64,000 nucleotides of DNA from an uncultured Gammaproteobacteria bacterium (lineage in GTDB: Bacteria > Pseudomonadota > Gammaproteobacteria > Pseudomonadales > Pseudohongiellaceae). The notes beneath the pieces were generated by a model that worked only from the letters and a program-made list of their open reading frames with translations, did no database searches and was not told the DNA's origin. Shown here piece after piece: positions 1 through 64,000 of this stretch. The stretch spans positions 1 through 64,000 of the forward strand of contig CAJXIY010000002.1 of the NCBI GenBank assembly GCA_913054495.1. The letters run 5' to 3'. The number at the start of each line of letters is the position of its first letter. Position 1 is the stretch's first letter. Position numbers and translations under genes: made by a program.

Positions 1-121
1 CCGTCGCCAGCAGGGAGCTGGCGCCGAGGCTACAGGGATGTATTCACGCCGTGTCACAATTTGGACTACCCAGCCCCTGCTCAGTCACTGATCTAATAGC
101 CATAAGTATGGATTTCTAAAC

Positions 122-1549
122 GTGTCAGGGAAAACAATTTACTGGTATGACTTCGAGACTTTTGGAATAAATCCGCGGCGTGATCGCGCGTCGCAGTTTG
201 CGGGGATTCGTACCGATGAGGACTTGAATATAATCGGTGAGCCGCTGGTTTTGTATTGCAAACCTGCCGACGATTTTTTGCCGGATCCGGTGGCCTGCCT
301 GATAACGGGGATCAGTCCGCAGAAGGCGTTGGCGGAGGGGGTTGGCGAGGCGGAATTCATCCGGCAAATACATGGGGAATTTATGCAGCCCGGCACCTGC
401 GTCGCCGGCTACAACAATATTCGATTTGACGACGAGCTTACCCGGCAGCTGTTGTATCGCAATTTTCATGACGCTTACGAGCGGGAGTGGAAACATGGCA
501 ATTCCCGTTGGGACATCATAGACATGGTGCGGCTCTGTGCCGCTACCCGTCCTGAGGGTATTAACTGGCCCTCGAAGGACGACGGCAGCAAGAGTTTCAG
601 GCTGGATCAGCTCACGGTGGCAAACGGTATTGAACATGGGGATGCACACGATGCCCTCGCCGACGTGATCGCCACCATAGAATTGGCGAAATTGATCAGG
701 CAGAAGCAGGCGAAGCTGTTTGACTACATCTATGGGTTGCGGGACAAGAAGAAGGTGCTGGCGCAGATCGACATGGTGACGCGCAAACCCTTGTTGCATG
801 TGTCGGGGATGTATCCCGCCCGGCGCGGATGCTTGGCGCTGGTGATGCCGCTCTGTATGCACCCGACCAACAAGAACGAGGTGATTGTCTATGACTTGCG
901 CGCAGATCCGGCTGCGATGTTGGTGCTGACGGTGGAGCAAATCAGGGTGCGGGTGTTTACAACCGTGGAGCAATTGCCGGAATCGGCAACGCGTATTCCC
1001 TTAAAGCTTATTCATGTCAACAAGTGCCCGATTGTTACCTCTGCGGCGGTGCTGGACCCGACCCGGGCCGCAGAATATGGGATCGATCTGCAGCAGTGCA
1101 AGCGCCATTGGGAGATGTTGCAGGCGAGTCAGGACCTGGCTGCCCGGGTAGCGGCCGTGTTCAACGAGGAGTTGCAGCAGGGGGAAGTCGACCCCGATTT
1201 CATGATTTATAGCGGCGGGTTCTTCGGTGACAACGACAAGGCCTTAATGCAAACGATTCGGGCATCGTCGCCCACGGACCTGGGTCGACTCGATCTACCT
1301 TTTCAGGACCGCCGACTTCGGGAGATGCTGTTTCGCTATCGCGGACGCAATTATAAGAGCAGCCTCAACAGCGATGAGTTGGCGCAGTGGGAAGCGTTCC
1401 GGCGGCAGCGCTTGACCGATAAAGCCGAGCTGCAGCGCTATGAATCAGGCATGGAGGAGGCGCAACGCCGTGCTACTGCAAATGATTTGGCCGTGCTCTC
1501 GGATCTCAGCGACTATGTGGAATCGATTACGGTTGTGGCCAGGGAGTAG
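122..1549 (+). CDS. sbcB: Exodeoxyribonuclease I
   Basis: 475-residue 3'-5' exonuclease that degrades single-stranded DNA and acts with mismatch repair and RecJ-type pathways in the cytoplasm. The N-terminus carries the DEDD exonuclease motif I (YDFETFG, Asp10 and Glu12), followed by the family's NNIRFDDE and HDALADV motifs for the remaining acidic residues. The C-terminal third is the SH3-like and helical ExoI-specific region (YRGRNY, EEAQRRA). Length matches Escherichia coli ExoI. The start is a GTG at 122, because no ATG lies upstream in frame and the conserved motif begins within ten residues; no strong ribosome site is visible. It stands alone, 121 bp from the following ABC gene. Identification is secure. 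Confidence 0.94.
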   Translation: MSGKTIYWYDFETFGINPRRDRASQFAGIRTDEDLNIIGEPLVLYCKPADDFLPDPVACLITGISPQKALAEGVGEAEFIRQIHGEFMQPGTCVAGYNNIRFDDELTRQLLYRNFHDAYEREWKHGNSRWDIIDMVRLCAATRPEGINWPSKDDGSKSFRLDQLTVANGIEHGDAHDALADVIATIELAKLIRQKQAKLFDYIYGLRDKKKVLAQIDMVTRKPLLHVSGMYPARRGCLALVMPLCMHPTNKNEVIVYDLRADPAAMLVLTVEQIRVRVFTTVEQLPESATRIPLKLIHVNKCPIVTSAAVLDPTRAAEYGIDLQQCKRHWEMLQASQDLAARVAAVFNEELQQGEVDPDFMIYSGGFFGDNDKALMQTIRASSPTDLGRLDLPFQDRRLREMLFRYRGRNYKSSLNSDELAQWEAFRRQRLTDKAELQRYESGMEEAQRRATANDLAVLSDLSDYVESITVVARE

Positions 1550-1670
1550 GTTCGCGCCATGGTGTCAAGCAACAGCTAGGCTCGCTAATGCGCTGAACCG
1601 GTGCCTTGTCTGACGGTGTCGGTATGCCTTTTTCTTTTCCTTTTCGGGGGCGTGCTGTTACATTGCGCCC

Positions 1671-3479
1671 ATGCCAAATTCATCGAAGCATCCTCCTCTC
1701 ATCCTTGCCCTGCGGTTCGTAGTCCCCTATAAGAAGCAAATCTGTTGGGCCGGAATCGCGCTGGTATTCACCGCCGGGCTCAGTCTGGGCCTGGTGCAAT
1801 ACATTCGAATCATCGTCGATCAGGGCTTCGTTGCCAGCTCCACGGCCTCTCTTAATCAGGCCATACTCGGTTTTCTGGTGGTGGCGTTTCTACAGGCCAT
1901 CGGTACTTTCGCCAGGTTTTACTGGGTGTCATGGTTGGGAGAGCGCGTTACCGCCGACATTCGCAAGGCGGTTTATTCCCATATCATCTCTCTGCATCCC
2001 GGCTACTTCGAGTCTAATCTCAGTGGTGAAATCCAGTCCCGTATCACTACGGATACGACGCTGATCCAGTCGGTGATCGGCTCCTCGGCATCGGTGGCAT
2101 TGCGGAATCTGCTGATATTGATCGGCGGTACGGTATTTCTGTTTATTACCAACCCCCGTCTGACCACTGTGGTGATGATATGTATTCCTCTCGTGATCGG
2201 TCCCATCATGTATTTCGGCCGCCGGGTTCGGCGCCTGTCCCGTAGCAGCCAGGACGAGATAGCGAACGTCGGCGCCTATGTGGGCGAGAGTATTCAGCAG
2301 ATCAAAACCCTACAGGCCTATAACCATCAGGACTACGATCGGCAGAAGTTTGGAGACCATGTGGAGGCCGCGCTCAGGGTTGCCCTCGCTCGCATCAAGA
2401 CCCGCTCGTTTCTAATTACCATCGTCATGACCCTGGTGTTCTCTGCCGTCGCCTTGATGATCTGGGTCGGCGGTCAGGACGTGATTAATGGCAGCATGTC
2501 AGCCGGCGAACTGACGGCCTTCGTGGTCTATGCCGTGCTGGTTGCGGCCGCCGTCGCTGCGATTAGCCAGGTAATCAGCGAGTTGCAACGGGCAGCCGGT
2601 GCACTGGAGCGACTGATGGAGTTGTTGCATGCACACAGCGACATCGTCGCCCCGGCGAATCCCAAGACCTTTGCGGGCAGGGCGAAAGGCGCACTGCGAC
2701 TCGAGAAGCTCAGTTTTTCCTATCTGTCCCGCCCGGGGATACGGGTATTGGATGGCGTTACCCTGAACATCGAGCCGGGTGAGAATGTCGCCCTGGTGGG
2801 GCCCTCGGGGGCTGGAAAATCCACCTTATTCGACCTGATTCTACGTTTCTACGATCCCCAGAGCGGTAGTGTTGCCCTCGATGGCATCGATGTCAGAGAG
2901 CTGGACCCCTCGGAACTGCGGCGGCATATCGGCGTCGTGGCGCAGCAGCCAGCGATGTTCACCGGTAATGTCTGGGACAATATTCGCTACGGTAAACCCG
3001 AAGCCAGCGATGAGGCCGTTTATCGAGCTGCCGAGCTTGCCTACGCCAGTCATTTTATAGACGAACTACCGGAGAAGTATGACAGTTTCCTGGGTGAGTC
3101 CGGTGTTCGTCTGTCCGGCGGTCAGAAGCAACGACTCGCTATCGCCCGGGCCATTCTCAAGGACCCGGAGATATTGCTGCTGGATGAAGCCACCAGCGCG
3201 CTCGATGCCGAGAGCGAGCGGCAGGTGCAGTTGGCCTTGCAGCAGTTGATGCAGAATCGAACGTCGTTGATCATCGCCCACCGCCTGGCGACGGTGATGA
3301 ATGTGGACAGGATCGCGGTACTCGATCGCGGCAAGCTGATCGCTCAGGGTTCGCACCGAGAGTTAATGCGCAGCTGTCCCCTGTATGCCAATCTGGCTAA
3401 CCTGCAGTTCAGCGAGCCGGCCAGGGACGAGCCGGTCCAGGGGCCAGAGCCGAAGCCACGGATGGCAGCAAATGACTGA
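1671..3479 (+). CDS. ABC exporter, fused permease and ATPase (MsbA-like)
   Basis: 602-residue half-transporter of the type I exporter class. An N-terminal membrane domain with about six helices (roughly residues 20-320, including LVQYIRIIVDQGF and the coupling region around TDTTLIQSVIG) precedes a nucleotide-binding domain with Walker A (GPSGAGKST), the signature LSGGQKQR, Walker B (ILLLDEAT) and the H-loop (IAHRLAT). It should work as a homodimer in the inner membrane. Family resemblance is to MsbA and bacterial TAP-like lipid or peptide exporters, but no lipid A genes are nearby, so the substrate is unknown. The ATG lacks a clear ribosome site. The C-terminal tail after the ATPase is proline- and glutamate-rich and poorly conserved. 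Confidence 0.9.
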   Translation: MPNSSKHPPLILALRFVVPYKKQICWAGIALVFTAGLSLGLVQYIRIIVDQGFVASSTASLNQAILGFLVVAFLQAIGTFARFYWVSWLGERVTADIRKAVYSHIISLHPGYFESNLSGEIQSRITTDTTLIQSVIGSSASVALRNLLILIGGTVFLFITNPRLTTVVMICIPLVIGPIMYFGRRVRRLSRSSQDEIANVGAYVGESIQQIKTLQAYNHQDYDRQKFGDHVEAALRVALARIKTRSFLITIVMTLVFSAVALMIWVGGQDVINGSMSAGELTAFVVYAVLVAAAVAAISQVISELQRAAGALERLMELLHAHSDIVAPANPKTFAGRAKGALRLEKLSFSYLSRPGIRVLDGVTLNIEPGENVALVGPSGAGKSTLFDLILRFYDPQSGSVALDGIDVRELDPSELRRHIGVVAQQPAMFTGNVWDNIRYGKPEASDEAVYRAAELAYASHFIDELPEKYDSFLGESGVRLSGGQKQRLAIARAILKDPEILLLDEATSALDAESERQVQLALQQLMQNRTSLIIAHRLATVMNVDRIAVLDRGKLIAQGSHRELMRSCPLYANLANLQFSEPARDEPVQGPEPKPRMAAND

Positions 3480-3523
3480 TTGTTTGCGCATTCGAACCCC
3501 GTCGAACAAACTTCATTAAATAG

Positions 3524-3542
3524 ATTATGTAAGTTACATAAT
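3524..3542. promoter_or_regulatory. Perfect AT-rich palindrome upstream of the acyltransferase gene
   Basis: ATTATGTAA, one central G, then TTACATAAT form a perfect 9+1+9 inverted repeat ending 20 bp before the ATG of the acyltransferase gene at 3563. The position and dyad symmetry suit a dimeric repressor operator. The surrounding 80 bp is AT-rich and no ribosome site is visible. The regulator is unknown; it is not the recalled FabR site. Confidence 0.4.
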
Positions 3543-3562
3543 TTATTTATAAATAATAAAAA

Positions 3563-4702
3563 ATGGATAAATATTCAGAAATCAGGCCCTACGGTGACGA
3601 TGAAATTCGTCCGGTGCTGGATCGGCTCATTGGCAACCCTGAATTTCTCTCTGCCATAGCCAGCTTCTATTCGCCGAGGCTGGCGCGGACATTTCCCGCC
3701 CTCATGCGCAGGGCGGCCCGGCACAAGCTCAAGGGACAGTTGCACGGCGTGCATGATGTTGAAACCATGCAGCACGTCATCGCTTCTTACATGGACAAGA
3801 TGATCGAGGACACCACCACCAAACTGACTCATTCCGGGTTGGAGAATCTGGAAGACGGCAAGAGCTATCTGTTTATCAGTAATCACCGGGATATCACCAT
3901 GGATCCCGCGTTTGTGAATTACATGCTGTATCACGCAGGTCATACGACCTTACAGATCGCGATCGGTGACAATTTGTTAAAGAAGCCCTTCGTCAGCGAC
4001 CTGATGCGGCTGAACAAGAGCTTTATCGTTAAGCGCTCCCATAAGGGCAGGGAGTTGCTGCAGTCGTTGATCCTACTATCCGAGTATATCCATCACTGCA
4101 TAGACACGGGCCAGAACGTCTGGATTGCGCAGCGGGAAGGGCGGGCCAAGGATGGTATCGACAAGACCGATCCCACATTGCTGAAGATGCTGGCCATAGC
4201 AGAGCGCAAGCAGGGCCTGAGTGTGTCTCTTGGAAAACTTCATATTATCCCCGTCTCCATTTCCTATGAATACGATGCCTGTGATGTACTCAAGGCAGAA
4301 GAACTCCACGCAATTGAAACGCAAGGCAGTTTCACGAAAACCGATCGCACCGATATTCACAGCATTGTCACCGGCATGATCGGAGTCAAAGGGCAGGTGC
4401 ACATAGCCTTCGGTACGGAGTTAGTAGTTAACAGTGACGACCCGGAGGTAATCGCCACGGACATCGACACGCAGATATTGCAAAACTACAGGCTCAGGGA
4501 TATCAATTTTCTGGCGTTGGAGAAACTACAGCAGGATGGTTTGCCGCTGCAGACGAAACTCGTCACTGCGATCGAGGCGGCAGAGATTAACGAACGTTCC
4601 AGGGCAGCCTTCGAGCAGCGCTTGCAGCGGGTTGATTCCAAACTGCACAAGTACTACCTATACAGTTACGCGAATCCGGTGATGAGTTTTTATTCGGCGT
4701 AA
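3563..4702 (+). CDS. PlsC-like 1-acylglycerol-3-phosphate acyltransferase family protein
   Basis: 379-residue protein of the glycerolipid acyltransferase superfamily, expected to transfer an acyl chain to a (lyso)phospholipid or related alcohol at the membrane. The catalytic motif is NHRDITMD at residues 107-114. His108 and Asp114 are separated by five residues rather than the usual four, a spacing I recall from the NHRDIVLD subgroup. A second motif, REGRAKDG, matches the substrate-binding EGxR block. No membrane segment is obvious, unlike PlsC proper. The ATG at 3563 has no Shine-Dalgarno sequence and sits behind an A/T run and a perfect palindrome (3524-3542). The preceding ABC exporter is co-oriented, 83 bp away, but a shared transcript is uncertain. 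The exact substrate cannot be told. Confidence 0.8.
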   Translation: MDKYSEIRPYGDDEIRPVLDRLIGNPEFLSAIASFYSPRLARTFPALMRRAARHKLKGQLHGVHDVETMQHVIASYMDKMIEDTTTKLTHSGLENLEDGKSYLFISNHRDITMDPAFVNYMLYHAGHTTLQIAIGDNLLKKPFVSDLMRLNKSFIVKRSHKGRELLQSLILLSEYIHHCIDTGQNVWIAQREGRAKDGIDKTDPTLLKMLAIAERKQGLSVSLGKLHIIPVSISYEYDACDVLKAEELHAIETQGSFTKTDRTDIHSIVTGMIGVKGQVHIAFGTELVVNSDDPEVIATDIDTQILQNYRLRDINFLALEKLQQDGLPLQTKLVTAIEAAEINERSRAAFEQRLQRVDSKLHKYYLYSYANPVMSFYSA

Positions 4703-4731
4703 TTAAAAAAGCTCCCGAGTCTTCACGCAGC

Positions 4732-7377
4732 TTACATCAACTTCCTGATGGCGCCGTCGAGACGTTGTGACAGTTGTTTCTGGACTGTTGCACTCAGGGG
4801 TCCGATACACAGGCCTAGTAATTCGGCATCCATCGCCACCTTGAGGTTTTCCTTGTGATCCGGCCGGGATTGGCCGAAGCCGTTCTTGAGTTGAGCGAGT
4901 TGAATCTGCATGCGTAAGGCCTGATCTTCAGGGGGCGTATCTATGTTGGCACGAATTTCCAGGTCTATGCAGAGGCTGCGTATCTGGACTTCACACTCCT
5001 GTGCCAGGTTACGCAACTCTTCGACCGAGACCGTGGCAATAATTTTTCCCAGTCGGTCGTGCAATGCCTCTTCATACTGCAGACTATCTGCAGGTTCAAT
5101 ATCTTCCCAGGCCTTGCGATCTATCTGGTTTTTAAGTTTGTTAAACTGCTCATCGTCTTTGCTGTTGAGTAATTTGTCTTCCAGCTGTTCGAGGAACTTC
5201 GATTTCGCCAGCACCGCATTTTTTAACAGCACAGCCTTCTTGTTTGGTAGGGTGTTGAAGCGGGACTCAATTTTTCTTTTTGAACCATTGAATTGATCCA
5301 GCAAGCGCTTGCGCTGGTTTTTTATGCGCGGATCCATGGCGGTAGAAAACCGTTGAATCAGATCCTGAAAATCGCTGCGGGATTTTCGGAAACTATCGTC
5401 ATCGAGCGTAAAAATCGACGCCATCGATTGCAGAATGTTTTCCAGGCTACTCTCTGCCTGTTGCACATGCTTACGAGTTTCGGCAGTCTGCTGGTTGCGC
5501 TTTGCGAAAATTTTGTCACAGGCGGCTCGAAAGTCTTCCCAGAATTTCTTGTCTTCCTTGTAGGAAGTGGGGCCGAGTTTCTTCCATTGTTGTTGCAGTC
5601 GTTTAGCCTCAGACATTGCGCTGTTGTTGTCTTCCGAGGCCGCCAGGGATCTAGCCTGGGTGATGTAGTCCCGTTTCTGCTTGCTGTTGGTACGCAATGC
5701 GTTCTTGCGAAGTTTGCGAAACTGATTAACCAGCCCATAGTATCGTTTCTGTAGAGATTTGATCCTGGAATGTTCGATCGGTGCAAACTGTTTCCATTCG
5801 TTCTCGGCGTCACGCAACAGGGTGTTGAGATTGGAAATGTTGAGATTTTCTTCGGCCAGGGTTTTTAATTCCTGTTCCAGCCTGTCGCAGATTCCCCGTC
5901 GCTGCTTCAGGTTCGATGCCATTAATTGCTTGCGTTGTTTGAAGTATTCCTTGCAGGGTTCGTAGGCTTTATCCGAAAGTTTCTTGAACTCCCGCCACAG
6001 CTCTTGGTTCTGGCTCGATCGGCCCAGGGCCTTCCATTGTCTATGCATGTTGCCGATGTGTTTGGATTTGTCAGCGGCATGCATCTTCGATTCGATCAGG
6101 TGTTGCATCTGAGCGACGAGACCTTTTTTCTTCTCGGTGGACGCAAATATTTTCCAGTCCCGCAGCTCATTCAACTTGTCCCTGTGGTTATTCGCCTGTT
6201 TTTGCAGAGCCGCCTTGAGCTTACCGCTGGTGTTGCTGATGTTGCCCTGAATCTTGTCCCAGGCAGGAAGTGCATCGTGAGATTGTCCGTCCTCTAATGC
6301 TTTTTCCAGAAGCAACAGCAGCGATTCCGTAGCTTCCTTCAGATGTTGTTGATGGCTTCTGTTTTTCTCTTGCATTTCCAGCAGAGTGTTGTGCAGCTTG
6401 CTGGTTTTTTCCTGCAGCTCTTCGCTGGCTTGAGCAACTGCCTTGCGTAGGCTATTGACGCTCGTGCGTAGAGCATTCAGTCGCCCGGTATTTTTGTAAC
6501 TGGTCTTACCCAGTTCCGCCTCGAGTCTCGGTAATTGGACTTGCGGGTCTATTGCTGCCGGAGCGGGGGCTTTAGCCTCTTTGGATTTAGGCTCCACCTT
6601 TTCAGAGGCCGTGCTGCTAACATCGGGGGTTTTAATGTCAACGGTTTCAGTCTTACCGGGTTCAGGTTTAGCGTTGCTCTTTGAAGCTTGCTGGGCTGGT
6701 GCAGCTTTGGATTTCTTAATTGCCGGTGCCGGTTGCGCTTGCCTGGACTGCAGATTTTTTCCATTTGGGCTGGCCTTACCGGGCTTGCCGGGGTCGGCTT
6801 GCTCCGAGATTCGTCGATCCACAACCTTGAAGACTGTTTTATCCTTGTTCTGAACTTTTTTCCGTAATTCCAGCAACAGCGCCTTGTCGGAAATTTTGAG
6901 TGCCGCATTTTTGCGCACATGAACGCTGGCAGCAAACAGACTCAGGTCCATTAGCTCCTCGGGTTCGTCGATCAGGTTCAAGGCTTCGCTGCCGGCGGTC
7001 TTGGATTTCGCCAACAGGGCAACCTGTTTTAGGCCAGCCTTGGACAAACCGCGAATGGTTTGCAGACGCTGCGCTTCGCTTATAGCGGCATCATGGCTGC
7101 CCGCCAACACGCGAAAATATTGCTGAGCCGCGCTTTGTTGTAGCGGACCCTGTTGGTCTCGCAACTCGACCAGCAAATCCAGGTCGTGAATATGCTTCAG
7201 GGCTGCGATTCTAACCGAGATGTGTTCGTCATGCAGCGCAATCTGGATGAGCGTCTGCTGTACCTTGCGCTCGCCATGGCTGAGCTGGGCAATTGCGCGC
7301 AGGCGTTCATCGGAATTTTTATTTTTCCAGGCGTCGTCGAAGAACTCGACTGATTGTTGATCGGGGATTGTTGTCAT
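4732..7377 (-). CDS. Large DUF349 domain coiled-coil protein
   Basis: 881-residue soluble protein, highly charged and mostly helical. The N-terminal 190 residues look like HEAT-type repeats (HDEHISVRIAALKHI, VHVRKNAALKIS). Residues about 200-285 are a low-complexity Ala/Pro/Lys linker. The rest holds several DUF349 units, recognisable from W-K-x-L/F-x-P blocks such as RQWKALGRSS, NEWKQFAPIEH and QWKKLGPTSYKED, each followed by a conserved F-R-K/A helix. Function is unknown; proteins of this type are widespread in gammaproteobacteria. No signal or membrane segment is seen. It is transcribed towards the acyltransferase gene (29 bp between the two stop codons) and away from dinG, with which it shares a 183-bp promoter region. 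Confidence 0.85.
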   Translation of the reverse strand: MTTIPDQQSVEFFDDAWKNKNSDERLRAIAQLSHGERKVQQTLIQIALHDEHISVRIAALKHIHDLDLLVELRDQQGPLQQSAAQQYFRVLAGSHDAAISEAQRLQTIRGLSKAGLKQVALLAKSKTAGSEALNLIDEPEELMDLSLFAASVHVRKNAALKISDKALLLELRKKVQNKDKTVFKVVDRRISEQADPGKPGKASPNGKNLQSRQAQPAPAIKKSKAAPAQQASKSNAKPEPGKTETVDIKTPDVSSTASEKVEPKSKEAKAPAPAAIDPQVQLPRLEAELGKTSYKNTGRLNALRTSVNSLRKAVAQASEELQEKTSKLHNTLLEMQEKNRSHQQHLKEATESLLLLLEKALEDGQSHDALPAWDKIQGNISNTSGKLKAALQKQANNHRDKLNELRDWKIFASTEKKKGLVAQMQHLIESKMHAADKSKHIGNMHRQWKALGRSSQNQELWREFKKLSDKAYEPCKEYFKQRKQLMASNLKQRRGICDRLEQELKTLAEENLNISNLNTLLRDAENEWKQFAPIEHSRIKSLQKRYYGLVNQFRKLRKNALRTNSKQKRDYITQARSLAASEDNNSAMSEAKRLQQQWKKLGPTSYKEDKKFWEDFRAACDKIFAKRNQQTAETRKHVQQAESSLENILQSMASIFTLDDDSFRKSRSDFQDLIQRFSTAMDPRIKNQRKRLLDQFNGSKRKIESRFNTLPNKKAVLLKNAVLAKSKFLEQLEDKLLNSKDDEQFNKLKNQIDRKAWEDIEPADSLQYEEALHDRLGKIIATVSVEELRNLAQECEVQIRSLCIDLEIRANIDTPPEDQALRMQIQLAQLKNGFGQSRPDHKENLKVAMDAELLGLCIGPLSATVQKQLSQRLDGAIRKLM

Positions 7378-7560
7378 TACTTCTAGGGAGCCATTGCTAC
7401 TCTAATAGACCCAAGTTTAACAGAACTTCTTTCCAGCGAAAGTGGAAACAATGGCGTAGCTGAATTGGGTGATTTTCAGGGCATCCGCGCGACAGGTGCT
7501 ATACTTGGAGTAGTTTCCTCCACTGAAACCACCAATCGGATCCACTCCAAGGATGAGCAC

Positions 7561-9702
7561 ATGCTGGCGGATGATGTTAAGAACAGCATTCAGCTTGCCT
7601 ATCGCCAACTTCTGGAATCTCGCGAATTGACTCCCCGTTACGGCCAGCGCCTCATGATCGCTGAGATTGCCAAGTGCTTGTCGGTACTGGCCGCAGACGG
7701 AGACGGTGATCCCCCTGTCTGCGTGGTTGAGGCGGGAACCGGTACCGGTAAGACCCTGGCCTATTTGCTGGCGGTGTTGCCATTGGCGAAAGCCCTGGAT
7801 TACAAGGTGGTGATTGCTACAGCGACCATCGCCCTGCAGGAGCAAGTGATACAAAAAGATATCCCCGAGGTTCTCGCCGGCTCCGATCTGACTTTCAGCT
7901 TTGCCTTGGCGAAGGGCAGGGGGCGTTATCTGTGCCTGTCCAAACTGGATGCGCTGCTGCGGGGAAACGACAGTATGCAGGCGATGATGGACCTCTATGG
8001 TGAGGATCTGGCCGAGGCCGACGGTGGCGACCCGGCCCTGTATGAGCGCATGCTCGATGAACTGAGTGCGGGTAAATGGCAGGGCGACAGGGACGAATGG
8101 CAGCAGCCAATCTCAGATGCGGATTGGAAGCCCCTGACTGTGGACAATGGGCAATGCATGGGACCCAAGTGCAGTAATTTTCGGAACTGTTGTTTCTACC
8201 AGGCACGGGATTCCATGGACAAGGCTGATTGCATCGTCAGCAATCATGATTTGGTGTTAGCAGATCTGGCTCTGGGTGGCGGAGTGATCTTGCCGGATCC
8301 AGCGAAGTGCATTTACATATTTGACGAAGCCCATCACCTGCCTTTTAAGAGTAATAATCACTTTTCGTCATTTACCCGCATCAAATCCACCGAAATCTGG
8401 CTCGAACGATGTGAGTCCATGTTGCCGCGGCTGCATAAAGATAAATTCATCCAATCGAAACAGCAGGCTAGCCTGCAGAAACTCATCGGCGTCACCCGGG
8501 AAGAACTCAATAATGCCTGGACTGTGCTGGAACAAATCCTGGCATCCGAAGACAATATCGACAGATACGAGAACCGGGTCCAGCACGCTTTTAAACTGGG
8601 AGTAGCCCCAAAGGAAGTTCAGAGTCTGGCTTCGAACCTGGCCAAGCACTTCGCTCGCATCACCAGCAGTTTCCAACACATCAACGACGATCTGAAACAG
8701 CAGATGGAGCCGGATAACGCTGCCGCCACGAGGCAATTGGCTGAGCAGTGGTTTCCTCTGATTGGCAGCCATGCCAATCGCGCCGAATCTAACCACGAGC
8801 TTTGGTTGAGTTTTGCGGCCACAGATCCGCAGGGCAAGGCGCCCTGTGCACGCTGGCTCAGTTTGGACGAGCGTGACAATTTCCGCGAGATCAGCCTGTC
8901 CTCGAGTCCGGTATTGGCCGCAGAAAATCTGCAACAGCACCTATGGCAGCGCTGTGCCGCGGCGGTGCTTACCTCCGCCACCTTATCGTCCCTGGGCAAT
9001 TTCGATATGCTGAAGATGCGAGCGGGTCTGCCCGAGCACACGCACTATTTGAGTATTCCAAGCCCCTTCGATTTTGCGACGGCTGCATCTCTGGTAGTAC
9101 CGCGATTGAATTGCGATCCGTCGGACGGGGAAAAACACACGGAAATTATCATCAAGGCGATTCCGGAATTGCTTGGCAAGAAACCGGCAGCCCTGATGCT
9201 ATTTTCCAGTCGCCGGCAGATGTTGGATGTCATGCAGGGATTGCCTAGAGAATGGCTGGATCTGGTGTTATGCCAGGATGACTATCAGAAGTCCCAGTTA
9301 TTGAAATATCACAGGCAGCGCATAGACAAGGGTGAGGGCAGCCTGATATTTGGCCTGTCCAGCTTCGCCGAGGGTGTAGATCTGCCCGGCAAATATTGCA
9401 CCCATGTGCTGATTGCAAAAATTCCCTTCGCGGTGCCTAACGATCCCATCGAAATGACGCTGTCGGAGTGGATCGAGCAACAGGGTATGAACGCATTCAT
9501 GACTCTGGCGGTTCCGGACGCTGCATTTAGATTGGTGCAGGCCAGCGGTCGTTTGCTGCGCAGCGAGAAAGACAGGGGCCAAATCACACTCTTTGATGAA
9601 CGTATCATCAATCGGCGCTACGGCAAGACAATACTGGAGTCCATGCCGCCCTACCGGCGAGAAATATTCCAGCTCGATTTGGCCTCCGGGTCCATGGACT
9701 GA
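7561..9702 (+). CDS. dinG: ATP-dependent DNA helicase DinG (Fe-S, XPD-like)
   Basis: 713-residue superfamily 2 helicase that unwinds DNA 5' to 3', including R-loops and forked structures. It has Walker A (EAGTGTGKT), the four-cysteine iron-sulfur patch (GQCMGPKCSNFRNCC), a DEAH box (FDEAHHLP), motif III/IV region (LTSATLSSLG) and the C-terminal motif VI (QASGRLLRSEKDRG). I place the start at the ATG at 7561, preceded by AAGGA with good spacing; 32 extra in-frame codons upstream are not conserved-looking. A TATACT at 7500-7505 could be the -10 element. I saw no LexA box in the upstream region, unlike E. coli dinG. Confidence 0.91.
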   Translation: MLADDVKNSIQLAYRQLLESRELTPRYGQRLMIAEIAKCLSVLAADGDGDPPVCVVEAGTGTGKTLAYLLAVLPLAKALDYKVVIATATIALQEQVIQKDIPEVLAGSDLTFSFALAKGRGRYLCLSKLDALLRGNDSMQAMMDLYGEDLAEADGGDPALYERMLDELSAGKWQGDRDEWQQPISDADWKPLTVDNGQCMGPKCSNFRNCCFYQARDSMDKADCIVSNHDLVLADLALGGGVILPDPAKCIYIFDEAHHLPFKSNNHFSSFTRIKSTEIWLERCESMLPRLHKDKFIQSKQQASLQKLIGVTREELNNAWTVLEQILASEDNIDRYENRVQHAFKLGVAPKEVQSLASNLAKHFARITSSFQHINDDLKQQMEPDNAAATRQLAEQWFPLIGSHANRAESNHELWLSFAATDPQGKAPCARWLSLDERDNFREISLSSSPVLAAENLQQHLWQRCAAAVLTSATLSSLGNFDMLKMRAGLPEHTHYLSIPSPFDFATAASLVVPRLNCDPSDGEKHTEIIIKAIPELLGKKPAALMLFSSRRQMLDVMQGLPREWLDLVLCQDDYQKSQLLKYHRQRIDKGEGSLIFGLSSFAEGVDLPGKYCTHVLIAKIPFAVPNDPIEMTLSEWIEQQGMNAFMTLAVPDAAFRLVQASGRLLRSEKDRGQITLFDERIINRRYGKTILESMPPYRREIFQLDLASGSMD

Positions 9703-9833
9703 ATTTCGGCCCGATGCTGTGACCGCGAACGCGAACGCGTTGGACTCCATGTCTGAGTATTCCTACACAATTTCAGGGTAGCCACAAAGAATAGGTTGAG
9801 AAGTTTGCCGCGCTTAGCTGAAGAAACTTTCTC

Positions 9834-9998
9834 GGCGAAGATCCTCTACCCTATTTTCCTTGCGACCATTCGCGCTTCCATTTTTTCAGCGCTGCGGGAA
9901 CTCGCTATTCGCTCAGACAGTCCTTGCTTAACCTGAAAAAATGAAAGCGCTAAAGCATGGTCTGATTTGCAAGTAAAGCAGGGTAGAGGATCATCGCC
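9834..9998. repeat. Long imperfect inverted repeat in the dinG downstream gap
   Basis: Within the gene-free stretch 9703-10183, two arms of about 55-65 bp are inverted copies. GGCGA-A-GATCCTCTACCCT at 9834-9852 mirrors 9980-9998 (18 of 19 positions), and the block at 9872-9889 mirrors 9933-9950 (17 of 18, including CATTTTTTCAG). A 43-bp loop holds ACTCGCTATTCGCTCAGACAG. A transcript would fold into one long hairpin, and the arrangement resembles a small non-autonomous palindromic repeat (MITE- or REP-like). No target duplication is obvious. The remainder of the gap (10021-10183) is AT-rich and shows nothing I can name. Confidence 0.65.
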
Positions 9999-10183
9999 TC
10001 ATTTCAGTGAAAACCGGGAGGTGTGTGGTTTTTAACTACATTGAAATCAATAAATTATCGTTCATCACTCAAATTCGCGGACAGACCACGCATATGTTTA
10101 GTCCAGTCCAGCTAGATGCAGAGGATCTTTTTTAGTCGAACTTTTTTGGGGTTGACGGGCAGTTTAGTGGGGATATCTCAAGC

Positions 10184-10375
10184 TCAGTGTTTGTTGGGCT
10201 TTTTTTGATGGTTGAAGAAATACGCCGCTCCAGCTCCCGCTATGATTCCCAGGACCGTTGTGATTAGCAGGCTGTTGAGAATCGCGCCTAGGCCAATGCC
10301 AAGAATCAGACCCGCAGTCATGCACAGGGCGTAGGTGCCTCGTTCGGCAGTTTTTTTCTTGTTCTTCTTAGACAT
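10184..10375 (-). CDS. Small hypothetical membrane protein, 63 aa
   Basis: A lysine-rich N-terminus (MSKKNKKKTAERG) is followed by about 40 hydrophobic, glycine-rich residues that form two short membrane helices separated around LNSLL, then a basic tail (HQKKPNKH). This resembles a glycine-zipper type small membrane protein. I do not recognise a family. A clear ribosome site, GGGAGA, lies six bases before the ATG, which supports translation. It is the last gene of a leftward cluster behind the cyclophilin gene (30 bp gap), and lies next to the long inverted repeat. Confidence 0.65.
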   Translation of the reverse strand: MSKKNKKKTAERGTYALCMTAGLILGIGLGAILNSLLITTVLGIIAGAGAAYFFNHQKKPNKH

Positions 10376-10405
10376 TAGCGTTCTCCCGTATTCGAATTCC
10401 CGCCG

Positions 10406-11287
10406 TCATTGAATCCTCCTGACAGAGTATACCAGTGTACTGATGCGTGAAAACTGCAAGGGGTCGATGGGGACTGCGCCGATCGCATCGGCCACGTCCA
10501 TGCCTTCGACGACTTTGCCTATTACCGTGTGTTTGCCGGTGAGCCAATCCGCATCGGTGAGAGCGATAAAAAATTCCGCTGCGTTCGTATTCGGACCTTT
10601 ATTGGCCAAGGCCACGACACCCCTGGTGACGCCACGACCCGGATTGCTGTTGTTGTAACGATAGCCTTGATTTTCATAAGCACGCTTTACCGTCATCTGT
10701 TGTAACTGTACTAACACCGCCTCTTGCCTGGCCAGCAGGTCGGCCTTGCTCTCGATATTCATACGCCTATACAGCGGTTTCAAAATTTTCTCATCGAATT
10801 CGGCTTTGTTACTTATTTTCAGCATGCTATTAAATGAGCCGTCTGGATTCAGGACCGGTAATCGATCCAGACCAAGATAGGCCGCATTGATTTCATCTGG
10901 CAACTCGTCGACAGGAGCGCCCCGGGAGTGATAGACCCCGCTGCCGGTCTGAATGATAAAATCGCTAATCACGCGATGAAACCTCAGGCCGTTGAAGTAG
11001 GGAGACTTGAATTCGGCACCGCCGTCGGCATTGATAATTTCCACTTCTCCCTCTGCCAGCGCCATGAAGTTGGCGACGTTGCGAGGCGCCTCATTGGGAA
11101 ATAATTCGATATATATATTTCCCTGGGAGGTGCTGATTAACAGCAGCGGATTGAGTGGGTCTTCCATGGCCAATTCGGCACTGGCGGTATCGGCGTGGCC
11201 AGGGTAATGCCAAAGTAGCAATAATATTGTGAGCGGTAGCTGGCGCAGGAACTGGCGCTGGCGGGGAACTGTTCTGACGCAGATCAT
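10406..11287 (-). CDS. Peptidyl-prolyl cis-trans isomerase, cyclophilin type, exported
   Basis: 293-residue cyclophilin with an N-terminal signal peptide (basic start, hydrophobic LPLTILLLLWHY, likely cleavage near HADTASA), so a periplasmic proline isomerase. The catalytic core is visible in two parts: ELFPNEAPRNVANFMALAEG and GLRFHRVISDFIIQTGSG at the front, and RGVVALANKGPNTNAAEFFIAL with LTGKHTVIGKVVEGMDV at the back. Between them lies an insertion of about 90 residues (residues 125-210, charged and helical) not found in PpiA/PpiB. The gene overlaps the DUF5062 gene upstream by four bases (ATGA), implying coupled translation. Substrates are unknown. Confidence 0.85.
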   Translation of the reverse strand: MICVRTVPRQRQFLRQLPLTILLLLWHYPGHADTASAELAMEDPLNPLLLISTSQGNIYIELFPNEAPRNVANFMALAEGEVEIINADGGAEFKSPYFNGLRFHRVISDFIIQTGSGVYHSRGAPVDELPDEINAAYLGLDRLPVLNPDGSFNSMLKISNKAEFDEKILKPLYRRMNIESKADLLARQEAVLVQLQQMTVKRAYENQGYRYNNSNPGRGVTRGVVALANKGPNTNAAEFFIALTDADWLTGKHTVIGKVVEGMDVADAIGAVPIDPLQFSRISTLVYSVRRIQ

Positions 11288-11553
11288 GATGAGCCGCGTA
11301 ACAGCTGGTGATCCGGGGGCAGGTTCCTGGAAATCCAGATGGCCAGCTTGTGGCGCATGTTCTGAACACTTTCGTCGGCGCTGGCCAGTGGTTGTATCAC
11401 CTTATCTTTAACCAGCAACAGGTAGATCGCGCGGACCTTCATATCGGCATGGTCGGTGGCTTCAAACTTACCGGCGCCGCGGGCCTCGAAATAACGGGAA
11501 CCGACTCTAAGTGCTTCTTTTAGGAATTCGCTCTCGTTTTTAATCTTTTTCAT
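11284..11553 (-). CDS. DUF5062 family protein
   Basis: 89-residue soluble, mostly helical protein. The pattern MKKIKNESEFLKEAL, then AIYLLLVKDKVIQPL, then MRHKLAIWISRNLP matches what I recall of DUF5062, a small family in Vibrio, Halomonas and relatives with no known function. Its stop overlaps the start of the exported cyclophilin gene by four bases. Whether the two proteins cooperate is unknown. The family name is from memory and needs a profile search. Confidence 0.7.
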   Translation of the reverse strand: MKKIKNESEFLKEALRVGSRYFEARGAGKFEATDHADMKVRAIYLLLVKDKVIQPLASADESVQNMRHKLAIWISRNLPPDHQLLRGSS

Positions 11554-11678
11554 GGGATCTGCTGTTGTGTCACGGCATTGAAAAGGCGCCGGGTTGAGAA
11601 GATTGTATGGCTAAACTCATCGATCTTGCAATAAGGGCATTGTGATCGAAACAGATTGATGCTGGCCCGGCAGGTTAG

Positions 11679-12254
11679 TTAGGCAGGGGATTGAAATCGA
11701 CCCAGATCCTCGGTGGTGTCGATATCGTTGAGCACGGCCTGGTCATCGATCGGGAAATAGATTACCGATTGCGGGTTGGCCTCGATCAGACTGCGCCCGC
11801 CGGAGTCGCCGTCCAGTGCTGCCAGTTGTGGAAACCAGCGCTTGCCGAAGCCCACCGGATTGCCTTCACGGGACTGGAACCTGGGGATGACGATGCTGTC
11901 ATCCGTGATTTGTTCAGCCAGCGCCCGATAGGTGCTGACGGCTATGAAGGGCATGTCTGCGAGACAGATCAGGCAGCCTGACCAAGCCTTGGTAAAATCC
12001 ATAGCGTAGGCCAGCGTCGCACCCATACCCCGCTCGGCGTGATCGAATACCCGCAATTCGATGTTGCAGACAGACAACATCGGCGCCAACTCCGGTCGCG
12101 TGACCAGCACCGAGTTTGCCAGTGCGGCATCGATCCTCTGCGTGGTTTGTGCGATGACGGTGTTGCCATTGTCCAGTTTCGCGAGCAGCTTGTTGCTGCC
12201 GAAGCGCGTGCTGAATCCTGCAGCAAGCACGATGGCGCCGACGGCGTCATTCAT
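11679..12254 (-). CDS. MobA/MocA-like molybdenum cofactor nucleotidyltransferase
   Basis: 191-residue nucleotidyltransferase. The N-terminus has the NTP-binding signature IVLAAGFSTRFGSNKLL, and LADMPF (metal-binding Asp) and REGNPVGFG are the later family motifs. This best fits MocA-type enzymes that add CMP or GMP to molybdopterin for xanthine dehydrogenase or DMSO reductase family enzymes; a MobA role is possible. The ATG at 12254 is the only sensible start because the NTP motif follows at once. It has no ribosome site and lies three bases after the U-tract of a strong leftward terminator (12257-12289). moaA and moaB are in the window 32 kb away, but no molybdoenzyme is adjacent. Confidence 0.83.
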   Translation of the reverse strand: MNDAVGAIVLAAGFSTRFGSNKLLAKLDNGNTVIAQTTQRIDAALANSVLVTRPELAPMLSVCNIELRVFDHAERGMGATLAYAMDFTKAWSGCLICLADMPFIAVSTYRALAEQITDDSIVIPRFQSREGNPVGFGKRWFPQLAALDGDSGGRSLIEANPQSVIYFPIDDQAVLNDIDTTEDLGRFQSPA

Positions 12255-12256
12255 GA

Positions 12257-12289
12257 ACAAAAAAAAGCTGCCGCAGGCTGCGACAGCTT
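12257..12289 (-). terminator. Rho-independent terminator of the nrd operon
   Basis: Read leftwards, AAGCTGTCGCA, a short GCC loop, TGCGGCAGCTT and then a run of eight T form a classic intrinsic terminator (11-bp stem with one mismatch). It ends the nrdA-nrdB-97-codon gene unit. Its T-run reaches to within three bases of the mocA-like start codon. Confidence 0.88.
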
Positions 12290-12326
12290 GTCAACAATAG
12301 TCAACAACAAGGTTATCAGAGGCTCC

Positions 12327-12620
12327 CTAATGAAGCGTTTTCGTGCTCTTGCGGACGGGTGTAATCTCTGGCTGACTAAGTTCAACAATAAAGCTCTCCC
12401 GCTTCCGCGCTGTACTCTGGGAATTACCCACATCCATGGAGCTTGCTGCGTTTGTTTCTGCAGCCGCTTGCTGGGATTTTATTTGCGCCTTGATCTGTTC
12501 CCCTAAATGCAGGCGCAAGCGATTGACCACGCTGGTCATGACTTCGATGGTCTGGCTCAGTTGGTCGAGCGTCAGTAAGGTGCGTTCCGGGTCGTTTTCA
12601 GCTTGCTTGTCATCACTCAT
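12327..12620 (-). CDS. Small hypothetical protein at the end of the nrd operon, 97 aa
   Basis: A 97-residue polar protein. Residues 15-50 (TLLTLDQLSQTIEVM and the helix NRLRLHLGEQIKAQI) are predicted helical and could form a coiled coil; the second half is low-complexity Ala/Ser/Gln and then basic (KRESFIVEL, RKSTKTLH). No family is recognised. GGAG lies eight bases before the ATG, so translation is likely. It lies 88 bp downstream of nrdB on the same strand and directly before the terminator at 12257-12289, so it is probably co-transcribed with the reductase genes. Any link to ribonucleotide reduction is only positional. Confidence 0.65.
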   Translation of the reverse strand: MSDDKQAENDPERTLLTLDQLSQTIEVMTSVVNRLRLHLGEQIKAQIKSQQAAAETNAASSMDVGNSQSTARKRESFIVELSQPEITPVRKSTKTLH

Positions 12621-12708
12621 CAGCAGACTCCTCGGTTGCCATCATTCGACGTTATCTGATCTCGATCATCATTTTGAAGTAATCCCACTACTCTTATTCC
12701 CAGGGCAC

Positions 12709-13959
12709 TTAGTCCCAAGACAATGCACCGCCAGTCTGATATTCGATAACCCGGGTCTCGAAAAAGTTTTTCTCTTTGCGCAAATCCATGATCTCAGACA
12801 TCCAGGGAAACGGATTCTTGGCGTCGCCGAACTGTTCCGGCAGTCCAATCTGAACCAGACGACGGTTGGCGATGAATTGCAGGTACTCCTCCATCATCAC
12901 CGCGTTCATGCCGAGTACGCCCCTGGGCATGGTGTCCCGGGCATATTCGATTTCAAGTTGCGTGGCTTGCAGAATCATCTGGGTCGCCTGTTCTTTCATG
13001 GTGTCGTTCCAGAGCTTTGGATTTTCGAGTTTGATCTGGTTGATCATATCGATACCAAAATTCAGATGCATGGACTCATCCCGCAAGATGTATTGGAACT
13101 GCTCCGATGTACCGGTCATCTTGTTACGGCGACCCATTGATAATATTTGGGTGAAACCGCAGTAGAAAAAGATGCCTTCGAGACAGCAGTAGAAGGCAAT
13201 TAAATTCTTTAGCAAATCCCGGTCGGTTTCCATGGTGCCGGTGGTGAAGTTGGGATCGCTTAGCTCCTGCGTATACCGTAGTCCCCAGGATGCTTTCTTC
13301 GCGACTGACGGCACCTCGTGGTACATGTTGAAAATTTCACCCTCGTCCATGCCCAGGGACTCGATACAGTACTGGTAGGCGTGGGTGTGGATCGCTTCCT
13401 CGAACGCCTGGCGCAGGATGTACTGTCGACATTCCGGATTGGTGATCAGGCGGTAGACTGCCATCACCAGATTGTTGGCTACCAGGGAATCCGCGGTAGA
13501 GAAAAAACCCAGGTTACGTTTAACGATGAGTCGCTCATCGTCTGTGAGTCCTTTCGGATTTTTCCACAGGGCGATATCCGCATTCATGTTAATTTCCTGC
13601 GGCATCCAGTGATTGGCACAACCATCCAGATATTTTTGCCAGGCCCAGTCATATTTGAACGGCACCAACTGGTTCAGGTCGGCGCGACAGTTGATCATAC
13701 GCTTCTCATCCACCGTCACCCGCATCGCCGCGCCTTCCAACTCTACCAGGCCGGATTCGACATTCAGTGTTGCAAGATTATCAATTGCCTGTTGCATCGC
13801 GGTGGGTTTTTTCTCATCCGATGCAGTCTTCACCGAACTGCCCGCTGTCGTCACCGGCTCAGGCTGAGTGGCCGCCGTGATCGCGGATAGGGTCTCCTGC
13901 ACCTGCGTGTTAATGCCTGCGGTGATTTCTTCCTCGTCAAATTCATCCCATGACAACAT
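12709..13959 (-). CDS. nrdB: Ribonucleoside-diphosphate reductase class Ia beta subunit
   Basis: 416-residue radical-carrying subunit that makes the tyrosyl radical used by NrdA for dNTP synthesis. Dinuclear iron ligands can be placed at Asp157, Glu188 and His191 (EEAIH), Glu261, and Glu295 and His298 (DESMH). The residue four after His191 is Tyr195, the radical position; the closely related Chlamydia-type class Ic enzymes carry Phe there, so this is an ordinary Tyr-radical enzyme. The first 80 residues are an acidic, variable extension. The C-terminal tail, which docks onto NrdA, ends in TGGALSWD. It lies 90 bp downstream of nrdA in one operon. Confidence 0.94.
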
Positions 13960-14049
13960 GTTTATACCTCAATTTTTTAATGTCCTACGGTTACCCGTGC
14001 CTGTCTTGTTGTTTTATTGCCTGCTGCTTCCCTCGATCAGTGCCCACCC

Positions 14050-16896
14050 TTACTGGCAGGCTTCACAATCCTGATTATCGATCGAGCAAGCCGAAGGCAC
14101 CTCTGCCGGTCCATTTGCAACCTTGTTCAGACTGGTATCGCTAATGGTCGATTTTTCGGTCGTAGTAGCGGCCAGGGCCCGTAAATAATAGGTCGTCTTC
14201 AACCCGCGTAACCAGGCCATTCGATACGTCACATCCAGCTTCTTGCCGCTGGCTCCTGCCACGTACAGATTCAGAGATTGAGCCTGATCGATCCATTTCT
14301 GGCGTCGACTGGCGGCATCGACCAGCCAGCGTGGCTCCACTTCGAAGGCGGTTGCATAGATCTGCTTGATTTCCTGCGGAATCCGGTCGATCTTCTGCAC
14401 ACTGCCTTCGTAGTATTTGAGGTCATTGGCCATCACGCTATCCCATAAATTCAGCTTCTTCAGATCCTCGATGAGATAAGGATTCACCACCGTGAATTCT
14501 CCGGACAGGTTGGATTTTACAAACAGATTTTGGTAAGTGGGCTCGATGGACTGGGATACCCCGGTGATGTTGGCGATAGTTGCAGTCGGTGCAATCGCCA
14601 GCACGTTGGAATTTCGCATACCGGATTGCTTGATACGGGCACGCAGGCCATCCCAATCCAGGCGCTGGTCCATGTTGACTTCGAGGTATTCGGCGCCGCG
14701 CTCTTGCAGCAACAACTTCAGTGAGTCGATTGGCAGAATACCGCGATCCCACAAGGAGCCGTCATAGGATTCATAACGACCACGTTCCTTGGCCAGTTCG
14801 ACAGAGGCATCGATGGCGTAATAGCTGATCATTTCCATGGACAGATCGGCGAACTGAACGGCCTCATCGGAGGCGTAAGGTATACGCTGTGTATACAGGG
14901 CATCCTGAAAACCCATGATACCCATGCCGATTGGTCGGTGTAGCAGATTGGATTTCTTGGCCTGGGGCACGGAGTAGTAATTGATGTCGATTACGTTATC
15001 CAGCATGCGCACGGCAGTGGTGATGGTTTTCTTCAGTTTTTCCTGATCGAGGCCATCGGCGCTAATGTGCTTAAGCAGATTTACGGAGCCCAGGTTACAG
15101 ACCGCGATCTCGTCCTCGCTGGTGTTCAGGGTGATCTCGGTACACAGGTTGGACGAGTGGATGGTGCCCACGTGTTGCTGGGGAGAACGTACATTGCAGC
15201 TGTCTTTAAAAGTAATCCAGGGGTGCCCGGTTTCGAACAGCATGGAGATCATCTTGCGCCACAGGTCGCCGGCTTTGACGGTCTTGTAGACTTCAATCTC
15301 TCCCGCCATGGCCTTGCGTTCATATTCCAGGTAGGCGACTTCAAATTCCTTGCCGTAGATTTCGTGCAGGTCAGGGGTGTTGTTAGGTGAAAACAGAGTC
15401 CAGTCCTGGTCATTAAAGACACGCTTCATGAAGAGGTCGGGAATCCAGTTCGCGGTATTCATATCGTGGGCGCGACGGCGTTCGTCGCCAGTATTCTTGC
15501 GCAGTTCCAGAAACTCTTCGATATCCAGGTGCCAGGTTTCCAGATAGGCACACACCGCACCCTTGCGCTTGCCCCCTTGATTCACGGCGACCGCAGTGTC
15601 GTTAACTACCTTGAGAAAAGGCACGATACCCTGGGATTTGCCATTGGTACCCTTTATATGAGCCCCCAGTGCGCGTACCGGCGTCCAGTCATTGCCAAGA
15701 CCGCCCGCCCATTTTGACAGCATCGCATTGTCTCGAATCGCCGAGTAGATGCCGTGCAAGTCGTCCGGGACAGTGGTGAGGAAGCAAGATGACAGTTGTG
15801 GTCGCAGCGTGCCCGAGTTGAACAGCTGCGGTGTCGACACCATGTAATCGAAACTAGATATGAGGTTATAGAATTCGATGGCACGCTGTTCCCGGTTCTC
15901 CTCCTTGGATGCCAGGCCCATGGCCACGCGCATGTAAAACACCTGTGGCAGTTCGAAGCGAATACCCCCGCTGTGAATGAAGTAGCGGTCATATAGCGTC
16001 TGCAGTCCAAGATAAGTGAATTGTTGATCGCGGTCTGCCTGCAGCGCTTCGCCCAACAAGCTGAGATCATAGTCGAGCAGATGTGGGGACAGCAGTTCCA
16101 GCTCGACACCCTTTTCTATATAGGATTTCAGTGTCGCCGCATAGCGGTAATGCATCTCGGTTTGCGTTGCCGCATTGGTAATGCCGAGAAACCCCAGTGC
16201 TTCTGAACGCAGGGTATCCATCAACAAGCGGGCGGTGACGAAGGAATAATTGGGATCCTTTTCCACCATGGTGCGCGCGGTCATCACCAGGGATGTGCGC
16301 ACATCCTCCATCTTGACGCCGGTATACAGGTTCTTCAGCGTTTCGCGGTAAATCGCTTTAGCGGACACGTCTTCGAGGCCTTCACAGGCTTCCTTGATGA
16401 TGGTCTGCAGGCGCGCCGTATCCAGAGGTCCCTGGCTGCCATCTTCGAAGGTGACGGTAATATCCGTTTTCCTGGCCTGCTGCTTTTCTTGCTTCTGCTC
16501 TCGAATGCGGTTGTGTTCCGCCCGGTAGATTACATAACTTCTGGCGATCTTATGCTCACCGGTTCGCATCAGCGCCAGCTCTACCTGGTCCTGAATGTCT
16601 TCGATATGAATGGTGCCGCCCGAAGGCATGCGGCGACGGAATATCTGCGTTATTTGCCGGCCTAATTGCGCCACGGATTCGTGTATACGCGAGGAGGCGG
16701 CGGCGTTGCCTCCTTCTACTGCCAGGTAGGCTTTGGTAATAGCGACGGAAATCTTCGACTCATCATAGACGACGACCGCGCCATTGCGCTTGATCACCCG
16801 TAACTGTCCGGGTGCCGTAGAGACGACAGAGACGTCATCGTTACCGGTTCTGGCTGCCATGGGAGAGTCTTCCGTGGTTTGTACATCAGTGTGCAT
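14050..16896 (-). CDS. nrdA: Ribonucleoside-diphosphate reductase class Ia alpha subunit
   Basis: 948-residue catalytic subunit that reduces NDPs to dNDPs. It has an N-terminal ATP-cone (LRVIKRNGAVVVYDESKI to about residue 120), a second degenerate cone (DITVTFEDG to RTMVEKD), then the ten-stranded barrel with the active-site blocks LSSCFL, NLCTEITLN and CNLGSVNLL. The C-terminal redox pair is CEAC within the last six residues. The two-cone layout and length match Pseudomonas-type NrdA rather than the 761-residue E. coli form. The ATG at 16896 has CGGAG seven bases upstream; an in-frame ATG-less extension to 16989 is not convincing. Expression is probably controlled by NrdR through boxes in the upstream gap. 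Confidence 0.94.
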   Translation of the reverse strand: MHTDVQTTEDSPMAARTGNDDVSVVSTAPGQLRVIKRNGAVVVYDESKISVAITKAYLAVEGGNAAASSRIHESVAQLGRQITQIFRRRMPSGGTIHIEDIQDQVELALMRTGEHKIARSYVIYRAEHNRIREQKQEKQQARKTDITVTFEDGSQGPLDTARLQTIIKEACEGLEDVSAKAIYRETLKNLYTGVKMEDVRTSLVMTARTMVEKDPNYSFVTARLLMDTLRSEALGFLGITNAATQTEMHYRYAATLKSYIEKGVELELLSPHLLDYDLSLLGEALQADRDQQFTYLGLQTLYDRYFIHSGGIRFELPQVFYMRVAMGLASKEENREQRAIEFYNLISSFDYMVSTPQLFNSGTLRPQLSSCFLTTVPDDLHGIYSAIRDNAMLSKWAGGLGNDWTPVRALGAHIKGTNGKSQGIVPFLKVVNDTAVAVNQGGKRKGAVCAYLETWHLDIEEFLELRKNTGDERRRAHDMNTANWIPDLFMKRVFNDQDWTLFSPNNTPDLHEIYGKEFEVAYLEYERKAMAGEIEVYKTVKAGDLWRKMISMLFETGHPWITFKDSCNVRSPQQHVGTIHSSNLCTEITLNTSEDEIAVCNLGSVNLLKHISADGLDQEKLKKTITTAVRMLDNVIDINYYSVPQAKKSNLLHRPIGMGIMGFQDALYTQRIPYASDEAVQFADLSMEMISYYAIDASVELAKERGRYESYDGSLWDRGILPIDSLKLLLQERGAEYLEVNMDQRLDWDGLRARIKQSGMRNSNVLAIAPTATIANITGVSQSIEPTYQNLFVKSNLSGEFTVVNPYLIEDLKKLNLWDSVMANDLKYYEGSVQKIDRIPQEIKQIYATAFEVEPRWLVDAASRRQKWIDQAQSLNLYVAGASGKKLDVTYRMAWLRGLKTTYYLRALAATTTEKSTISDTSLNKVANGPAEVPSACSIDNQDCEACQ

Positions 16897-17150
16897 TTTG
16901 TGCTCCGAATTATTGATTACCGCATTCGTGTTCTTATTTCTTTCCCCAGTTTTTGGCTTTTTCTGCTGTGGTGCCGAACAGCTTGTCACAACTGCGAGCC
17001 GGCTCTGGGGCCCTGAAATGTCTCAGACGCATGGTTAAGCACGCAGAATGAGGCAGTTATGCAGTGAGAAAGTCCGGTCTGGCCAGGTCAGATGGTGAGT
17101 TATATATCGCTCAGAATTTGCACCGGGCAGCCAGACAGCGTAAAAGCCAT

Positions 17151-17166
17151 ATACTATATATTGTGT
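17151..17166 (-). promoter_or_regulatory. NrdR-like box overlapping a probable nrdA promoter
   Basis: Read leftwards this is ACACAATATATAGTAT, which agrees with the recalled NrdR consensus ACACWAWATATWGTGT at 15 of 16 positions. It overlaps TATATA/TATAGT sequences that could serve as a -10 element, so repression by NrdR in dATP excess is plausible. It lies about 255 bp before the nrdA start. No second box stands at the usual 31-32 bp spacing; a weaker AT-rich candidate is near 17094-17109. Confidence 0.6.
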
Positions 17167-17377
17167 TTTTGCGGCTGGACTTTAATTGTTTTTTTCATGG
17201 CACCGAGAACACGCGGAACCCGTAAAAGCAATATCTAGAATTGAGCCTAAAAAACTCTATTCTTATCAAGCACTTTTCTTGTTATTGGGCCACAGTAGCT
17301 CCCCTGGCTACTGCAATAATCTATTGTGCCAAAGCGGGTGTCTGGCAGTAAAGAAGCCCAGGATTTAAGCCTGACTA

Positions 17378-17424
17378 CCACAACATATAGACAGGCAATA
17401 AACCACTAACACAACATAATGCGC
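17378..17424 (-). promoter_or_regulatory. Tandem NrdR-like boxes, 31 bp apart
   Basis: CCACAACATATAGACA (17378-17393) and ACACAACATAATGCGC (17409-17424) start exactly 31 bp apart, three helical turns, the spacing typical of paired NrdR sites. The first half of each fits the consensus well and the second half poorly. Both contain CACAACAT, which also occurs in the palindrome at 17612-17635, so a different regulator binding that core is an alternative. Confidence 0.45.
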
Positions 17425-17611
17425 TTATGAGTCAAATGCAAGTGATTTCGCTGTGAGTATTTTGTGGGTAAATTGTGAATAGGCTGTTGTTGTTACAGGG
17501 AAAACGTGGTGTTGTAAGAACTCCCAAACCAAGCCCGCTTCTGAGCCTGAAACCCGGGGGCAGATTCCTGCCCAATTATTGGCCGTGGAGGGGCCCCGAT
17601 AGGCAGAAATA

Positions 17612-17635
17612 CCCACCACAACATGTTGTGGTGGG
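17612..17635. promoter_or_regulatory. Perfect 24-bp palindrome downstream of argF
   Basis: CCCACCACAACA is followed directly by its exact inverted copy TGTTGTGGTGGG. It lies 104 bp beyond the argF stop and about 715 bp upstream of nrdA. There is no T-run on either side, so it is a poor terminator; a protein-binding operator or a cruciform-prone site fits better. Confidence 0.5.
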
Positions 17636-17739
17636 CCCGAAACCGGATTTGCCTACTAATTTCGTGAGATTTGTCGATATCGGGATGTGCAGATCAGTTG
17701 CCGTGAGCTATTCGGCCGCTTCAGGATGGCCCCGTTGGC

Positions 17740-18636
17740 TTACTGGGCGAACAGGTATTCCAGCAATGCCTTCTGTGAATGCATGCGATTCTCCGCTTCA
17801 TCCCAGACCACGCTATCGTCGCCGTCGAGTAACTCGGCGCTCACCTCTTCGCCGCGATGGGCTGGCAGGCAGTGCATGAACAGCGCCTCGGGATTCGCCA
17901 GAGACATCAGTTCGGCATCGACTTGGAACGCTGCGAACGCCGATTCACGCGCGCTTTGCTCTGCCTCTTGCCCCATGGACGCCCACACATCGGTCACCAC
18001 CAGATCGACATTCGTCACCGCCGCTGCAGGATCAACCGTGAGACTGACCCGAGACCGGTGTTTTTTCACCAGCTCGGCACTGGGCTCGAAGCCGGCCGGT
18101 GTGGCGATCGTGAGTTCAAAGTCGAAGGCCGCGGCTGCATTGATATAGGATTGGCACATATTATTGCCATCGCCAACCCAGGCGACCCTCTTGCCACCGA
18201 TATCGCCTCGGTGCTCGATGAAGGTCTGCACGTCGGCCAGCAGTTGGCAGGGATGGAAATCATCACTGAGGGCATTGATGACTGGAATCCGGGAATTCTC
18301 GGCAAAGCATCGCAGTTTGCTGTGTTCGTAGGTGCGGATGGCCACACAATCTACCATCCGCGACAGCACCCGGGCGCTGTCTTCGATCGGTTCTCCGCGC
18401 CCCAGCTGAGAGTCGGCGGGGGACAAGAACAGGGAAGATCCCCCCATCTGTGTCATCGCGACTTCGAAGGCGACTCGAGTCCGGGTGGAGGATTTATCAA
18501 AAATCATGCCCAGGGTCTTGCGCGCCTGGGTCTGGGCCAACTCTGGCTGCCGCTTCAGCTCCACGGCCCGGCGCACTATCGCCAACAGCTCGGCTGATGG
18601 TAAATCATCTAGGGTCAGGAAATGCTGTACAACCAT
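17740..18636 (-). CDS. argF: Ornithine carbamoyltransferase
   Basis: 298-residue enzyme of arginine synthesis: ornithine plus carbamoyl phosphate to citrulline, cytoplasmic trimer. The carbamoyl phosphate site SSTRTRVAFE, the HPCQLLAD block and the ornithine/catalytic loop HCLPAHRGEEV are all present. I use the ATG at 18636 (MVVQHFLTLDDL). The in-frame GTG at 18651 would add five residues but has its purine-rich stretch directly abutting it. It is divergent from the hydantoinase B gene (149 bp between). argG, the next enzyme in the pathway, lies 4 kb away on the other strand. Confidence 0.94.
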   Translation of the reverse strand: MVVQHFLTLDDLPSAELLAIVRRAVELKRQPELAQTQARKTLGMIFDKSSTRTRVAFEVAMTQMGGSSLFLSPADSQLGRGEPIEDSARVLSRMVDCVAIRTYEHSKLRCFAENSRIPVINALSDDFHPCQLLADVQTFIEHRGDIGGKRVAWVGDGNNMCQSYINAAAAFDFELTIATPAGFEPSAELVKKHRSRVSLTVDPAAAVTNVDLVVTDVWASMGQEAEQSARESAFAAFQVDAELMSLANPEALFMHCLPAHRGEEVSAELLDGDDSVVWDEAENRMHSQKALLEYLFAQ

Positions 18637-18785
18637 GATCTGTGGCTTCACCCTTCAATCTGTAAACAAAAAGGGTAGCTCGCGCTACCCATGAAAGATT
18701 ACTATTTTATCCACTTATGCAAGTGGGAGCAATTGTCATCTCGCCGGTCCGATAGCGGGCCGGGGTCTGGCACCGGAAAGCAGAC

Positions 18786-20399
18786 ATGAATCCAGTTCAG
18801 TTAAAGCTCTTTTCCAGCCGGGTCGGAGCCATTTGCGACGAAATGGGCCTGGTACTGCGCCGCACGGCGTTTTCACCCAATATCAAGGACCGGCTGGATT
18901 TCTCCTGTGCCTTGTTCGGCAGCAACGGTGAGCTGGTCGCTCAGGCGGCACACATACCAGTCCATCTCGGTAGCATGGCTTTCGTTATGGGCGACCTGGT
19001 GCGCCAGTGGGACTGGCAGCCAGGAGATATGGTAGTGCTGAATGACCCCTTTCTTGGCGGTACCCACTTGCCCGATGTCACCCTGATCGCACCGGTGTTC
19101 GAAGCAGGGGCTGGTACGCACGGGGCGACGCCACTGATCGGTTTCGTAGCGAACCGCGCCCATCACGCCAACATCGGCTGTGACACCCCTGGTTCCATGC
19201 CGGTGTCATCGACCCTGGCAGAAGAGGGGGTCATTATTGCGCCTACCTTGCTGCTGCGCGGCGAGCGAGTGCAGGGCACCGATATCCCATTGGCGGATTT
19301 ACAGGGCGAACAATTGAGTGGCGATTTCGCCGCCCAGGCCGGGGCTAACCGGGTCGGTGTGAGGCGCTTACAAGCCCTGGTTGCAAACATGGGATTTGCA
19401 GATTATCGAGCCGGGGTGCTGGAGCTGAATGCCTATGCAGACCGGATTACATTGGCTGTGATCGCGCAACTGCAGCCGGGCAAGTACCACTTCGAAGACT
19501 TCCTTGACGATGATGGCTGTGGGTCTGAAGGCATAAAATTGGCACTGTGCCTGACGCTTCAAGCCGACGGGGTGGAATTGGATCTGAGGGAATGCGCCCC
19601 GCAGGTGCCGGGTAATCTAAACTGCCCCGAGTCCGTAGCGGCCGCAGCCGCGTATTATTGCTTTCGATGCCTGATGCCGGAGGAGGCGCCTGCCTGTTCC
19701 GGCTTGTTTCGGCGCATAAAGCTCAAAACCCGTCCCGGTTCCATTATTAACGCGCGCCGGCCGGCTGCCGTCGCCGGTGGCAATGTTGAGACCTCGACCC
19801 GACTGGTAGACCTGGTATTCGGGGCGCTGGCCCAGGCCGCGCCAGAGCGAATACCCGCCGCCAGCCAGGGCACCATGAATAATATCGCCATGGGCTGTAT
19901 CGATGCCGACAGCGGCGAACGCTGGGATTACTACGAGACTCTGGCCGGGGGCATGGGAGCCGGCCCCGGCAATGACGGCCTGTCCGCAGTACACAGCCAC
20001 ATGACCAACACCTTGAATACGCCAATCGAGAGCCTGGAGATGCATTACCCACTGCGGGTGAGAAGTTATGCCCTGCGGCGGCATAGCGGGGGCGCCGGCG
20101 AACATCAGGGCGGGGATGGCGTCAGCAGAGAGTACGAGTTTTTAAGCTCGACACGCCTGAGCCTGATAAGCGAACGTCGTCGCTATGCGCCCTGGGGGCT
20201 TGGAGGTGGCAAGCCCGGTGAGCAGGGACTGAATTTGCTGAATGGCGAGGTACTGCCGGGGAAATGTACAGTCGATGTCGAGGCCGGCGATCGCCTCACT
20301 ATTCACACTCCTGGTGGCGGTGGCTGGGGCAGAAAATCGAGCAAAAGTTCGGCAGCGACTTCTAGCTCGAAATCTGCCGGGTCCCAGGCATCGAGGTAG
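18786..20399 (+). CDS. Hydantoinase B / 5-oxoprolinase beta-like protein
   Basis: 537-residue protein of the HyuB/OplaH beta family, whose members take part in ATP-dependent or independent opening of hydantoin or 5-oxoproline rings and in acetone-type carboxylases. Family blocks are visible: LRRTAFSPNIKDRLDFSCALF at the start of the fold, LNDPFLGGTHLPDV, GFVANRAHHANIG, and the glycine-rich IHTPGGGGWGRK near the end. The last 20 residues are serine-rich. The usual ATPase partner HyuA is not next to it, and the gene stands alone between argF and grxD, so its substrate cannot be inferred from context. Confidence 0.85.
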   Translation: MNPVQLKLFSSRVGAICDEMGLVLRRTAFSPNIKDRLDFSCALFGSNGELVAQAAHIPVHLGSMAFVMGDLVRQWDWQPGDMVVLNDPFLGGTHLPDVTLIAPVFEAGAGTHGATPLIGFVANRAHHANIGCDTPGSMPVSSTLAEEGVIIAPTLLLRGERVQGTDIPLADLQGEQLSGDFAAQAGANRVGVRRLQALVANMGFADYRAGVLELNAYADRITLAVIAQLQPGKYHFEDFLDDDGCGSEGIKLALCLTLQADGVELDLRECAPQVPGNLNCPESVAAAAAYYCFRCLMPEEAPACSGLFRRIKLKTRPGSIINARRPAAVAGGNVETSTRLVDLVFGALAQAAPERIPAASQGTMNNIAMGCIDADSGERWDYYETLAGGMGAGPGNDGLSAVHSHMTNTLNTPIESLEMHYPLRVRSYALRRHSGGAGEHQGGDGVSREYEFLSSTRLSLISERRRYAPWGLGGGKPGEQGLNLLNGEVLPGKCTVDVEAGDRLTIHTPGGGGWGRKSSKSSAATSSSKSAGSQASR

Positions 20400-20524
20400 T
20401 TCTCCCTGCACTTTCTCCGTGCACTTTAGCTGACAAACCCCAGAGCACCAGTGTAAACTTACACACTGGGTCGCTTGAGATAAGTCATAAAGCCCGCTTT
20501 TACCGAACAGAGAGGCCGTATTTC

Positions 20525-20860
20525 ATGAGTACCGAAGAAACGATCAAAGAGCAAATAGATTCCAATAGCATACTGCTTTATATGAAGGGGAACCCGGAGC
20601 AACCTCAATGCGGCTTTTCAGCCCAGGTTACCCAGATGCTTATGCAGTGCGGCAAACGCTTCGCCTATGTGGATATTCTCAGTAATCCGGAGATCAGGGT
20701 AACGCTGCCCAAGGTTTCCAATTGGCCTACTTTTCCCCAGTTGTATATCGATGGCGAGTTGGTCGGTGGTTGCGATATCGTCACCGAGATGTTTGAGAAA
20801 GGTGAACTGCAACCCCTGGTTGAAGGTGCGGGTGCGGGTGGTGAGCAGAGCGAAGAATAA
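20525..20860 (+). CDS. grxD: Monothiol glutaredoxin, Grx4/GrxD type
   Basis: 111-residue cytoplasmic monothiol glutaredoxin that binds a [2Fe-2S] cluster with glutathione (often paired with BolA) and shuttles clusters in iron homeostasis. The CGFS active site starts at Cys29, in the context KGNPEQPQCGFS. The glutathione-binding blocks WPTFPQLYIDGE and GGCDIVTEM follow. Length and motifs match E. coli Grx4; the last 12 residues are a Gly/Glu tail. An intrinsic terminator follows at 20938-20971. Confidence 0.95.
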   Translation: MSTEETIKEQIDSNSILLYMKGNPEQPQCGFSAQVTQMLMQCGKRFAYVDILSNPEIRVTLPKVSNWPTFPQLYIDGELVGGCDIVTEMFEKGELQPLVEGAGAGGEQSEE

Positions 20861-20937
20861 ACGCGGCGGGCAATTCAATAATATCTGGCGCTGAAAATTT
20901 TAAGGCGTCAGTTCTCACAGATTAATTAGTCTCAAGA

Positions 20938-20971
20938 AATCCAGAGTCGAAAACTCGGCTCTGGATTTTTA
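20938..20971 (+). terminator. Rho-independent terminator after grxD
   Basis: AAATCCAGAG and CTCTGGATTTT form a 10-bp stem around a loop that has its own partial pairing (TCGAAAACTCGG), followed by T residues. The stem also reads as a terminator in the opposite direction because it begins with A residues, so it may serve rnt-pyrC too. Confidence 0.8.
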
Positions 20972-21003
20972 GGTGTTTGAAGCGGGCATTTACCGTTGGC
21001 CTG

Positions 21004-21645
21004 CTAGCTCAGAGGCCAGCCGCCGAGATCCCGCCATTTGTTGACGATCTTGCAGAATAGTTCGGCTGTCTTTTCGGCGTCATACCGGGCCGAGTGGGCT
21101 TGGCTGTCATCGAATTCCATTCCTGCGGCATCACAGGCTCGTGCCAACACCGTCTGTCCGAATGCCAGTCCGGCCAGGCTTGCGGTATCGAAGCTTGAGA
21201 ATGGATGAAATGGATTGCGTTTGAGCTTGTGTCTCTCACTTGCGGCGTTAACGAAGCCGTGGTCGAAGTGTGCGTTGTGACCCACCAGGATTGCCCGCCG
21301 GCACTGATTTGCTTTCGTGGCATCGCGCACGATTTTGAACAGGGTCTGGAACACCTCCTTTTCGGTACGGGCGATTCGCAGTGGATGATAGGGGTCTATG
21401 CCGGTGAACTTCAACGCTGCCGCTTCGATGTTGGCGCCGTCGAAGGGGATAATGCGATGAAAGTAAGTCTGTTCTATGCCGAGAATACCCTTCTCATCCA
21501 TGCTCAAAATTACGGCTGCAATTTCGAGGATGGCATCGGTCTGGCAATTGAATCCTCCGGTTTCAACATCGATAACAACCGGCATGTAGGTGCGGAAGCG
21601 ATCTGTAAGCAGGTTTAAACCGGATTCGGCATCGTCATGCATCAT
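21004..21645 (-). CDS. rnt: Ribonuclease T
   Basis: 213-residue DEDDh 3'-5' exoribonuclease that trims tRNA 3' ends and stable RNAs. Exo I is VIDVETGGF (Asp and Glu), Exo II is [11 protein letters not shown], Exo III is [13 protein letters not shown] with catalytic His and Asp. The basic patch needed for substrate binding is expected in the C-terminal region but was not mapped. Its start overlaps the end of pyrC by four bases (ATGA), so the two are translationally coupled; the same pairing is known in Pseudomonas. Confidence 0.94.
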
Positions 21646-22688
21646 GATTCATCCGCTACTAACCAGCGCAGTTTTTCGCCGGCACAGATAGGTACTACCA
21701 CTTCGCTTCCAAAGGTATATTTCTCAGCCATTGTCCAGTCTGTCCTGTGCAGGGTAATGCGGCCTCGATTGCGTGGCAGCCCATAAAAATCCGCGCCGAA
21801 GAAACTGGCGAATCCTTCCAGTTTGTCCAGCGCGTGATTCTGTTCGAATACCTGGGTATACAACTCCAGGGCCGCCGGAGCGGAGTATATACCGGCACAG
21901 GCACAGGCATTTTCTTTCGACTGTCTACTGTGGGGCGCCGAATCGGTGCCGAGGAAAAATTTCGGATTGCCGCTGATGGCGGCCTCTATTAACGCCCGCT
22001 GATGGCTGTCGCGCTTCAAGATTGGCAGGCAGTAAAAATGAGGTCTGACCCCTCCTGCCAGTAAATGATTGCGGTTATAGAGCAGATGATGAACAGTAAT
22101 GGTGGCCGCGACTGATTCTGACTGTTGCTTGACGAACTCTACGGCCTCACTGGTGGTGATATGTTCGAGCACCAGTTTCAGCCTTGGATAGCGGACCAAT
22201 AATGGTTGCAATATGGTGTCGATGAACACCCGCTCGCGATCGAATATATCGACCGTGGCGGCTGTCGACTCACCGTGCACCAACAGCGGCATCCCGATTT
22301 CTTCCATGCGCTCCAGCACCGGATACACATTGTCGATGGTGGTAACACCGTTCGCAGAGTTTGTGGTGGCGCCTGCGGGATAGTACTTCACGGCTACCAT
22401 GGATGACTCCAAATTGGCCGCATTGATCTCATCGAGGGGCAGGGTGTCGGTGAGGTACAAGGTCATCAATGGCTGGAAGTTGCTCCCCGCCGGTACCGCC
22501 TGCAGAATTCGATCCCGATAAGCTAGGGCCTGTTCCACCGTGGTCACCGGCGTTCGCAGATTGGGCATGACGATCCCACGTCCGAATGTCCTGGCGCTGT
22601 GAGGAACAGTCGTCAGCAATAATTCTTCATCTCGCAGGTGAAGATGCCAGTCATCTGGTCGCGTCAGACTTATTTTTTCTGAATCCAT
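21642..22688 (-). CDS. pyrC: Dihydroorotase
   Basis: 348-residue zinc enzyme of de novo pyrimidine synthesis, converting carbamoyl aspartate to dihydroorotate. The metal motif DDWHLHLRD, the carbamylated lysine region VAVKYYPAG, the later histidines in LVHGE and VLEHIT, and the catalytic Asp in FLGTDSAPH are all intact. This is the class II (E. coli PyrC) type. It is divergent from argG and is followed by rnt with a four-base overlap. Confidence 0.95.
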
Positions 22689-22896
22689 CGGCGCTACGTG
22701 GTTATGGAAAGAAGGCCTATTGTAACGGAATAAGGAATTGAGCTGAATTAAGGAATTAGCTTATTCCCCACCTGCGATGATGCTAGACTACGCCTCTTTT
22801 TTTTCAGCAGTGCGCCGCCTGGGCGCGGCCGGACCTCCATACAGGCTGAGGTCGTCACGGTTGACGAGTCATCATCGAATCCATGGGAGTGAAAAG

Positions 22897-24108
22897 ATGG
22901 CAGAGATACGCAAGGTAGTCTTGGCCTATTCTGGAGGTCTGGATACGTCCGTTATCGCGAAATGGTTGCAACAAACCTACGACTGTGAGGTGGTGACTTT
23001 CACGGCAGACATCGGCCAAGGGGAAGAAGTCGAACCGGCGCGGGCGAAAGCAGAAGCGATGGGTATCAAGGAAATCCACATCGAAGATCTGCGTGAAGAA
23101 TTTGTTCGCGATTTCGTCAATCCCATGTTCCGGGCTAATGCCTTGTATGAGGGAGAGTATCTGCTGGGCACCGCGATTGCCCGGCCCCTGATTGCCAAAC
23201 GCCTGGTAGAGATCGCGAAGGAAACCGGTGCCGATGCGATCTCTCATGGTGCCACCGGCAAAGGCAATGACCAGGTCAGATTCGAGTTGGGTGCCTATGC
23301 CTTAAGCCCTTCGGTTAAGGTGATCGCGCCGTGGCGGGAGTGGGACCTGACCTCACGAGATCGCCTGCTGGCATACTGTGACGAACATGGGATTTCCGTG
23401 GAAAAGAAAATAGGTAACAAATCCCCCTATTCCATGGATGCTAATTTGCTCCATATTTCTTACGAAGGCGATATCCTCGAAGACCCGGCGCGGGAACCGG
23501 AGGCGTCGATGTGGTTGTGGACAGTCGCACCGGAAGCTGCACCCGATACCCCGACCTACATTGAATTGACCTACGCCAGGGGTGACATTACCGCCATCGA
23601 CGGTGAGGCGATGCCGCCAGCAACCTTGCTGGCCGCTCTCAACAGGATCGGTGGTGCCAATGGTATCGGCCGGGCCGATATCGTGGAGAATCGCTATGTC
23701 GGCATGAAAGCCCGCGGCTGTTATGAGACACCGGGTGGGACCATCATGTTGAAGGCCCATCGCGCCGTCGAGTCCCTGACCCTCGATCGAGAGTTGGCAC
23801 ATCTGAAAGACGAATTGATGCCGCGTTATGCCTCGCTGGTCTACAACGGGTATTGGTGGTCGCCGGAGCGGGTCGCGTTGCAGGCGCTTATCGATGCTTC
23901 CCAGGAGCATGTCAATGGCAAGGTGCGCCTAAAACTGTACAAGGGCAATGTTACCGTCATCGGCAGAGAATCTGACGACTCATTGTACGATGAGAAAACC
24001 GTGACCTTCGAGGATGACGCTGGCTCCTATGATCAAGCCGACGCCGGTGGATTTATCAAGCTGAACGCCCTCAGACTCAGAATCGCCGCACTCAAGCGCG
24101 GGAAATAG
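22897..24108 (+). CDS. argG: Argininosuccinate synthase
   Basis: 403-residue enzyme joining citrulline and aspartate with ATP. The PP-motif [18 protein letters not shown] is at the N-terminus, and [17 protein letters not shown] is the citrulline/aspartate site. The correct start is the ATG at 22897, preceded by GGGAG with eight bases spacing; the 40 in-frame codons upstream are not part of the family. A 78-bp gap separates it from the convergent nth gene. Confidence 0.95.
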
Positions 24109-24186
24109 GCGCCCTAGCAGGCTGTCGTTGTGAGTTGGAGTTGTCAGCGGGACATCGAGCACTCAGGTTGCTTGCAACTCGGGCGG

Positions 24187-24822
24187 CTACGGTGATGTCT
24201 TCTTCCTGTATTCACACAGATCCTCGATGACACAGGCGCTGCATCGTGGCGTGCGCGCCAGGCAGATGTAGCGGCCATGTAAAATTAACCAGTGATGCGC
24301 GTCCAGTAAAAATTCTGCCGGCACCAGTTTTAGCAGGCGTTTCTCTACCTCGATCACGTTTTTCCCCGGGGCGATGCCGGTACGATTCGAGACTCGAAAG
24401 ATATGGGTATCGACCGCCATGGCCAGCTGCCCGAAGGCGGTGTTCAGTACCACGTTTGCGGTTTTTCTACCCACTCCCGGCAAGGCTTCTAAGGCCTCCC
24501 GCGTATTCGGCACTATGCTGTGGTGCCTGTCGACGAGCATGGCGCAGGTCTTGATGATGTTTTCTGCCTTGGTATTAAACAAGCCGATAGTCTTTATATA
24601 GGGTTTCAGTCCAGTTACCCCGAGCGCATGAATTGCCGCGGGGGTGTTGGCGATCTTGTAGAGTTTATCAGTCGCCTTATTGACGCTGACATCGGTAGCC
24701 TGTGCCGACAGGATGACAGAGATTAATAATTCAAAGGTGCTGTGGTGTTTGAGTTCGGTCGTCGGTGTTGGATTCTCGTCGCGAAGCCGGTTAAAGATGG
24801 CCGTTCTTTTTTCCTTGTTCAT
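24187..24822 (-). CDS. nth: Endonuclease III
   Basis: 211-residue DNA glycosylase/AP lyase for oxidised pyrimidines. The helix-hairpin-helix LPGVGRKTANVVLN contains the catalytic lysine, VDTHIFR the catalytic aspartate, and the C-terminus has the four-cysteine [4Fe-4S] loop with spacing C-x6-C-x2-C-x5-C. It overlaps rnfE by four bases, which is the usual end of the rnf operon in gammaproteobacteria. Confidence 0.95.
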   Translation of the reverse strand: MNKEKRTAIFNRLRDENPTPTTELKHHSTFELLISVILSAQATDVSVNKATDKLYKIANTPAAIHALGVTGLKPYIKTIGLFNTKAENIIKTCAMLVDRHHSIVPNTREALEALPGVGRKTANVVLNTAFGQLAMAVDTHIFRVSNRTGIAPGKNVIEVEKRLLKLVPAEFLLDAHHWLILHGRYICLARTPRCSACVIEDLCEYRKKTSP

Positions 24823-25523
24823 AGTCTGCCTGTTACCCGCGCGCGTTGAATCGGCTCAATGTCCGTAGCCGCTGTATTTTCCTTGAGTTTGTTATCGATC
24901 AGATTTTTACCGGCAATTAACAATCCCAGCAAGATAAATGCAGCGGGCAGCAGCGAGGCAAAATCGGACACTTCGCTGGCGCTGGAATTTTCAGAGATCA
25001 CGGCTGCGGCTCGGTAAGCGGGCAGCAACAGCTGCCAATCGGCCATCAAGGCGCCGCTGCCAATAAACTCCCGCAGGCTCGACAGCGCGACAATTGCCAC
25101 AATAAATCCCGAGCCCGTTAGGGCTGCATCCTTTAACGTGCTGCGCCAGTGATGATTAATCGCGTGTACTTCCAATCGAATCAGCACTGCGAAGTTACAG
25201 CAGATAAGCGGAATGTAGATACCCAGTTCCCTGTGCAGGGGAGAGTAGAACCATTGCAGCAGACTATCCAGGACCGTGGTATAGCTTGCGGTGATTAGGA
25301 GGTACCAGGTGAAGCGCCATCTCTGATTAATCTTGGTTCTCAGCGTCGATACCGTAACACTGGATAGCAACATGACCAGTGCCGTGCTAATGCCGAGTCC
25401 CAGGCCATTCACCAGCGTTGTCGATATGGCCAGGACCGGACTCAGACCCAATAGTTGAACCAGCACAGGATTGTTAGTCCACGGGGAAGAAGCCCGGCTC
25501 GAATTAAACTGCAACTCGCTCAC
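24819..25523 (-). CDS. rnfE: Rnf complex subunit RnfE, lacking the membrane Fe-S cysteines
   Basis: 234-residue polytopic inner-membrane subunit of the Rnf/Rsx ion-pumping ferredoxin:NAD oxidoreductase. The GTG start at 25523 has GGAGGT eight bases upstream and overlaps the rnfD stop by four bases. Family blocks are clear: NNPVLVQLLGL, LGLGISTALV, RELGIYIPLI, SLREFIGSGAL and IAGKNLIDNKL. In canonical RnfE the motifs read LGLCP and TNC; here they read LGLSP (Ser28) and CNF (Phe111), so both cluster-ligating cysteines are gone, although Cys108-Cys109 stand just before. The operon has no rnfG between D and E. The gene itself is intact and not obviously decaying. Confidence 0.88.
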   Translation of the reverse strand: MSELQFNSSRASSPWTNNPVLVQLLGLSPVLAISTTLVNGLGLGISTALVMLLSSVTVSTLRTKINQRWRFTWYLLITASYTTVLDSLLQWFYSPLHRELGIYIPLICCNFAVLIRLEVHAINHHWRSTLKDAALTGSGFIVAIVALSSLREFIGSGALMADWQLLLPAYRAAAVISENSSASEVSDFASLLPAAFILLGLLIAGKNLIDNKLKENTAATDIEPIQRARVTGRL

Positions 25524-26638
25524 GGCTCCACCTCCGTAGTCGGGACCGACCTGGATTTTTTCCCATGGCCGTAGATGCGCGGCCGGCATAAGTAATCCAG
25601 TGCCGGGGCACAAAAATTTCCCAACAGCACGGCGAAGGCAATGGAGTCCAGATAACTGCCCCAGACGCGAATGCCGTAGATGGCAAGGCCGATGATGATG
25701 CCGTAGTAGATCTTTCCTCTTACTGTGGTGGCGGCACTTACGGGATCGGTGGCGATAAAGAATGCGCCTATCATGGTGGCGCTGCCAAAAAGATGGAGGT
25801 AGGGAGTGCCGTATATGGCGGAACTGTCGGGCGCGTAGAACAGCGTCGACATCATCGTGACCGTGGCGATGATCGCGCAGGGAATATGCCAGCTAATGAT
25901 GCGTTTATAGATCAGGAACAGGCCGCCGCAGAGATATCCCATGTTGACCAGTTCCCAGGCTGCTCCCGAATCCCGGCTGAACAGGGAGACGCCGGCATCC
26001 CATGCCGCCAACAGGGCGCTGGTGCCGGCCATTTGAAACTCGATCAGTGGAGTCGCCATGGCGAGGCCATCTATGCTGTCCGGGCTGGACATCTGGGCGC
26101 TGCCAAAAACCGGCATGCTGACCATGAGGCTCTGCCTCAAGCCCGCCAGGCTGAATGCCGAAAAACTGCTGCCGTCGACGAGGACGTCATTGGGAATATG
26201 CCAGCTGGTCATTTCCACAGGGAATGACAGCAGCAGTAGCACATAGCCGCACATGGCAGGATTAAACAGGTTCTGACCCAGACCGCCATAGATATGTTTG
26301 GCGATAACGATCGCGAAAAATATACCCATAGCCACCAGCCACCAGGAAGCGCCTGGGGGCATCGCTATGCCAAACAGTACGGCGGTGACCAGGGCGCTGT
26401 TGTCGGACAGGTGCAGGCGTATATCCCTGCCCCGGAGTTTCAGGGCGCAGGCTTCGAGAACTATCGCCATGCTCGCCGCCAGCATGATGTTGATCAGCAC
26501 GCCGAATCCGAAATACCAGGTTGCGGTGGCCACACCTGGAATGCAGGCGGCAATAACCAGTAACATCAGCCTGCCGGTACTGCGCTGGCTGTGCTGCATT
26601 GGTGAACTGATGACGATGGCCGAGGGCTGGGTTTGCAT
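25520..26638 (-). CDS. rnfD: Rnf complex subunit RnfD
   Basis: 372-residue membrane subunit that carries a covalently bound FMN in other Rnf complexes. Recognisable blocks include GGLGQNLFNPAMCGYV, LSFPVEMTSW, FGSATMIGAFFIATDPVSA and CRPRIYGHGKKS. The flavinylation region reads D190-G-L-A-M-A-T196-P-L, where canonical proteins have Ser or Thr at the position of Ala193; the acceptor Thr196 is kept. The stop overlaps the rnfE start by four bases, so rnfG, normally placed here, is missing. The start ATG immediately follows the rnfC stop. Confidence 0.9.
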   Translation of the reverse strand: MQTQPSAIVISSPMQHSQRSTGRLMLLVIAACIPGVATATWYFGFGVLINIMLAASMAIVLEACALKLRGRDIRLHLSDNSALVTAVLFGIAMPPGASWWLVAMGIFFAIVIAKHIYGGLGQNLFNPAMCGYVLLLLSFPVEMTSWHIPNDVLVDGSSFSAFSLAGLRQSLMVSMPVFGSAQMSSPDSIDGLAMATPLIEFQMAGTSALLAAWDAGVSLFSRDSGAAWELVNMGYLCGGLFLIYKRIISWHIPCAIIATVTMMSTLFYAPDSSAIYGTPYLHLFGSATMIGAFFIATDPVSAATTVRGKIYYGIIIGLAIYGIRVWGSYLDSIAFAVLLGNFCAPALDYLCRPRIYGHGKKSRSVPTTEVEP

Positions 26639-28285
26639 TTAGCCATCACTCTTGGCGTCGGTCCTGGAGCTGGCAATATGGCCTGCCTTGCGCGCGCGCA
26701 CTCGCGCTACCGCCTCGGCGATTTCGCGTTTCGCCCGCTCCCTGGAAAACACCACCGCTTCGGTTTTGTCCCCGTCCTCACGGCTTCGATTTTTCTTGTC
26801 GGGTTCATCGTCCTTCAGGGGGCCGACGGCGTCACCGGAGATTTGATGGGGGGCTTCATCCTGCTGTTTTTTAATGCGGTATTGATGTTGCTGGAACTGC
26901 CGCTGCCAGTGCTGGCTCTGCAGCTGCCTTCTCTGTTGTGCCCGAATCTCCGCCTTACTGCTGCGATAATATTGCACCAGAGGAATGTGACTGGGGCAGA
27001 CATAGGCACAGGCGCCACATTCGATACAGTCGAACAGGCCATGTGCCAGGTTCTGTTCGTGGTCATGGGCGCGAGAGAAGGCATAGAGCTGTTGCGGCAG
27101 CAGTCGCGCAGGGCATGCCTCCGCACAGAATCCACAACGAATGCAGGCTAACTCGGGTTCGTCGGGCGGAAATTCTGCAGCAGACATCGCGATCAGGCAA
27201 TTACTGGTTTTCATGACCGGCACGTCGAGAGTCGGCAGTTGGATGCCCATCAGAGGGCCGCCTACGATGGTGCCGGTGTGCCTCGTGGTATCGATACCGC
27301 AGAGATCGAACAGAAAGGAAACGGATGTGCCGATCAAGGTTTCGAAGTTTTTCGGGGTCTGTAATGGCGCGCCGGTCAAGGTGGTGATGCGACTGACACA
27401 GGGCTCGCCATCGACCATGGCTTTGTAGACCGCGTAGGCGGTTCCCGCGTTAAACACCAGCACGCCGATACTGGCTGGGTAAGCATGGCTCGGCACTTCC
27501 ATGCCGGTGACCGCTTGAATGATCTGCTTCTCCCCGCCGACCGGATAACCGGCAGCCAGGGTCATTAATTCGATGCTGCTGTTCTCCAGTGCCTTCTTCA
27601 GGGCTTCGATGGCATCGGCTCTATCCTCTTGCAGGACGATGATGCAATTCGAGGCGAGGCATGCCGATTTTAAGATTTCTGCACCGACCACAACACTCGC
27701 CCCGCGCTCCCGGATCAGGGCCTCGTCGGCGCTGATGAAAGGTTCACATTCGACGGCGTTTATAATCAGCAGATCGATTCCAGATTTCATGCCCAGGCTC
27801 AATTTTTGAGCGCTGGGAAAACCGGCCCCGCCGAGGCCGCAGATACCAGCCCGCTCGATTCGTTCGAGTAATTGCAGATGATCCAGGGCGCGATAGTCAG
27901 CCTCCGGGACAGTCTCGATGGCCCGGTTTTCACCGTCGCTCTGCAGGTGAATACACAGTCGCTGCGATCCGAACTCGTCCGCCACCGTGGCGTTTGATAT
28001 CGAGGAGACCAGGCCGGAAGTGGGGGCGTGGAGCGCTACACTACCGGGTTCGCCAGCTTCTGCCAGCAGTTGAAATTTCTGTACCAGATCTCCCGCCTCG
28101 ACGATTGCAATGGCATCGACGCCCAGGTTTTGGCTCAGGGGCAGCACCAGCTTTTCCGGAATTGGCACTGGCATTAGCCGAGAACGCAAAGATCTGGTCT
28201 TGTAAGCGTCTGTGGCGATACCGCCAAAAATGGCATAGGGCGCACGATCGCTGCGTCGTCCCAGCAGTCTGTTGACGAGTCTCAT
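26639..28285 (-). CDS. rnfC: Rnf complex subunit RnfC
   Basis: 548-residue peripheral subunit, the NADH/FMN entry or exit point. The glycine-rich flavin/NADH loop is GLGGAGFPSAQK (about residues 150-161), followed by INAVECEPFISADEALI. Two [4Fe-4S] motifs are complete: Cys381-x2-Cys384-x2-Cys387-x3-Cys391, and Cys420-x2-Cys423-x2-Cys426-x3-Cys430. The C-terminal 110 residues are a charged Gln/Arg/Lys coiled region, far shorter than the long repeat tail of E. coli RsxC. The start overlaps rnfB by four bases. Confidence 0.93.
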   Translation of the reverse strand: MRLVNRLLGRRSDRAPYAIFGGIATDAYKTRSLRSRLMPVPIPEKLVLPLSQNLGVDAIAIVEAGDLVQKFQLLAEAGEPGSVALHAPTSGLVSSISNATVADEFGSQRLCIHLQSDGENRAIETVPEADYRALDHLQLLERIERAGICGLGGAGFPSAQKLSLGMKSGIDLLIINAVECEPFISADEALIRERGASVVVGAEILKSACLASNCIIVLQEDRADAIEALKKALENSSIELMTLAAGYPVGGEKQIIQAVTGMEVPSHAYPASIGVLVFNAGTAYAVYKAMVDGEPCVSRITTLTGAPLQTPKNFETLIGTSVSFLFDLCGIDTTRHTGTIVGGPLMGIQLPTLDVPVMKTSNCLIAMSAAEFPPDEPELACIRCGFCAEACPARLLPQQLYAFSRAHDHEQNLAHGLFDCIECGACAYVCPSHIPLVQYYRSSKAEIRAQQRRQLQSQHWQRQFQQHQYRIKKQQDEAPHQISGDAVGPLKDDEPDKKNRSREDGDKTEAVVFSRERAKREIAEAVARVRARKAGHIASSRTDAKSDG

Positions 28286-28878
28286 GACATGGAGTCCAGC
28301 GGGTTGTAGACAGACCTGATTTCACCGGGCGCTTGCCACGGGAGATGGGAATCCTTGCTTACTGGCACCATGTCGATACAGTCGACTGGGCAGGGCTCAA
28401 CACACAAATCACAGCCGCTACATTCCTGCTCGAAGACGGTGTGCATCAGTTTTGCGGCACCGAGGATGGCGTCCAGCGGACAGGCTTGAATGCAGAGGGT
28501 ACAGCCGATGCACTCAGCTTCCCTGATGACCGCCACCGTTGGCAGTTGATAGTTGCCGGCGCCAGGGTCCAGTGCCTGGCGCCGTTCGTTCATGAGATTA
28601 GCGAGGTGGATTATGGTGTCGGTTCCTCCCGGCGGACAACGGTTGATCGACTCCCCCTCGACGATCGCCCGGGCATAGGGCCGGCAGCCTTCGAAGCCGC
28701 AGCGTCCACACTGGGTCTGGGGAAGTAATCGATTTACCTGGTCTACCAGCGATCCCTGTGTCGCCAGATTCATGGAAACATAACGTCTGAATATCAACAG
28801 CGTCCAGCAAGCAACGGCAATGATAACGACTGCTGCGAGTATCTGGCTGTAACTACTGTCGATGAGTGGAAGCGGCAC
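28282..28878 (-). CDS. rnfB: Rnf complex subunit RnfB
   Basis: 198-residue subunit with one N-terminal membrane anchor (residues 10-30) and three [4Fe-4S] motifs: Cys57-x2-Cys60-x4-Cys65-x15-Cys81 (the Fe-S/A-type domain, CGRCGFEGC), then ferredoxin motifs Cys123-Cys126-Cys129-Cys133 and Cys153-Cys156-Cys159-Cys163. All twelve ligands are kept. It should accept electrons from, or give them to, ferredoxin. It lies three bases after rnfA and overlaps rnfC. Confidence 0.94.
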   Translation of the reverse strand: MPLPLIDSSYSQILAAVVIIAVACWTLLIFRRYVSMNLATQGSLVDQVNRLLPQTQCGRCGFEGCRPYARAIVEGESINRCPPGGTDTIIHLANLMNERRQALDPGAGNYQLPTVAVIREAECIGCTLCIQACPLDAILGAAKLMHTVFEQECSGCDLCVEPCPVDCIDMVPVSKDSHLPWQAPGEIRSVYNPLDSMS

Positions 28879-28881
28879 GAT

Positions 28882-29457
28882 TTAGACCAGCCCGGCAAAA
28901 CCCAGGAAACACATAGCCGCAATGCCTGCACTGATCAGTTGAATAGCGGCGCCACGGAATGGAGCCGGCACGTCGGCGCCGTCGAGGCGTTGGCGCAGGG
29001 CCGTAAATGCCAGCAGTACCAGTGCGAATCCCATCGCCGCGCCGAAGCTGTATGCGAGGCAGTCCACGACGCTTCGCTCACTGGCGGTGTTTAGCAGCGA
29101 CAGTCCAATGATACTGCTGTTGCCAGCGATCAGATAGAACGCGAGTCTTTGTCTGCGCATTGAAAGGGGAAAATATTTTTCCAGGCTATGCAGTACCAAC
29201 AAGGTAAGTATGGAACTGACGCCGACGAAGCACAGCAGCGCCAGGTATTCCAGTCCAAGTGGGGCCAACAGGCCCCGGTAAAGAATCAGATTGATGGCCG
29301 AGGCCAGGAAAATTACCAGGAAACTTACCAGGGCAAGCTCGATCGCGTTTCGCAGTCGATTGCTGTAAGCGAACAGGGAGGAAACACCCAGGGACTGGAT
29401 CAGCACCATGTTATTGACCAGGGCAGCAGCGACGATGATGCTAAATATTTGGGTCAC
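28882..29457 (-). CDS. rnfA: Rnf complex subunit RnfA, lacking the membrane Fe-S cysteines
   Basis: 191-residue polytopic membrane subunit. ALVNNMVLIQSLG at the start and ADVPAPFRGAAIQLISAG near the end identify RnfA/NqrE-family protein beyond doubt. In E. coli RsxA the corresponding motifs are LGLCP and TNCAV; here they are LGVSS (Ser26) and GNSSI (Ser114), so both ligands for the intramembrane [2Fe-2S] cluster are replaced by serine. Other cysteines (76, 133, 183) are not in these positions. It is the first gene of the rnf operon. The 111-bp gap upstream has a six-bp hairpin (29526-29541) of unknown meaning. Confidence 0.9.
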   Translation of the reverse strand: MTQIFSIIVAAALVNNMVLIQSLGVSSLFAYSNRLRNAIELALVSFLVIFLASAINLILYRGLLAPLGLEYLALLCFVGVSSILTLLVLHSLEKYFPLSMRRQRLAFYLIAGNSSIIGLSLLNTASERSVVDCLAYSFGAAMGFALVLLAFTALRQRLDGADVPAPFRGAAIQLISAGIAAMCFLGFAGLV

Positions 29458-29568
29458 GGCGCGAGCGATCCCTGGGGTTTGTGGGGCGACGGAGAACTGG
29501 CGTCGATTCTAACACGGCTCAGAAACCACGTAACAACGTGGCGCCACATGTGATACCCCCTACAAATC

Positions 29569-31092
29569 TTATTCTTTAAACAAACCGACGGAGTGGGCGG
29601 TAGGAATTTTGTACTGTGAGAGTACCTCGGCTTCAGAAGAAATTGCCGCGGCATGGTTGATGACCATCTGATAGCCGTTGGCGTTTTCCAGCACCACATT
29701 TTCTTCGAGATTGGTTCGTAGCAGATGTGAAAACTGTTCGAAATCTCGCACCGGTTCTCCATTGATGAAGTCCACTATCCAGTTACGCCAGTCGTGGTAA
29801 CCCAGATTCACATCGCTGGCCAGCACCTGTAATGCCACCACCAGCTCCCGCCGCTGCGGTGAGCTCCATTGATTGCGGGCCTGTAACAGGGTTACGGGTG
29901 CACTGCGACCCCAGTCATTACCCCAGCGCTTGATGAGGTTCATGTTGAGAGGTACGAACAGCACTCCGCCGTAAATATAGTATTCGGGTATCTTGTCGAA
30001 CTGTTCGCCGGCAACCAGGCTGTAACTGTTGAGGGCGCGCTCGGCCAGTATGGTGCTGCTGCTGACTTCGCCATTTCTGGCGTAAGTGATCAGCACCGAC
30101 TCGCCGATGTGATGAATATCTATGGCGTGTTTGTAATCCGTGAGTATATTTTCGCTGAGTTTTATGCTGCCATCATCGGCGATGTCGTAGTGGTCGATCT
30201 TCAGTATGACATCGTTTTCCTCCAATAATCCCTGGGCGGGAGAACCATGGAATACCTTGATTACCAGCACACCACTCTGGTCTTTTCTTAAGCCATAGGC
30301 CAGTTTTGCCGACGGACTATCCAGCGTCTGAGTACGAAATCCAAGATCGGGAAAGCCGTCATGGCTGCCATCGATGCGGTCATCAAGGACATGCCGGATA
30401 ATACTCGGCGGCACAAAATAGCCGAGATTTTCCGAGCGACGGCCACTGTTTGCCTGCATCACCACCCCAACAATTTGTTTATTGACAATCACCGGACCAC
30501 CGCTGTTACCGGGATTTATGGCGGCATCGATTTGACCGGCCAGCAGGTAGGAGCCGGAGTGGGCGTAAATTTGCTGCTCGACACGAGACAGAATTCCCTT
30601 GGTGATGCTGAGGGACTTGCCACCAATTGGATAACCGTAGACGGAGACCTCCTGTAATGGCTCGGGCAAGTCGCCGATGGGCAGGGCCCTAAGGTCGCTA
30701 AAAAATCCTGGTTCTTCGACGGTGATGAGGGCCAGATCAGCCTCGTGAGAGATAAATGCCACGCGGGCCTGATAGCGACGGGGGTCGTTGTGTTTTTGAG
30801 CCTGGACGTAGCTGGCATTGGCAACGACATGGGCATTGGTCAGTATCAGATTGCCGGCGATTACCGAGCCTGAACCGCTACTCTGTCTTGGGGTTAACAG
30901 GCGCCAGGGCGTGAAGTAATCCGGCGCGGCCTGAGTCGTGTAGATCTTGACTACCGAGTCTTCGATTTCCCGAAGCTCACTATTTTGAGAGTGGGCGGAG
31001 AATGAACTCGCCAGCAACAGGGCGCCCAGGATGGCAAGGATCTGCCCATCGACGAGTTTCTGTGTACTACCCAAGCGCTTGTGAAATTTCAT
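29569..31092 (-). CDS. Exported trypsin-like serine protease, Deg/HtrA type
   Basis: 507-residue protease with a signal peptide (hydrophobic ILAILGALLLASSFS, cleavage near AHSQ). The catalytic triad is His88 (NAHVV), Asp119 (ADLAL) and Ser197 (GNSGGP), so it should be active in the periplasm. After residue 245 come two PDZ-like regions (GVLVIKVFHGSPAQG with NDVILKIDHYDI, and later DWRNWIVDFINGEPVRD). This layout resembles the Deg family members of plants and cyanobacteria more than DegP/DegQ of E. coli. It is co-oriented with and 111 bp upstream of rnfA, but a shared role is not indicated by the sequence. Confidence 0.85.
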   Translation of the reverse strand: MKFHKRLGSTQKLVDGQILAILGALLLASSFSAHSQNSELREIEDSVVKIYTTQAAPDYFTPWRLLTPRQSSGSGSVIAGNLILTNAHVVANASYVQAQKHNDPRRYQARVAFISHEADLALITVEEPGFFSDLRALPIGDLPEPLQEVSVYGYPIGGKSLSITKGILSRVEQQIYAHSGSYLLAGQIDAAINPGNSGGPVIVNKQIVGVVMQANSGRRSENLGYFVPPSIIRHVLDDRIDGSHDGFPDLGFRTQTLDSPSAKLAYGLRKDQSGVLVIKVFHGSPAQGLLEENDVILKIDHYDIADDGSIKLSENILTDYKHAIDIHHIGESVLITYARNGEVSSSTILAERALNSYSLVAGEQFDKIPEYYIYGGVLFVPLNMNLIKRWGNDWGRSAPVTLLQARNQWSSPQRRELVVALQVLASDVNLGYHDWRNWIVDFINGEPVRDFEQFSHLLRTNLEENVVLENANGYQMVINHAAAISSEAEVLSQYKIPTAHSVGLFKE

Positions 31093-31337
31093 AGTTACCT
31101 ACTAGTTAAATACCCGTAATCGGAGCCAACGGGGCAAGCCGCAGTCGCCCAAGCTTAGTACGTAAAAGTGATGAGTACCAGCCAATTGCAATTCCTCTAA
31201 GGTGGTTCGGGAAGCCGTGAAAAGGGTTGCAATGTTTCTGCAGGCCGGAGACATTGCCTACTTTACCTGAGCTTGCCTGACTCTCAGCAGACCGCCAAAC
31301 CGGCATGAATCGTACAGCCATTGACGGTGGTGCGCGT

Positions 31338-33383
31338 TCAGGTGATGCGCATGCCGGCCTCGGCACCGCTGTGGGGCTCGAGTAGCCATATATCCTTACC
31401 ACCGGGCCCGGCCGCTAGAATCATGCCTTCGGAGAGCCCAAATTTCATCTTGCGCGGCTTTAAGTTAGCTACCACGACCGTATACATGCCCACCAGCGTT
31501 TCAGGCTCGTAGGCTGACTTGATGCCGGAAAAAACCGTGCGAGTCAGTGCTTCACCCTGGGGATCCAGCCCTAGATCGAGGCTCAGCTTCAGTAGTTTAT
31601 CGGCGCCTTCTACGATCTCGGCGTCGATGATCCTGGCTACGCGCAAGTCGATTTTGGCGAAATCATCAAGCTCGATCTCTGGCTCCAGACCGCTGCTATT
31701 GGCTGCGGGTTTCGCCGCGCTGTTGCCTTGCTGCGTTTCGTATTCCTGTCGGGTCGCATCGACCATCGCTTGCACCTTGTCGATTTCAACGCGTGTTAGT
31801 AGCGGCGTGAACTTGTTGATCTTGTGATTGAGTAATGGCTTTTCGATATCGTCCCATTGTAGCGGATCGATGGCCAGGAAATGTTCCGCCTTCTCTACCA
31901 TGACCGGTAGCACCGGTTTTAAATAGGAAATCAGCAGGCGAAAGGTATTCAGGCCGGTGCTGCAAATTTCCTGTAACTCCCGCGAATGCTTGTCTGCCTT
32001 GGCGATGATCCATGGCTGCTTGGCGTTGATATACTGGTTGGCTTTATCCGCCTGCTCCATGATCAGTCTGATAGCCTTGCTGTACTCACGGCGTTCGAAG
32101 AGTTCGGTTATTTCGGTCTTGCTTGCCAACATCTCTGCAATCAATTTCTCATCATCGAGCCGCTTGGACAACATGCCATCAAAACCCTTAGCGATAAAGC
32201 CGGCACAGCGGCTGGCGATGTTGACCACCTTGCCTACCAGATCTGAGTTCACTCTCTGTACAAAATCATCGAGATTGAGATCTAGATCGTCTATTCCAGA
32301 AGATAGCTTTGCCGCGAGATAATAACGCAGGTACTCGGGGTTCAGATGCTCCAAGTAAGTTCGAGCGTTGATAAAAGTTCCCCGGGATTTTGACATCTTG
32401 GTGCCGTCAACGGTGAGGAAGCCATGCACGAAAACCGCAGTCGGCGTGCGGTAACCGGCGCTGGTCAACATGGCCGGCCAGAACAGGGTATGAAAATTAA
32501 TGATGTCCTTACCGATGAAATGGTAGAGCTCGGTATCATGGCCGGGACACCAATAATCATCGAAATGATAGTCGCTGCGATCGCAGAGAACTTTAAAACT
32601 GGCCATGTAACCGATGGGGGCATCCACCCAGACATAGAAGTATTTGTCGGGCTCACCCGGGATTTCGAAACCGAAATAGGGCGCATCGCGGGAGATGTCC
32701 CATTCCTGCAATTCATCATCCAGCCATTCACTGAGTTTATTGGCGACAGCGTCGTGAAGGGTTCCGCTACGCGTCCAAATTTTCAACATGTCCGTAAACG
32801 CGGGCAAGGCAAAGAAGAAATGCTCAGATTCTTTTTCGACGGGTGTCGCACCCGAAATCACGGACCTGGAATCAGTCAACTCCGTGGGACTGTAGGTCGA
32901 TCCACAGGCTTCACAATTGTCGCCATACTGGTTCTCGGTCTTGCATTTAGGGCAGGTCCCAACAATGTATCTGTCTGCTAGGAATAAATTTTTCTCCGGG
33001 TCGTAGAGTTGCTTGATCTTGCGTCGATGGATGTGACAGTTGGCGTTCAGCTTCTCGTAGATGGATTCCGACAACTCGCGATTTTCTTCGGAATGGGTGG
33101 AGTGGTAGTTGTCGAATTGAATCAGAAAATCGGCGTAATCCCGTTGGTGCTCTATGCTGGCGGCGTCGATCAATTGCTCTGAACTGATGCCCAGTTGTTC
33201 TGCACTGAGCATGATCGCGGTACCATGGGCATCGTCGGCACATACGTAGACGCAGTCGTGGCCGCGGAGTTTTTGCAAACGCACCCAGATGTCTGTCTGT
33301 ATCGCCTCCAGCATGTGGCCCAGGTGTATGTCACCGTTGGCGTAGGGCAAGGCGCTGGTAACCAGAATCTTTCTTCGTTTCAC
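31338..33383 (-). CDS. metG: Methionyl-tRNA synthetase
   Basis: 681-residue class I aminoacyl-tRNA synthetase. The HIGH-type motif is [17 protein letters not shown] is the second signature, and two CxxC zinc knuckles are seen (CPKC and CEAC around residues 143-160). The C-terminal 110 residues, beginning about [17 protein letters not shown], are the dimerising EMAP-like tRNA-binding domain, giving the E. coli-type length. The gene is followed by 245 bp with nothing recognisable before the Deg protease gene. Confidence 0.96.
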
Positions 33384-33496
33384 ACTGCAGTCCTTGGTTG
33401 ACCGGCACAGCGCGGTTTCTCGCCGGCGCCGGGATTGATAGACAGGTTCGACAGGCCCGTGCCTCCGTGGGCCTTCTCAGTTGCGTGACCGCTGTT

Positions 33497-33661
33497 TTAT
33501 ATTTCGACCATTTCGAAGTCTTCTTTGCCGACTCCGCAATCAGGGCACATCCAGTCATCCGGGATCTCATCCCAACTGGTACCAGGGGCGATGCCATCCT
33601 CGGGTAGGCCCAGTTCTTCTTCATAGATAAAACTGCAAATCATACACTGCCACTTTCTCAC
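33497..33661 (-). CDS. Rubredoxin
   Basis: 54-residue one-iron electron carrier. CMIC and CPDCG provide the four cysteine ligands, and [16 protein letters not shown] and WDEIPDDW are the standard family core. I start it at GTG 33661 (VRKWQC), which has GGAGG nine bases upstream and gives the exact family length; the open frame runs 47 codons further up to 33802 but that part has no family match. The partner reductase is not nearby. It lies between metG and the divergent dcd. Confidence 0.88.
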
Positions 33662-33972
33662 CCGATGGTCCTCCGAAGGTGCATTTTGTAAAACCAGATG
33701 GTTGCCATGCAAGTCAATTATAGCCCGTAAGCGGTCGCTACTGCCCAGGGATTCGGCCGTGGCCATGACGGGTCTTGTGCTTCGCTGTCCGTGGATACGC
33801 ATCCCGGCGGCCGCGAATCATACTGCAAGTCGGCATCGAATTCAGCTCTAATTTACCCGTGCTGGCGCTGTCGTCTCCTCGATGTGCGGCTGGAAAATAA
33901 GTTGATGATAAAGGAGATGAATGGTTTATCATTCGCGTCTTGTTTGCAGCAATGCGTTATCAGGGTTGAAGT

Positions 33973-34542
33973 ATGAGTATCAAGTCGGACCGCTGGATCA
34001 GGGAAATGGCGCAGACCCAGGGCATGATTGAGCCATTTGAGCCGGCGCAGGTCCGCTATGTCGATGGCGCCAAGGTCATCTCCTTCGGCACCTCGAGTTA
34101 TGGCTATGATGTTCGCTGTGCCACAGAGTTCAAGATATTCACCAATGTCCACACGACCAGCGTGGTGGATCCAAAAAACTTCGACGAGAGTAGTTTCATA
34201 TCTATCGATGAGCCCTTCTGCATCATTCCCCCGAACTCATTCGCCCTGGCCAGGACCATCGAATATTTTCGTATCCCCAAAGACGTCCTCACGATTTGTC
34301 TCGGCAAGTCGACTTATGCCCGTTGCGGCATCATCGTCAATGTCACCCCATTGGAGCCGGAGTGGGAAGGGCATGTGACGCTAGAATTTTCCAATTCCAC
34401 GCCGCTACCGGCGAAAATCTACGCCAACGAGGGTGTCGCCCAGATGCTGTTCTACCAATCAGATGAGCAGTGCGAGACCACTTATAAGCAGCGCGACGGA
34501 AAATATATGGGCCAGACTGGCGTCACTCCCCCCAAGGCCTGA
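33973..34542 (+). CDS. dcd: dCTP deaminase
   Basis: 189-residue trimeric enzyme converting dCTP to dUTP, feeding thymidylate synthesis. Family blocks are [38 protein letters not shown] with the catalytic region, [16 protein letters not shown], and [10 protein letters not shown]. Length is nearly that of the E. coli enzyme. The start ATG is at 33973, four codons before SDRWI. It is divergent from the rubredoxin gene. Confidence 0.95.
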
Positions 34543-34662
34543 GCAGGCAAAAGCAGCCCAGGTCGCGCCCGCCCGATGCAGGCCCAGGATGGATATTACG
34601 GTCGCGGCTTGTTCCTATGTCCTTGATTCCTAATCTCTTTATTGCATGAATACCGGCAACGA

Positions 34663-34680
34663 GCGTCGGAATTCCGACGC
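34663..34680. repeat. Perfect 18-bp palindrome
   Basis: GCGTCGGAA followed by TTCCGACGC, exact dyad without a spacer. It is 120 bp beyond the dcd stop and could be a protein-binding site or part of an RNA hairpin; no T-run follows. Confidence 0.4.
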
Positions 34681-35006
34681 CAAGAGCGATAATCAGTCGA
34701 ATTATTGGCGCTTACGGCCCCTTCACAAATTGCAGCGAGAACGGCCCGGATCCGCCAAAGTTCCCTGTTCACGCGGCCTGGCGACCTTAATCGGGCTAAT
34801 TTTCCGATCTGGAACAATTATTGCTTCGTTAAGCATAGCAATCCGCTCGTCTCGCGATATACAGGATTGTAATAACGCGGCGTGTTGTGAGCGAAATGTG
34901 TAGTAGTCAGGGGACAAGGCTTAATCGGGTCGTTGAGTTTAATACGCGACCCGGCTTACGAGGTAAGTCGTCAGCGCCGGAATTAAGTTTAGCAAGATCG
35001 AAAAGA

Positions 35007-35032
35007 TAAATGGAATTTCAGCAGGTCGATAA
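35007..35032 (+). promoter_or_regulatory. Candidate sigma-28 (FliA) promoter
   Basis: TAAA (35007-35010), 14 bp, then GTCGATAA (35025-35032). The recalled FliA consensus is TAAA, 15 bp, GCCGATAA, so the -10 part matches at seven of eight positions and the spacing is one base short. It points at the 95-codon frame and fliA, 340 bp ahead of the sigma factor gene, and would imply self-activation. Confidence 0.35.
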
Positions 35033-35054
35033 TAAATAAGGAGCATGCCATAGC

Positions 35055-35342
35055 GTGGCAGCTAAAAAGCATTACCTAGCAGACATGCAAGAAGCCCAGG
35101 GATTCTTCTGCAGCCGAATGGCTGGAGAGGGTCTGTGGCTGTCAGCCAGCCTGACATCGAGTTATTTTACCCCTGATGTAAATGTTGCCCCTGGAAATCA
35201 TGTTAGCCCTGAACTAATACCAGGCAGACTTTCGAGCTACCCATCAAACCCTCCTTCGCTTGCAGAAAACTGGTTTCAACACCTCATCGGTGCTGCCTCT
35301 ACAAGGCGATACCATGGCCAGCTTGAGTTTTTGCAAAGGTGA
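35055..35342 (+). CDS. Possible small protein upstream of fliA, 95 aa
   Basis: A 95-codon open frame from GTG 35055, with AAGGAG twelve bases upstream, ending 29 bp before fliA. The product has no membrane segment or motif that I recognise and is rich in Ser, Pro and Leu. An ATG nearer the ribosome site opens only two codons. It may be a real small gene in the fliA transcript, or simply a leader sequence. Confidence 0.3.
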   Translation: MAAKKHYLADMQEAQGFFCSRMAGEGLWLSASLTSSYFTPDVNVAPGNHVSPELIPGRLSSYPSNPPSLAENWFQHLIGAASTRRYHGQLEFLQR

Positions 35343-35371
35343 GCAACAAAACTAAATCGGGATGACTAAAA

Positions 35372-36121
35372 ATGGCTTCGGCAATAAAAGTTTCGACACA
35401 TAAACCGCTGCCGACATGCGTTGACGGCATTGAGACCAATCTCACGGAAGTGGTGGATCGCTACGCCCCATTGGTGAAGCGCATCGCTCATCACCTGCTG
35501 CTGCGGATGCCCGCGAGCGTTCAGATCGATGACCTGATTCAGTCCGGCATGATCGGCTTGCTGGAAGCGGCCAAGAAATATGATGTATCCAAGGGCGCCA
35601 GCTTCGAAACCTATGCCGGCATCCGAATCCGCGGGTCCATGCTGGATGAAGTTCGCAAGGGGGATTGGGCGCCACGGTCGGTGCACCGCAAATCTCGAAA
35701 AGTTGCAGAAGCGATCAAGGCCATCGAGGCGCGCACCGGCAAGGACGCGAAGGATAATCAGATCGCGAAAGAGCTGGATATTGATCTCAATGCCTATTAC
35801 GCCATCTTGCAGGATGCCTCGGGTAGCCGGCTTTTTAGTTTCGATGACATAATGGAAGGCGATGATTCCGCGATCGAGTCGGCAGCCGGTGAACTTCCGG
35901 GTCCCTGTGATGGTCTGCAGAGGGATACATTCAAGGCCCATCTGTCGAACGCCATCGATGGTCTGCCGGATAGGGAAAAACTGGTGCTGGCACTGTACTA
36001 CGATGAGGAACTCAATCTGAAGGAAATAGGGGAAGTCATCGGAGTCAGTGAGTCCCGCGTCAGCCAGATTCACAGTCAGGCAGCGATACGCCTACGGGCC
36101 CGGCTCACCGACTGGCATTAG
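35372..36121 (+). CDS. fliA: RNA polymerase sigma factor FliA (sigma-28)
   Basis: 249-residue sigma factor that normally drives late flagellar and chemotaxis genes. Region 2 (VDRYAPLVKRIAHHLLLRMP, DDLIQSGMIGLLEA, FETYAGIRIRGSMLDEVRKGDW), region 3 (PRSVHRKSRKVAEA) and region 4 (LPDREKLVLALYYDEELNLKEIGEV and SRVSQIHSQA) are intact and match E. coli FliA closely. No flagellar, motility or chemotaxis gene is within the window on either side; ccmA follows after an intrinsic terminator. In relatives fliA sits between fleN/flhG and cheY, with ccm beyond the chemotaxis genes. Confidence 0.93.
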   Translation: MASAIKVSTHKPLPTCVDGIETNLTEVVDRYAPLVKRIAHHLLLRMPASVQIDDLIQSGMIGLLEAAKKYDVSKGASFETYAGIRIRGSMLDEVRKGDWAPRSVHRKSRKVAEAIKAIEARTGKDAKDNQIAKELDIDLNAYYAILQDASGSRLFSFDDIMEGDDSAIESAAGELPGPCDGLQRDTFKAHLSNAIDGLPDREKLVLALYYDEELNLKEIGEVIGVSESRVSQIHSQAAIRLRARLTDWH

Positions 36122-36141
36122 GGAGCCCAGGCCATAAGGCC

Positions 36142-36177
36142 GAGATCCTGAAGCCGACAAGGCCAGGATTTCTTTTT
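36142..36177 (+). terminator. Rho-independent terminator after fliA
   Basis: GAGATCCTG and CAGGATTTC form a stem with one G-T wobble, the 13-base loop has further GCC/GGC pairing, and five T residues follow. It separates fliA from the ccm operon. Confidence 0.7.
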
Positions 36178-36273
36178 ATAACAATCGTTCCTCCCTTAGG
36201 CATTTGACTGCTTTCTCCGTTATAATTCCGCTGCTTTCACCCACTTGCTTCAGAGCCAACATTCCCGGTATTC

Positions 36274-36930
36274 ATGCCAGCAACGTCCAACAGTGATTCT
36301 TCCCCGGCCTCGCACAAGGCCACCATGCTGACAGCCGATGGGCTATTTTGTGAACGCGATGACCGTATACTGTTTCAAGAATTAAGCTTTCGGTTGGGCG
36401 AAGGCGAGGTCTTGCAGGTGCAGGGGAGCAACGGCAGTGGTAAAACCACGTTGCTACGAATTCTCTGTGGCCTCCATGATGGCTACGAGGGAGAAATCCG
36501 CTGGTACGGGGAAGCCATCGCGGACCAGGAGGAAAACTTTTTTGCTTCTCTCCTCTATATTGGCCACCGGGTTGGTGTCAATAAGGTACTCACACCATTG
36601 GAAAACCTGCGCTGGGGTTGCAGCTTGCAGCAACAGGTGAGCGATAGCACAATTCTGGCGGCACTCGCCGAACTTGGGCTACACGGTTTCGAGGAATCAC
36701 AGTGCTTTACGCTCTCCGCCGGCCAGCAACAGCGCGTTGCTCTCGCCAGGTTATTAATCAACCCGGCCAGGCTCTGGATACTGGATGAACCGTTTACCAC
36801 CCTCGATAGCGACGGTGTCGCACAGCTCGAAAATTTGCTGCGCCAACATGCGCAATCCGGTGGCTCGGTGCTGGTGACCACCCACCACAAACTCTCCCTA
36901 GCTTCGCTTGAAATTCTGAGCCTCGATTGA
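36274..36930 (+). CDS. ccmA: Cytochrome c maturation heme exporter ATPase CcmA
   Basis: 218-residue ABC ATPase that, with CcmBCD, releases heme-loaded CcmE. Walker A is GSNGSGKTTL (Gly51 on), signature LSAGQQQRVALARLL, Walker B LWILDEPFTTLD. The ATG at 36274 adds about 17 polar residues before the conserved LTADGLFCERD; Met18 is an alternative start. TATAAT at 36221-36226 could be the operon's -10 element, though the TTGACT ahead of it is too close (11 bp) to serve as its -35. Confidence 0.92.
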   Translation: MPATSNSDSSPASHKATMLTADGLFCERDDRILFQELSFRLGEGEVLQVQGSNGSGKTTLLRILCGLHDGYEGEIRWYGEAIADQEENFFASLLYIGHRVGVNKVLTPLENLRWGCSLQQQVSDSTILAALAELGLHGFEESQCFTLSAGQQQRVALARLLINPARLWILDEPFTTLDSDGVAQLENLLRQHAQSGGSVLVTTHHKLSLASLEILSLD

Positions 36931-36939
36931 GCGCGTGTA

Positions 36940-37626
36940 ATGACTGAACACACCACCACAGCAGCCGCCTTTCGTGCGACCCTGGCAAGAGATTTGCTGA
37001 TTGCCTACAAGCGCAAGAATGACATCGTAAATCCATTCATGTTTTTCCTGATCGTGGCCACCTTGTTCCCCATCGGCATTAGTCCGGATCCCCAGCGACT
37101 CGGGGAAATAGCGGCCGGCGTCTTATGGATTTCGGCCCTGTTGGCGGCGATGCTGTCCATGGATAACTTATACCGCGCGGACTATGAAGACGGCTCCCTG
37201 GAGCAACTGCTGTTGAGCCCGCATCCACTTTATTTCATGGTGTTGGCGAAGAACATCAGTCACTGGCTCGTGAGTGGGCTGCCCGTGGTGCTGGCATCAC
37301 CGCTTATTGCCTACATGCTCAATCTGCCTGCGGACGCGTATTTTGCCCTATTCATGACCCTGTTGCTGGGAACTCCTGTGCTGAGCTTGCTAGGCTCCAT
37401 CGGAGTAGCCTTGACCGTAGGATTGGGCAGTCGGGGACTTATTCTGGCCGTGATAACGCTGCCCATGAGCGTGCCAGTGCTGATCGCCGGTACCATGGCG
37501 GTGCAGCAAACCCATAATGGCGCGCCACTGACGGGCTACCTGGCGATACTGGGAGCCATGCTCCTGGTCTCAATTACCCTGGCGCCGCTGGCTTCGGCGG
37601 CGGCCCTGAGAATCAGTATCAATTAG
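36940..37626 (+). CDS. ccmB: Heme exporter permease CcmB
   Basis: 228-residue inner-membrane protein with about six helices. RDLLIAYKRKNDIVNPFMFF at the start, then SMDNLYRADYEDGSLEQLLLSPHPL and GTPVLSLLGSIGVALTVGL are standard CcmB blocks. It starts nine bases after ccmA and is followed by a 124-bp gap before ccmC, unusually long for this operon. Confidence 0.93.
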   Translation: MTEHTTTAAAFRATLARDLLIAYKRKNDIVNPFMFFLIVATLFPIGISPDPQRLGEIAAGVLWISALLAAMLSMDNLYRADYEDGSLEQLLLSPHPLYFMVLAKNISHWLVSGLPVVLASPLIAYMLNLPADAYFALFMTLLLGTPVLSLLGSIGVALTVGLGSRGLILAVITLPMSVPVLIAGTMAVQQTHNGAPLTGYLAILGAMLLVSITLAPLASAAALRISIN

Positions 37627-37653
37627 TTCGATTAGACTATAGGCGCATAAATA

Positions 37654-37688
37654 CAATGGGTTACAATACGTAACATCGTAGTCCATTG
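37654..37688 (+). other. Hairpin-forming spacer between ccmB and ccmC
   Basis: CAATGG (37654-37659) pairs with CCATTG (37683-37688), and inside it GTTAC (37660-37664) pairs with GTAAC (37670-37674). A further small stem CTCAA/TTGAG lies closer to ccmC. There is no T-run, so it may slow processing or decay of the transcript rather than terminate it. Confidence 0.3.
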
Positions 37689-37750
37689 AGGGCGTGGTAT
37701 ATTTGCAGCCTTGCAACTCAACAATTTCTTGAGGCGGTGGGAACACAGTA

Positions 37751-38491
37751 GTGTGGCAGTGGTTTTTCAAATTAGGCTCTCCTAAGTGGTTCTACGAGTT
37801 ATCCGGCAAATGGTTGCCATGGCTGGTGGCGGCCATGTCCCTGCTGCTGGTAATTGGCATTACTTGGGCGCTGTTATTTGTGCCGCCGGATTATCAACAG
37901 GGAAATACCATTCGCATCATGTACATTCACGTGCCATTCGCCAGCATATCCCTGGCGTTTTTCCCGCTGATGGCGGTGGCCGGCACCATAACCCTGGTAT
38001 GGCGAATGAAACTGGCCGATATGGTGGCGAAGACGGCGGCGCCGCTGGGTGCGTGGTTCACCGCCTTGGCATTGATTTCCGGCTCGATCTGGGGCAGCGA
38101 TATCTGGGGTACCTGGTGGATATGGGATGGGCGTCTCACCTCGATGCTGCTGCAATTCTTTCTGCTGGTTGGGGTAATATCACTTCGCTCAGCGCTGGAA
38201 GATACTGACGCCGCAGCCAAGGCCTGCGCGGTACTGTCGATCGTCGGCTGTATCAATGTTTTCGTGATCAAGTACTCGGTGGATTGGTGGAATACGCTAC
38301 ACCAGCCCTCCAGCCCAATTGGAATGGCCGGAGATTCTGCCAATGGACCGGAAATATGGGTACCGCTGGTGATAATGATTGTGGCGGTGTATTTATTTTT
38401 CGCCGTCAGTTTGATTCTGTCTACGCGCAATGAAATTTTGCAACGCGAACGACGTTCAAAATGGGTACAGGAACTTCTCGCGAGTGCCTGA
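37751..38491 (+). CDS. ccmC: Heme delivery protein CcmC
   Basis: 246-residue six-helix membrane protein that loads heme onto CcmE. The WWD signature is visible as GSIWGSDIWGTWWIWDGRL, and the heme-ligating histidines lie in IMYIHVPFA and VDWWNTLHQPSS. It starts at GTG 37751 with a purine-rich GGCGGTGGG upstream. Confidence 0.94.
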   Translation: MWQWFFKLGSPKWFYELSGKWLPWLVAAMSLLLVIGITWALLFVPPDYQQGNTIRIMYIHVPFASISLAFFPLMAVAGTITLVWRMKLADMVAKTAAPLGAWFTALALISGSIWGSDIWGTWWIWDGRLTSMLLQFFLLVGVISLRSALEDTDAAAKACAVLSIVGCINVFVIKYSVDWWNTLHQPSSPIGMAGDSANGPEIWVPLVIMIVAVYLFFAVSLILSTRNEILQRERRSKWVQELLASA

Positions 38492-38519
38492 TCCAGATGC
38501 CTGAATTAAGAGGTTCAGC

Positions 38520-38726
38520 ATGTTAGCAGCCCTGCAATTTTCGAGTATTGGTGAATTTTTCCAGATGGGGGGTTACGCCTTTAACGTCTGGACGGTGTAT
38601 GTGCTCTTCCTCTTGTTCTTCTTCGTGAATTTGTATTTTCCCCTGATTCGGAAAAAGCAAATTATACGTGAATTGAAACGGCGCCTGATCCTTCGTAATG
38701 AAGTACCTGCAAACAAGCATGATTGA
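38520..38726 (+). CDS. ccmD: Heme exporter small subunit CcmD
   Basis: 68-residue single-helix protein. FFQMGGYAFNVW followed by a hydrophobic helix (TVYVLFLLFFFVNLYFP) and a basic tail (RRLILRNE) fit CcmD, which helps release holo-CcmE from CcmABC. It lies 28 bp after ccmC. Confidence 0.88.
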   Translation: MLAALQFSSIGEFFQMGGYAFNVWTVYVLFLLFFFVNLYFPLIRKKQIIRELKRRLILRNEVPANKHD

Positions 38727-38767
38727 AGATAAGACATACAAGTGGTCAGTCCCGATTGGAGAAACTC

Positions 38768-39229
38768 GTGGAGCTTCATAGACGCAAGCGTCTTGGTATC
38801 ATCCTCTTTATCACAGCTGGCTTGAGTGTGGCCATTGGCCTGACCTTGTACGCCTTGAGTCAGAATATTGATTTATTCTTCACGCCAACCCAGATTGCTG
38901 CCGGTGAGGTGCAGGCCGGTCAACGTATTCGTGTGGGCGGCATGGTCAAGGAAGGCTCTTTTGTCAGTGCCGAAGACAGCCTTAAAGTCAGCTTTGCCGC
39001 CACCGACTATGCCAACGATGTCACCATATATTACGAAGGGATTTTGCCGGATCTGTTTCGAGAGGGGCAGGGCGTCGTGGTGGAAGGGGCCATCGATGCG
39101 GCCGGCTTATTTCAGGCTTCCCGGGTCCTGGCCAAGCATGATGAAAATTATATGTCTGTAGAAGTCAAAGCAGCCCTGGATGCCGCTGGTGCTACTGCTG
39201 AAAATCATACCTCATTGGCTGAAAATTAA
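38768..39229 (+). CDS. ccmE: Heme chaperone CcmE
   Basis: 153-residue periplasmic heme chaperone with an N-terminal anchor. RRKRLGIILF leads into the membrane helix, LYALSQNIDLFFTP follows, and the heme-attachment motif is AKHDENYM with the covalent histidine. The chosen start is GTG 38768, preceded by GGAGA at seven bases; the open frame begins at TTG 38723, overlapping ccmD, but that start has no ribosome site. The stop directly abuts the ccmF ATG. Confidence 0.88.
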   Translation: MELHRRKRLGIILFITAGLSVAIGLTLYALSQNIDLFFTPTQIAAGEVQAGQRIRVGGMVKEGSFVSAEDSLKVSFAATDYANDVTIYYEGILPDLFREGQGVVVEGAIDAAGLFQASRVLAKHDENYMSVEVKAALDAAGATAENHTSLAEN

Positions 39230-41221
39230 ATGATTCCTGAGCTTGGTCAGTTCTCTCTGATCCTGGCGTTCTGCCTTAGTGTACTACTTGGCACCCTGCC
39301 TCTTATCGGTGCGAGTCGTAACCATCTGCTGTGGATGAATCTTTGCCGACCTCTGACCGCCGGTGTCTTCGTGTTTCTGGGGATCAGCATTTCAATTCTG
39401 GCTTACGCCTTTGCCACCGATGATTTCTCGGTGCAGTTCGTGGCCCAGCACTCAAACACGCTGTTGCCAATCCAGTATAAATTAACTGCAGTGTGGGGTG
39501 GGCATGAGGGCTCCTTTCTGTTGTGGACCTTTATGCTGGGAGGTTGGATGTTGGCAGTGAGCGTGTTCAGTAAGAGTATGCCCATAGATTTCGTGGCGCG
39601 GGTGCTCGGTGTATTGGGGATACTCTGTGCCGCCTATATCCTGTTTATGCTTGCAACCTCCAATCCCTTCGATCGTATTGTGCCGCTGCCACCTGCCGAT
39701 GGTGCAGATTTAAATTCGGCATTGCAGGATTTTGGTTTCATCATTCATCCGCCCACTCTGTATATGGGCTATGTTGGCTTCTCGGTGGTGTTTGCCTTCG
39801 CCATAGCGGCTTTGTTAAGCGGTCGTCTCGATGCGGCCTGGGCGCGGTGGTCGCGGCCCTGGGCCAATGTGGCCTGGGCCATCTTAACCATCGGCATTGC
39901 CCTGGGTAGTTGGTGGGCATACTACGAACTCGGTTGGGGTGGCTGGTGGGCCTGGGATCCGGTGGAGAATCCACCTCTGATTACCTGGCTGTTTGGTACC
40001 GCACTGATTCATTCTCTGGCGGTGACCGAGAAAAGAGGCATATTCAAGAGCTGGACTGTATTGCTGGCTATCCTGGCTTTTTCGGGCAGCCTGCTGGGGA
40101 CGTTTATTACCCGTTCCGGATTGCTGACCTCGGTGCATGCCTTTGCCAGTGATCCCACCCGTGGCTTCTTCATCCTCGTCATTCTCGGTGTTGCCGTCGG
40201 TGGTTCCCTGTTGCTGTTTGCGCTGCGGGCGCCAATGATGAAATCCGAGGCTCGCTTCGATCTGGTTTCCCGGGAAGTTTTAATCCTGGGCAACAATGTA
40301 TTGCTGGTGGTGGCGGCAGCTTCTGTCTTTCTTGGTACGTTATTCCCCATGGTTTATCAGGCCATTACCGATGATCTGATTTCCATCGGTCCGCCATATT
40401 TCAATGCCATCTTCGTGCCCCTGATGATTTTACTGGTGCTGTTGTTGGCAGTGGGCCCCCTGTGCCGCTGGAAGCGAACATCGATCGCCTACCTGTCCCG
40501 ACAGCTCGGCAAGGTAGTGCTGGCATCCCTGGCGCTGGGTGTGCTTATCCCGCTGGTGGTGTTGCTGGAATTCTCTCTGGCCGCGACCGTCTCGGTTGCG
40601 CTGGCGGCATGGATCAGCTTGAGCCTGCTCGGGGACCTGGCGAACAAGACTGCGAATAAATCTTCCCGGGCCAAAGCTCTGAAAGCCCTGCCATTGAGCT
40701 ACTACGGTATGCAAATTGCCCACCTCGGTGCGGCCGTAATGCTGATCGGCATTGGATTGACCAGCGCCTTCAGTTATGAAAAGAGCGTCCTGCTGTCTCC
40801 GGGCCAGAGTATCGATCTGGGAAACTATGTGTTTATGTTCAATGGCAGCACTGCCGTCACCGGACCAAATTATGTGGGTAATGAGGCAGACATAAGCGTC
40901 AGCAAGAACGATCGGCCCATAGGGAACCTCAAGCCCCAGCGCAGGCTGTATCTCGCCAGTGGAACACCGTCCACGGAAATGGCGATCGATGCCGGATTTT
41001 TCCGCGATCTATTTGTGACCCTCGGTGAGGAGAAGGAAAGCGGCGCCTGGTCGATGACGATTTATGTGAAACCGTTTATACGCTGGATCTGGCTAGGGGC
41101 TATCTTCATGGCTTTTGGTGGTGTTATCGCCGCTGGCGACAAGCGTTATCGACGCCTGCGAAAGCGTGAACTGGAAAGAGCCGCGACGGAACTATCCGGC
41201 GAGCTGCAAACAGCCAGCTGA
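39230..41221 (+). CDS. ccmF: Cytochrome c heme lyase subunit CcmF
   Basis: 663-residue membrane protein with about 15 helices that, with CcmH, attaches heme to apocytochrome c. The WWD domain reads GWGGWWAWDPVENPP, and HPPTLYMGYVGF, WGGHEGSFLLW and ITRSGLLTSVHAFA carry conserved histidines. The full length matches the family. It begins at the base after the ccmE stop. Confidence 0.95.
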   Translation: MIPELGQFSLILAFCLSVLLGTLPLIGASRNHLLWMNLCRPLTAGVFVFLGISISILAYAFATDDFSVQFVAQHSNTLLPIQYKLTAVWGGHEGSFLLWTFMLGGWMLAVSVFSKSMPIDFVARVLGVLGILCAAYILFMLATSNPFDRIVPLPPADGADLNSALQDFGFIIHPPTLYMGYVGFSVVFAFAIAALLSGRLDAAWARWSRPWANVAWAILTIGIALGSWWAYYELGWGGWWAWDPVENPPLITWLFGTALIHSLAVTEKRGIFKSWTVLLAILAFSGSLLGTFITRSGLLTSVHAFASDPTRGFFILVILGVAVGGSLLLFALRAPMMKSEARFDLVSREVLILGNNVLLVVAAASVFLGTLFPMVYQAITDDLISIGPPYFNAIFVPLMILLVLLLAVGPLCRWKRTSIAYLSRQLGKVVLASLALGVLIPLVVLLEFSLAATVSVALAAWISLSLLGDLANKTANKSSRAKALKALPLSYYGMQIAHLGAAVMLIGIGLTSAFSYEKSVLLSPGQSIDLGNYVFMFNGSTAVTGPNYVGNEADISVSKNDRPIGNLKPQRRLYLASGTPSTEMAIDAGFFRDLFVTLGEEKESGAWSMTIYVKPFIRWIWLGAIFMAFGGVIAAGDKRYRRLRKRELERAATELSGELQTAS

Positions 41222-41230
41222 CCGAGAAAA

Positions 41231-41773
41231 ATGAGCAAACTCAAATACTATATCCCCGTAATTTCCTTCTTTGCCCTGGCTTTGGTGTTATGGCGGGGCC
41301 TATACCTGGATCCGAAAGAATTGCCATCCATGTTGATCGACAAGCCCATGCCGCCGTTCGCGCTGACCACGGTAGCGGGCTCTGAAGTTGCGAATGAAGA
41401 TTTACCCGATCAAATATTTCTCCTGAATGTGTGGGGCAGTTATTGTCTACCCTGCCTGATCGAGCATCCTACCCTCATGCGTCTGAGCGAAGAAGGCGAT
41501 ATTCCGGTGGTGGGGGTGAATTATCGAGATCGTCAGGACTTGGCGGTGGACTGGTTGGAGGACAATGGCAATCCGTTTGCCTTCAGTATCCTCGATGAAG
41601 ATGGCCGATTTGGTATCGACCTCGGTGTCTATGGTGCGCCGGAGACCTACCTGGTGGATGAAAATGGTGTGATCCGATTTCGGCATGTCAGTGTGCTCGA
41701 TGAGAGCGTCTGGGAGGAAGAATTTGTGCCGGCTATCGCAGAATTGAGAGGAGAGTCTTTCGGCAATGAATAG
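41231..41773 (+). CDS. ccmG: Thiol:disulfide oxidoreductase CcmG/DsbE
   Basis: 180-residue membrane-anchored thioredoxin-like protein that reduces apocytochrome c. A single N-terminal helix (ISFFALALVLWRGL) leads into the fold; the active site is NVWGSYCLPCLIEHP. The residue before the CxxC is Tyr, where most family members have Trp. GAPETYLVDENG is the cis-proline loop. It overlaps ccmH by eight bases. Confidence 0.92.
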   Translation: MSKLKYYIPVISFFALALVLWRGLYLDPKELPSMLIDKPMPPFALTTVAGSEVANEDLPDQIFLLNVWGSYCLPCLIEHPTLMRLSEEGDIPVVGVNYRDRQDLAVDWLEDNGNPFAFSILDEDGRFGIDLGVYGAPETYLVDENGVIRFRHVSVLDESVWEEEFVPAIAELRGESFGNE

Positions 41774-42275
41774 CAAAAACCGCCGCTTGCGCTCGGCCTC
41801 GATTCTCCAGGCCCTGACGCCGATTTTTGTTCTATTGCTGACTATGGCTAATGCACCTGGCGCCATCGCCCAGGTGGATACGTTCGAGTTCGAGTCTCCC
41901 CAGCAACAGCAACGATTTCGTAAGCTGTCCAACGAATTTCGCTGCCCCATGTGTCAGAACACGAATCTTACCGGATCTACCGGCGGCGTCGCCGAGGATC
42001 TGCGCCGCGAGATTCACCGAATGATCACAGAAGGTATGAGCGATACTGAGATTGAGCAGTTCATGTTCGAACGCTATGGTGACTTTATCTTTTACCGACC
42101 AAGACTGCGTGCAGAAACTATTTTGCTCTGGTTCGGACCGCCGGTATTTTTGCTCATCGGCGGCTTCGTCGCGCTAGGCATTTCACGCCGTGCTCGGAGA
42201 GCGGGTGAAGAAAATACCGAGCTCGATGATAAGCAGCAGGCACGTCTGAAAGATTTGCTTGGCAGCAAGCTCTAG
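41766..42275 (+). CDS. ccmH: Cytochrome c-type biogenesis protein CcmH (CcmL)
   Basis: 169-residue protein with a signal peptide ending near GAIAQ and a C-terminal membrane helix (LLWFGPPVFLLIGGFVALG). The redox motif FRCPMCQN and the MITEGMSDTEIEQFM helix are standard for the thiol-reductase part of CcmH, which works with CcmF, CcmG and CcmI. Confidence 0.93.
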   Translation: MNSKNRRLRSASILQALTPIFVLLLTMANAPGAIAQVDTFEFESPQQQQRFRKLSNEFRCPMCQNTNLTGSTGGVAEDLRREIHRMITEGMSDTEIEQFMFERYGDFIFYRPRLRAETILLWFGPPVFLLIGGFVALGISRRARRAGEENTELDDKQQARLKDLLGSKL

Positions 42276-42284
42276 GGTCCCTAA

Positions 42285-43553
42285 ATGTTCTGGTTGTTAA
42301 CTATCTGCCTGTTTATTGTTGCCGCGTTGTTTGTGGTGGTACCACTGTGGTCGGCAAACCGCGGTGGGACACAGGAGTCGATACAACTCCGAAAAGCGGC
42401 AAATATCGCCTTGTTCCATGAGCGCAACGACGAGTTCGAGGCTGAACTTGCAGAGGGTAATCTGGATCAGAGCCAGTTCGACGCCCTGGTGCTGGAATTA
42501 CAACAGGGCTTGCTGGCGGATGTAGATTTGGTGGAGCGGGCTGCTGCCCCGGAACCTGCCAAGGCCAAGATCAAAACGAAGCGGTCACCGCTAACAAGGT
42601 CTGGCATTACCCGCAACGCCATTCCTCTGGCGTTGGTGTTGTTGATGTCTGTGTTTGCCTACAGTCTGTATAACCAATGGGGGTATATAGATGATGTTGA
42701 ATTGATGGATTTGTTTCAACGCACTGTAAATAATACGGCCGACATCGAAGAAACTCGAAGCCTGATCGTGAGTCTCGGCGAAGTAGTGCAGGCCGATGCC
42801 GACAAGGAATGGGCATGGTATTTTCTTGCTGAAAACTTTGCCAATCTCAATATGTTCCCCGAGGCACAGATCGCGTATCGTCAAGCCGCGAACAGGATAG
42901 AGGGGGGGCCGGAAAAAGCATTGATACTGGGTAGAGTCGCGCTGGCGATGTACATCACTGCAGGTCTCGAGTTTACACCCGAGATTCTCGAAGTGGTAGA
43001 GGAGGCGCGTGCGCTGAACCCCAATGAGATATCGATTCTGCAACTGCTGGCAGCCGACGCCGACCAGAGACAGGATTATCAGTCGGCGATAGCTTATTGG
43101 CGACTACTGATTCAGGCCAGTCCGAGTTCAGAGCAGGCGCGCTTGTTACGGGAAAGCATCGCCGCGGCACAACGATTGATGGCGGACAGCGGGCAGGATG
43201 TCGATGCGGGACCGGTCGTCGAAGTCAAACTGATGTTAGCGGAAGGTATCGAGTTGGATCCGAATCTTCGGGTGTTTATCGCTGTCAGAAATGCGCAAAG
43301 GGAAGGTTTGCCACCGCTGGCGGCAACGCAGATGCGGGTCGCTGATTTGCCGGCAACGATTCGACTCGACAATGCATCGGCGGTGGGGCCATTCAATCTT
43401 TCCTCTGCGGATACCGTCTACGTGTCTGCACTGGTTTCATTCGCCGGTACGGCAAATCCAAGCACGGGGGATTACCGCGTGGTATCGGATAACTTCGCCC
43501 ACAACGGTCAACATGCAGTGATCGATCTGGTGCTGTCCGAACGATTTCCCTGA
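42285..43553 (+). CDS. ccmI: Apocytochrome c chaperone CcmI
   Basis: 422-residue protein with two N-terminal membrane helices (FWLLTICLFIVAALFV and a second near NAIPLALVLLMSVFAYSLY) flanking a cytoplasmic leucine-rich loop, then a periplasmic TPR domain (from about residue 165, e.g. EWAWYFLAENFANLNMF). The C-terminal 110 residues (VVEVKLMLAEGI to the end) are the beta-rich extension seen in gammaproteobacterial CcmI. It ends the ccm operon. Confidence 0.9.
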   Translation: MFWLLTICLFIVAALFVVVPLWSANRGGTQESIQLRKAANIALFHERNDEFEAELAEGNLDQSQFDALVLELQQGLLADVDLVERAAAPEPAKAKIKTKRSPLTRSGITRNAIPLALVLLMSVFAYSLYNQWGYIDDVELMDLFQRTVNNTADIEETRSLIVSLGEVVQADADKEWAWYFLAENFANLNMFPEAQIAYRQAANRIEGGPEKALILGRVALAMYITAGLEFTPEILEVVEEARALNPNEISILQLLAADADQRQDYQSAIAYWRLLIQASPSSEQARLLRESIAAAQRLMADSGQDVDAGPVVEVKLMLAEGIELDPNLRVFIAVRNAQREGLPPLAATQMRVADLPATIRLDNASAVGPFNLSSADTVYVSALVSFAGTANPSTGDYRVVSDNFAHNGQHAVIDLVLSERFP

Positions 43554-43600
43554 TCTTATCCCAGCTTCGATAGTCTTAATCACTAAGCGCGGAACGCACA

Positions 43601-44224
43601 ATGTATTGGGTCGAATTTCTCACCATAGCCATTGCACACCTGTTTGCAGTGGCGTCGCCGGGACCCGATTTTGCAGTCGTTACCAGGCAATGTGTGACAG
43701 GTGGCACTAGGACTGGGGTGTGGACGAGTCTTGGAGTCGGTGCCGGAATCTTGTTGCATGTAGCCTACTGTCTGCTAGGCGTTGCCGTCCTGTTGTCCCA
43801 GTCCCCCGCTCTGTTCGATGTTGTGAAGTTTGTCGCGGCTGGGTATTTGCTCTACCTGGGGATTAAATCCATCAGAAAATCCCTGGTAAGCGGCCCAATC
43901 GACTCGGTCTCGACGGCGCAGACTGTGGTTGAGCCGGGAAAGGCTTTCATGCTCGGCTTTCTGACCAATGGCTTAAACCCAAAAGCCACATTGTTTTTCC
44001 TGGCACTTTTTACCGTGGTCGTTAGTCCTTCCACACCGGTTTTTATTCAGCTTATCTATGGCCTCTATCTCGCCTGCGCTACTTTTCTCTGGTTCGCACT
44101 CCTGTCCAGGCTCATGGGCAGACCCGGCGTGCGTGGAACCATACTCAGGGCCGGTCACTGGTTCGAAAGAGCGATGGGGACGATTCTGATCCTGTTGGCC
44201 ATACAAATTGCGTTTGTTTCCTGA
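43601..44224 (+). CDS. LysE/RhtB family amino acid exporter
   Basis: 207-residue membrane protein with about six helices. The N-terminal signature ASPGPDFAVVTRQ and GVGAGILLHVAYC, and the middle block FLTNGLNPKATLFFLALF, are typical of the RhtB/LysE translocators. The substrate may be threonine, homoserine or another amino acid and cannot be told. It follows ccmI by 47 bp and could be read from the same transcript. Confidence 0.88.
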   Translation: MYWVEFLTIAIAHLFAVASPGPDFAVVTRQCVTGGTRTGVWTSLGVGAGILLHVAYCLLGVAVLLSQSPALFDVVKFVAAGYLLYLGIKSIRKSLVSGPIDSVSTAQTVVEPGKAFMLGFLTNGLNPKATLFFLALFTVVVSPSTPVFIQLIYGLYLACATFLWFALLSRLMGRPGVRGTILRAGHWFERAMGTILILLAIQIAFVS

Positions 44225-44326
44225 AATCAGAGGTGCCCTAGACCTGCCATGGGCATGGTGCGTATTTAATATCGATGCAGGGCCTGACCCATTACGGTAT
44301 AGTTGGCGTCGGAGAAATATGCCAAA

Positions 44327-45334
44327 ATGACAGCCATGGAACAGCCAGGCAAGCTTATAGACCAATTCGGCCGCCACATAGACTATATTCGTCTATCGGT
44401 GACCGATCGCTGTGATTTCCGCTGCGTCTACTGCATGACCGAAGATATGCAGTTCCTACCCCGTAAGCAGATTCTCTCCCTCGAGGAGTTGTATCGAGTC
44501 GCCAGAGTGTTTACCGAACTCGGGGTGAATAAAATTCGCCTGACCGGCGGTGAACCAATGGTTCGTAGTAATGTGATGTCTCTAATCGAGAAGCTTGGCG
44601 CGTTGCCGGGTCTCGAAGAATTGTTGCTGACTACAAACGGGGCGCAATTGGATAAATATGCCGTGCCCTTGAAGGCGGCCGGCGTCAAGCGGATTAATAT
44701 AAGCCTCGACAGCCTGGATGCTGAACGCTTCAAGCGGATTACTAGGGTGGGTAAACTCGAGCGAGTGCTAGCTGGAATAGACGCTGCGAAGGCGGCAGGT
44801 TTCGAGCGGATTCGATTGAATGCGGTGGTCATGCGCGGCTACAACGACGACGAAGTGATTCCGTTGACAGACTATGCGGTGGAGCATGATATCGATATTG
44901 CCTTCATCGAAGAGATGCCACTCGGCGATGCGTCGGATCACGACCGGGAAGAGACTACCTGTAGCAATGACTGGGTCCGGGGCGTTATCGCCGCGGCATA
45001 CCAGCTCACAGACGTGACCGCGAAGACGGCAGGCCCGTCTCGCTATGTTCAGATCGAAGGTAAAAACAGTCGCATAGGCTTCATTTCCCCGGTGACGCAT
45101 AATTTCTGTGCCGACTGCAACCGGGTCAGGGTTACCGTGGAGGGTAGGCTGCTGCTCTGCCTCGGTAATGAACACTCCATCGATTTGCGCGCAATCCTGC
45201 GGGATCAGCAACTTACCGACGACGATCTCAAACAGGCCATCATCGCCTCTATGGATATAAAGCCGGAACGCCATTATTTCTACGACAAGGATTATCAGCA
45301 ACCGGTGCGCCTCATGAACATGACAGGCGGCTAG
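44327..45334 (+). CDS. moaA: GTP 3',8-cyclase, molybdenum cofactor synthesis
   Basis: 335-residue radical SAM enzyme catalysing the first step of molybdopterin synthesis. The SAM cluster motif is RCDFRCVYC (C-x3-C-x2-C), the C-terminal cluster is in FCADCNRVRVTVEGRLLLC, and the protein ends in the conserved Gly-Gly. I start it at ATG 44327; GGAG lies 12 bases upstream, and Met three codons later is an alternative. moaB follows four bases after the stop. Confidence 0.94.
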   Translation: MTAMEQPGKLIDQFGRHIDYIRLSVTDRCDFRCVYCMTEDMQFLPRKQILSLEELYRVARVFTELGVNKIRLTGGEPMVRSNVMSLIEKLGALPGLEELLLTTNGAQLDKYAVPLKAAGVKRINISLDSLDAERFKRITRVGKLERVLAGIDAAKAAGFERIRLNAVVMRGYNDDEVIPLTDYAVEHDIDIAFIEEMPLGDASDHDREETTCSNDWVRGVIAAAYQLTDVTAKTAGPSRYVQIEGKNSRIGFISPVTHNFCADCNRVRVTVEGRLLLCLGNEHSIDLRAILRDQQLTDDDLKQAIIASMDIKPERHYFYDKDYQQPVRLMNMTGG

Positions 45335-45338
45335 GGCA

Positions 45339-45833
45339 GTGACTCCCTTGCGTATCGCCGTGCTTACGGTCTCTGATACCCGCACTGAGGAGACGGACAA
45401 GTCTGGTGCGGTGCTGATAGATTGTCTGCAGGCAGCCGGCCATAAACTGCAATCGAAAACCATAGTCAAAGATGATATCTATCAGCTACGTGCCGTGGTT
45501 TCCGCCCTCATATTCGACCCGGACATAAATGTGGTTCTACTCACAGGGGGTACCGGTTTTACCGCTAGAGACAATACCCTGGCAGCGATCAAGCCCCTGT
45601 TCGATGTTGATATCGAAGGCTTTGGTGAGCTTTTTCGTCAGCTTTCCTACGAGGAAATCGGCACCTCTACCATCCAGTCCCGGGCATTTGCCGGGCTGGC
45701 AAATGCCACCGTAATCTTCTGTATGCCGGGCTCTCCCGGCGCCTGCCGCACCGGCTGGAACCGGATCATCGCAGAGCAATTGGATAGTAGCCACCGGCCT
45801 TGTAATTTCACCGATAAGTTGAAGCTTCGGTAA
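45339..45833 (+). CDS. moaB: Molybdenum cofactor biosynthesis protein MoaB
   Basis: 164-residue MoaB/MogA family protein, thought to adenylylate molybdopterin. LTVSDTRTEETDKSG, LLTGGTGFTARDNT and FCMPGSPGACRTGW are the family blocks for the nucleotide and pterin sites. It starts at GTG 45339, four bases after the moaA stop, so the two are one unit. moaC, moaD and moaE are not here. Confidence 0.92.
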   Translation: MTPLRIAVLTVSDTRTEETDKSGAVLIDCLQAAGHKLQSKTIVKDDIYQLRAVVSALIFDPDINVVLLTGGTGFTARDNTLAAIKPLFDVDIEGFGELFRQLSYEEIGTSTIQSRAFAGLANATVIFCMPGSPGACRTGWNRIIAEQLDSSHRPCNFTDKLKLR

Positions 45834-45942
45834 ACCCCACCGGCAAGGCCCGGTGCCAACTCCCGATGTGGATTCGAGGTTGGTTGCCACCGGGAGAGGT
45901 TGATGTGGCTCGCAGCCTTGGTGGGATCGAAAAATCTACCGA

Positions 45943-45984
45943 TAAAAAAACACCAGCCAAAGCGTTCATGCTCTAGCTGGTGTT
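45943..45984 (-). terminator. Leftward Rho-independent terminator of the 37-codon gene
   Basis: Read leftwards, AACACCAGC, an 18-base loop, GCTGGTGTT and then a T-run. It sits 57 bp beyond the stop of the small membrane-peptide gene at 46041-46154, which supports that gene being transcribed. It is oriented against moaB. Confidence 0.75.
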
Positions 45985-46040
45985 AGTCAGCGCTTCGTTA
46001 GTTTAGGAAAGCTGCGAGCGGCTCCTGTCCTGAATCGGGG

Positions 46041-46154
46041 TCAAGCGGCGGCGTATAATATAACCACCGGCACTGCTAATGCAGCCAGTATCAATACCGT
46101 ACTTACCAGGGTCGCTTCTACGACGGGCCGCGCCTTACTGAGGGCCTTGCTCAT
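46041..46154 (-). CDS. Unlisted 37-residue membrane peptide
   Basis: ATG at 46154 with GGAG seven bases upstream, reading MSKALSKARPVVEATL and then a hydrophobic stretch with VLILAALAVPVVILYAAA to a TGA at 46043-46041. The product has a short basic N-terminus and one membrane helix of about 22 residues ending right at the C-terminus. An intrinsic terminator follows at the proper distance. No family is known to me. The combination of ribosome site, composition and terminator makes a real gene likely. Confidence 0.6.
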   Translation of the reverse strand: MSKALSKARPVVEATLVSTVLILAALAVPVVILYAAA

Positions 46155-46214
46155 GTCTTTCTCCATTTGAATTCGGGTTAATGTTGCCATCGGTGATTAG
46201 ATAACTGCGCACAT

Positions 46215-46244
46215 GGTAACATAAAATGTCCAATAAGGTAACAT
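46215..46244. repeat. Direct repeat GGTAACAT, 22-bp period
   Basis: GGTAACAT at 46215-46222 and again at 46237-46244, two helical turns apart, upstream of the small membrane-peptide gene. Same-face repeats like this suit binding of a regulator, but the spacing could be chance. Confidence 0.3.
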
Positions 46245-46438
46245 TTATGAGTATATACACGCATATATAGAAAAACATCAATGGACTCGGACCCAGCGTC
46301 TGAAATGAGATATTAATAGTTAAATATCAACAAGATATGATATATTCTTTCCTAAACCTGGTTATCTGGCTTGCTGTTAACAATTTCTAACAGGTTGATA
46401 TTAAGTATAATATTTGATTTCTGATTTTCATCATAATG

Positions 46439-46454
46439 TGTGATTCGCGTCACA
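46439..46454. promoter_or_regulatory. Perfect CRP/Vfr-type site
   Basis: TGTGA, six bases (TTCGCG), TCACA: both half-sites match the CRP consensus exactly. The site is 227 bp upstream of xthA and 285 bp upstream of the leftward small membrane-peptide gene, far for direct activation of either start codon but possible with a long leader. Confidence 0.5.
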
Positions 46455-46680
46455 TGTGTAACAATAAGTAGCATTTTTTGGATGCATTCGTCAGCGCGGG
46501 CACGGATTCGACTCCAGCGTGGCCGCCTCCGGAACACTGTAAGCGCTGCTAGGCCAGGACAGCCGAACCGCAATAGTTTTTTAAGGATGAGACGCTGGTT
46601 TCGACTCCCGGCAACGGATAGAATTAGCGCCGCTGCCACATCCATAAGTTTCACCCGAGCAATGTAAGCGAATTAATTCT

Positions 46681-47448
46681 ATGCGTATCATGACCTTCAA
46701 CTGCAACGGTATTCGCGCTGCGGCACGCAAGGGATTTTTCGACTGGTTGCCAGGCGCGGGAGCCGACGTCGTCTGTCTGCAGGAAACCAAGGCCCAGCTC
46801 GATCAACTCTCCGATCCAGTTTTTCATCCCGAGCAATATCACTGCCATTACTTCGATGCGGTGAAGAAGGGGTATGCGGGGACCGCTATCTACACTCGCA
46901 AGCAGCCGGATAGGGTCACCAAAGGTCTGGGTTTTGAACTGGCAGACACAGAGGGCCGATATGTGCAGGCGGATTTTGAGGGTTTAAGCATCGCCTCCCT
47001 GTATCTGCCTTCAGGCTCCAGCAGCGAAGAAAGGCTGGCGCGAAAACTCAGTTTCATGGATGATTTCATGGAGCACATGAAAAAACTGCGCAGAAAGCGG
47101 CGCGAATTTATCATCTGCGCCGACTGGAATATTTGTCATAAGGAAATCGATCTTAAAAATTGGCGTGCCAACCAGAAGAACTCGGGTTTTCTGCCCGAGG
47201 AACGGCGGTGGCTCGACAGTCTTTATGATGAGGTGGGTTTTGTGGACGCATTCAGGCTGGTTAATCGGGAAGCAGATCAATATTCCTGGTGGTCGTACCG
47301 AGGTCAGGCCAGGGCAAATAATGTGGGTTGGCGACTCGACTACCATGTCATAACGCCGGGTATTGCGGATACAGTGATGGCCGCTACCATCGCATCGGAC
47401 CATAACTTTTCAGATCATGCGCCGGTTATTTTGGATTATAATTTATGA
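46681..47448 (+). CDS. xthA: Exodeoxyribonuclease III
   Basis: 255-residue AP endonuclease and 3'-phosphatase/exonuclease of base excision repair. The fold's motifs are present: MTFNCNGIRAA, LQETK (metal Glu), GTAIYTRK, ADWNICH, and SDHAPVI with the catalytic Asp-His. The stop overlaps an in-frame ATG of the following cyclophilin by four bases. Confidence 0.93.
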   Translation: MRIMTFNCNGIRAAARKGFFDWLPGAGADVVCLQETKAQLDQLSDPVFHPEQYHCHYFDAVKKGYAGTAIYTRKQPDRVTKGLGFELADTEGRYVQADFEGLSIASLYLPSGSSSEERLARKLSFMDDFMEHMKKLRRKRREFIICADWNICHKEIDLKNWRANQKNSGFLPEERRWLDSLYDEVGFVDAFRLVNREADQYSWWSYRGQARANNVGWRLDYHVITPGIADTVMAATIASDHNFSDHAPVILDYNL

Positions 47449-47510
47449 CAGGCGGGACCTTCCCCGTCTGCCACCCTGACAGAGTGAATTTGACGACGAG
47501 CATTAAGAGA

Positions 47511-48110
47511 ATGGTGCTGCTTGGATTCAAATCAGCCATGGTGATCGTCATCGCCACGGCGGCAAATGCCGGTTTTGCCCAGCGCCTGATCGCCGTCATC
47601 GACACATCCAAGGGTGAAATTCGAGTCGAGCTCAATGCCCGTGCAGCGCCTACCACGGTTGCTAATTTTGTCAATCTGGTGCAGCGCGGGTTTTACAATG
47701 GGCTTACATTCCACCGTATCGAGAGAAATTTTATGGCCCAGGGAGGTGATCCTCTGGGCACTGGCAGCGGCGGCCCGGGATACCAGTTTCGTGGAGAAAT
47801 CGTACTGAAGCATAACCAGCCCGGCATTATTTCCATGGCTAACTCAGGTCCCGGTACCGATGGCAGTCAGTTTTTCCTTACCCATTTAGCCACGCCACAC
47901 CTCGATGGCCTGCATTCTGTGTTTGGCAAGGTGGTAGCAGGCCTGCCGGTGGTATATGAACTGAGACGCAGGGACGTGATTAACAGCATCCTCATCGAGG
48001 GAGACGCTTCGAGTCTATTCGAGCGGCGCAAAACCCAGCTCGAACAATGGAATCAGCTGCTGGACCAGAATTTCCCCGATCTAGCCCCGGCGCAGACCAC
48101 AGCTCTGTGA
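47511..48110 (+). CDS. Periplasmic peptidyl-prolyl isomerase, PpiA-like
   Basis: 199-residue cyclophilin. LNARAAPTTVANFVNLVQRG, TFHRIERNFMAQGGDP, and SGPGTDGSQFFLT with HSVFGKVV are the catalytic core. The start at ATG 47511 gives a compact signal peptide (VLLGFKSAMVIVIATAANAGFAQ region); the frame opens at 47445, overlapping xthA, which would add 22 polar residues before the signal. A C-terminal charged helix of about 40 residues follows the core. Confidence 0.82.
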   Translation: MVLLGFKSAMVIVIATAANAGFAQRLIAVIDTSKGEIRVELNARAAPTTVANFVNLVQRGFYNGLTFHRIERNFMAQGGDPLGTGSGGPGYQFRGEIVLKHNQPGIISMANSGPGTDGSQFFLTHLATPHLDGLHSVFGKVVAGLPVVYELRRRDVINSILIEGDASSLFERRKTQLEQWNQLLDQNFPDLAPAQTTAL

Positions 48111-48147
48111 TCGTCCCCAGGTTTCGAATAAATAATTTCGATGCTGC

Positions 48148-48444
48148 TTACAGCACCCGTTTGAAAGGCTTTACGGTCACCTTGGCGTAGACTCCCGCCG
48201 CAGCATAGGGATCGGCATCAGCCCAGGCCTGGGCCTGCTCGAGGCTTTCGAACTCCGCGACAACCAGGCTGCCGCTAAATCCGGCCGCTCCAGGGTCCGG
48301 GCTATCGATGGCAGGGTGGGGCCCCGCCAGCATCAGCCGCTCTTGATCGGCCAGCTTATTCAAGCGCTTCAGATGTGCCGGCCTGGCAGACCTGCGCCGC
48401 TCTAGAGAATTTTCTATATCTTCACTGATGATTGCGTAATACAT
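48148..48444 (-). CDS. yciI: YciI family protein
   Basis: 98-residue ferredoxin-like fold protein. [19 protein letters not shown], the catalytic-type His/Asp pair (ARPAHLKRL and [11 protein letters not shown]) and [10 protein letters not shown] match YciI, whose function is not firmly known. The ATG at 48444 is seven bases beyond the yciB stop; the longer frame to 48549 lies inside yciB and is not real. Confidence 0.9.
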
Positions 48445-48451
48445 GGACCGA

Positions 48452-49066
48452 TTAGACCGATTCTTTGCCGGTGGACTTTGACTCAGTATCTTCTTCATCG
48501 ACTTCGATATATTTGGCCAGTAGCGGCATCTGTCCGATGACGAAGACAAAGGTTAAGATCAGATTGCCAAACACCTTAAACTGAATCCAGGCGCGTTCGC
48601 TCAGAGTAAATGCGACGATCAGGTTGACGGCGCCCAAAATGATGAAATAGATAATCCAGATATTATTGAGACGCCGCCATACCTCTTTCGGTGCATTCAC
48701 CGCATGGCCCATCATATGTTCGATAGCTGGCTTGCTGCCGAAGTAGCGTGATCCGAAGAAGACCGTGGCGAAAATCCAGTTGACTATGGGGGCCTTCCAT
48801 TTTAGAAAGTCCGTATTTCTGAAGATTATTGTCGGGATGCAGAACAGGACCACGGCGCATAAAGTGATCCATTGGAATTTGTCCAAGCGCCGGTTGACCA
48901 GGAATAGGCAGCCATAGGTGAGAATAGAGGCCGCTAGCAAGAATTCGGCAGCACTGAAGATTCCGCCGATTGAATGCTCAAAACCCCCAATGCTCACAGT
49001 ACGTTCGTCGATGGCGAAAACGGTGAAGAAAATAACCAGTGGGATGTAATCAATAAACTGTTTCAT
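48452..49066 (-). CDS. yciB: Inner membrane septation protein YciB/IspZ
   Basis: 204-residue protein with about five membrane helices. [51 protein letters not shown] and [17 protein letters not shown] are typical of the family, which influences envelope synthesis and cell division in E. coli. The C-terminal 25 residues are charged. It is transcribed leftwards with yciI. Confidence 0.93.
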
Positions 49067-49309
49067 CTGCTTGCAGCGATGTTGCTAGCCCCCGCCTGTT
49101 GTCCCTGATAACCGACTTGGTGTGGCGCAGCACAGCTATCTTGTATGACCACGCCGCCGCCCATGGTAGCCGAAGCCGCATCTTAGTTGATTTAGAGAAA
49201 TCTGTCTGCTTTTGCGAGTCGATGGAATGTAATAGAATCTTTTTCCTTTTTCAGCCGACTATAGTGCGTGACGAGAACAGCCAGATCCAGCGATCAGAGG
49301 CTCCCTAAT

Positions 49310-49930
49310 ATGAGCGAATTCCTACAAGTCCATCCGGTCAATCCAGAACCCAGGGTGATAAAACAAGTTGTGGATGTACTCCTGCAGGGCGGGGTCATTG
49401 TCTACCCAACCGATTCCACCTATGCCCTGGGCTGTCATATTGGCGATAAGTCTGCGTTGGAGCGAATCAGGCGCATACGGCAACTCGATAACAAGCATGA
49501 TTTCACCCTGGTTTGTAGCGATCTGTCCTCGCTTGCCACCTATGCCAAGGTTCACAACAGTGCGTACAGAATATTGAAAGCCTATACGCCCGGTCCTTAC
49601 ACATTTATCCTCAAGGCGACACCGGAAGTCCCGCGCCGCCTGATGCATCCCAGAAAGAAGACAATTGGGCTCCGGGTCCCTCAGAATCCGATTGCGCAGT
49701 CTATTCTCGCGGTGCTCGGTGAGCCGATTATGAGTACCAGTCTGATCTTGCCCGAGGCGGAGACAGCCCTGTTTGATCCCTACCAGATGCGACTCAAAAT
49801 CGGAAAGCTTGTAGACTTGATCGTGGATGGCGGCGCCTGCGGGTTGGAACCCACGACGATGATAGATCTGGTGGAGGGGGTTCCGCAGGTCGTGAGAGTG
49901 GGTAAGGGTGACCCGGAACCCTTTCGTTAA
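49310..49930 (+). CDS. yciO: YrdC/YciO-type L-threonylcarbamoyladenylate synthase family protein
   Basis: 206-residue YrdC-domain protein. GGVIVYPTDSTYALGCHI, RIRQLDNKHDFTLVC, AYTPGPYTFILKAT and GLRVPQNP are family blocks. It is YciO-like rather than TsaC, so a role in tRNA t6A synthesis is uncertain. ATG 49310 is chosen; an upstream in-frame start at 49268 is less likely. It heads the conserved order yciO-trpS-scpA-scpB-rluB. Confidence 0.9.
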   Translation: MSEFLQVHPVNPEPRVIKQVVDVLLQGGVIVYPTDSTYALGCHIGDKSALERIRRIRQLDNKHDFTLVCSDLSSLATYAKVHNSAYRILKAYTPGPYTFILKATPEVPRRLMHPRKKTIGLRVPQNPIAQSILAVLGEPIMSTSLILPEAETALFDPYQMRLKIGKLVDLIVDGGACGLEPTTMIDLVEGVPQVVRVGKGDPEPFR

Positions 49931-49994
49931 GGGCATCTGGTTTACGGTTTTATAGGGCTGGAAAACTGAATTTAATTGAGTAAAAGGAGAAGCA

Positions 49995-51209
49995 GTGTCT
50001 ACGGTCGATTCACAACAGCGAGTGTTATCGGGAATGCGGCCCACCGGTCGTCTTCATTTGGGTCATCTACATGGCGTGTTGAAGAACTGGGTCAAGTTGC
50101 AGCATGAATACGAATGCTTCTTTTTCGTGGCTGACTGGCACGCACTGACCACCGATTACGGAGATCCCGGAATTTTCGAGGAAAACGTGGTGGAGATGGT
50201 GATCGACTGGTTGGCGGTGGGTGTTAACCCGGGTTCTGCGGCGCTGTTCGTGCAGTCCAAGGTGCCGGAGCATGCGGAATTGCATTTACTGCTGTCGATG
50301 ATAACGCCCCTAGGATGGTTGGAACGAGTCCCCAGCTACAAAGACCAGCAGGAGAAATTACGGGAGAAAGATCTGGATACTTACGGCTTTCTCGGCTACC
50401 CGCTGCTGCAAGCTGCGGATATTCTCATTTATCGAGCCGGCTACGTACCGGTGGGTGCAGACCAGGTGGCACATGTCGAACTCACCCGGGAAGTCGCCAG
50501 GCGCTTTAATCACATTTACGGCCGGGAACCCGGGTTCGAAGAGAATGCCATGGCGGCGGTCAGGAAAATGGGTAAGAAGTCGGCGCGTCTGTATTCCAGT
50601 TTGCGCACCGCCTACCAGGAGCAGGGCGACCACGAAGCCCTGGCAAAGGCCCAGGCATTGTTGAAAGAACAGCAGAATATATCGATAGGTGACCGTGAGA
50701 GGTTGTTCGGTTATCTCGAAGGTGGCGGCAAGATGATCCTGTCTGAACCCCAGTCTCTGTTAACGCCAGCCTGCAAGATGCCAGGGCTGGATGGACAGAA
50801 AATGTCGAAGTCTTATGGTAATACCATCACCCTCCGAGAACCGTTGCAAGACGTGGAAAAGAAAATCAGCACCATGCCAACCGATCCCGCCAGGGTGCGG
50901 CTGAAAGATCCTGGGGATCCTGAGAAATGCCCGGTGTGGCAACTACATCTAACCTACTCGAGCCAGAAAACCAGGGACTGGGTGGTAGCGGGATGCAAGA
51001 GTGCCGGCATTGGCTGCCTGGAGTGCAAGAAACCCGTGATCGAAGCCGTCATCGCCGAACTGGAACCGATTCAGAAAGAGGCGGCGCAATACATCAGAGA
51101 CCCGGATATTGTGAGATCAATAATTGCCGAGGGTTGTGAGACGGCACGGGAATGTGCGAAGGCGACCATACAGGAAGTGCGCTCGGCAATGGGACTGATC
51201 ACCTGGTGA
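49995..51209 (+). CDS. trpS: Tryptophanyl-tRNA synthetase
   Basis: 404-residue class I synthetase. The HIGH-like motif is TGRLHLGHLHG and the KMSKS motif is KMSKSYGN. Compared with the 334-residue E. coli enzyme it has an insertion of about 60 residues in the middle. It starts at GTG 49995 with AAAGGAG nine bases upstream. A 325-bp gap follows. Confidence 0.95.
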   Translation: MSTVDSQQRVLSGMRPTGRLHLGHLHGVLKNWVKLQHEYECFFFVADWHALTTDYGDPGIFEENVVEMVIDWLAVGVNPGSAALFVQSKVPEHAELHLLLSMITPLGWLERVPSYKDQQEKLREKDLDTYGFLGYPLLQAADILIYRAGYVPVGADQVAHVELTREVARRFNHIYGREPGFEENAMAAVRKMGKKSARLYSSLRTAYQEQGDHEALAKAQALLKEQQNISIGDRERLFGYLEGGGKMILSEPQSLLTPACKMPGLDGQKMSKSYGNTITLREPLQDVEKKISTMPTDPARVRLKDPGDPEKCPVWQLHLTYSSQKTRDWVVAGCKSAGIGCLECKKPVIEAVIAELEPIQKEAAQYIRDPDIVRSIIAEGCETARECAKATIQEVRSAMGLITW

Positions 51210-51535
51210 CGAGGCTGGCCCGGATGTTTCACCAGTGCGCTCGATAGTCGCTTTTCGTGGTTCTCTATTGGGCTATTCTCAATTTTTAGCCCAATAACTC
51301 ATTGCACACACTTCCGCTTGCCTGATTTTCACTTGATCTTTCGTGTTTTGACCGCACGTGCTCGCTCCGACGTGGCTCAAGCTACGTTTACGCTCACGAG
51401 CACGCCCAAAGCACAAAATCTCGGCGTGAAACTTCAGGCAACTGGTGAAATATCCGGGCTTGGCGGAAATGAGCTTTTCCGCCACAATTCATGTAAAATT
51501 TGCCCTGACTTTTGACTCCATAGCAGACCCAAAGC
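51210..51535. other. trpS-scpA gap with hairpins
   Basis: 326 bp, gene-free. ATTGGGCTA (51267-51275) pairs with TAGCCCAAT (51287-51295), but no T-run follows, so termination would be weak. The rest is mainly the long inverted repeat at 51318-51441, then an AT-rich run before the TTG start of scpA. Confidence 0.55.
51318..51441. repeat. Imperfect inverted repeat between trpS and scpA
   Basis: TTGCCTGA at 51318-51325 mirrors 51434-51441, and CGTGCTCG at 51357-51364 mirrors 51397-51404, with partial matches between them (TTTCAC, GTG, TTTG). The arms are about 45 bp and the loop is 32 bp. It is built like the 9834-9998 repeat but the sequence is different. Confidence 0.5.
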
Positions 51536-52396
51536 TTGACAACTCCCGGCACTGAAGCAGAGACGGAAACCCAGCAACAAGGGGGTGCCTCTGCCCAGCC
51601 TGACTCCGAGCCGTCGGCGCAGCGCGAACTCGCATTCGCCTATGTTGATGGGGAGGCGATCACCGAAGTTCCCAAAGACCTCTATATTCCACCGGATGCG
51701 TTGGAAATCTTCCTGGAGGCTTTCGAGGGCCCGTTGGACCTGCTGCTGTATCTGATCAAACGACAGAATATCAATATCCTCGATATCAAGGTTGCAGAAA
51801 TCACCGATCAATATATGGCCTACGTGGATCTGATGGAGGTCAGCCAGTTTGAACTGGCTGCTGAATATCTGGTCATGGCGGCGATGTTGGCTGAGATTAA
51901 ATCTCGCCTGCTCCTGCCTAGGCACGTGGAGGACGGGCCCGAGGAAGACGACCCACGCATGCAGTTGATTCGACGGCTGCAAGAATACGAGCGTTACCAG
52001 AAGGCGGCGGAAGATATCGATGAATTAGTCAGGATGGACCGGGATATTCATCGTGCCGGAGCTGCCCTGCCGGAGCTTGAGCGGATCAGCCCGGAGCCGA
52101 CGGTGGCGCTGCAGGATATCCTGCTTTCACTGTCGAGAGTGTTGCGGCGTGCCGATATGTTTGAGCATCATCATATCCAACGGGAAACCCTGTCTACGCG
52201 GGAAAAAATGTCGGAAATACTGGTGCGCATTACCGAGAGCAAATTTGTGCCCTTGGCCTCGCTGCTAGTACGGGCGGAAGGCCGATCGGGTGTCATAGTG
52301 ACATTTCTGGCGATCATGGAGTTGATGAAGGAGTCGCTAATCGAGATTATGCAATCGGAGCCATTCGGAGCGATACATGTGAAGTCGCGGACTTGA
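51536..52396 (+). CDS. scpA: Segregation and condensation protein A (kleisin)
   Basis: 286-residue kleisin that bridges SMC heads and binds ScpB. FEGPLDLLLYLIKRQNINILDI at the N-terminal domain is the standard signature, and the winged-helix C-terminus contains LVRAEGRSGVIVTFLAIMELMKE. A 55-residue low-complexity start precedes the conserved region. The frame begins with TTG at 51536; no ATG or good ribosome site is available. Confidence 0.92.
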   Translation: MTTPGTEAETETQQQGGASAQPDSEPSAQRELAFAYVDGEAITEVPKDLYIPPDALEIFLEAFEGPLDLLLYLIKRQNINILDIKVAEITDQYMAYVDLMEVSQFELAAEYLVMAAMLAEIKSRLLLPRHVEDGPEEDDPRMQLIRRLQEYERYQKAAEDIDELVRMDRDIHRAGAALPELERISPEPTVALQDILLSLSRVLRRADMFEHHHIQRETLSTREKMSEILVRITESKFVPLASLLVRAEGRSGVIVTFLAIMELMKESLIEIMQSEPFGAIHVKSRT

Positions 52397-52451
52397 TCAG
52401 AGCCTGGGAGGGCTCAATGTTGAGAGCAGGGAATCAGGATAGAAGCAAAGC

Positions 52452-53345
52452 ATGAGTGATGTAGATAACAAAGTGAAAATGATCGTGGAGGGCCTGCTGC
52501 TGGCCGCAGGCAGACCGCTGTCACTGGATAATATTGCCCAGGTGTTTAACGAGGATGAGAAGCCCGACAAGGAAGAGTTGACGGCTGTCATGCAAAGTAT
52601 CACCGAGGACTGTGATGACCGTGGTTTCGAGTTGAAAGAAGTGGCGTCCGGTTACCGCTTTCAGGTCAAGCAGGATCTGAGCGAGTGGGTCGCCAAGCTA
52701 TGGGAAGAAAGGCCGCCGCGCTACACCCGGGCACTGTTGGAGACCTTGGCGTTGATTGCCTATAGACAACCGATTACCCGGGGTGACATCGAAGAGATTC
52801 GCGGTGTCGGCGTCAGCTCCAATATTATCCGCACCTTGCTGGACCGAGAATGGGTTCGAATTGTGGGCCACCGAGACGTGCCTGGTCGTCCCGCCATGTT
52901 CGCGACTACGAAACAGTTTCTCGACTATTTCAACATGAAAAATTTACAGGAATTGCCTCCGCTGGCCGAAGTGAAGGAGCTGGACCGGGGCAGGCCGGAA
53001 TTTGATTCTGCCGATGACTTGCTAAACCAAAGAATTATCGAGCTGCCAGAGGATGCTATCGACGAAATCAGCTTCGAGAGTACTGCAGATGAAGCGGAAG
53101 AGTTGCTTGCCGAAGAGCTGGCAGCCGAACTCTCAAAAAAACCCCTGGATGAAATCCTTAATCTGGCGCCGACGTCGGCAGCGACAGAAACCGAGGAAAT
53201 TGAAGCACTCGATGAGCCCGGAGAAGAGGGCAGCGAATCTCCTGCTGCGACCAGCGTAGATTCGATTGCCAGCAACCAGGGCGATGGGGACGGCGCTGCC
53301 ATGGAATTTATTAGCGAAGATGACCGCGATAAGATCGAGCCCTGA
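52452..53345 (+). CDS. scpB: Segregation and condensation protein B
   Basis: 297-residue protein with two winged-helix domains. KMIVEGLLLAAGRPLSLD at the start and ALLETLALIAYRQPITRGDIE with RGVGVSSNIIRTLLDR identify ScpB. The last 100 residues are acidic and disordered. It follows scpA by 55 bp. Confidence 0.93.
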   Translation: MSDVDNKVKMIVEGLLLAAGRPLSLDNIAQVFNEDEKPDKEELTAVMQSITEDCDDRGFELKEVASGYRFQVKQDLSEWVAKLWEERPPRYTRALLETLALIAYRQPITRGDIEEIRGVGVSSNIIRTLLDREWVRIVGHRDVPGRPAMFATTKQFLDYFNMKNLQELPPLAEVKELDRGRPEFDSADDLLNQRIIELPEDAIDEISFESTADEAEELLAEELAAELSKKPLDEILNLAPTSAATETEEIEALDEPGEEGSESPAATSVDSIASNQGDGDGAAMEFISEDDRDKIEP

Positions 53346-53396
53346 TGCCGCCTCATAGAGTGAGCAGCATCCATCACCAACAAACCAAGCGATGAT

Positions 53397-54131
53397 ATGA
53401 CCGAGAAGTTACAGAAAGTGCTGGCTCGTGCCGGTTTTGGTTCCCGCCGCGAAATAGAAGGCTGGATAGCCAAGGGTCGGATCAAGGTAAATGGCAAAAC
53501 CGCTATCATTGGCGAGCGGGTTTCAGACACGGATAAAATTGTTGTCGATGGCAAGAAATTGTCGGCCCAGGGTAAGAACCGCGTTCAGCGCCGGGTCCTT
53601 CTTTACAACAAGCCTGACCATGAAGTGAGCACCCGCAACGACCCCGAAGGCAGAGCCACAGTATTCGATAGATTGCCGCCCTTGAAGCACAGTCGCTGGG
53701 TCTCCATCGGGCGCCTGGATCTAAATACCAGCGGCTTGTTATTGTTCACCACCGACGGTGAGCTCGCCAATAGACTCATGCATCCGAGTTCACAGATAGA
53801 GCGGGAGTACGCGGTGCGCGTCATGGGGAAGGTGACGAAGGCCATGGTCGAGCAAATGCATAGCGGTGTCATTATCGATGGCAATCTCTGCCGCTTTACG
53901 GATATTCAGTTTTATGCCGGAGAGGGTGTCAACCAGTGGTTCCACGTCGTCTTGATAGAGGGACGCAACCGGGAAGTGCGCAAATTATGGGAGTCGCAGG
54001 GGCTGAGGGTAAGTCGCCTCAAGCGCGTCAGGTTCGGGCCCATATTTATTCCGAGCACAGTACGCAGAGGCAAGTACCAGGAGCTGGGTAAAGCCGATAT
54101 TGCCAAATTACTCAAGCTGGTCGACATGTGA
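53397..54131 (+). CDS. rluB: 23S rRNA pseudouridine synthase RluB
   Basis: 244-residue enzyme making pseudouridine 2605 in 23S rRNA. An S4 RNA-binding domain (EKLQKVLARAGFGSRREIE) precedes the catalytic RsuA-type core, with the nucleophile Asp in GRLDLNTSGLLLFTTDGEL. The C-terminal tail of E. coli RluB is missing, so the protein is short for the family. It overlaps the convergent yciK gene region only by spacing (45 bp). Confidence 0.92.
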   Translation: MTEKLQKVLARAGFGSRREIEGWIAKGRIKVNGKTAIIGERVSDTDKIVVDGKKLSAQGKNRVQRRVLLYNKPDHEVSTRNDPEGRATVFDRLPPLKHSRWVSIGRLDLNTSGLLLFTTDGELANRLMHPSSQIEREYAVRVMGKVTKAMVEQMHSGVIIDGNLCRFTDIQFYAGEGVNQWFHVVLIEGRNREVRKLWESQGLRVSRLKRVRFGPIFIPSTVRRGKYQELGKADIAKLLKLVDM

Positions 54132-54176
54132 ATCTTGGCCGCTCTGGCTTGGGGCGATTCCCAACCGTCAGCTTCC

Positions 54177-54935
54177 TCAACTGTCGGGGTCAAACGATCT
54201 GGCATCCAGGGTTTGCCCATGAATCGATTTTGACTGTGGGCTCATCAGGTAAAGATACACCGGCATCAGGGATTCTGCGGTGGGCTGGGACTCTGGATTC
54301 TCTGCCGGATAGGCGATGCGACGCATATTGGTGCGGGTGGCGCCGGGGTTGAGGCTGTTCACTCGTATCGAGCTGGTATTGGCGAGCTCATCCGCGAGCG
54401 TCTGCATCAGCCCCTCCACAGCAAATTTGGAGACCGCGTAGGCCCCCCAATAGGCGCGGCCGACGCGACCGACACTGGACGCGGTAAACAGGAGTCTGGC
54501 ATCTGCCGAGCGAGAAAGACTGGGCAGTAAAGCCTTGGTCAGAAAGAAGACGGCGTTTATGTTCACCTGCATCAGTTCGTTCCAATCCCGCTCCGGATAA
54601 AACTCGATCGGGTTCATGGCGCTTATCAATGCGGCGTTATGAATCAGTCCATCCAGCCATTCGTATTGTTCGGCGAGGGACTGGGCCAGGGTCTGATAGT
54701 CTGCTGCCGTAGCGGAGATAAAATCCAGAGGATGAATGATAGTCTTGCCGGGGTTTACCGCTTCTATCTGGTCATATACCGCTTCGAGTTTTTCCTGATT
54801 ACGGCCCAGTAGAATAACCCTGGCGCCGTGATCGGCAAATGTGCACGCACATACTTTGCCAATACCGTCGCTGGCCCCGGTAATCAGAATAGTCTTGTCT
54901 TCGAGCAAGTTTTTCGGGGCTGTGTATTCGAACAT
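54177..54935 (-). CDS. yciK: YciK-like short-chain dehydrogenase/reductase
   Basis: 252-residue SDR. The nucleotide-binding motif is TGASDGIGK, NAAL lies after strand four, and the catalytic Ser and YxxxK are in TASSVGRVGRAYWGAYAVSK. The N-terminal YTAPKNLLEDKTILITG agrees with YciK. Substrate unknown. It ends the leftward group that starts with the amidohydrolase gene. Confidence 0.88.
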   Translation of the reverse strand: MFEYTAPKNLLEDKTILITGASDGIGKVCACTFADHGARVILLGRNQEKLEAVYDQIEAVNPGKTIIHPLDFISATAADYQTLAQSLAEQYEWLDGLIHNAALISAMNPIEFYPERDWNELMQVNINAVFFLTKALLPSLSRSADARLLFTASSVGRVGRAYWGAYAVSKFAVEGLMQTLADELANTSSIRVNSLNPGATRTNMRRIAYPAENPESQPTAESLMPVYLYLMSPQSKSIHGQTLDARSFDPDS

Positions 54936-54949
54936 GGGATCGGGCAGCC

Positions 54950-55642
54950 TCAGGCGAATTTAAGAGAGTTAAGTAAGGCTTCGGTTTGATCGGGAGAGTG
55001 AAGGATAAAATCGGCCATCCACTGTTCTATCTTGGTGTCTCGCGCGAGGTAACCATAAGCGGCAGCTATGGCGATGACGTCGGCATTCTTTGCGGCCTCG
55101 ATGTCCCGTCGATGATCGCCAATATACACCGTGCGTTCGGTACCCACACCCAACTGCCGGCAGGCGAGCAAGATAGGTTCGGGGTGCGGCTTGCGCTGAC
55201 TCACGTGATCGGGACAAACCAAGGTGCCGCAGCGAGAGCGCAAATTGAGTTTGTCGAGAAGCAGGCTCGTGTATTTTTCCGGCTTGTTGGTAACGATGCC
55301 CCAGGGTATCTGCTGCCGTTCCAGTTTTGCCAGCAGGCCATCCAGCCCTGGATACAGGGCGGCGTCAGTTACCTGGAGTTGTTGATAATAGAGGTGGAGC
55401 AGGCGTTGAGTTAGCTCTACAAATTCGGCGTGATCTTCGTCGATTCCGAAGGCGAGTTTGACCAGGGCGCGGGCGCCATCAGAAACCGTATGGTAAATCG
55501 AATCACGACTCAGCGGTGGTTTCCCATGTTCCGCCAGTAATTGCTTTACCACGGCGACGAAGTCCGGTGCGGTGTCTATCAGGGTGCCATCCAGATCGAA
55601 TAACACGCACTCTATGGAAGTCTGCAGCGGCGACGCCATCAT
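54950..55642 (-). CDS. HAD phosphatase, Gph/MupP-like
   Basis: 230-residue HAD-family phosphatase. Motif I is FDLDGTLIDTAPDF, motif II near IVTNKPEKY, motif III/IV VYIGDHRRDIEAAKNA. It could be phosphoglycolate phosphatase. The neighbours (ubiG and an amidohydrolase on one side, yciK on the other) match the locus I recall for Pseudomonas mupP, which dephosphorylates N-acetylmuramate 6-phosphate in cell-wall recycling, so that role is at least as likely. Confidence 0.88.
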   Translation of the reverse strand: MMASPLQTSIECVLFDLDGTLIDTAPDFVAVVKQLLAEHGKPPLSRDSIYHTVSDGARALVKLAFGIDEDHAEFVELTQRLLHLYYQQLQVTDAALYPGLDGLLAKLERQQIPWGIVTNKPEKYTSLLLDKLNLRSRCGTLVCPDHVSQRKPHPEPILLACRQLGVGTERTVYIGDHRRDIEAAKNADVIAIAAAYGYLARDTKIEQWMADFILHSPDQTEALLNSLKFA

Positions 55643-55701
55643 TTCAAGTCCTGCGGCTTTCTATCGAGTCTTTTTCGCAAGTCTATGTCCCAGGTTCTGT
55701 C

Positions 55702-56412
55702 TCAGGTCTCAGGCCTAAGATAATGGGCGAGGTAGTTTACATCGAGGCCCCCTTGCAGGGAATATTTCTTGCTCAGCGGATTGTAGTGCAGGCCCACTTG
55801 CCCCTGGAGCTGGAGACCACAGTTTCGAGACCACAGGGCCAGTTCTGACGGTTTGATAAACTTGGCGAAATCGTGGGTGCCGCAGGGCAACAACTTGAGC
55901 AGGTATTCGGCGCCAAGTATGGCGAATAGATAGGACTTTGGATTGCGATTGATGGTTGAGAAAAACACAATGCCGCCAGGCTTTAGCAGTCGGTAACAAG
56001 CATCGACTACCGACGCGGGTACCGGCACGTGTTCGAGCAGTTCCAGACAGGTAACTACATCGAATTGCTGTTGATGCCGCTGGGCAAATTTTTCGGCAGA
56101 AGCTTTTTGATAGTCGATTTCGAGTTTACTTTCGAGTAGATGCAATCTGGCAACCGCGAGTGCAGCATCCGCCATGTCGATAGCGGTCACCCTGGCGCCA
56201 TGATGAGCCATCGCCTCAGCCAGAATGCCGCCGCCGCAGCCAATATCCAGTACCTGCTTGTCGGCGAGATTAATCTGGCGGCTGATGTAATTGACGCGCA
56301 GGGGATTAATGTCGTGTAGGGATTTAAACTCGCTGTTGATATCCCACCAACGCGATGCCAGCGCCTCGAATTTCTTGATCTCCAACTCGTCTACGTTTTC
56401 CATTGGCTTCAT
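55702..56412 (-). CDS. ubiG: Ubiquinone biosynthesis O-methyltransferase
   Basis: 236-residue SAM methyltransferase acting in two steps of ubiquinone synthesis. FEALASRWWDINSEFKSLHDINPLRV is the UbiG start, DIGCGGGILAEAMA the SAM site, and HDFAKFIKPSEL a late family block. The ATG at 56412 overlaps the upstream stop by four bases, which is preferred over the frame's first codon at 56439. Confidence 0.95.
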   Translation of the reverse strand: MKPMENVDELEIKKFEALASRWWDINSEFKSLHDINPLRVNYISRQINLADKQVLDIGCGGGILAEAMAHHGARVTAIDMADAALAVARLHLLESKLEIDYQKASAEKFAQRHQQQFDVVTCLELLEHVPVPASVVDACYRLLKPGGIVFFSTINRNPKSYLFAILGAEYLLKLLPCGTHDFAKFIKPSELALWSRNCGLQLQGQVGLHYNPLSKKYSLQGGLDVNYLAHYLRPET

Positions 56413-57743
56413 CGCGCCTGCTCGATTTTCTGTTGCCATGCCATAACCGATTCCCTGATTAAGTCACGATCCATGGTTTTTAGTTCACCCTCTTCGAAAA
56501 TCAGCCGGCCACCACACCACACGTGAGATACCTGGGATGCCTGGGCGGCATACACCAGTTGAGAAACAGGATTATACAGGGGCATGGTATTTAATCGATC
56601 CAGGTTTACGGCGGTAATGTCGGCATACTTGCCGGTTTCCAGGCTACCGATGACTGCATCCAGGCCCAGGGCTCTGGCCGCATTTATGGTGGCTAATTCT
56701 AGGGCCTGCGGTGCCGGTAGCGCGCTGGCATCGGCGGCCACGATTTTGGCAAGCAGCGCGGCGCAGCGCATCTCCGAAAACATATCCAGGTCGTTGTTAC
56801 TGGCGCAGCCATCGGTACCCAGGGCGACATTGACTCCTGCGTCCAGCAGCTTCGCAACCTGGCACAGGCCGCTGGCCAACTTCAGGTTGGATTCGGGGCA
56901 GTGGGCGACGCTGGCGCCGTGTGCTGCCAGTAACTCGATCTCGGTGTCCAGCAACTGGGTGGCGTGAACGCAGATAAGGCGGGGACTCAACAGACCCAGT
57001 TCGGCGAGGCGCTGAAGAGGCCGGCGGCCATCGGTCTGCACTGCCTCTTCGACTTCCTGTGCGGTCTCGTGGACATGCATGTGTATCGGCACATCCAGCT
57101 CTTCCGCCAGGGTCGAGATCTTCATCAAGGGTTGGTCCGACACGGTGTAGGGGGCATGGGGTCCGAAGGCGGTGTGGACCAATTCGCTGTTGCGGTAGTT
57201 GTCGTGAAGCTCGGTGGCCTTGTGGATGTATTCTTCCGCATCCTGTGCCCAGATCGTCGGAAAATCGAGTACCGGGCTCGCCAGTTGTACCCGCATATTC
57301 GCATCCAATGCTGCTCTCGCTACCTCGTCGGGGAAAAAATACATGTCCGCGAAACAGGTGGTGCCGGAGGATATCATTTCTGCGATGGCGAGATTTGCCC
57401 CCTGTCTGACGAATTCCGCACTCACAAATTTGCTTTCCATGGGCCAGACCACCTGTTCCAGCCATTGTTTAAAAGGGATATCGTCGGCTATTCCCCGCAG
57501 CAGGGACATAGCCGAATGACCGTGGACGTTCACCAGGCCGGGAATCAGGGCGTGTTGGTCCAGGCGGATGCTGGAGGTGGCGGAGACACTCGATTGCGCA
57601 TCCTTGGAAGCGGTGATGGCGACGATTTTCCGGTCCCGAATCGCCACTGCATGGTCTTCCAGAACAGTCCCTGCCGGCACCACCGGCAGGATCCATTTTG
57701 CGTGAATCAGGAGGTCTGCCTGTATGGGTTTTTCGGTGCTCAA
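56409..57743 (-). CDS. mtaD: 5-methylthioadenosine/S-adenosylhomocysteine deaminase-like amidohydrolase
   Basis: 444-residue metal-dependent TRZ/ATZ-type hydrolase. HGHSAMSLLRG carries the His-x-His metal pair, followed by HMHVHETAQE, and GTDGCASNNDLDMF carries the metal Asp. In the Pseudomonas neighbourhood mtnA lies between this gene and gyrA; here mtnA is absent, with only a 447-bp gap. The deaminated nucleoside is inferred from family only. Confidence 0.87.
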   Translation of the reverse strand: MSTEKPIQADLLIHAKWILPVVPAGTVLEDHAVAIRDRKIVAITASKDAQSSVSATSSIRLDQHALIPGLVNVHGHSAMSLLRGIADDIPFKQWLEQVVWPMESKFVSAEFVRQGANLAIAEMISSGTTCFADMYFFPDEVARAALDANMRVQLASPVLDFPTIWAQDAEEYIHKATELHDNYRNSELVHTAFGPHAPYTVSDQPLMKISTLAEELDVPIHMHVHETAQEVEEAVQTDGRRPLQRLAELGLLSPRLICVHATQLLDTEIELLAAHGASVAHCPESNLKLASGLCQVAKLLDAGVNVALGTDGCASNNDLDMFSEMRCAALLAKIVAADASALPAPQALELATINAARALGLDAVIGSLETGKYADITAVNLDRLNTMPLYNPVSQLVYAAQASQVSHVWCGGRLIFEEGELKTMDRDLIRESVMAWQQKIEQAR

Positions 57744-58190
57744 TTGCGGGTCTCTTTCAGCTCAATTGTGGTGATTTTTTTGATGACGTTCGGTTCGCCT
57801 TCAAGGCCGGCTTTTGGCTTCACTGTCGGGGTAAATACAGGCGCGAAAGTATACCCTGAAACTCCGCAAATTGCGCGTTCACAGCCTTAACTACAAAGGT
57901 CACGGAAATTATTGAAAAAACAGGAAATTATTGACTTCAAGCGCACCGAATACAGTGTCCTTAGGGGATGTTTCATGGTAGCATTACGGCCTGTTTTCAG
58001 ACTCTGTTTTGGTATCTTTCGCCCCATCTGGTTCGACTGTCGCCGGAGCCAGAATCTGGGTAAAAAAACCCTGAATCGGCCGCTATAAAGTAGTAGGCAT
58101 ACTCTCATTTGTTGCATGTCAGTTACGCATAAAATATTCATGCCTCAAGCCCTGCATATCGCTCCCAATCTGTTAGGAAAACGCTAGTCT
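57744..58190. other. Divergent promoter region of gyrA and the amidohydrolase gene
   Basis: 447 bp without a credible gene. TAAAAT at 58130-58135 is a candidate gyrA -10 element, and AGGA precedes the gyrA ATG at about 12 bases. A leftward 84-codon frame (57887-58141) lacks any supporting feature. Confidence 0.4.
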
Positions 58191-60797
58191 ATGTCCGAAT
58201 TCGCTAAACAGGTATTGCCTGTCTCACTGGAAAGTGAAATGCGTGAGTCCTATCTGGCTTACGCCATGAGTGTCATCGTCGGACGGGCGCTGCCGGACGT
58301 ACGGGATGGGCTGAAGCCTGTGCACCGGCGTGTATTATTTGCCATGAATGTATTGTCGAACGATTACAACAAGCCCTACAAGAAGTCGGCTCGCGTCGTG
58401 GGTGATGTGATCGGCAAATACCATCCCCATGGTGACACCGCGGTGTATGACACCATCGTGAGAATGGCGCAGGATTTTTCATTGCGTTATCCTCTGGTCG
58501 ACGGCCAGGGCAATTTTGGTTCGATCGATGGCGATGCGGCGGCGGCCATGCGTTATACCGAAATCCGCATGTCCAAGATCGCTCATGATCTACTGGCCGA
58601 TCTCGACAAGGACACTGTCGATTTCTCACCAAACTACGACGGTACCGAACATATACCGGATGTGTTTCCCACCAGGGTACCGAACCTGCTGGTCAACGGT
58701 TCTTCTGGTATCGCGGTGGGCATGGCTACCAATATCCCTCCCCACAATCTGCGCGAAGTGATCGATGCCGCGATCGCACTCCTCGATGCGCCGGATATCG
58801 ATATCGATGGTCTGATGGAATACATCCAGGGGCCGGATTTCCCCACTGCTGGAATTATCAACGGCAAGGCCGGAATAGTGCAGGCTTATCGCACCGGCCG
58901 GGGTCGAATTTATGTGCGGGCCAAGGCAGACATTATCGAGGATGAAAAATCCAACAAACAGACCATCATCGTCACCGAAATTCCTTATCAGCTCAATAAA
59001 TCGAAGTTGATAGAACGCATAGCCGAACTGGTAAAAGAAAAGAAGATTGAGGGGATCACCGAGCTAAGAGACGAATCAGACAAGGACGGTTTGCGAATAG
59101 TGATCGAATTACGCCGGGGCGAAATGGGCGACGTGGTGCTCAACAACCTTTACTCCCAGACCCAGATGCAGTCGGTGTTCGGCATCAACATGGTGGCGCT
59201 GGTCGACGGTCAGCCGCGGGTGTTGAATCTGAAGGAATTTCTGGAAGCGTTTATTCGCCATCGTCGTGAAGTGGTTTCGAGAAGAACCAACTATCTGCTC
59301 AGGAAGGCGCGGGGGAGGGGCCATGTTCTCGAGGGTCTCGCGGTGGCGCTGGCGAACATCGACGCGGTCATCGAATTGATCAAGACCTCGGCGAACTCCA
59401 GCGAAGCGAAAGAGAAGTTGCTGGCAAGATCTTGGAAATCCGACAGCGTGTTGAAAATGCTGGGGGAAGTGGGAGCGGATGCCTGCAGACCGGATGGGCT
59501 GGATCCTCAATACGGCCTGAAAGAAAATGAATATTTTCTCTCGCCGGAACAAGCCCAGGCAATTCTCGAACTGAGACTGCATCGTCTAACCGGATTGGAA
59601 CACGAAAAACTGATAAACGATTACCAGGAATTATTACGACAGATCAGCGATCACCTGGATATATTAGAGAACCAGCCACGGCTATTAAACGTCGTGCGCG
59701 AAGAACTCGAAAAAATTCACAAGGAATACGGTGACGAACGCAAAACTGAAATCGTGGCTTCGCAACTGGATTTGACGATCGAAGACCTGATTCCCGAAGA
59801 AGATCGGGTGGTGACGATATCGAACACCGGTTACGCGAAGACCCAAGCGCTGTCCGACTATAGCGCACAACGTCGGGGTGGCAGGGGCAAGGCCGCAGCA
59901 ACGGTCAAGGATGAGGACTTCGTGGAGCATCTTCTGGTCGCGAGCACCCATGATACCTTGCTGTGCTTCAGTTCCATGGGAAAGGTTTACTGGTTGAAGG
60001 TATTTTTGATTCCCATAGCCAGCCGTACCTCGAGAGGCAAGCCCATCGTCAATATTCTGCCCCTTGATGAGGGTGAACGAATCACCTCCATGCTGCCGGT
60101 GACGGAATACACCGACGATCATTTCGTCTTCATGGCAACTGCTAACGGCACCGTCAAGAAAACCGCACTCACAAATTTCGCCCGGCAACGCAGTGTCGGG
60201 CTACGGGCTATCGAACTGGATGCAGGCGATGAGTTGGTGGGGACAGCCGTCACCGATGGTTCCAGAGACGTGATGCTGATGAGCAATAGCGGCAAGCTTA
60301 CACGTTTCAAGGAATCTGATGTCAGGGCAATGGGGCGAACGGCACGCGGTGTCAGGGGCATTAGAATGGCGCCAGGTTTCCGCATGATTTCACTGATTAT
60401 ACCCAGTGAAGGTAGGCAAATACTTACCGTGAGTGAGAATGGTTATGGTAAACGCACTTCGGTTGAGGACTTTCCTATCTATGGTCGCGGTGGTCAAGGT
60501 GTCATTGGAATGCAAACCAGCGACCGTAATGGTGCCGTGGTGGGTGCAGTCCAGGTCGAGGAAAGCGATGAGATCATGCTGATCTCAGACAAGGGTACCC
60601 TGGTGCGAACCCGCGTAGATGAGATATCGGTGCAGGGAAGAAACACCCAGGGTGTGCGTCTGATTCGGTTAAAAGAAGGGGAAAAACTGGTTGGGATAGA
60701 GCAGGTTGACGAGCCGGAAGAAACCTCACATTCAGCTTCTGAGGAGTTATCCGCAGAGGGTAATAATACCCAGAATGATGATAACGAAGCGCGATGA
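58191..60797 (+). CDS. gyrA: DNA gyrase subunit A
   Basis: 868-residue gyrase subunit. [36 protein letters not shown] (Thr at the Ser83 position as in Pseudomonas, with Asp retained at the 87 position, so a quinolone-susceptible type) and [10 protein letters not shown] with the catalytic Tyr are intact. The GyrA box is QRRGGRGK. The six-bladed C-terminal domain is complete, with an acidic tail of about 30 residues. The last codons overlap the pheA start. Confidence 0.96.
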
Positions 60798-61620
60798 AAA
60801 AAATGCTTCGGTGGCCTTCCTGGGGCCGCGGGGAACCTATTCCCAGGCTGCTGTCATTGGCCACTTTGGATCGGGCTGTGAACTACTCGAATGTGCCGGC
60901 ATAGAAGATGTGTTCGCTGCGGTTGAGGGCTGTCGCGCCGATTTTGGTGTGGTGCCGGTAGAAAACTCCACCGAAGGCGCCATAAATAATACCCAGGATT
61001 GCCTGCTGCTCAGCAGCTTGAAAATAGTCGGCGAGGAAATTGTCAGCATCGTACATAATTTGCTTGTCAGTCAGACCGCTGATGGCAGTGAGATAGACGC
61101 CATTGCATCTCACCAGCAGTCCCTGGCGCAGTGTCGTCACTGGTTGAAAAAGCATTACCCGAAGTTCAGGCAAATCGAATGTACCAGTAATGCCGAGGCG
61201 GCATTACTGGCGCAGAACGACAGTCGGATTGCCGCGGTTGCCGGCCCCCTCGCCGCTGAAATCTATGATCTGAAAATAGTGCATGCCGGCATTCAGGATC
61301 AGGACCATAACAGTACGAGATTTCTGATCCTGGCTCAGCAGGGCACCACAGCCACGGGAAATGACAAGACCAGTGTGCTTATTCATACGGAGAACAAGCC
61401 CGGCGCCCTGTTTCGCATCCTGCAACCCTTCGAAAGATTCCAGGTGAGTCTGAGCAAGATCGAAACCCGTCCCTCGAAGCAGGCGGCATGGGAGTATGTG
61501 TTCTTCATCGATTTCGAAGGCCATATCGAGGACCAGGCGATTAAGGAATTATTTGTGGAACTACGGCAGTGCACCGCGGAAATCAAAGTGCTGGGTTCCT
61601 ATCCCGTTGCCTCTAGCTGA
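60775..61620 (+). CDS. pheA: Prephenate dehydratase without chorismate mutase domain
   Basis: 281-residue enzyme converting prephenate to phenylpyruvate. The dehydratase domain is complete ([25 protein letters not shown], the catalytic NSTRFLIL), followed by an ACT regulatory domain with the KIETRPSK phenylalanine-binding motif. The N-terminal chorismate mutase domain of about 90 residues found in the gammaproteobacterial P-protein is missing; the dehydratase begins within about 13 residues of the start. The ATG at 60775 overlaps gyrA by 23 bases. Confidence 0.9.
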
Positions 61621-61652
61621 CACCGAGTCCGCACAGCCATTAGAAACTAAAT

Positions 61653-63869
61653 GTGAATAGTCTGTCAGGCAAAACAATCTTGATTCTCGGTCTGGGGCTG
61701 ATCGGCGGATCGATCGCGCGCGGCCTCAAGGCAGTCGATTCAGGGCAGCGCGTGTTGGCGGCGGATCTGGATGAAAAATCCCTGCGGGCTGCCATCGAGG
61801 ATAAGTCGATTGACGGTTGTGGTGATTTAGAAAGCCTTTGCCCCGAGGCTGATATCATCGTGATTGCGCTGCCGCCATTGGCGATTAATGCCGTGCTGCC
61901 CATCATCTGCGCTCACATGAATGCCGGCGCGGTGGTCACCGATGTGGCGAGTGTAAAGTCTCACATCCTGAAGACCCTGGAATCGTTGGATGAGGGCTTT
62001 CAGCAACGATTCGTGCCCGGCCATCCCATCGCAGGGTCGGAACGAAGTGGCTACGGCGCGTCGCGGCCAGAATTATTCGCGCAACGTAATGTGATACTCA
62101 CACCCTTGCCAAGGACGAGTCCAGAGGCGGTGGCAGTCGTTAACTGCCTGTGGCGACAGCTTGGCGCCAATTTGCTGGGAATGAGTATCTGCCGGCATGA
62201 CGAGGTGCTGGCGGCGACCAGCCATCTGCCCCATTTACTCGCCTTCGCCATCGTCGATGTGCTGGTTAAGCAGGAACTCAGTGCCGATATTTTTCGTTAT
62301 GCGGCGGGGGGCTTTGCCGATTTCAGTCGCCTGGCTTCGAGCGACGCCACCATGTGGTCGGATATATTCATCGCCAATGCGGACGCCAGCACCAGGGTGC
62401 TCGATGCCTATATCGAGAATCTGGTGGAACTGAAAAAAGCAATAGGCGATAGAGATCGGGCCTCTTTGATGAGTACATTTTTGCGCGCGAAAAAAACCCG
62501 GGACAAATTCATCGAGCAGCATTTTAAACCCTCAGGCGACACCATAATGACCGGCCCGCAAGTTACGTTACAGGTTCAATCTGGCGGCCAGATAGCTGGG
62601 ACGCTTCGGGTTCCAGGTGATAAATCTATTTCTCACCGGGCCATAATTCTCGGTTCCATCGCCGATGGTGTCACCGAGGTTAGTGGTTTCCTCGAGGGTG
62701 AGGATGCCCTCAACACGGTGGCTGCCTTCCGTGAGATGGGGGTCACCATCATCGGTCCCGAGGTTGGCAAACTCACCCTGTATGGGGTCGGTAAGGCCGG
62801 TCTGCAGCCACCGCGTAAACCCCTGTACATGGGGAATTCCGGCACCGCCATGCGCTTGTTGGCGGGCCTGCTGGGGGCGCAGTCTTTCGACAGTGAATTG
62901 ATCGGGGATGAATCTCTCAATGACAGACCCATGAACCGGGTGGTTAAACCATTGCGGCAAATGGGGGCGAGCATCGCTACCGCCGCCGGCGGTACCCCGC
63001 CTCTGCGAATCACCGGGACCGAACTGCGTGGTATCGAATACGATATGCCATTGGCCAGCGCCCAGGTTAAATCCTGTTTATTGCTGGCCGGACTCTTCGC
63101 CCGGGGCGTAACCAGGGTTAGGGAGCCGGCGAGCTGTCGGGATCACACCGAGAGAATGCTGGCGGGTTTCGGATATCCTCTGCAGCGAGATCTGGCAGCA
63201 GGCACCATCAGCGTGGAAGGCGGTCATAGCCTGAAAGCGACCGCAATCGACGTGCCGGCTGATATTTCCTCGGCGGCTTTCTTTATCGTCGCCGCCGCCA
63301 TAAGCCCTGGCTCTTCGTTGTTGTTGGAACATGTGGGCGTCAATCCCACGCGTACGGGGATCATCAATATCCTGCAGGCAATGGGCGCCGACATCGAATT
63401 GCATAACGAACGCGAGGTGGGCGGCGAGCCGGTGGCGGATCTGCGGGTACGATACCGCCCACTGCGGGGAATCGAAATCCCGACACAGCAAATACCCCTT
63501 GCCATCGATGAATTTCCGGTGCTGTTCATCGCCGCAGCCTGTGCGCAAGGCGAGACCCTGTTGCGTGGTGCCGCGGAATTGCGGGTCAAGGAAAGCGATA
63601 GAATCGACGCTATGGCCGCTGGCCTGACAAGCCTGGGCATTACCACGAAATCATATGATGACGGCATTCGTATCCAGGGGGGTACTTTGTGCGGTGGCCA
63701 GGTAGACAGTCATGGCGATCACAGAATTGCTATGGCATTTACCATCGCCGCACTGCGGGCGACTGGTGCGATCACCATCACCGATTGTGCAAACGTCGCC
63801 ACCTCCTTTCCTGGCTTCGTGGAGATGGCAAACCGAGTCGGAATCGAGGTGTCAGCGCATGTGGATTAA
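61653..63869 (+). CDS. Fused prephenate dehydrogenase and EPSP synthase
   Basis: 738-residue two-enzyme fusion. Residues 1-300 are prephenate dehydrogenase (NAD site ILGLGLIGGSIARGL; GHPIAGSERSGYGA; catalytic His in SHLPHLLAFAI). Residues about 305-738 are 3-phosphoshikimate 1-carboxyvinyltransferase (VPGDKSISHRAIIL, YMGNSGTAMRLLAG, ELRVKESDRIDAM, DHRIAMAF). This tyrA-aroA fusion is known in Pseudomonas and relatives. It starts at GTG 61653; the ATG two bases earlier runs into a stop. Confidence 0.94.
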   Translation: MNSLSGKTILILGLGLIGGSIARGLKAVDSGQRVLAADLDEKSLRAAIEDKSIDGCGDLESLCPEADIIVIALPPLAINAVLPIICAHMNAGAVVTDVASVKSHILKTLESLDEGFQQRFVPGHPIAGSERSGYGASRPELFAQRNVILTPLPRTSPEAVAVVNCLWRQLGANLLGMSICRHDEVLAATSHLPHLLAFAIVDVLVKQELSADIFRYAAGGFADFSRLASSDATMWSDIFIANADASTRVLDAYIENLVELKKAIGDRDRASLMSTFLRAKKTRDKFIEQHFKPSGDTIMTGPQVTLQVQSGGQIAGTLRVPGDKSISHRAIILGSIADGVTEVSGFLEGEDALNTVAAFREMGVTIIGPEVGKLTLYGVGKAGLQPPRKPLYMGNSGTAMRLLAGLLGAQSFDSELIGDESLNDRPMNRVVKPLRQMGASIATAAGGTPPLRITGTELRGIEYDMPLASAQVKSCLLLAGLFARGVTRVREPASCRDHTERMLAGFGYPLQRDLAAGTISVEGGHSLKATAIDVPADISSAAFFIVAAAISPGSSLLLEHVGVNPTRTGIINILQAMGADIELHNEREVGGEPVADLRVRYRPLRGIEIPTQQIPLAIDEFPVLFIAAACAQGETLLRGAAELRVKESDRIDAMAAGLTSLGITTKSYDDGIRIQGGTLCGGQVDSHGDHRIAMAFTIAALRATGAITITDCANVATSFPGFVEMANRVGIEVSAHVD

Positions 63870-63878
63870 GGCATCATC

Positions 63879-64000
63879 GTGACCCGGGCCAGGGTAATCA
63901 CCATCGACGGACCATCCGCTTCCGGCAAGGGCACTGTCGCCGCCCGTATCGCCGAGGCGCTGGGCTTTTCTCTGCTGGATAGCGGCGCCTTATACCGGGT
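63879..64000 (+). CDS. cmk: Cytidylate kinase, start only (cut by window end)
   Basis: The first 40 codons from GTG 63879 encode [24 protein letters not shown] and DSGALYR, the P-loop and CMP-binding start of CMP kinase. The gene runs off the right edge. cmk after aroA (then rpsA) is the standard order in this group. Confidence 0.9.

Follow-up and report, generated by a model that had tools for sequence, protein, structure and literature searches.

AcrZ, MgrB and MgtS are stand-alone regulatory small membrane proteins, each encoded as its own unit and built of one helix and fewer than 50 residues; the helix of AcrZ contains a proline. By the positive-inside rule, a basic N-terminus stays in the cytoplasm. 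In hok and AapA, the ribosome site folds back on the 3' UTR. Three further systems are described in the accessible parts of published sources. CydX has 37 residues in E. coli and one membrane helix with conserved residues on one side, and it is easily missed by annotation (PMC4325964). Membrane type I toxins are peptides of <60 residues with a hydrophobic single helix and basic residues (PMC8309996). VcdRP of Vibrio cholerae is a dual-function RNA, and VcdP binds the soluble enzyme citrate synthase (PMC8672173).

In the window, the whole stretch of 64,000 nucleotides that was analysed, an open reading frame of 37 codons lies on the minus strand at 46041..46154, running from an ATG at 46154 to a TGA at 46041 and translating to MSKALSKARPVVEATLVSTVLILAALAVPVVILYAAA. 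The first-pass annotation had proposed a hidden small gene here, describing a good ribosome site, a basic N-terminus, one membrane helix that extends to the C-terminus and, 57 bp past the stop codon, an intrinsic terminator. Each of these features was found again: a Shine-Dalgarno GGAG (46161..46164, minus strand) stands six bases before the ATG, the N-terminus of the 37-residue translation is basic, AlphaFold2 run on the single sequence gave one helix covering residues 3-36 of 37 (mean pLDDT 87.5), and a stem-loop followed by a T run (45949..45984, minus strand) starts 57 bp past the stop. AAGGAG-type ribosome sites occupy the equivalent place in relatives of the gene. An in-frame ATG at 46190 would extend the peptide upstream (46155..46190, minus strand) to 49 residues; it is common only to the two nearest loci, L062 and L257, and therefore the 37-codon start was taken as the conserved one. 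The own genome carries one copy of the gene, as determined by a genome search.

Within the genus, the peptide is widespread. In a search of 97 genomes, the peptide had a match with an E value of 2e-4 or better in 50 of the 61 from its own genus (the own genome counted), one of these matches (G019, L107) being a copy at another place, and the best of the 36 other-family genomes reached only E 0.33. The frame is not lost in close relatives: 67 of 73 loci, which were fetched because they matched and passed through a script requiring a start exactly 37 codons before the stop, keep exactly 37 codons. Of the six loci not counted, L106 is a piece at a contig end, L107 and L250 are copies located elsewhere, L113 has decayed, L246 has its frame broken near a C run, and L251, at 37 residues, was missed by the motif filter. 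Substitutions are biased towards third positions, with differences per codon position 1/2/3 of 0.287/0.172/0.611 over the 67 loci and 0.266/0.159/0.606 over 49 loci. Moreover, the window and its sister locus L062 differ by nine synonymous and two non-synonymous codons, and E13, A14, A25, P29 and I32 are invariant in the 49 loci. This codon-position signature and the constant length indicate a conserved, probably translated ORF of <50 codons, and the comparison thus upheld the small gene.

Some copies depart from this pattern. In one sub-lineage, decayed or degraded, less hydrophobic copies were found (L113, L117, L119, L249 and L251), as if selection were relaxed; given the decay of L113, L117 and L119, the peptide is dispensable in such lineages. 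Genome G033 carries two moaB-xth loci, L109 and L119. Peptide-like copies away from moaB were also seen (L107 in G019:C56, L115 in G016:C11 and L250 in G169:C14), and in L107 and L115 a further ORF with its own ribosome site comes after the copy, that of L115 having 71 residues.

The stem of the proposed terminator (45984..45949) has 15 pairs, seven of them G-C, and a loop of 6, with TTTTTTTATCGG across the stem end and tail. Three terminator-like sites were called in 3 kb compared with 2.8 in shuffles, so the window terminator alone is not beyond chance. A ACACCAGC..GCTGGTGT stem recurs in relatives, 3' of the peptide gene, and it is this recurrence, not the window scan, that points to a terminator. 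The window peptide had no match in Pfam. Among 26 family members, the best Pfam hits were YfhG lipoprotein (0.037, two members), SecE (0.011, one member) and Tom22 (0.18), which were taken as chance, and the matches of 8 of 31 members to NCBIfam Rv1733c_fam (best 0.0068) were taken as compositional. The best PHROGs match was 0.093, the best PDB sequence matches were 0.83 and 0.63, and no peptide match was found in a plasmid collection. The shortness of the frame, the lack of any Pfam, PHROGs or PDB match worth the name and a terminator that does not stand out by itself would suit a chance ORF, or a gene for a non-coding RNA only, in which the frame means nothing. Such a reading is nevertheless already contradicted by the codon signature and is extremely improbable: third-position variation, fixed length, a ribosome site and invariant residues occur in many species, and the window has no tRNA or Rfam match. 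The gene is real; its kind is an ordinary one, and its family is new.

Beyond the genus, the genus profile matched 77 of 137 genomes of the family (Pseudohongiellaceae) at E 0.01, and its weak matches in genera g39, g40 and g43 adjoin moaB. Among 37 genomes of other genera with moaB, 31 flanks were fetched and read (seven from g38, five from g39, nine from g42, six from g43 and four from g44). Each of the 31 contains an ORF that has a ribosome site and encodes 33-43 residues, with a single hydrophobic stretch (hydropathy 2.0-2.7 over 19 residues) and a VP/IP/MP motif; this count was not blind, as a script listed ORFs by ribosome-site match and the hydrophobic one was picked by reading. In a joint profile (A2), only M1 and P29 are invariant, and residues are weakly conserved within the family outside the window's genus. 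In an order sample of 390 genomes, A2 found all 17 family genomes, none of them with an E value above 1.9e-8, a partly circular result as several of these genomes supplied A2 rows. Eleven of the other 373 genomes had A2 matches of up to 0.05, and the strongest of these, at 0.0028, falls within a frame of 1072 codons. A class sample of 369 genomes yielded the own genome plus two weak in-frame matches among the 368 others (2e-4 and 9.9e-4), which lie inside 604- and 113-codon frames and were not accepted as relatives. Thus, profile searches of the order and class samples gave no convincing relative outside the family. In addition, the gene was not found described in the published open-licence literature on small membrane proteins, on Pseudohongiella/OM182 and on dual-function RNAs.

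The chromosomal site is also constant. The peptide gene is convergent with a moaB-like gene (45339..45833, plus strand), the constant neighbour, and divergent from an exonuclease III-like gene, xth (46681..47448, plus strand); beyond moaB, the window carries moaA, a LysE-type gene, cycH and ccmH. In every on-site genus locus where it was seen, moaB is convergent, and xth is divergent there. All 31 loci read in the five other genera, plus one g40 locus, have the peptide ORF adjoining moaB; in L329 (g38) the peptide stop is 983 bp from moaB. On the far side of the peptide gene, xth is present in the window's genus, in g42 (9/9) and in part of g43 (3/6), whereas the flanks retrieved from g38, g39 and g44 did not show it. 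An ORF of 277-294 residues, directed away from the peptide gene, lies between it and xth in L064, L065, L069, L074, L076 and L077, as well as in L086, L087, L099, L102 and L111; the only one scanned, that of L069, is a uroporphyrinogen-III synthase (Pfam HEM4, E 6e-31). In L325 (G116, g42), the space separating the peptide gene from moaB holds a second hydrophobic ORF of 37 residues, which also has a ribosome site; it had no Pfam match, and the same script found none in the other eight g42 loci. Upstream of xth, the window has a GC-rich stretch (46480-46660) in which TTCGACTCC, a segment reminiscent of a tRNA T-arm, occurs twice, and this stretch is without a tRNA, tmRNA or Rfam match.

Upstream of the peptide gene, a conserved region probably acts as its promoter. 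TGTTACNAT occurs 40-130 nt 5' of the peptide ATG in 64 of 67 genus loci, where shuffles expect 0.3, and within 140 nt upstream in 28 of the 31 loci of the five other genera. In the window, TGTTACCAT (46213..46221, minus strand) is proposed as an extended -10 element, and a second TGTTAC box (46238..46243, minus strand), 22 bp upstream, overlaps the proposed -35 region. The double TGTTAC box is kept at this 22-bp register in 64 of 67 loci. In the own genome, the sole exact TGTTAC-N16-TGTTAC is that of the peptide locus, and six sites with one mismatch occur elsewhere, compared with 13 in the control. A longer promoter motif was found once per genome in 44 of 71 genomes of the genus, always at the peptide gene (sites were assigned by comparing coordinates by eye); allowing one mismatch, the remaining 27 genomes, including the own genome with its two mismatches, gave no match. 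At that stringency, the promoter search revealed no regulon. The TGTTAC boxes recall the OmpR motif GTTACAnnnnGTTACA given in the accessible part of PMC7315122, but the distance between the two main boxes is 22 bp, and the likeness is only a lead.

The predicted helix is hydrophobic and long enough for a membrane span, and the peptide is probably located in the inner membrane. Across 62 distinct peptides, conservation shows a helical periodicity with its maximum at 95-100 degrees per residue; permutation tests on three overlapping stretches gave p = 0.016, 0.025 and 0.005. A14, S18, A25, P29 and I32 fall at 220-280 degrees on the helical wheel, and other conserved positions lie off that face (E13 at 120, A27 at 80, V28 and P10 at 180 degrees). 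The test, for which three overlapping stretches were tried, is a modest one. Such one-sided conservation supports docking of the helix on a partner, or self-association. By description, the peptide resembles AcrZ, MgrB and MgtS in having its own unit, one helix and <50 residues, and it shares with AcrZ a proline in the helix. It is also like CydX, as described in the available part of PMC4325964, in its length of 37, its single helix, its one-sided conserved residues and the ease with which annotation misses it. However, the same text places the CydX gene with cydAB and assigns the protein a Y-W-G..E/D motif, whereas the peptide gene stands alone, between moaB and xth, without the motif. Both the W near the helix start typical of CydX/CydY/CydZ-type proteins and the Y-x-x-W-x-x-G motif of CydX are absent from the peptide profile, and no sequence match between CydX and the peptide was found in the libraries searched.

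A hydrophobic helix of this size might instead belong to a type I toxin, a membrane-damaging peptide whose mRNA is silenced by antisense RNA or by ribosome-site pairing. The peptide has <60 residues, a hydrophobic single helix and basic residues, in line with the description of membrane type I toxins in the part of PMC8309996 at hand, and TisB, DinQ and Fst are likewise small hydrophobic single-helix peptides (PMC8309996; see also PMC3567139). Unlike these, the peptide gene is without general fold-back and without synonymous-site constraint. Pairing of the ribosome site with the 3' UTR reached a mean probability of at least 0.5 in five of 48 folded transcripts (L074, L104, L109, L110 and L119), as a toxin mRNA might, but it was 0.41 in the window and is not general; a fold-back of the hok/AapA kind was therefore dismissed as a mechanism for the gene in general. 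Throughout the frame, fourfold sites are free to vary (entropy 1.13-1.98 bits), which argues against a conserved antisense promoter or pairing element inside it. Because synonymous sites are unconstrained in the frame and the mRNA does not generally fold back, the type I toxin becomes less likely, and the single copy in the own genome, the fixed chromosomal site and the residue-specific conservation also speak against it. We regard it as improbable.

The 3' part of the transcript holds the most unusual element found, a frame-locked mini-ORF that is absent from the window itself. A mini-ORF (ribosome site and ATG) follows the peptide gene in 45 of 67 genus loci, for example MQSPLIDLRTD, and in 40 of these 45, the testable set, the terminator was also called. 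In 38 of the 40, the 5' arm of the terminator begins no more than 4 nt from the in-frame stop, compared with 1 and 2 in the other frames; the 38 cases are not independent, coming from related species, and the control frames share the same relatedness. The stops are TGA in 21 loci, TAA in 11 and TAG in eight, and 39 of these mini-ORFs have 10, 11 or 12 codons, the remaining one having 15. A strong ribosome site precedes the mini-ORF in, for example, L068, L071, L091 and L095, and by reading, the g43 loci also carry a short ORF at this position. The window, L062 and L257 keep an AGGAG at the position of the relatives' mini-ORF ribosome site (46022..46026, minus strand, in the window) with no start codon following, indicating that the start was lost in the window's lineage. 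Further loci without a mini-ORF include a deep group (L104, L105, L109, L110, L245, L247 and L249) as well as L092, L094, L096 and L097.

A hairpin at the mini-ORF start is suggestive only. In four relatives, it has -6.1 to -7.7 kcal/mol and z -0.8 to -2.2, and the window remnant has z -0.07; the consensus, from 28 of 32 distinct sequences (L073, L085, L088 and L260 excluded), keeps three pairs, two of them with change on both sides. As the first codons pair weakly with the ribosome site, the conservation of mini-ORF residues 2-5 may reflect RNA.

These features raise the question of a dual-function RNA, in which the transcript would encode the peptide and its 3' part would regulate by RNA pairing or through the terminator-tied mini-ORF, whose frame-locked stop fits this reading. 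Runs of at least five C within 120 nt of the stop also fit it, being present in 14 of 16 loci of three genera, namely g38 (L301, L306, L307, L309, L310, L312 and L329), g39 (L308, L313, L315, L317 and L328) and g44 (L316, L318, L319 and L324), compared with about three in shuffles and 0.01-0.07 of background windows. The C-rich runs of these genera sit in predicted loops, resembling the pairing regions of dual-function RNAs. The order of VcdRP, with a small ORF, four cytosines and a terminator, is alike in the available part of PMC8672173, and the three sister genera share with it the small ORF, the C-rich stretch and the terminator. However, VcdP has a soluble target, citrate synthase, in that text, and the window's genus does not conserve the C-rich stretch. 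No run of five C occurs in g42 (0/7), g43 (0/6) or the deep group of the genus (0/8), and such runs are at chance in the rest of the genus (6/59 compared with 4.3 expected), where runs of four C are somewhat enriched (26/59 compared with 15.0). Dinucleotide-preserving shuffles shrink the contrast, as 16 of 16 loci have mostly unpaired runs of at least four C where 11.5 are expected, and the window has no mini-ORF start. We rate a dual-function RNA as unlikely. A broader version, which we hold to be possible but doubtful, is a family-wide dual-output transcript, in which one promoter would serve both the membrane peptide and a lineage-specific regulatory 3' part. In g38, g39 and g44, this part would be a C-rich loop resembling an anti-Shine-Dalgarno sequence. 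Most members of the window's genus would instead carry a mini-ORF of 10-12 codons that sequesters itself; a ribosome terminating on it would sit on the 5' arm of the terminator and so couple translation to transcript ending. The window's lineage would have lost the mini-ORF start.

The first-pass annotation had left regulator and toxin undecided; the comparison leans towards a peptide that assists or regulates a membrane protein, without settling the matter. We consider this the best reading, ahead of toxin and dual-function RNA, with about an even chance of being right. On this reading, the peptide would be a small protein of the inner membrane, encoded on its own, with one helix face docking on a larger putative partner. 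Its own promoter would drive a transcript of about 265 bases, to be read into a peptide of 33-43 residues (37 in the window). The basic N-terminus would be kept in the cytoplasm, and the proline-containing helix would span the membrane. The conserved face (A14, S18, A25, P29 and I32, with E13 at the cytoplasmic edge) may then pack on a larger membrane protein or complex, and such packing may stabilise or tune the putative partner, as proposed for CydX in cytochrome bd. Against this docking helper stands the lack of an operon link to a membrane complex, the peptide gene being its own unit. The modest helix-face test, the weak residue conservation beyond the genus, the decayed copies and the two mismatches of the own genome to the longer promoter motif also count against it.

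The gene represents a new small-protein family, undescribed in the libraries searched and kept at one site across the examined genera of the family, with a proposed promoter conserved enough to locate the peptide gene by sequence. The lineages also offer a natural comparison of the roles of the 3' part of a small mRNA, a terminator-locked mini-ORF in some and a C-rich loop in others. If the helix docks on a complex, the peptide would point to an unknown subunit or regulator.
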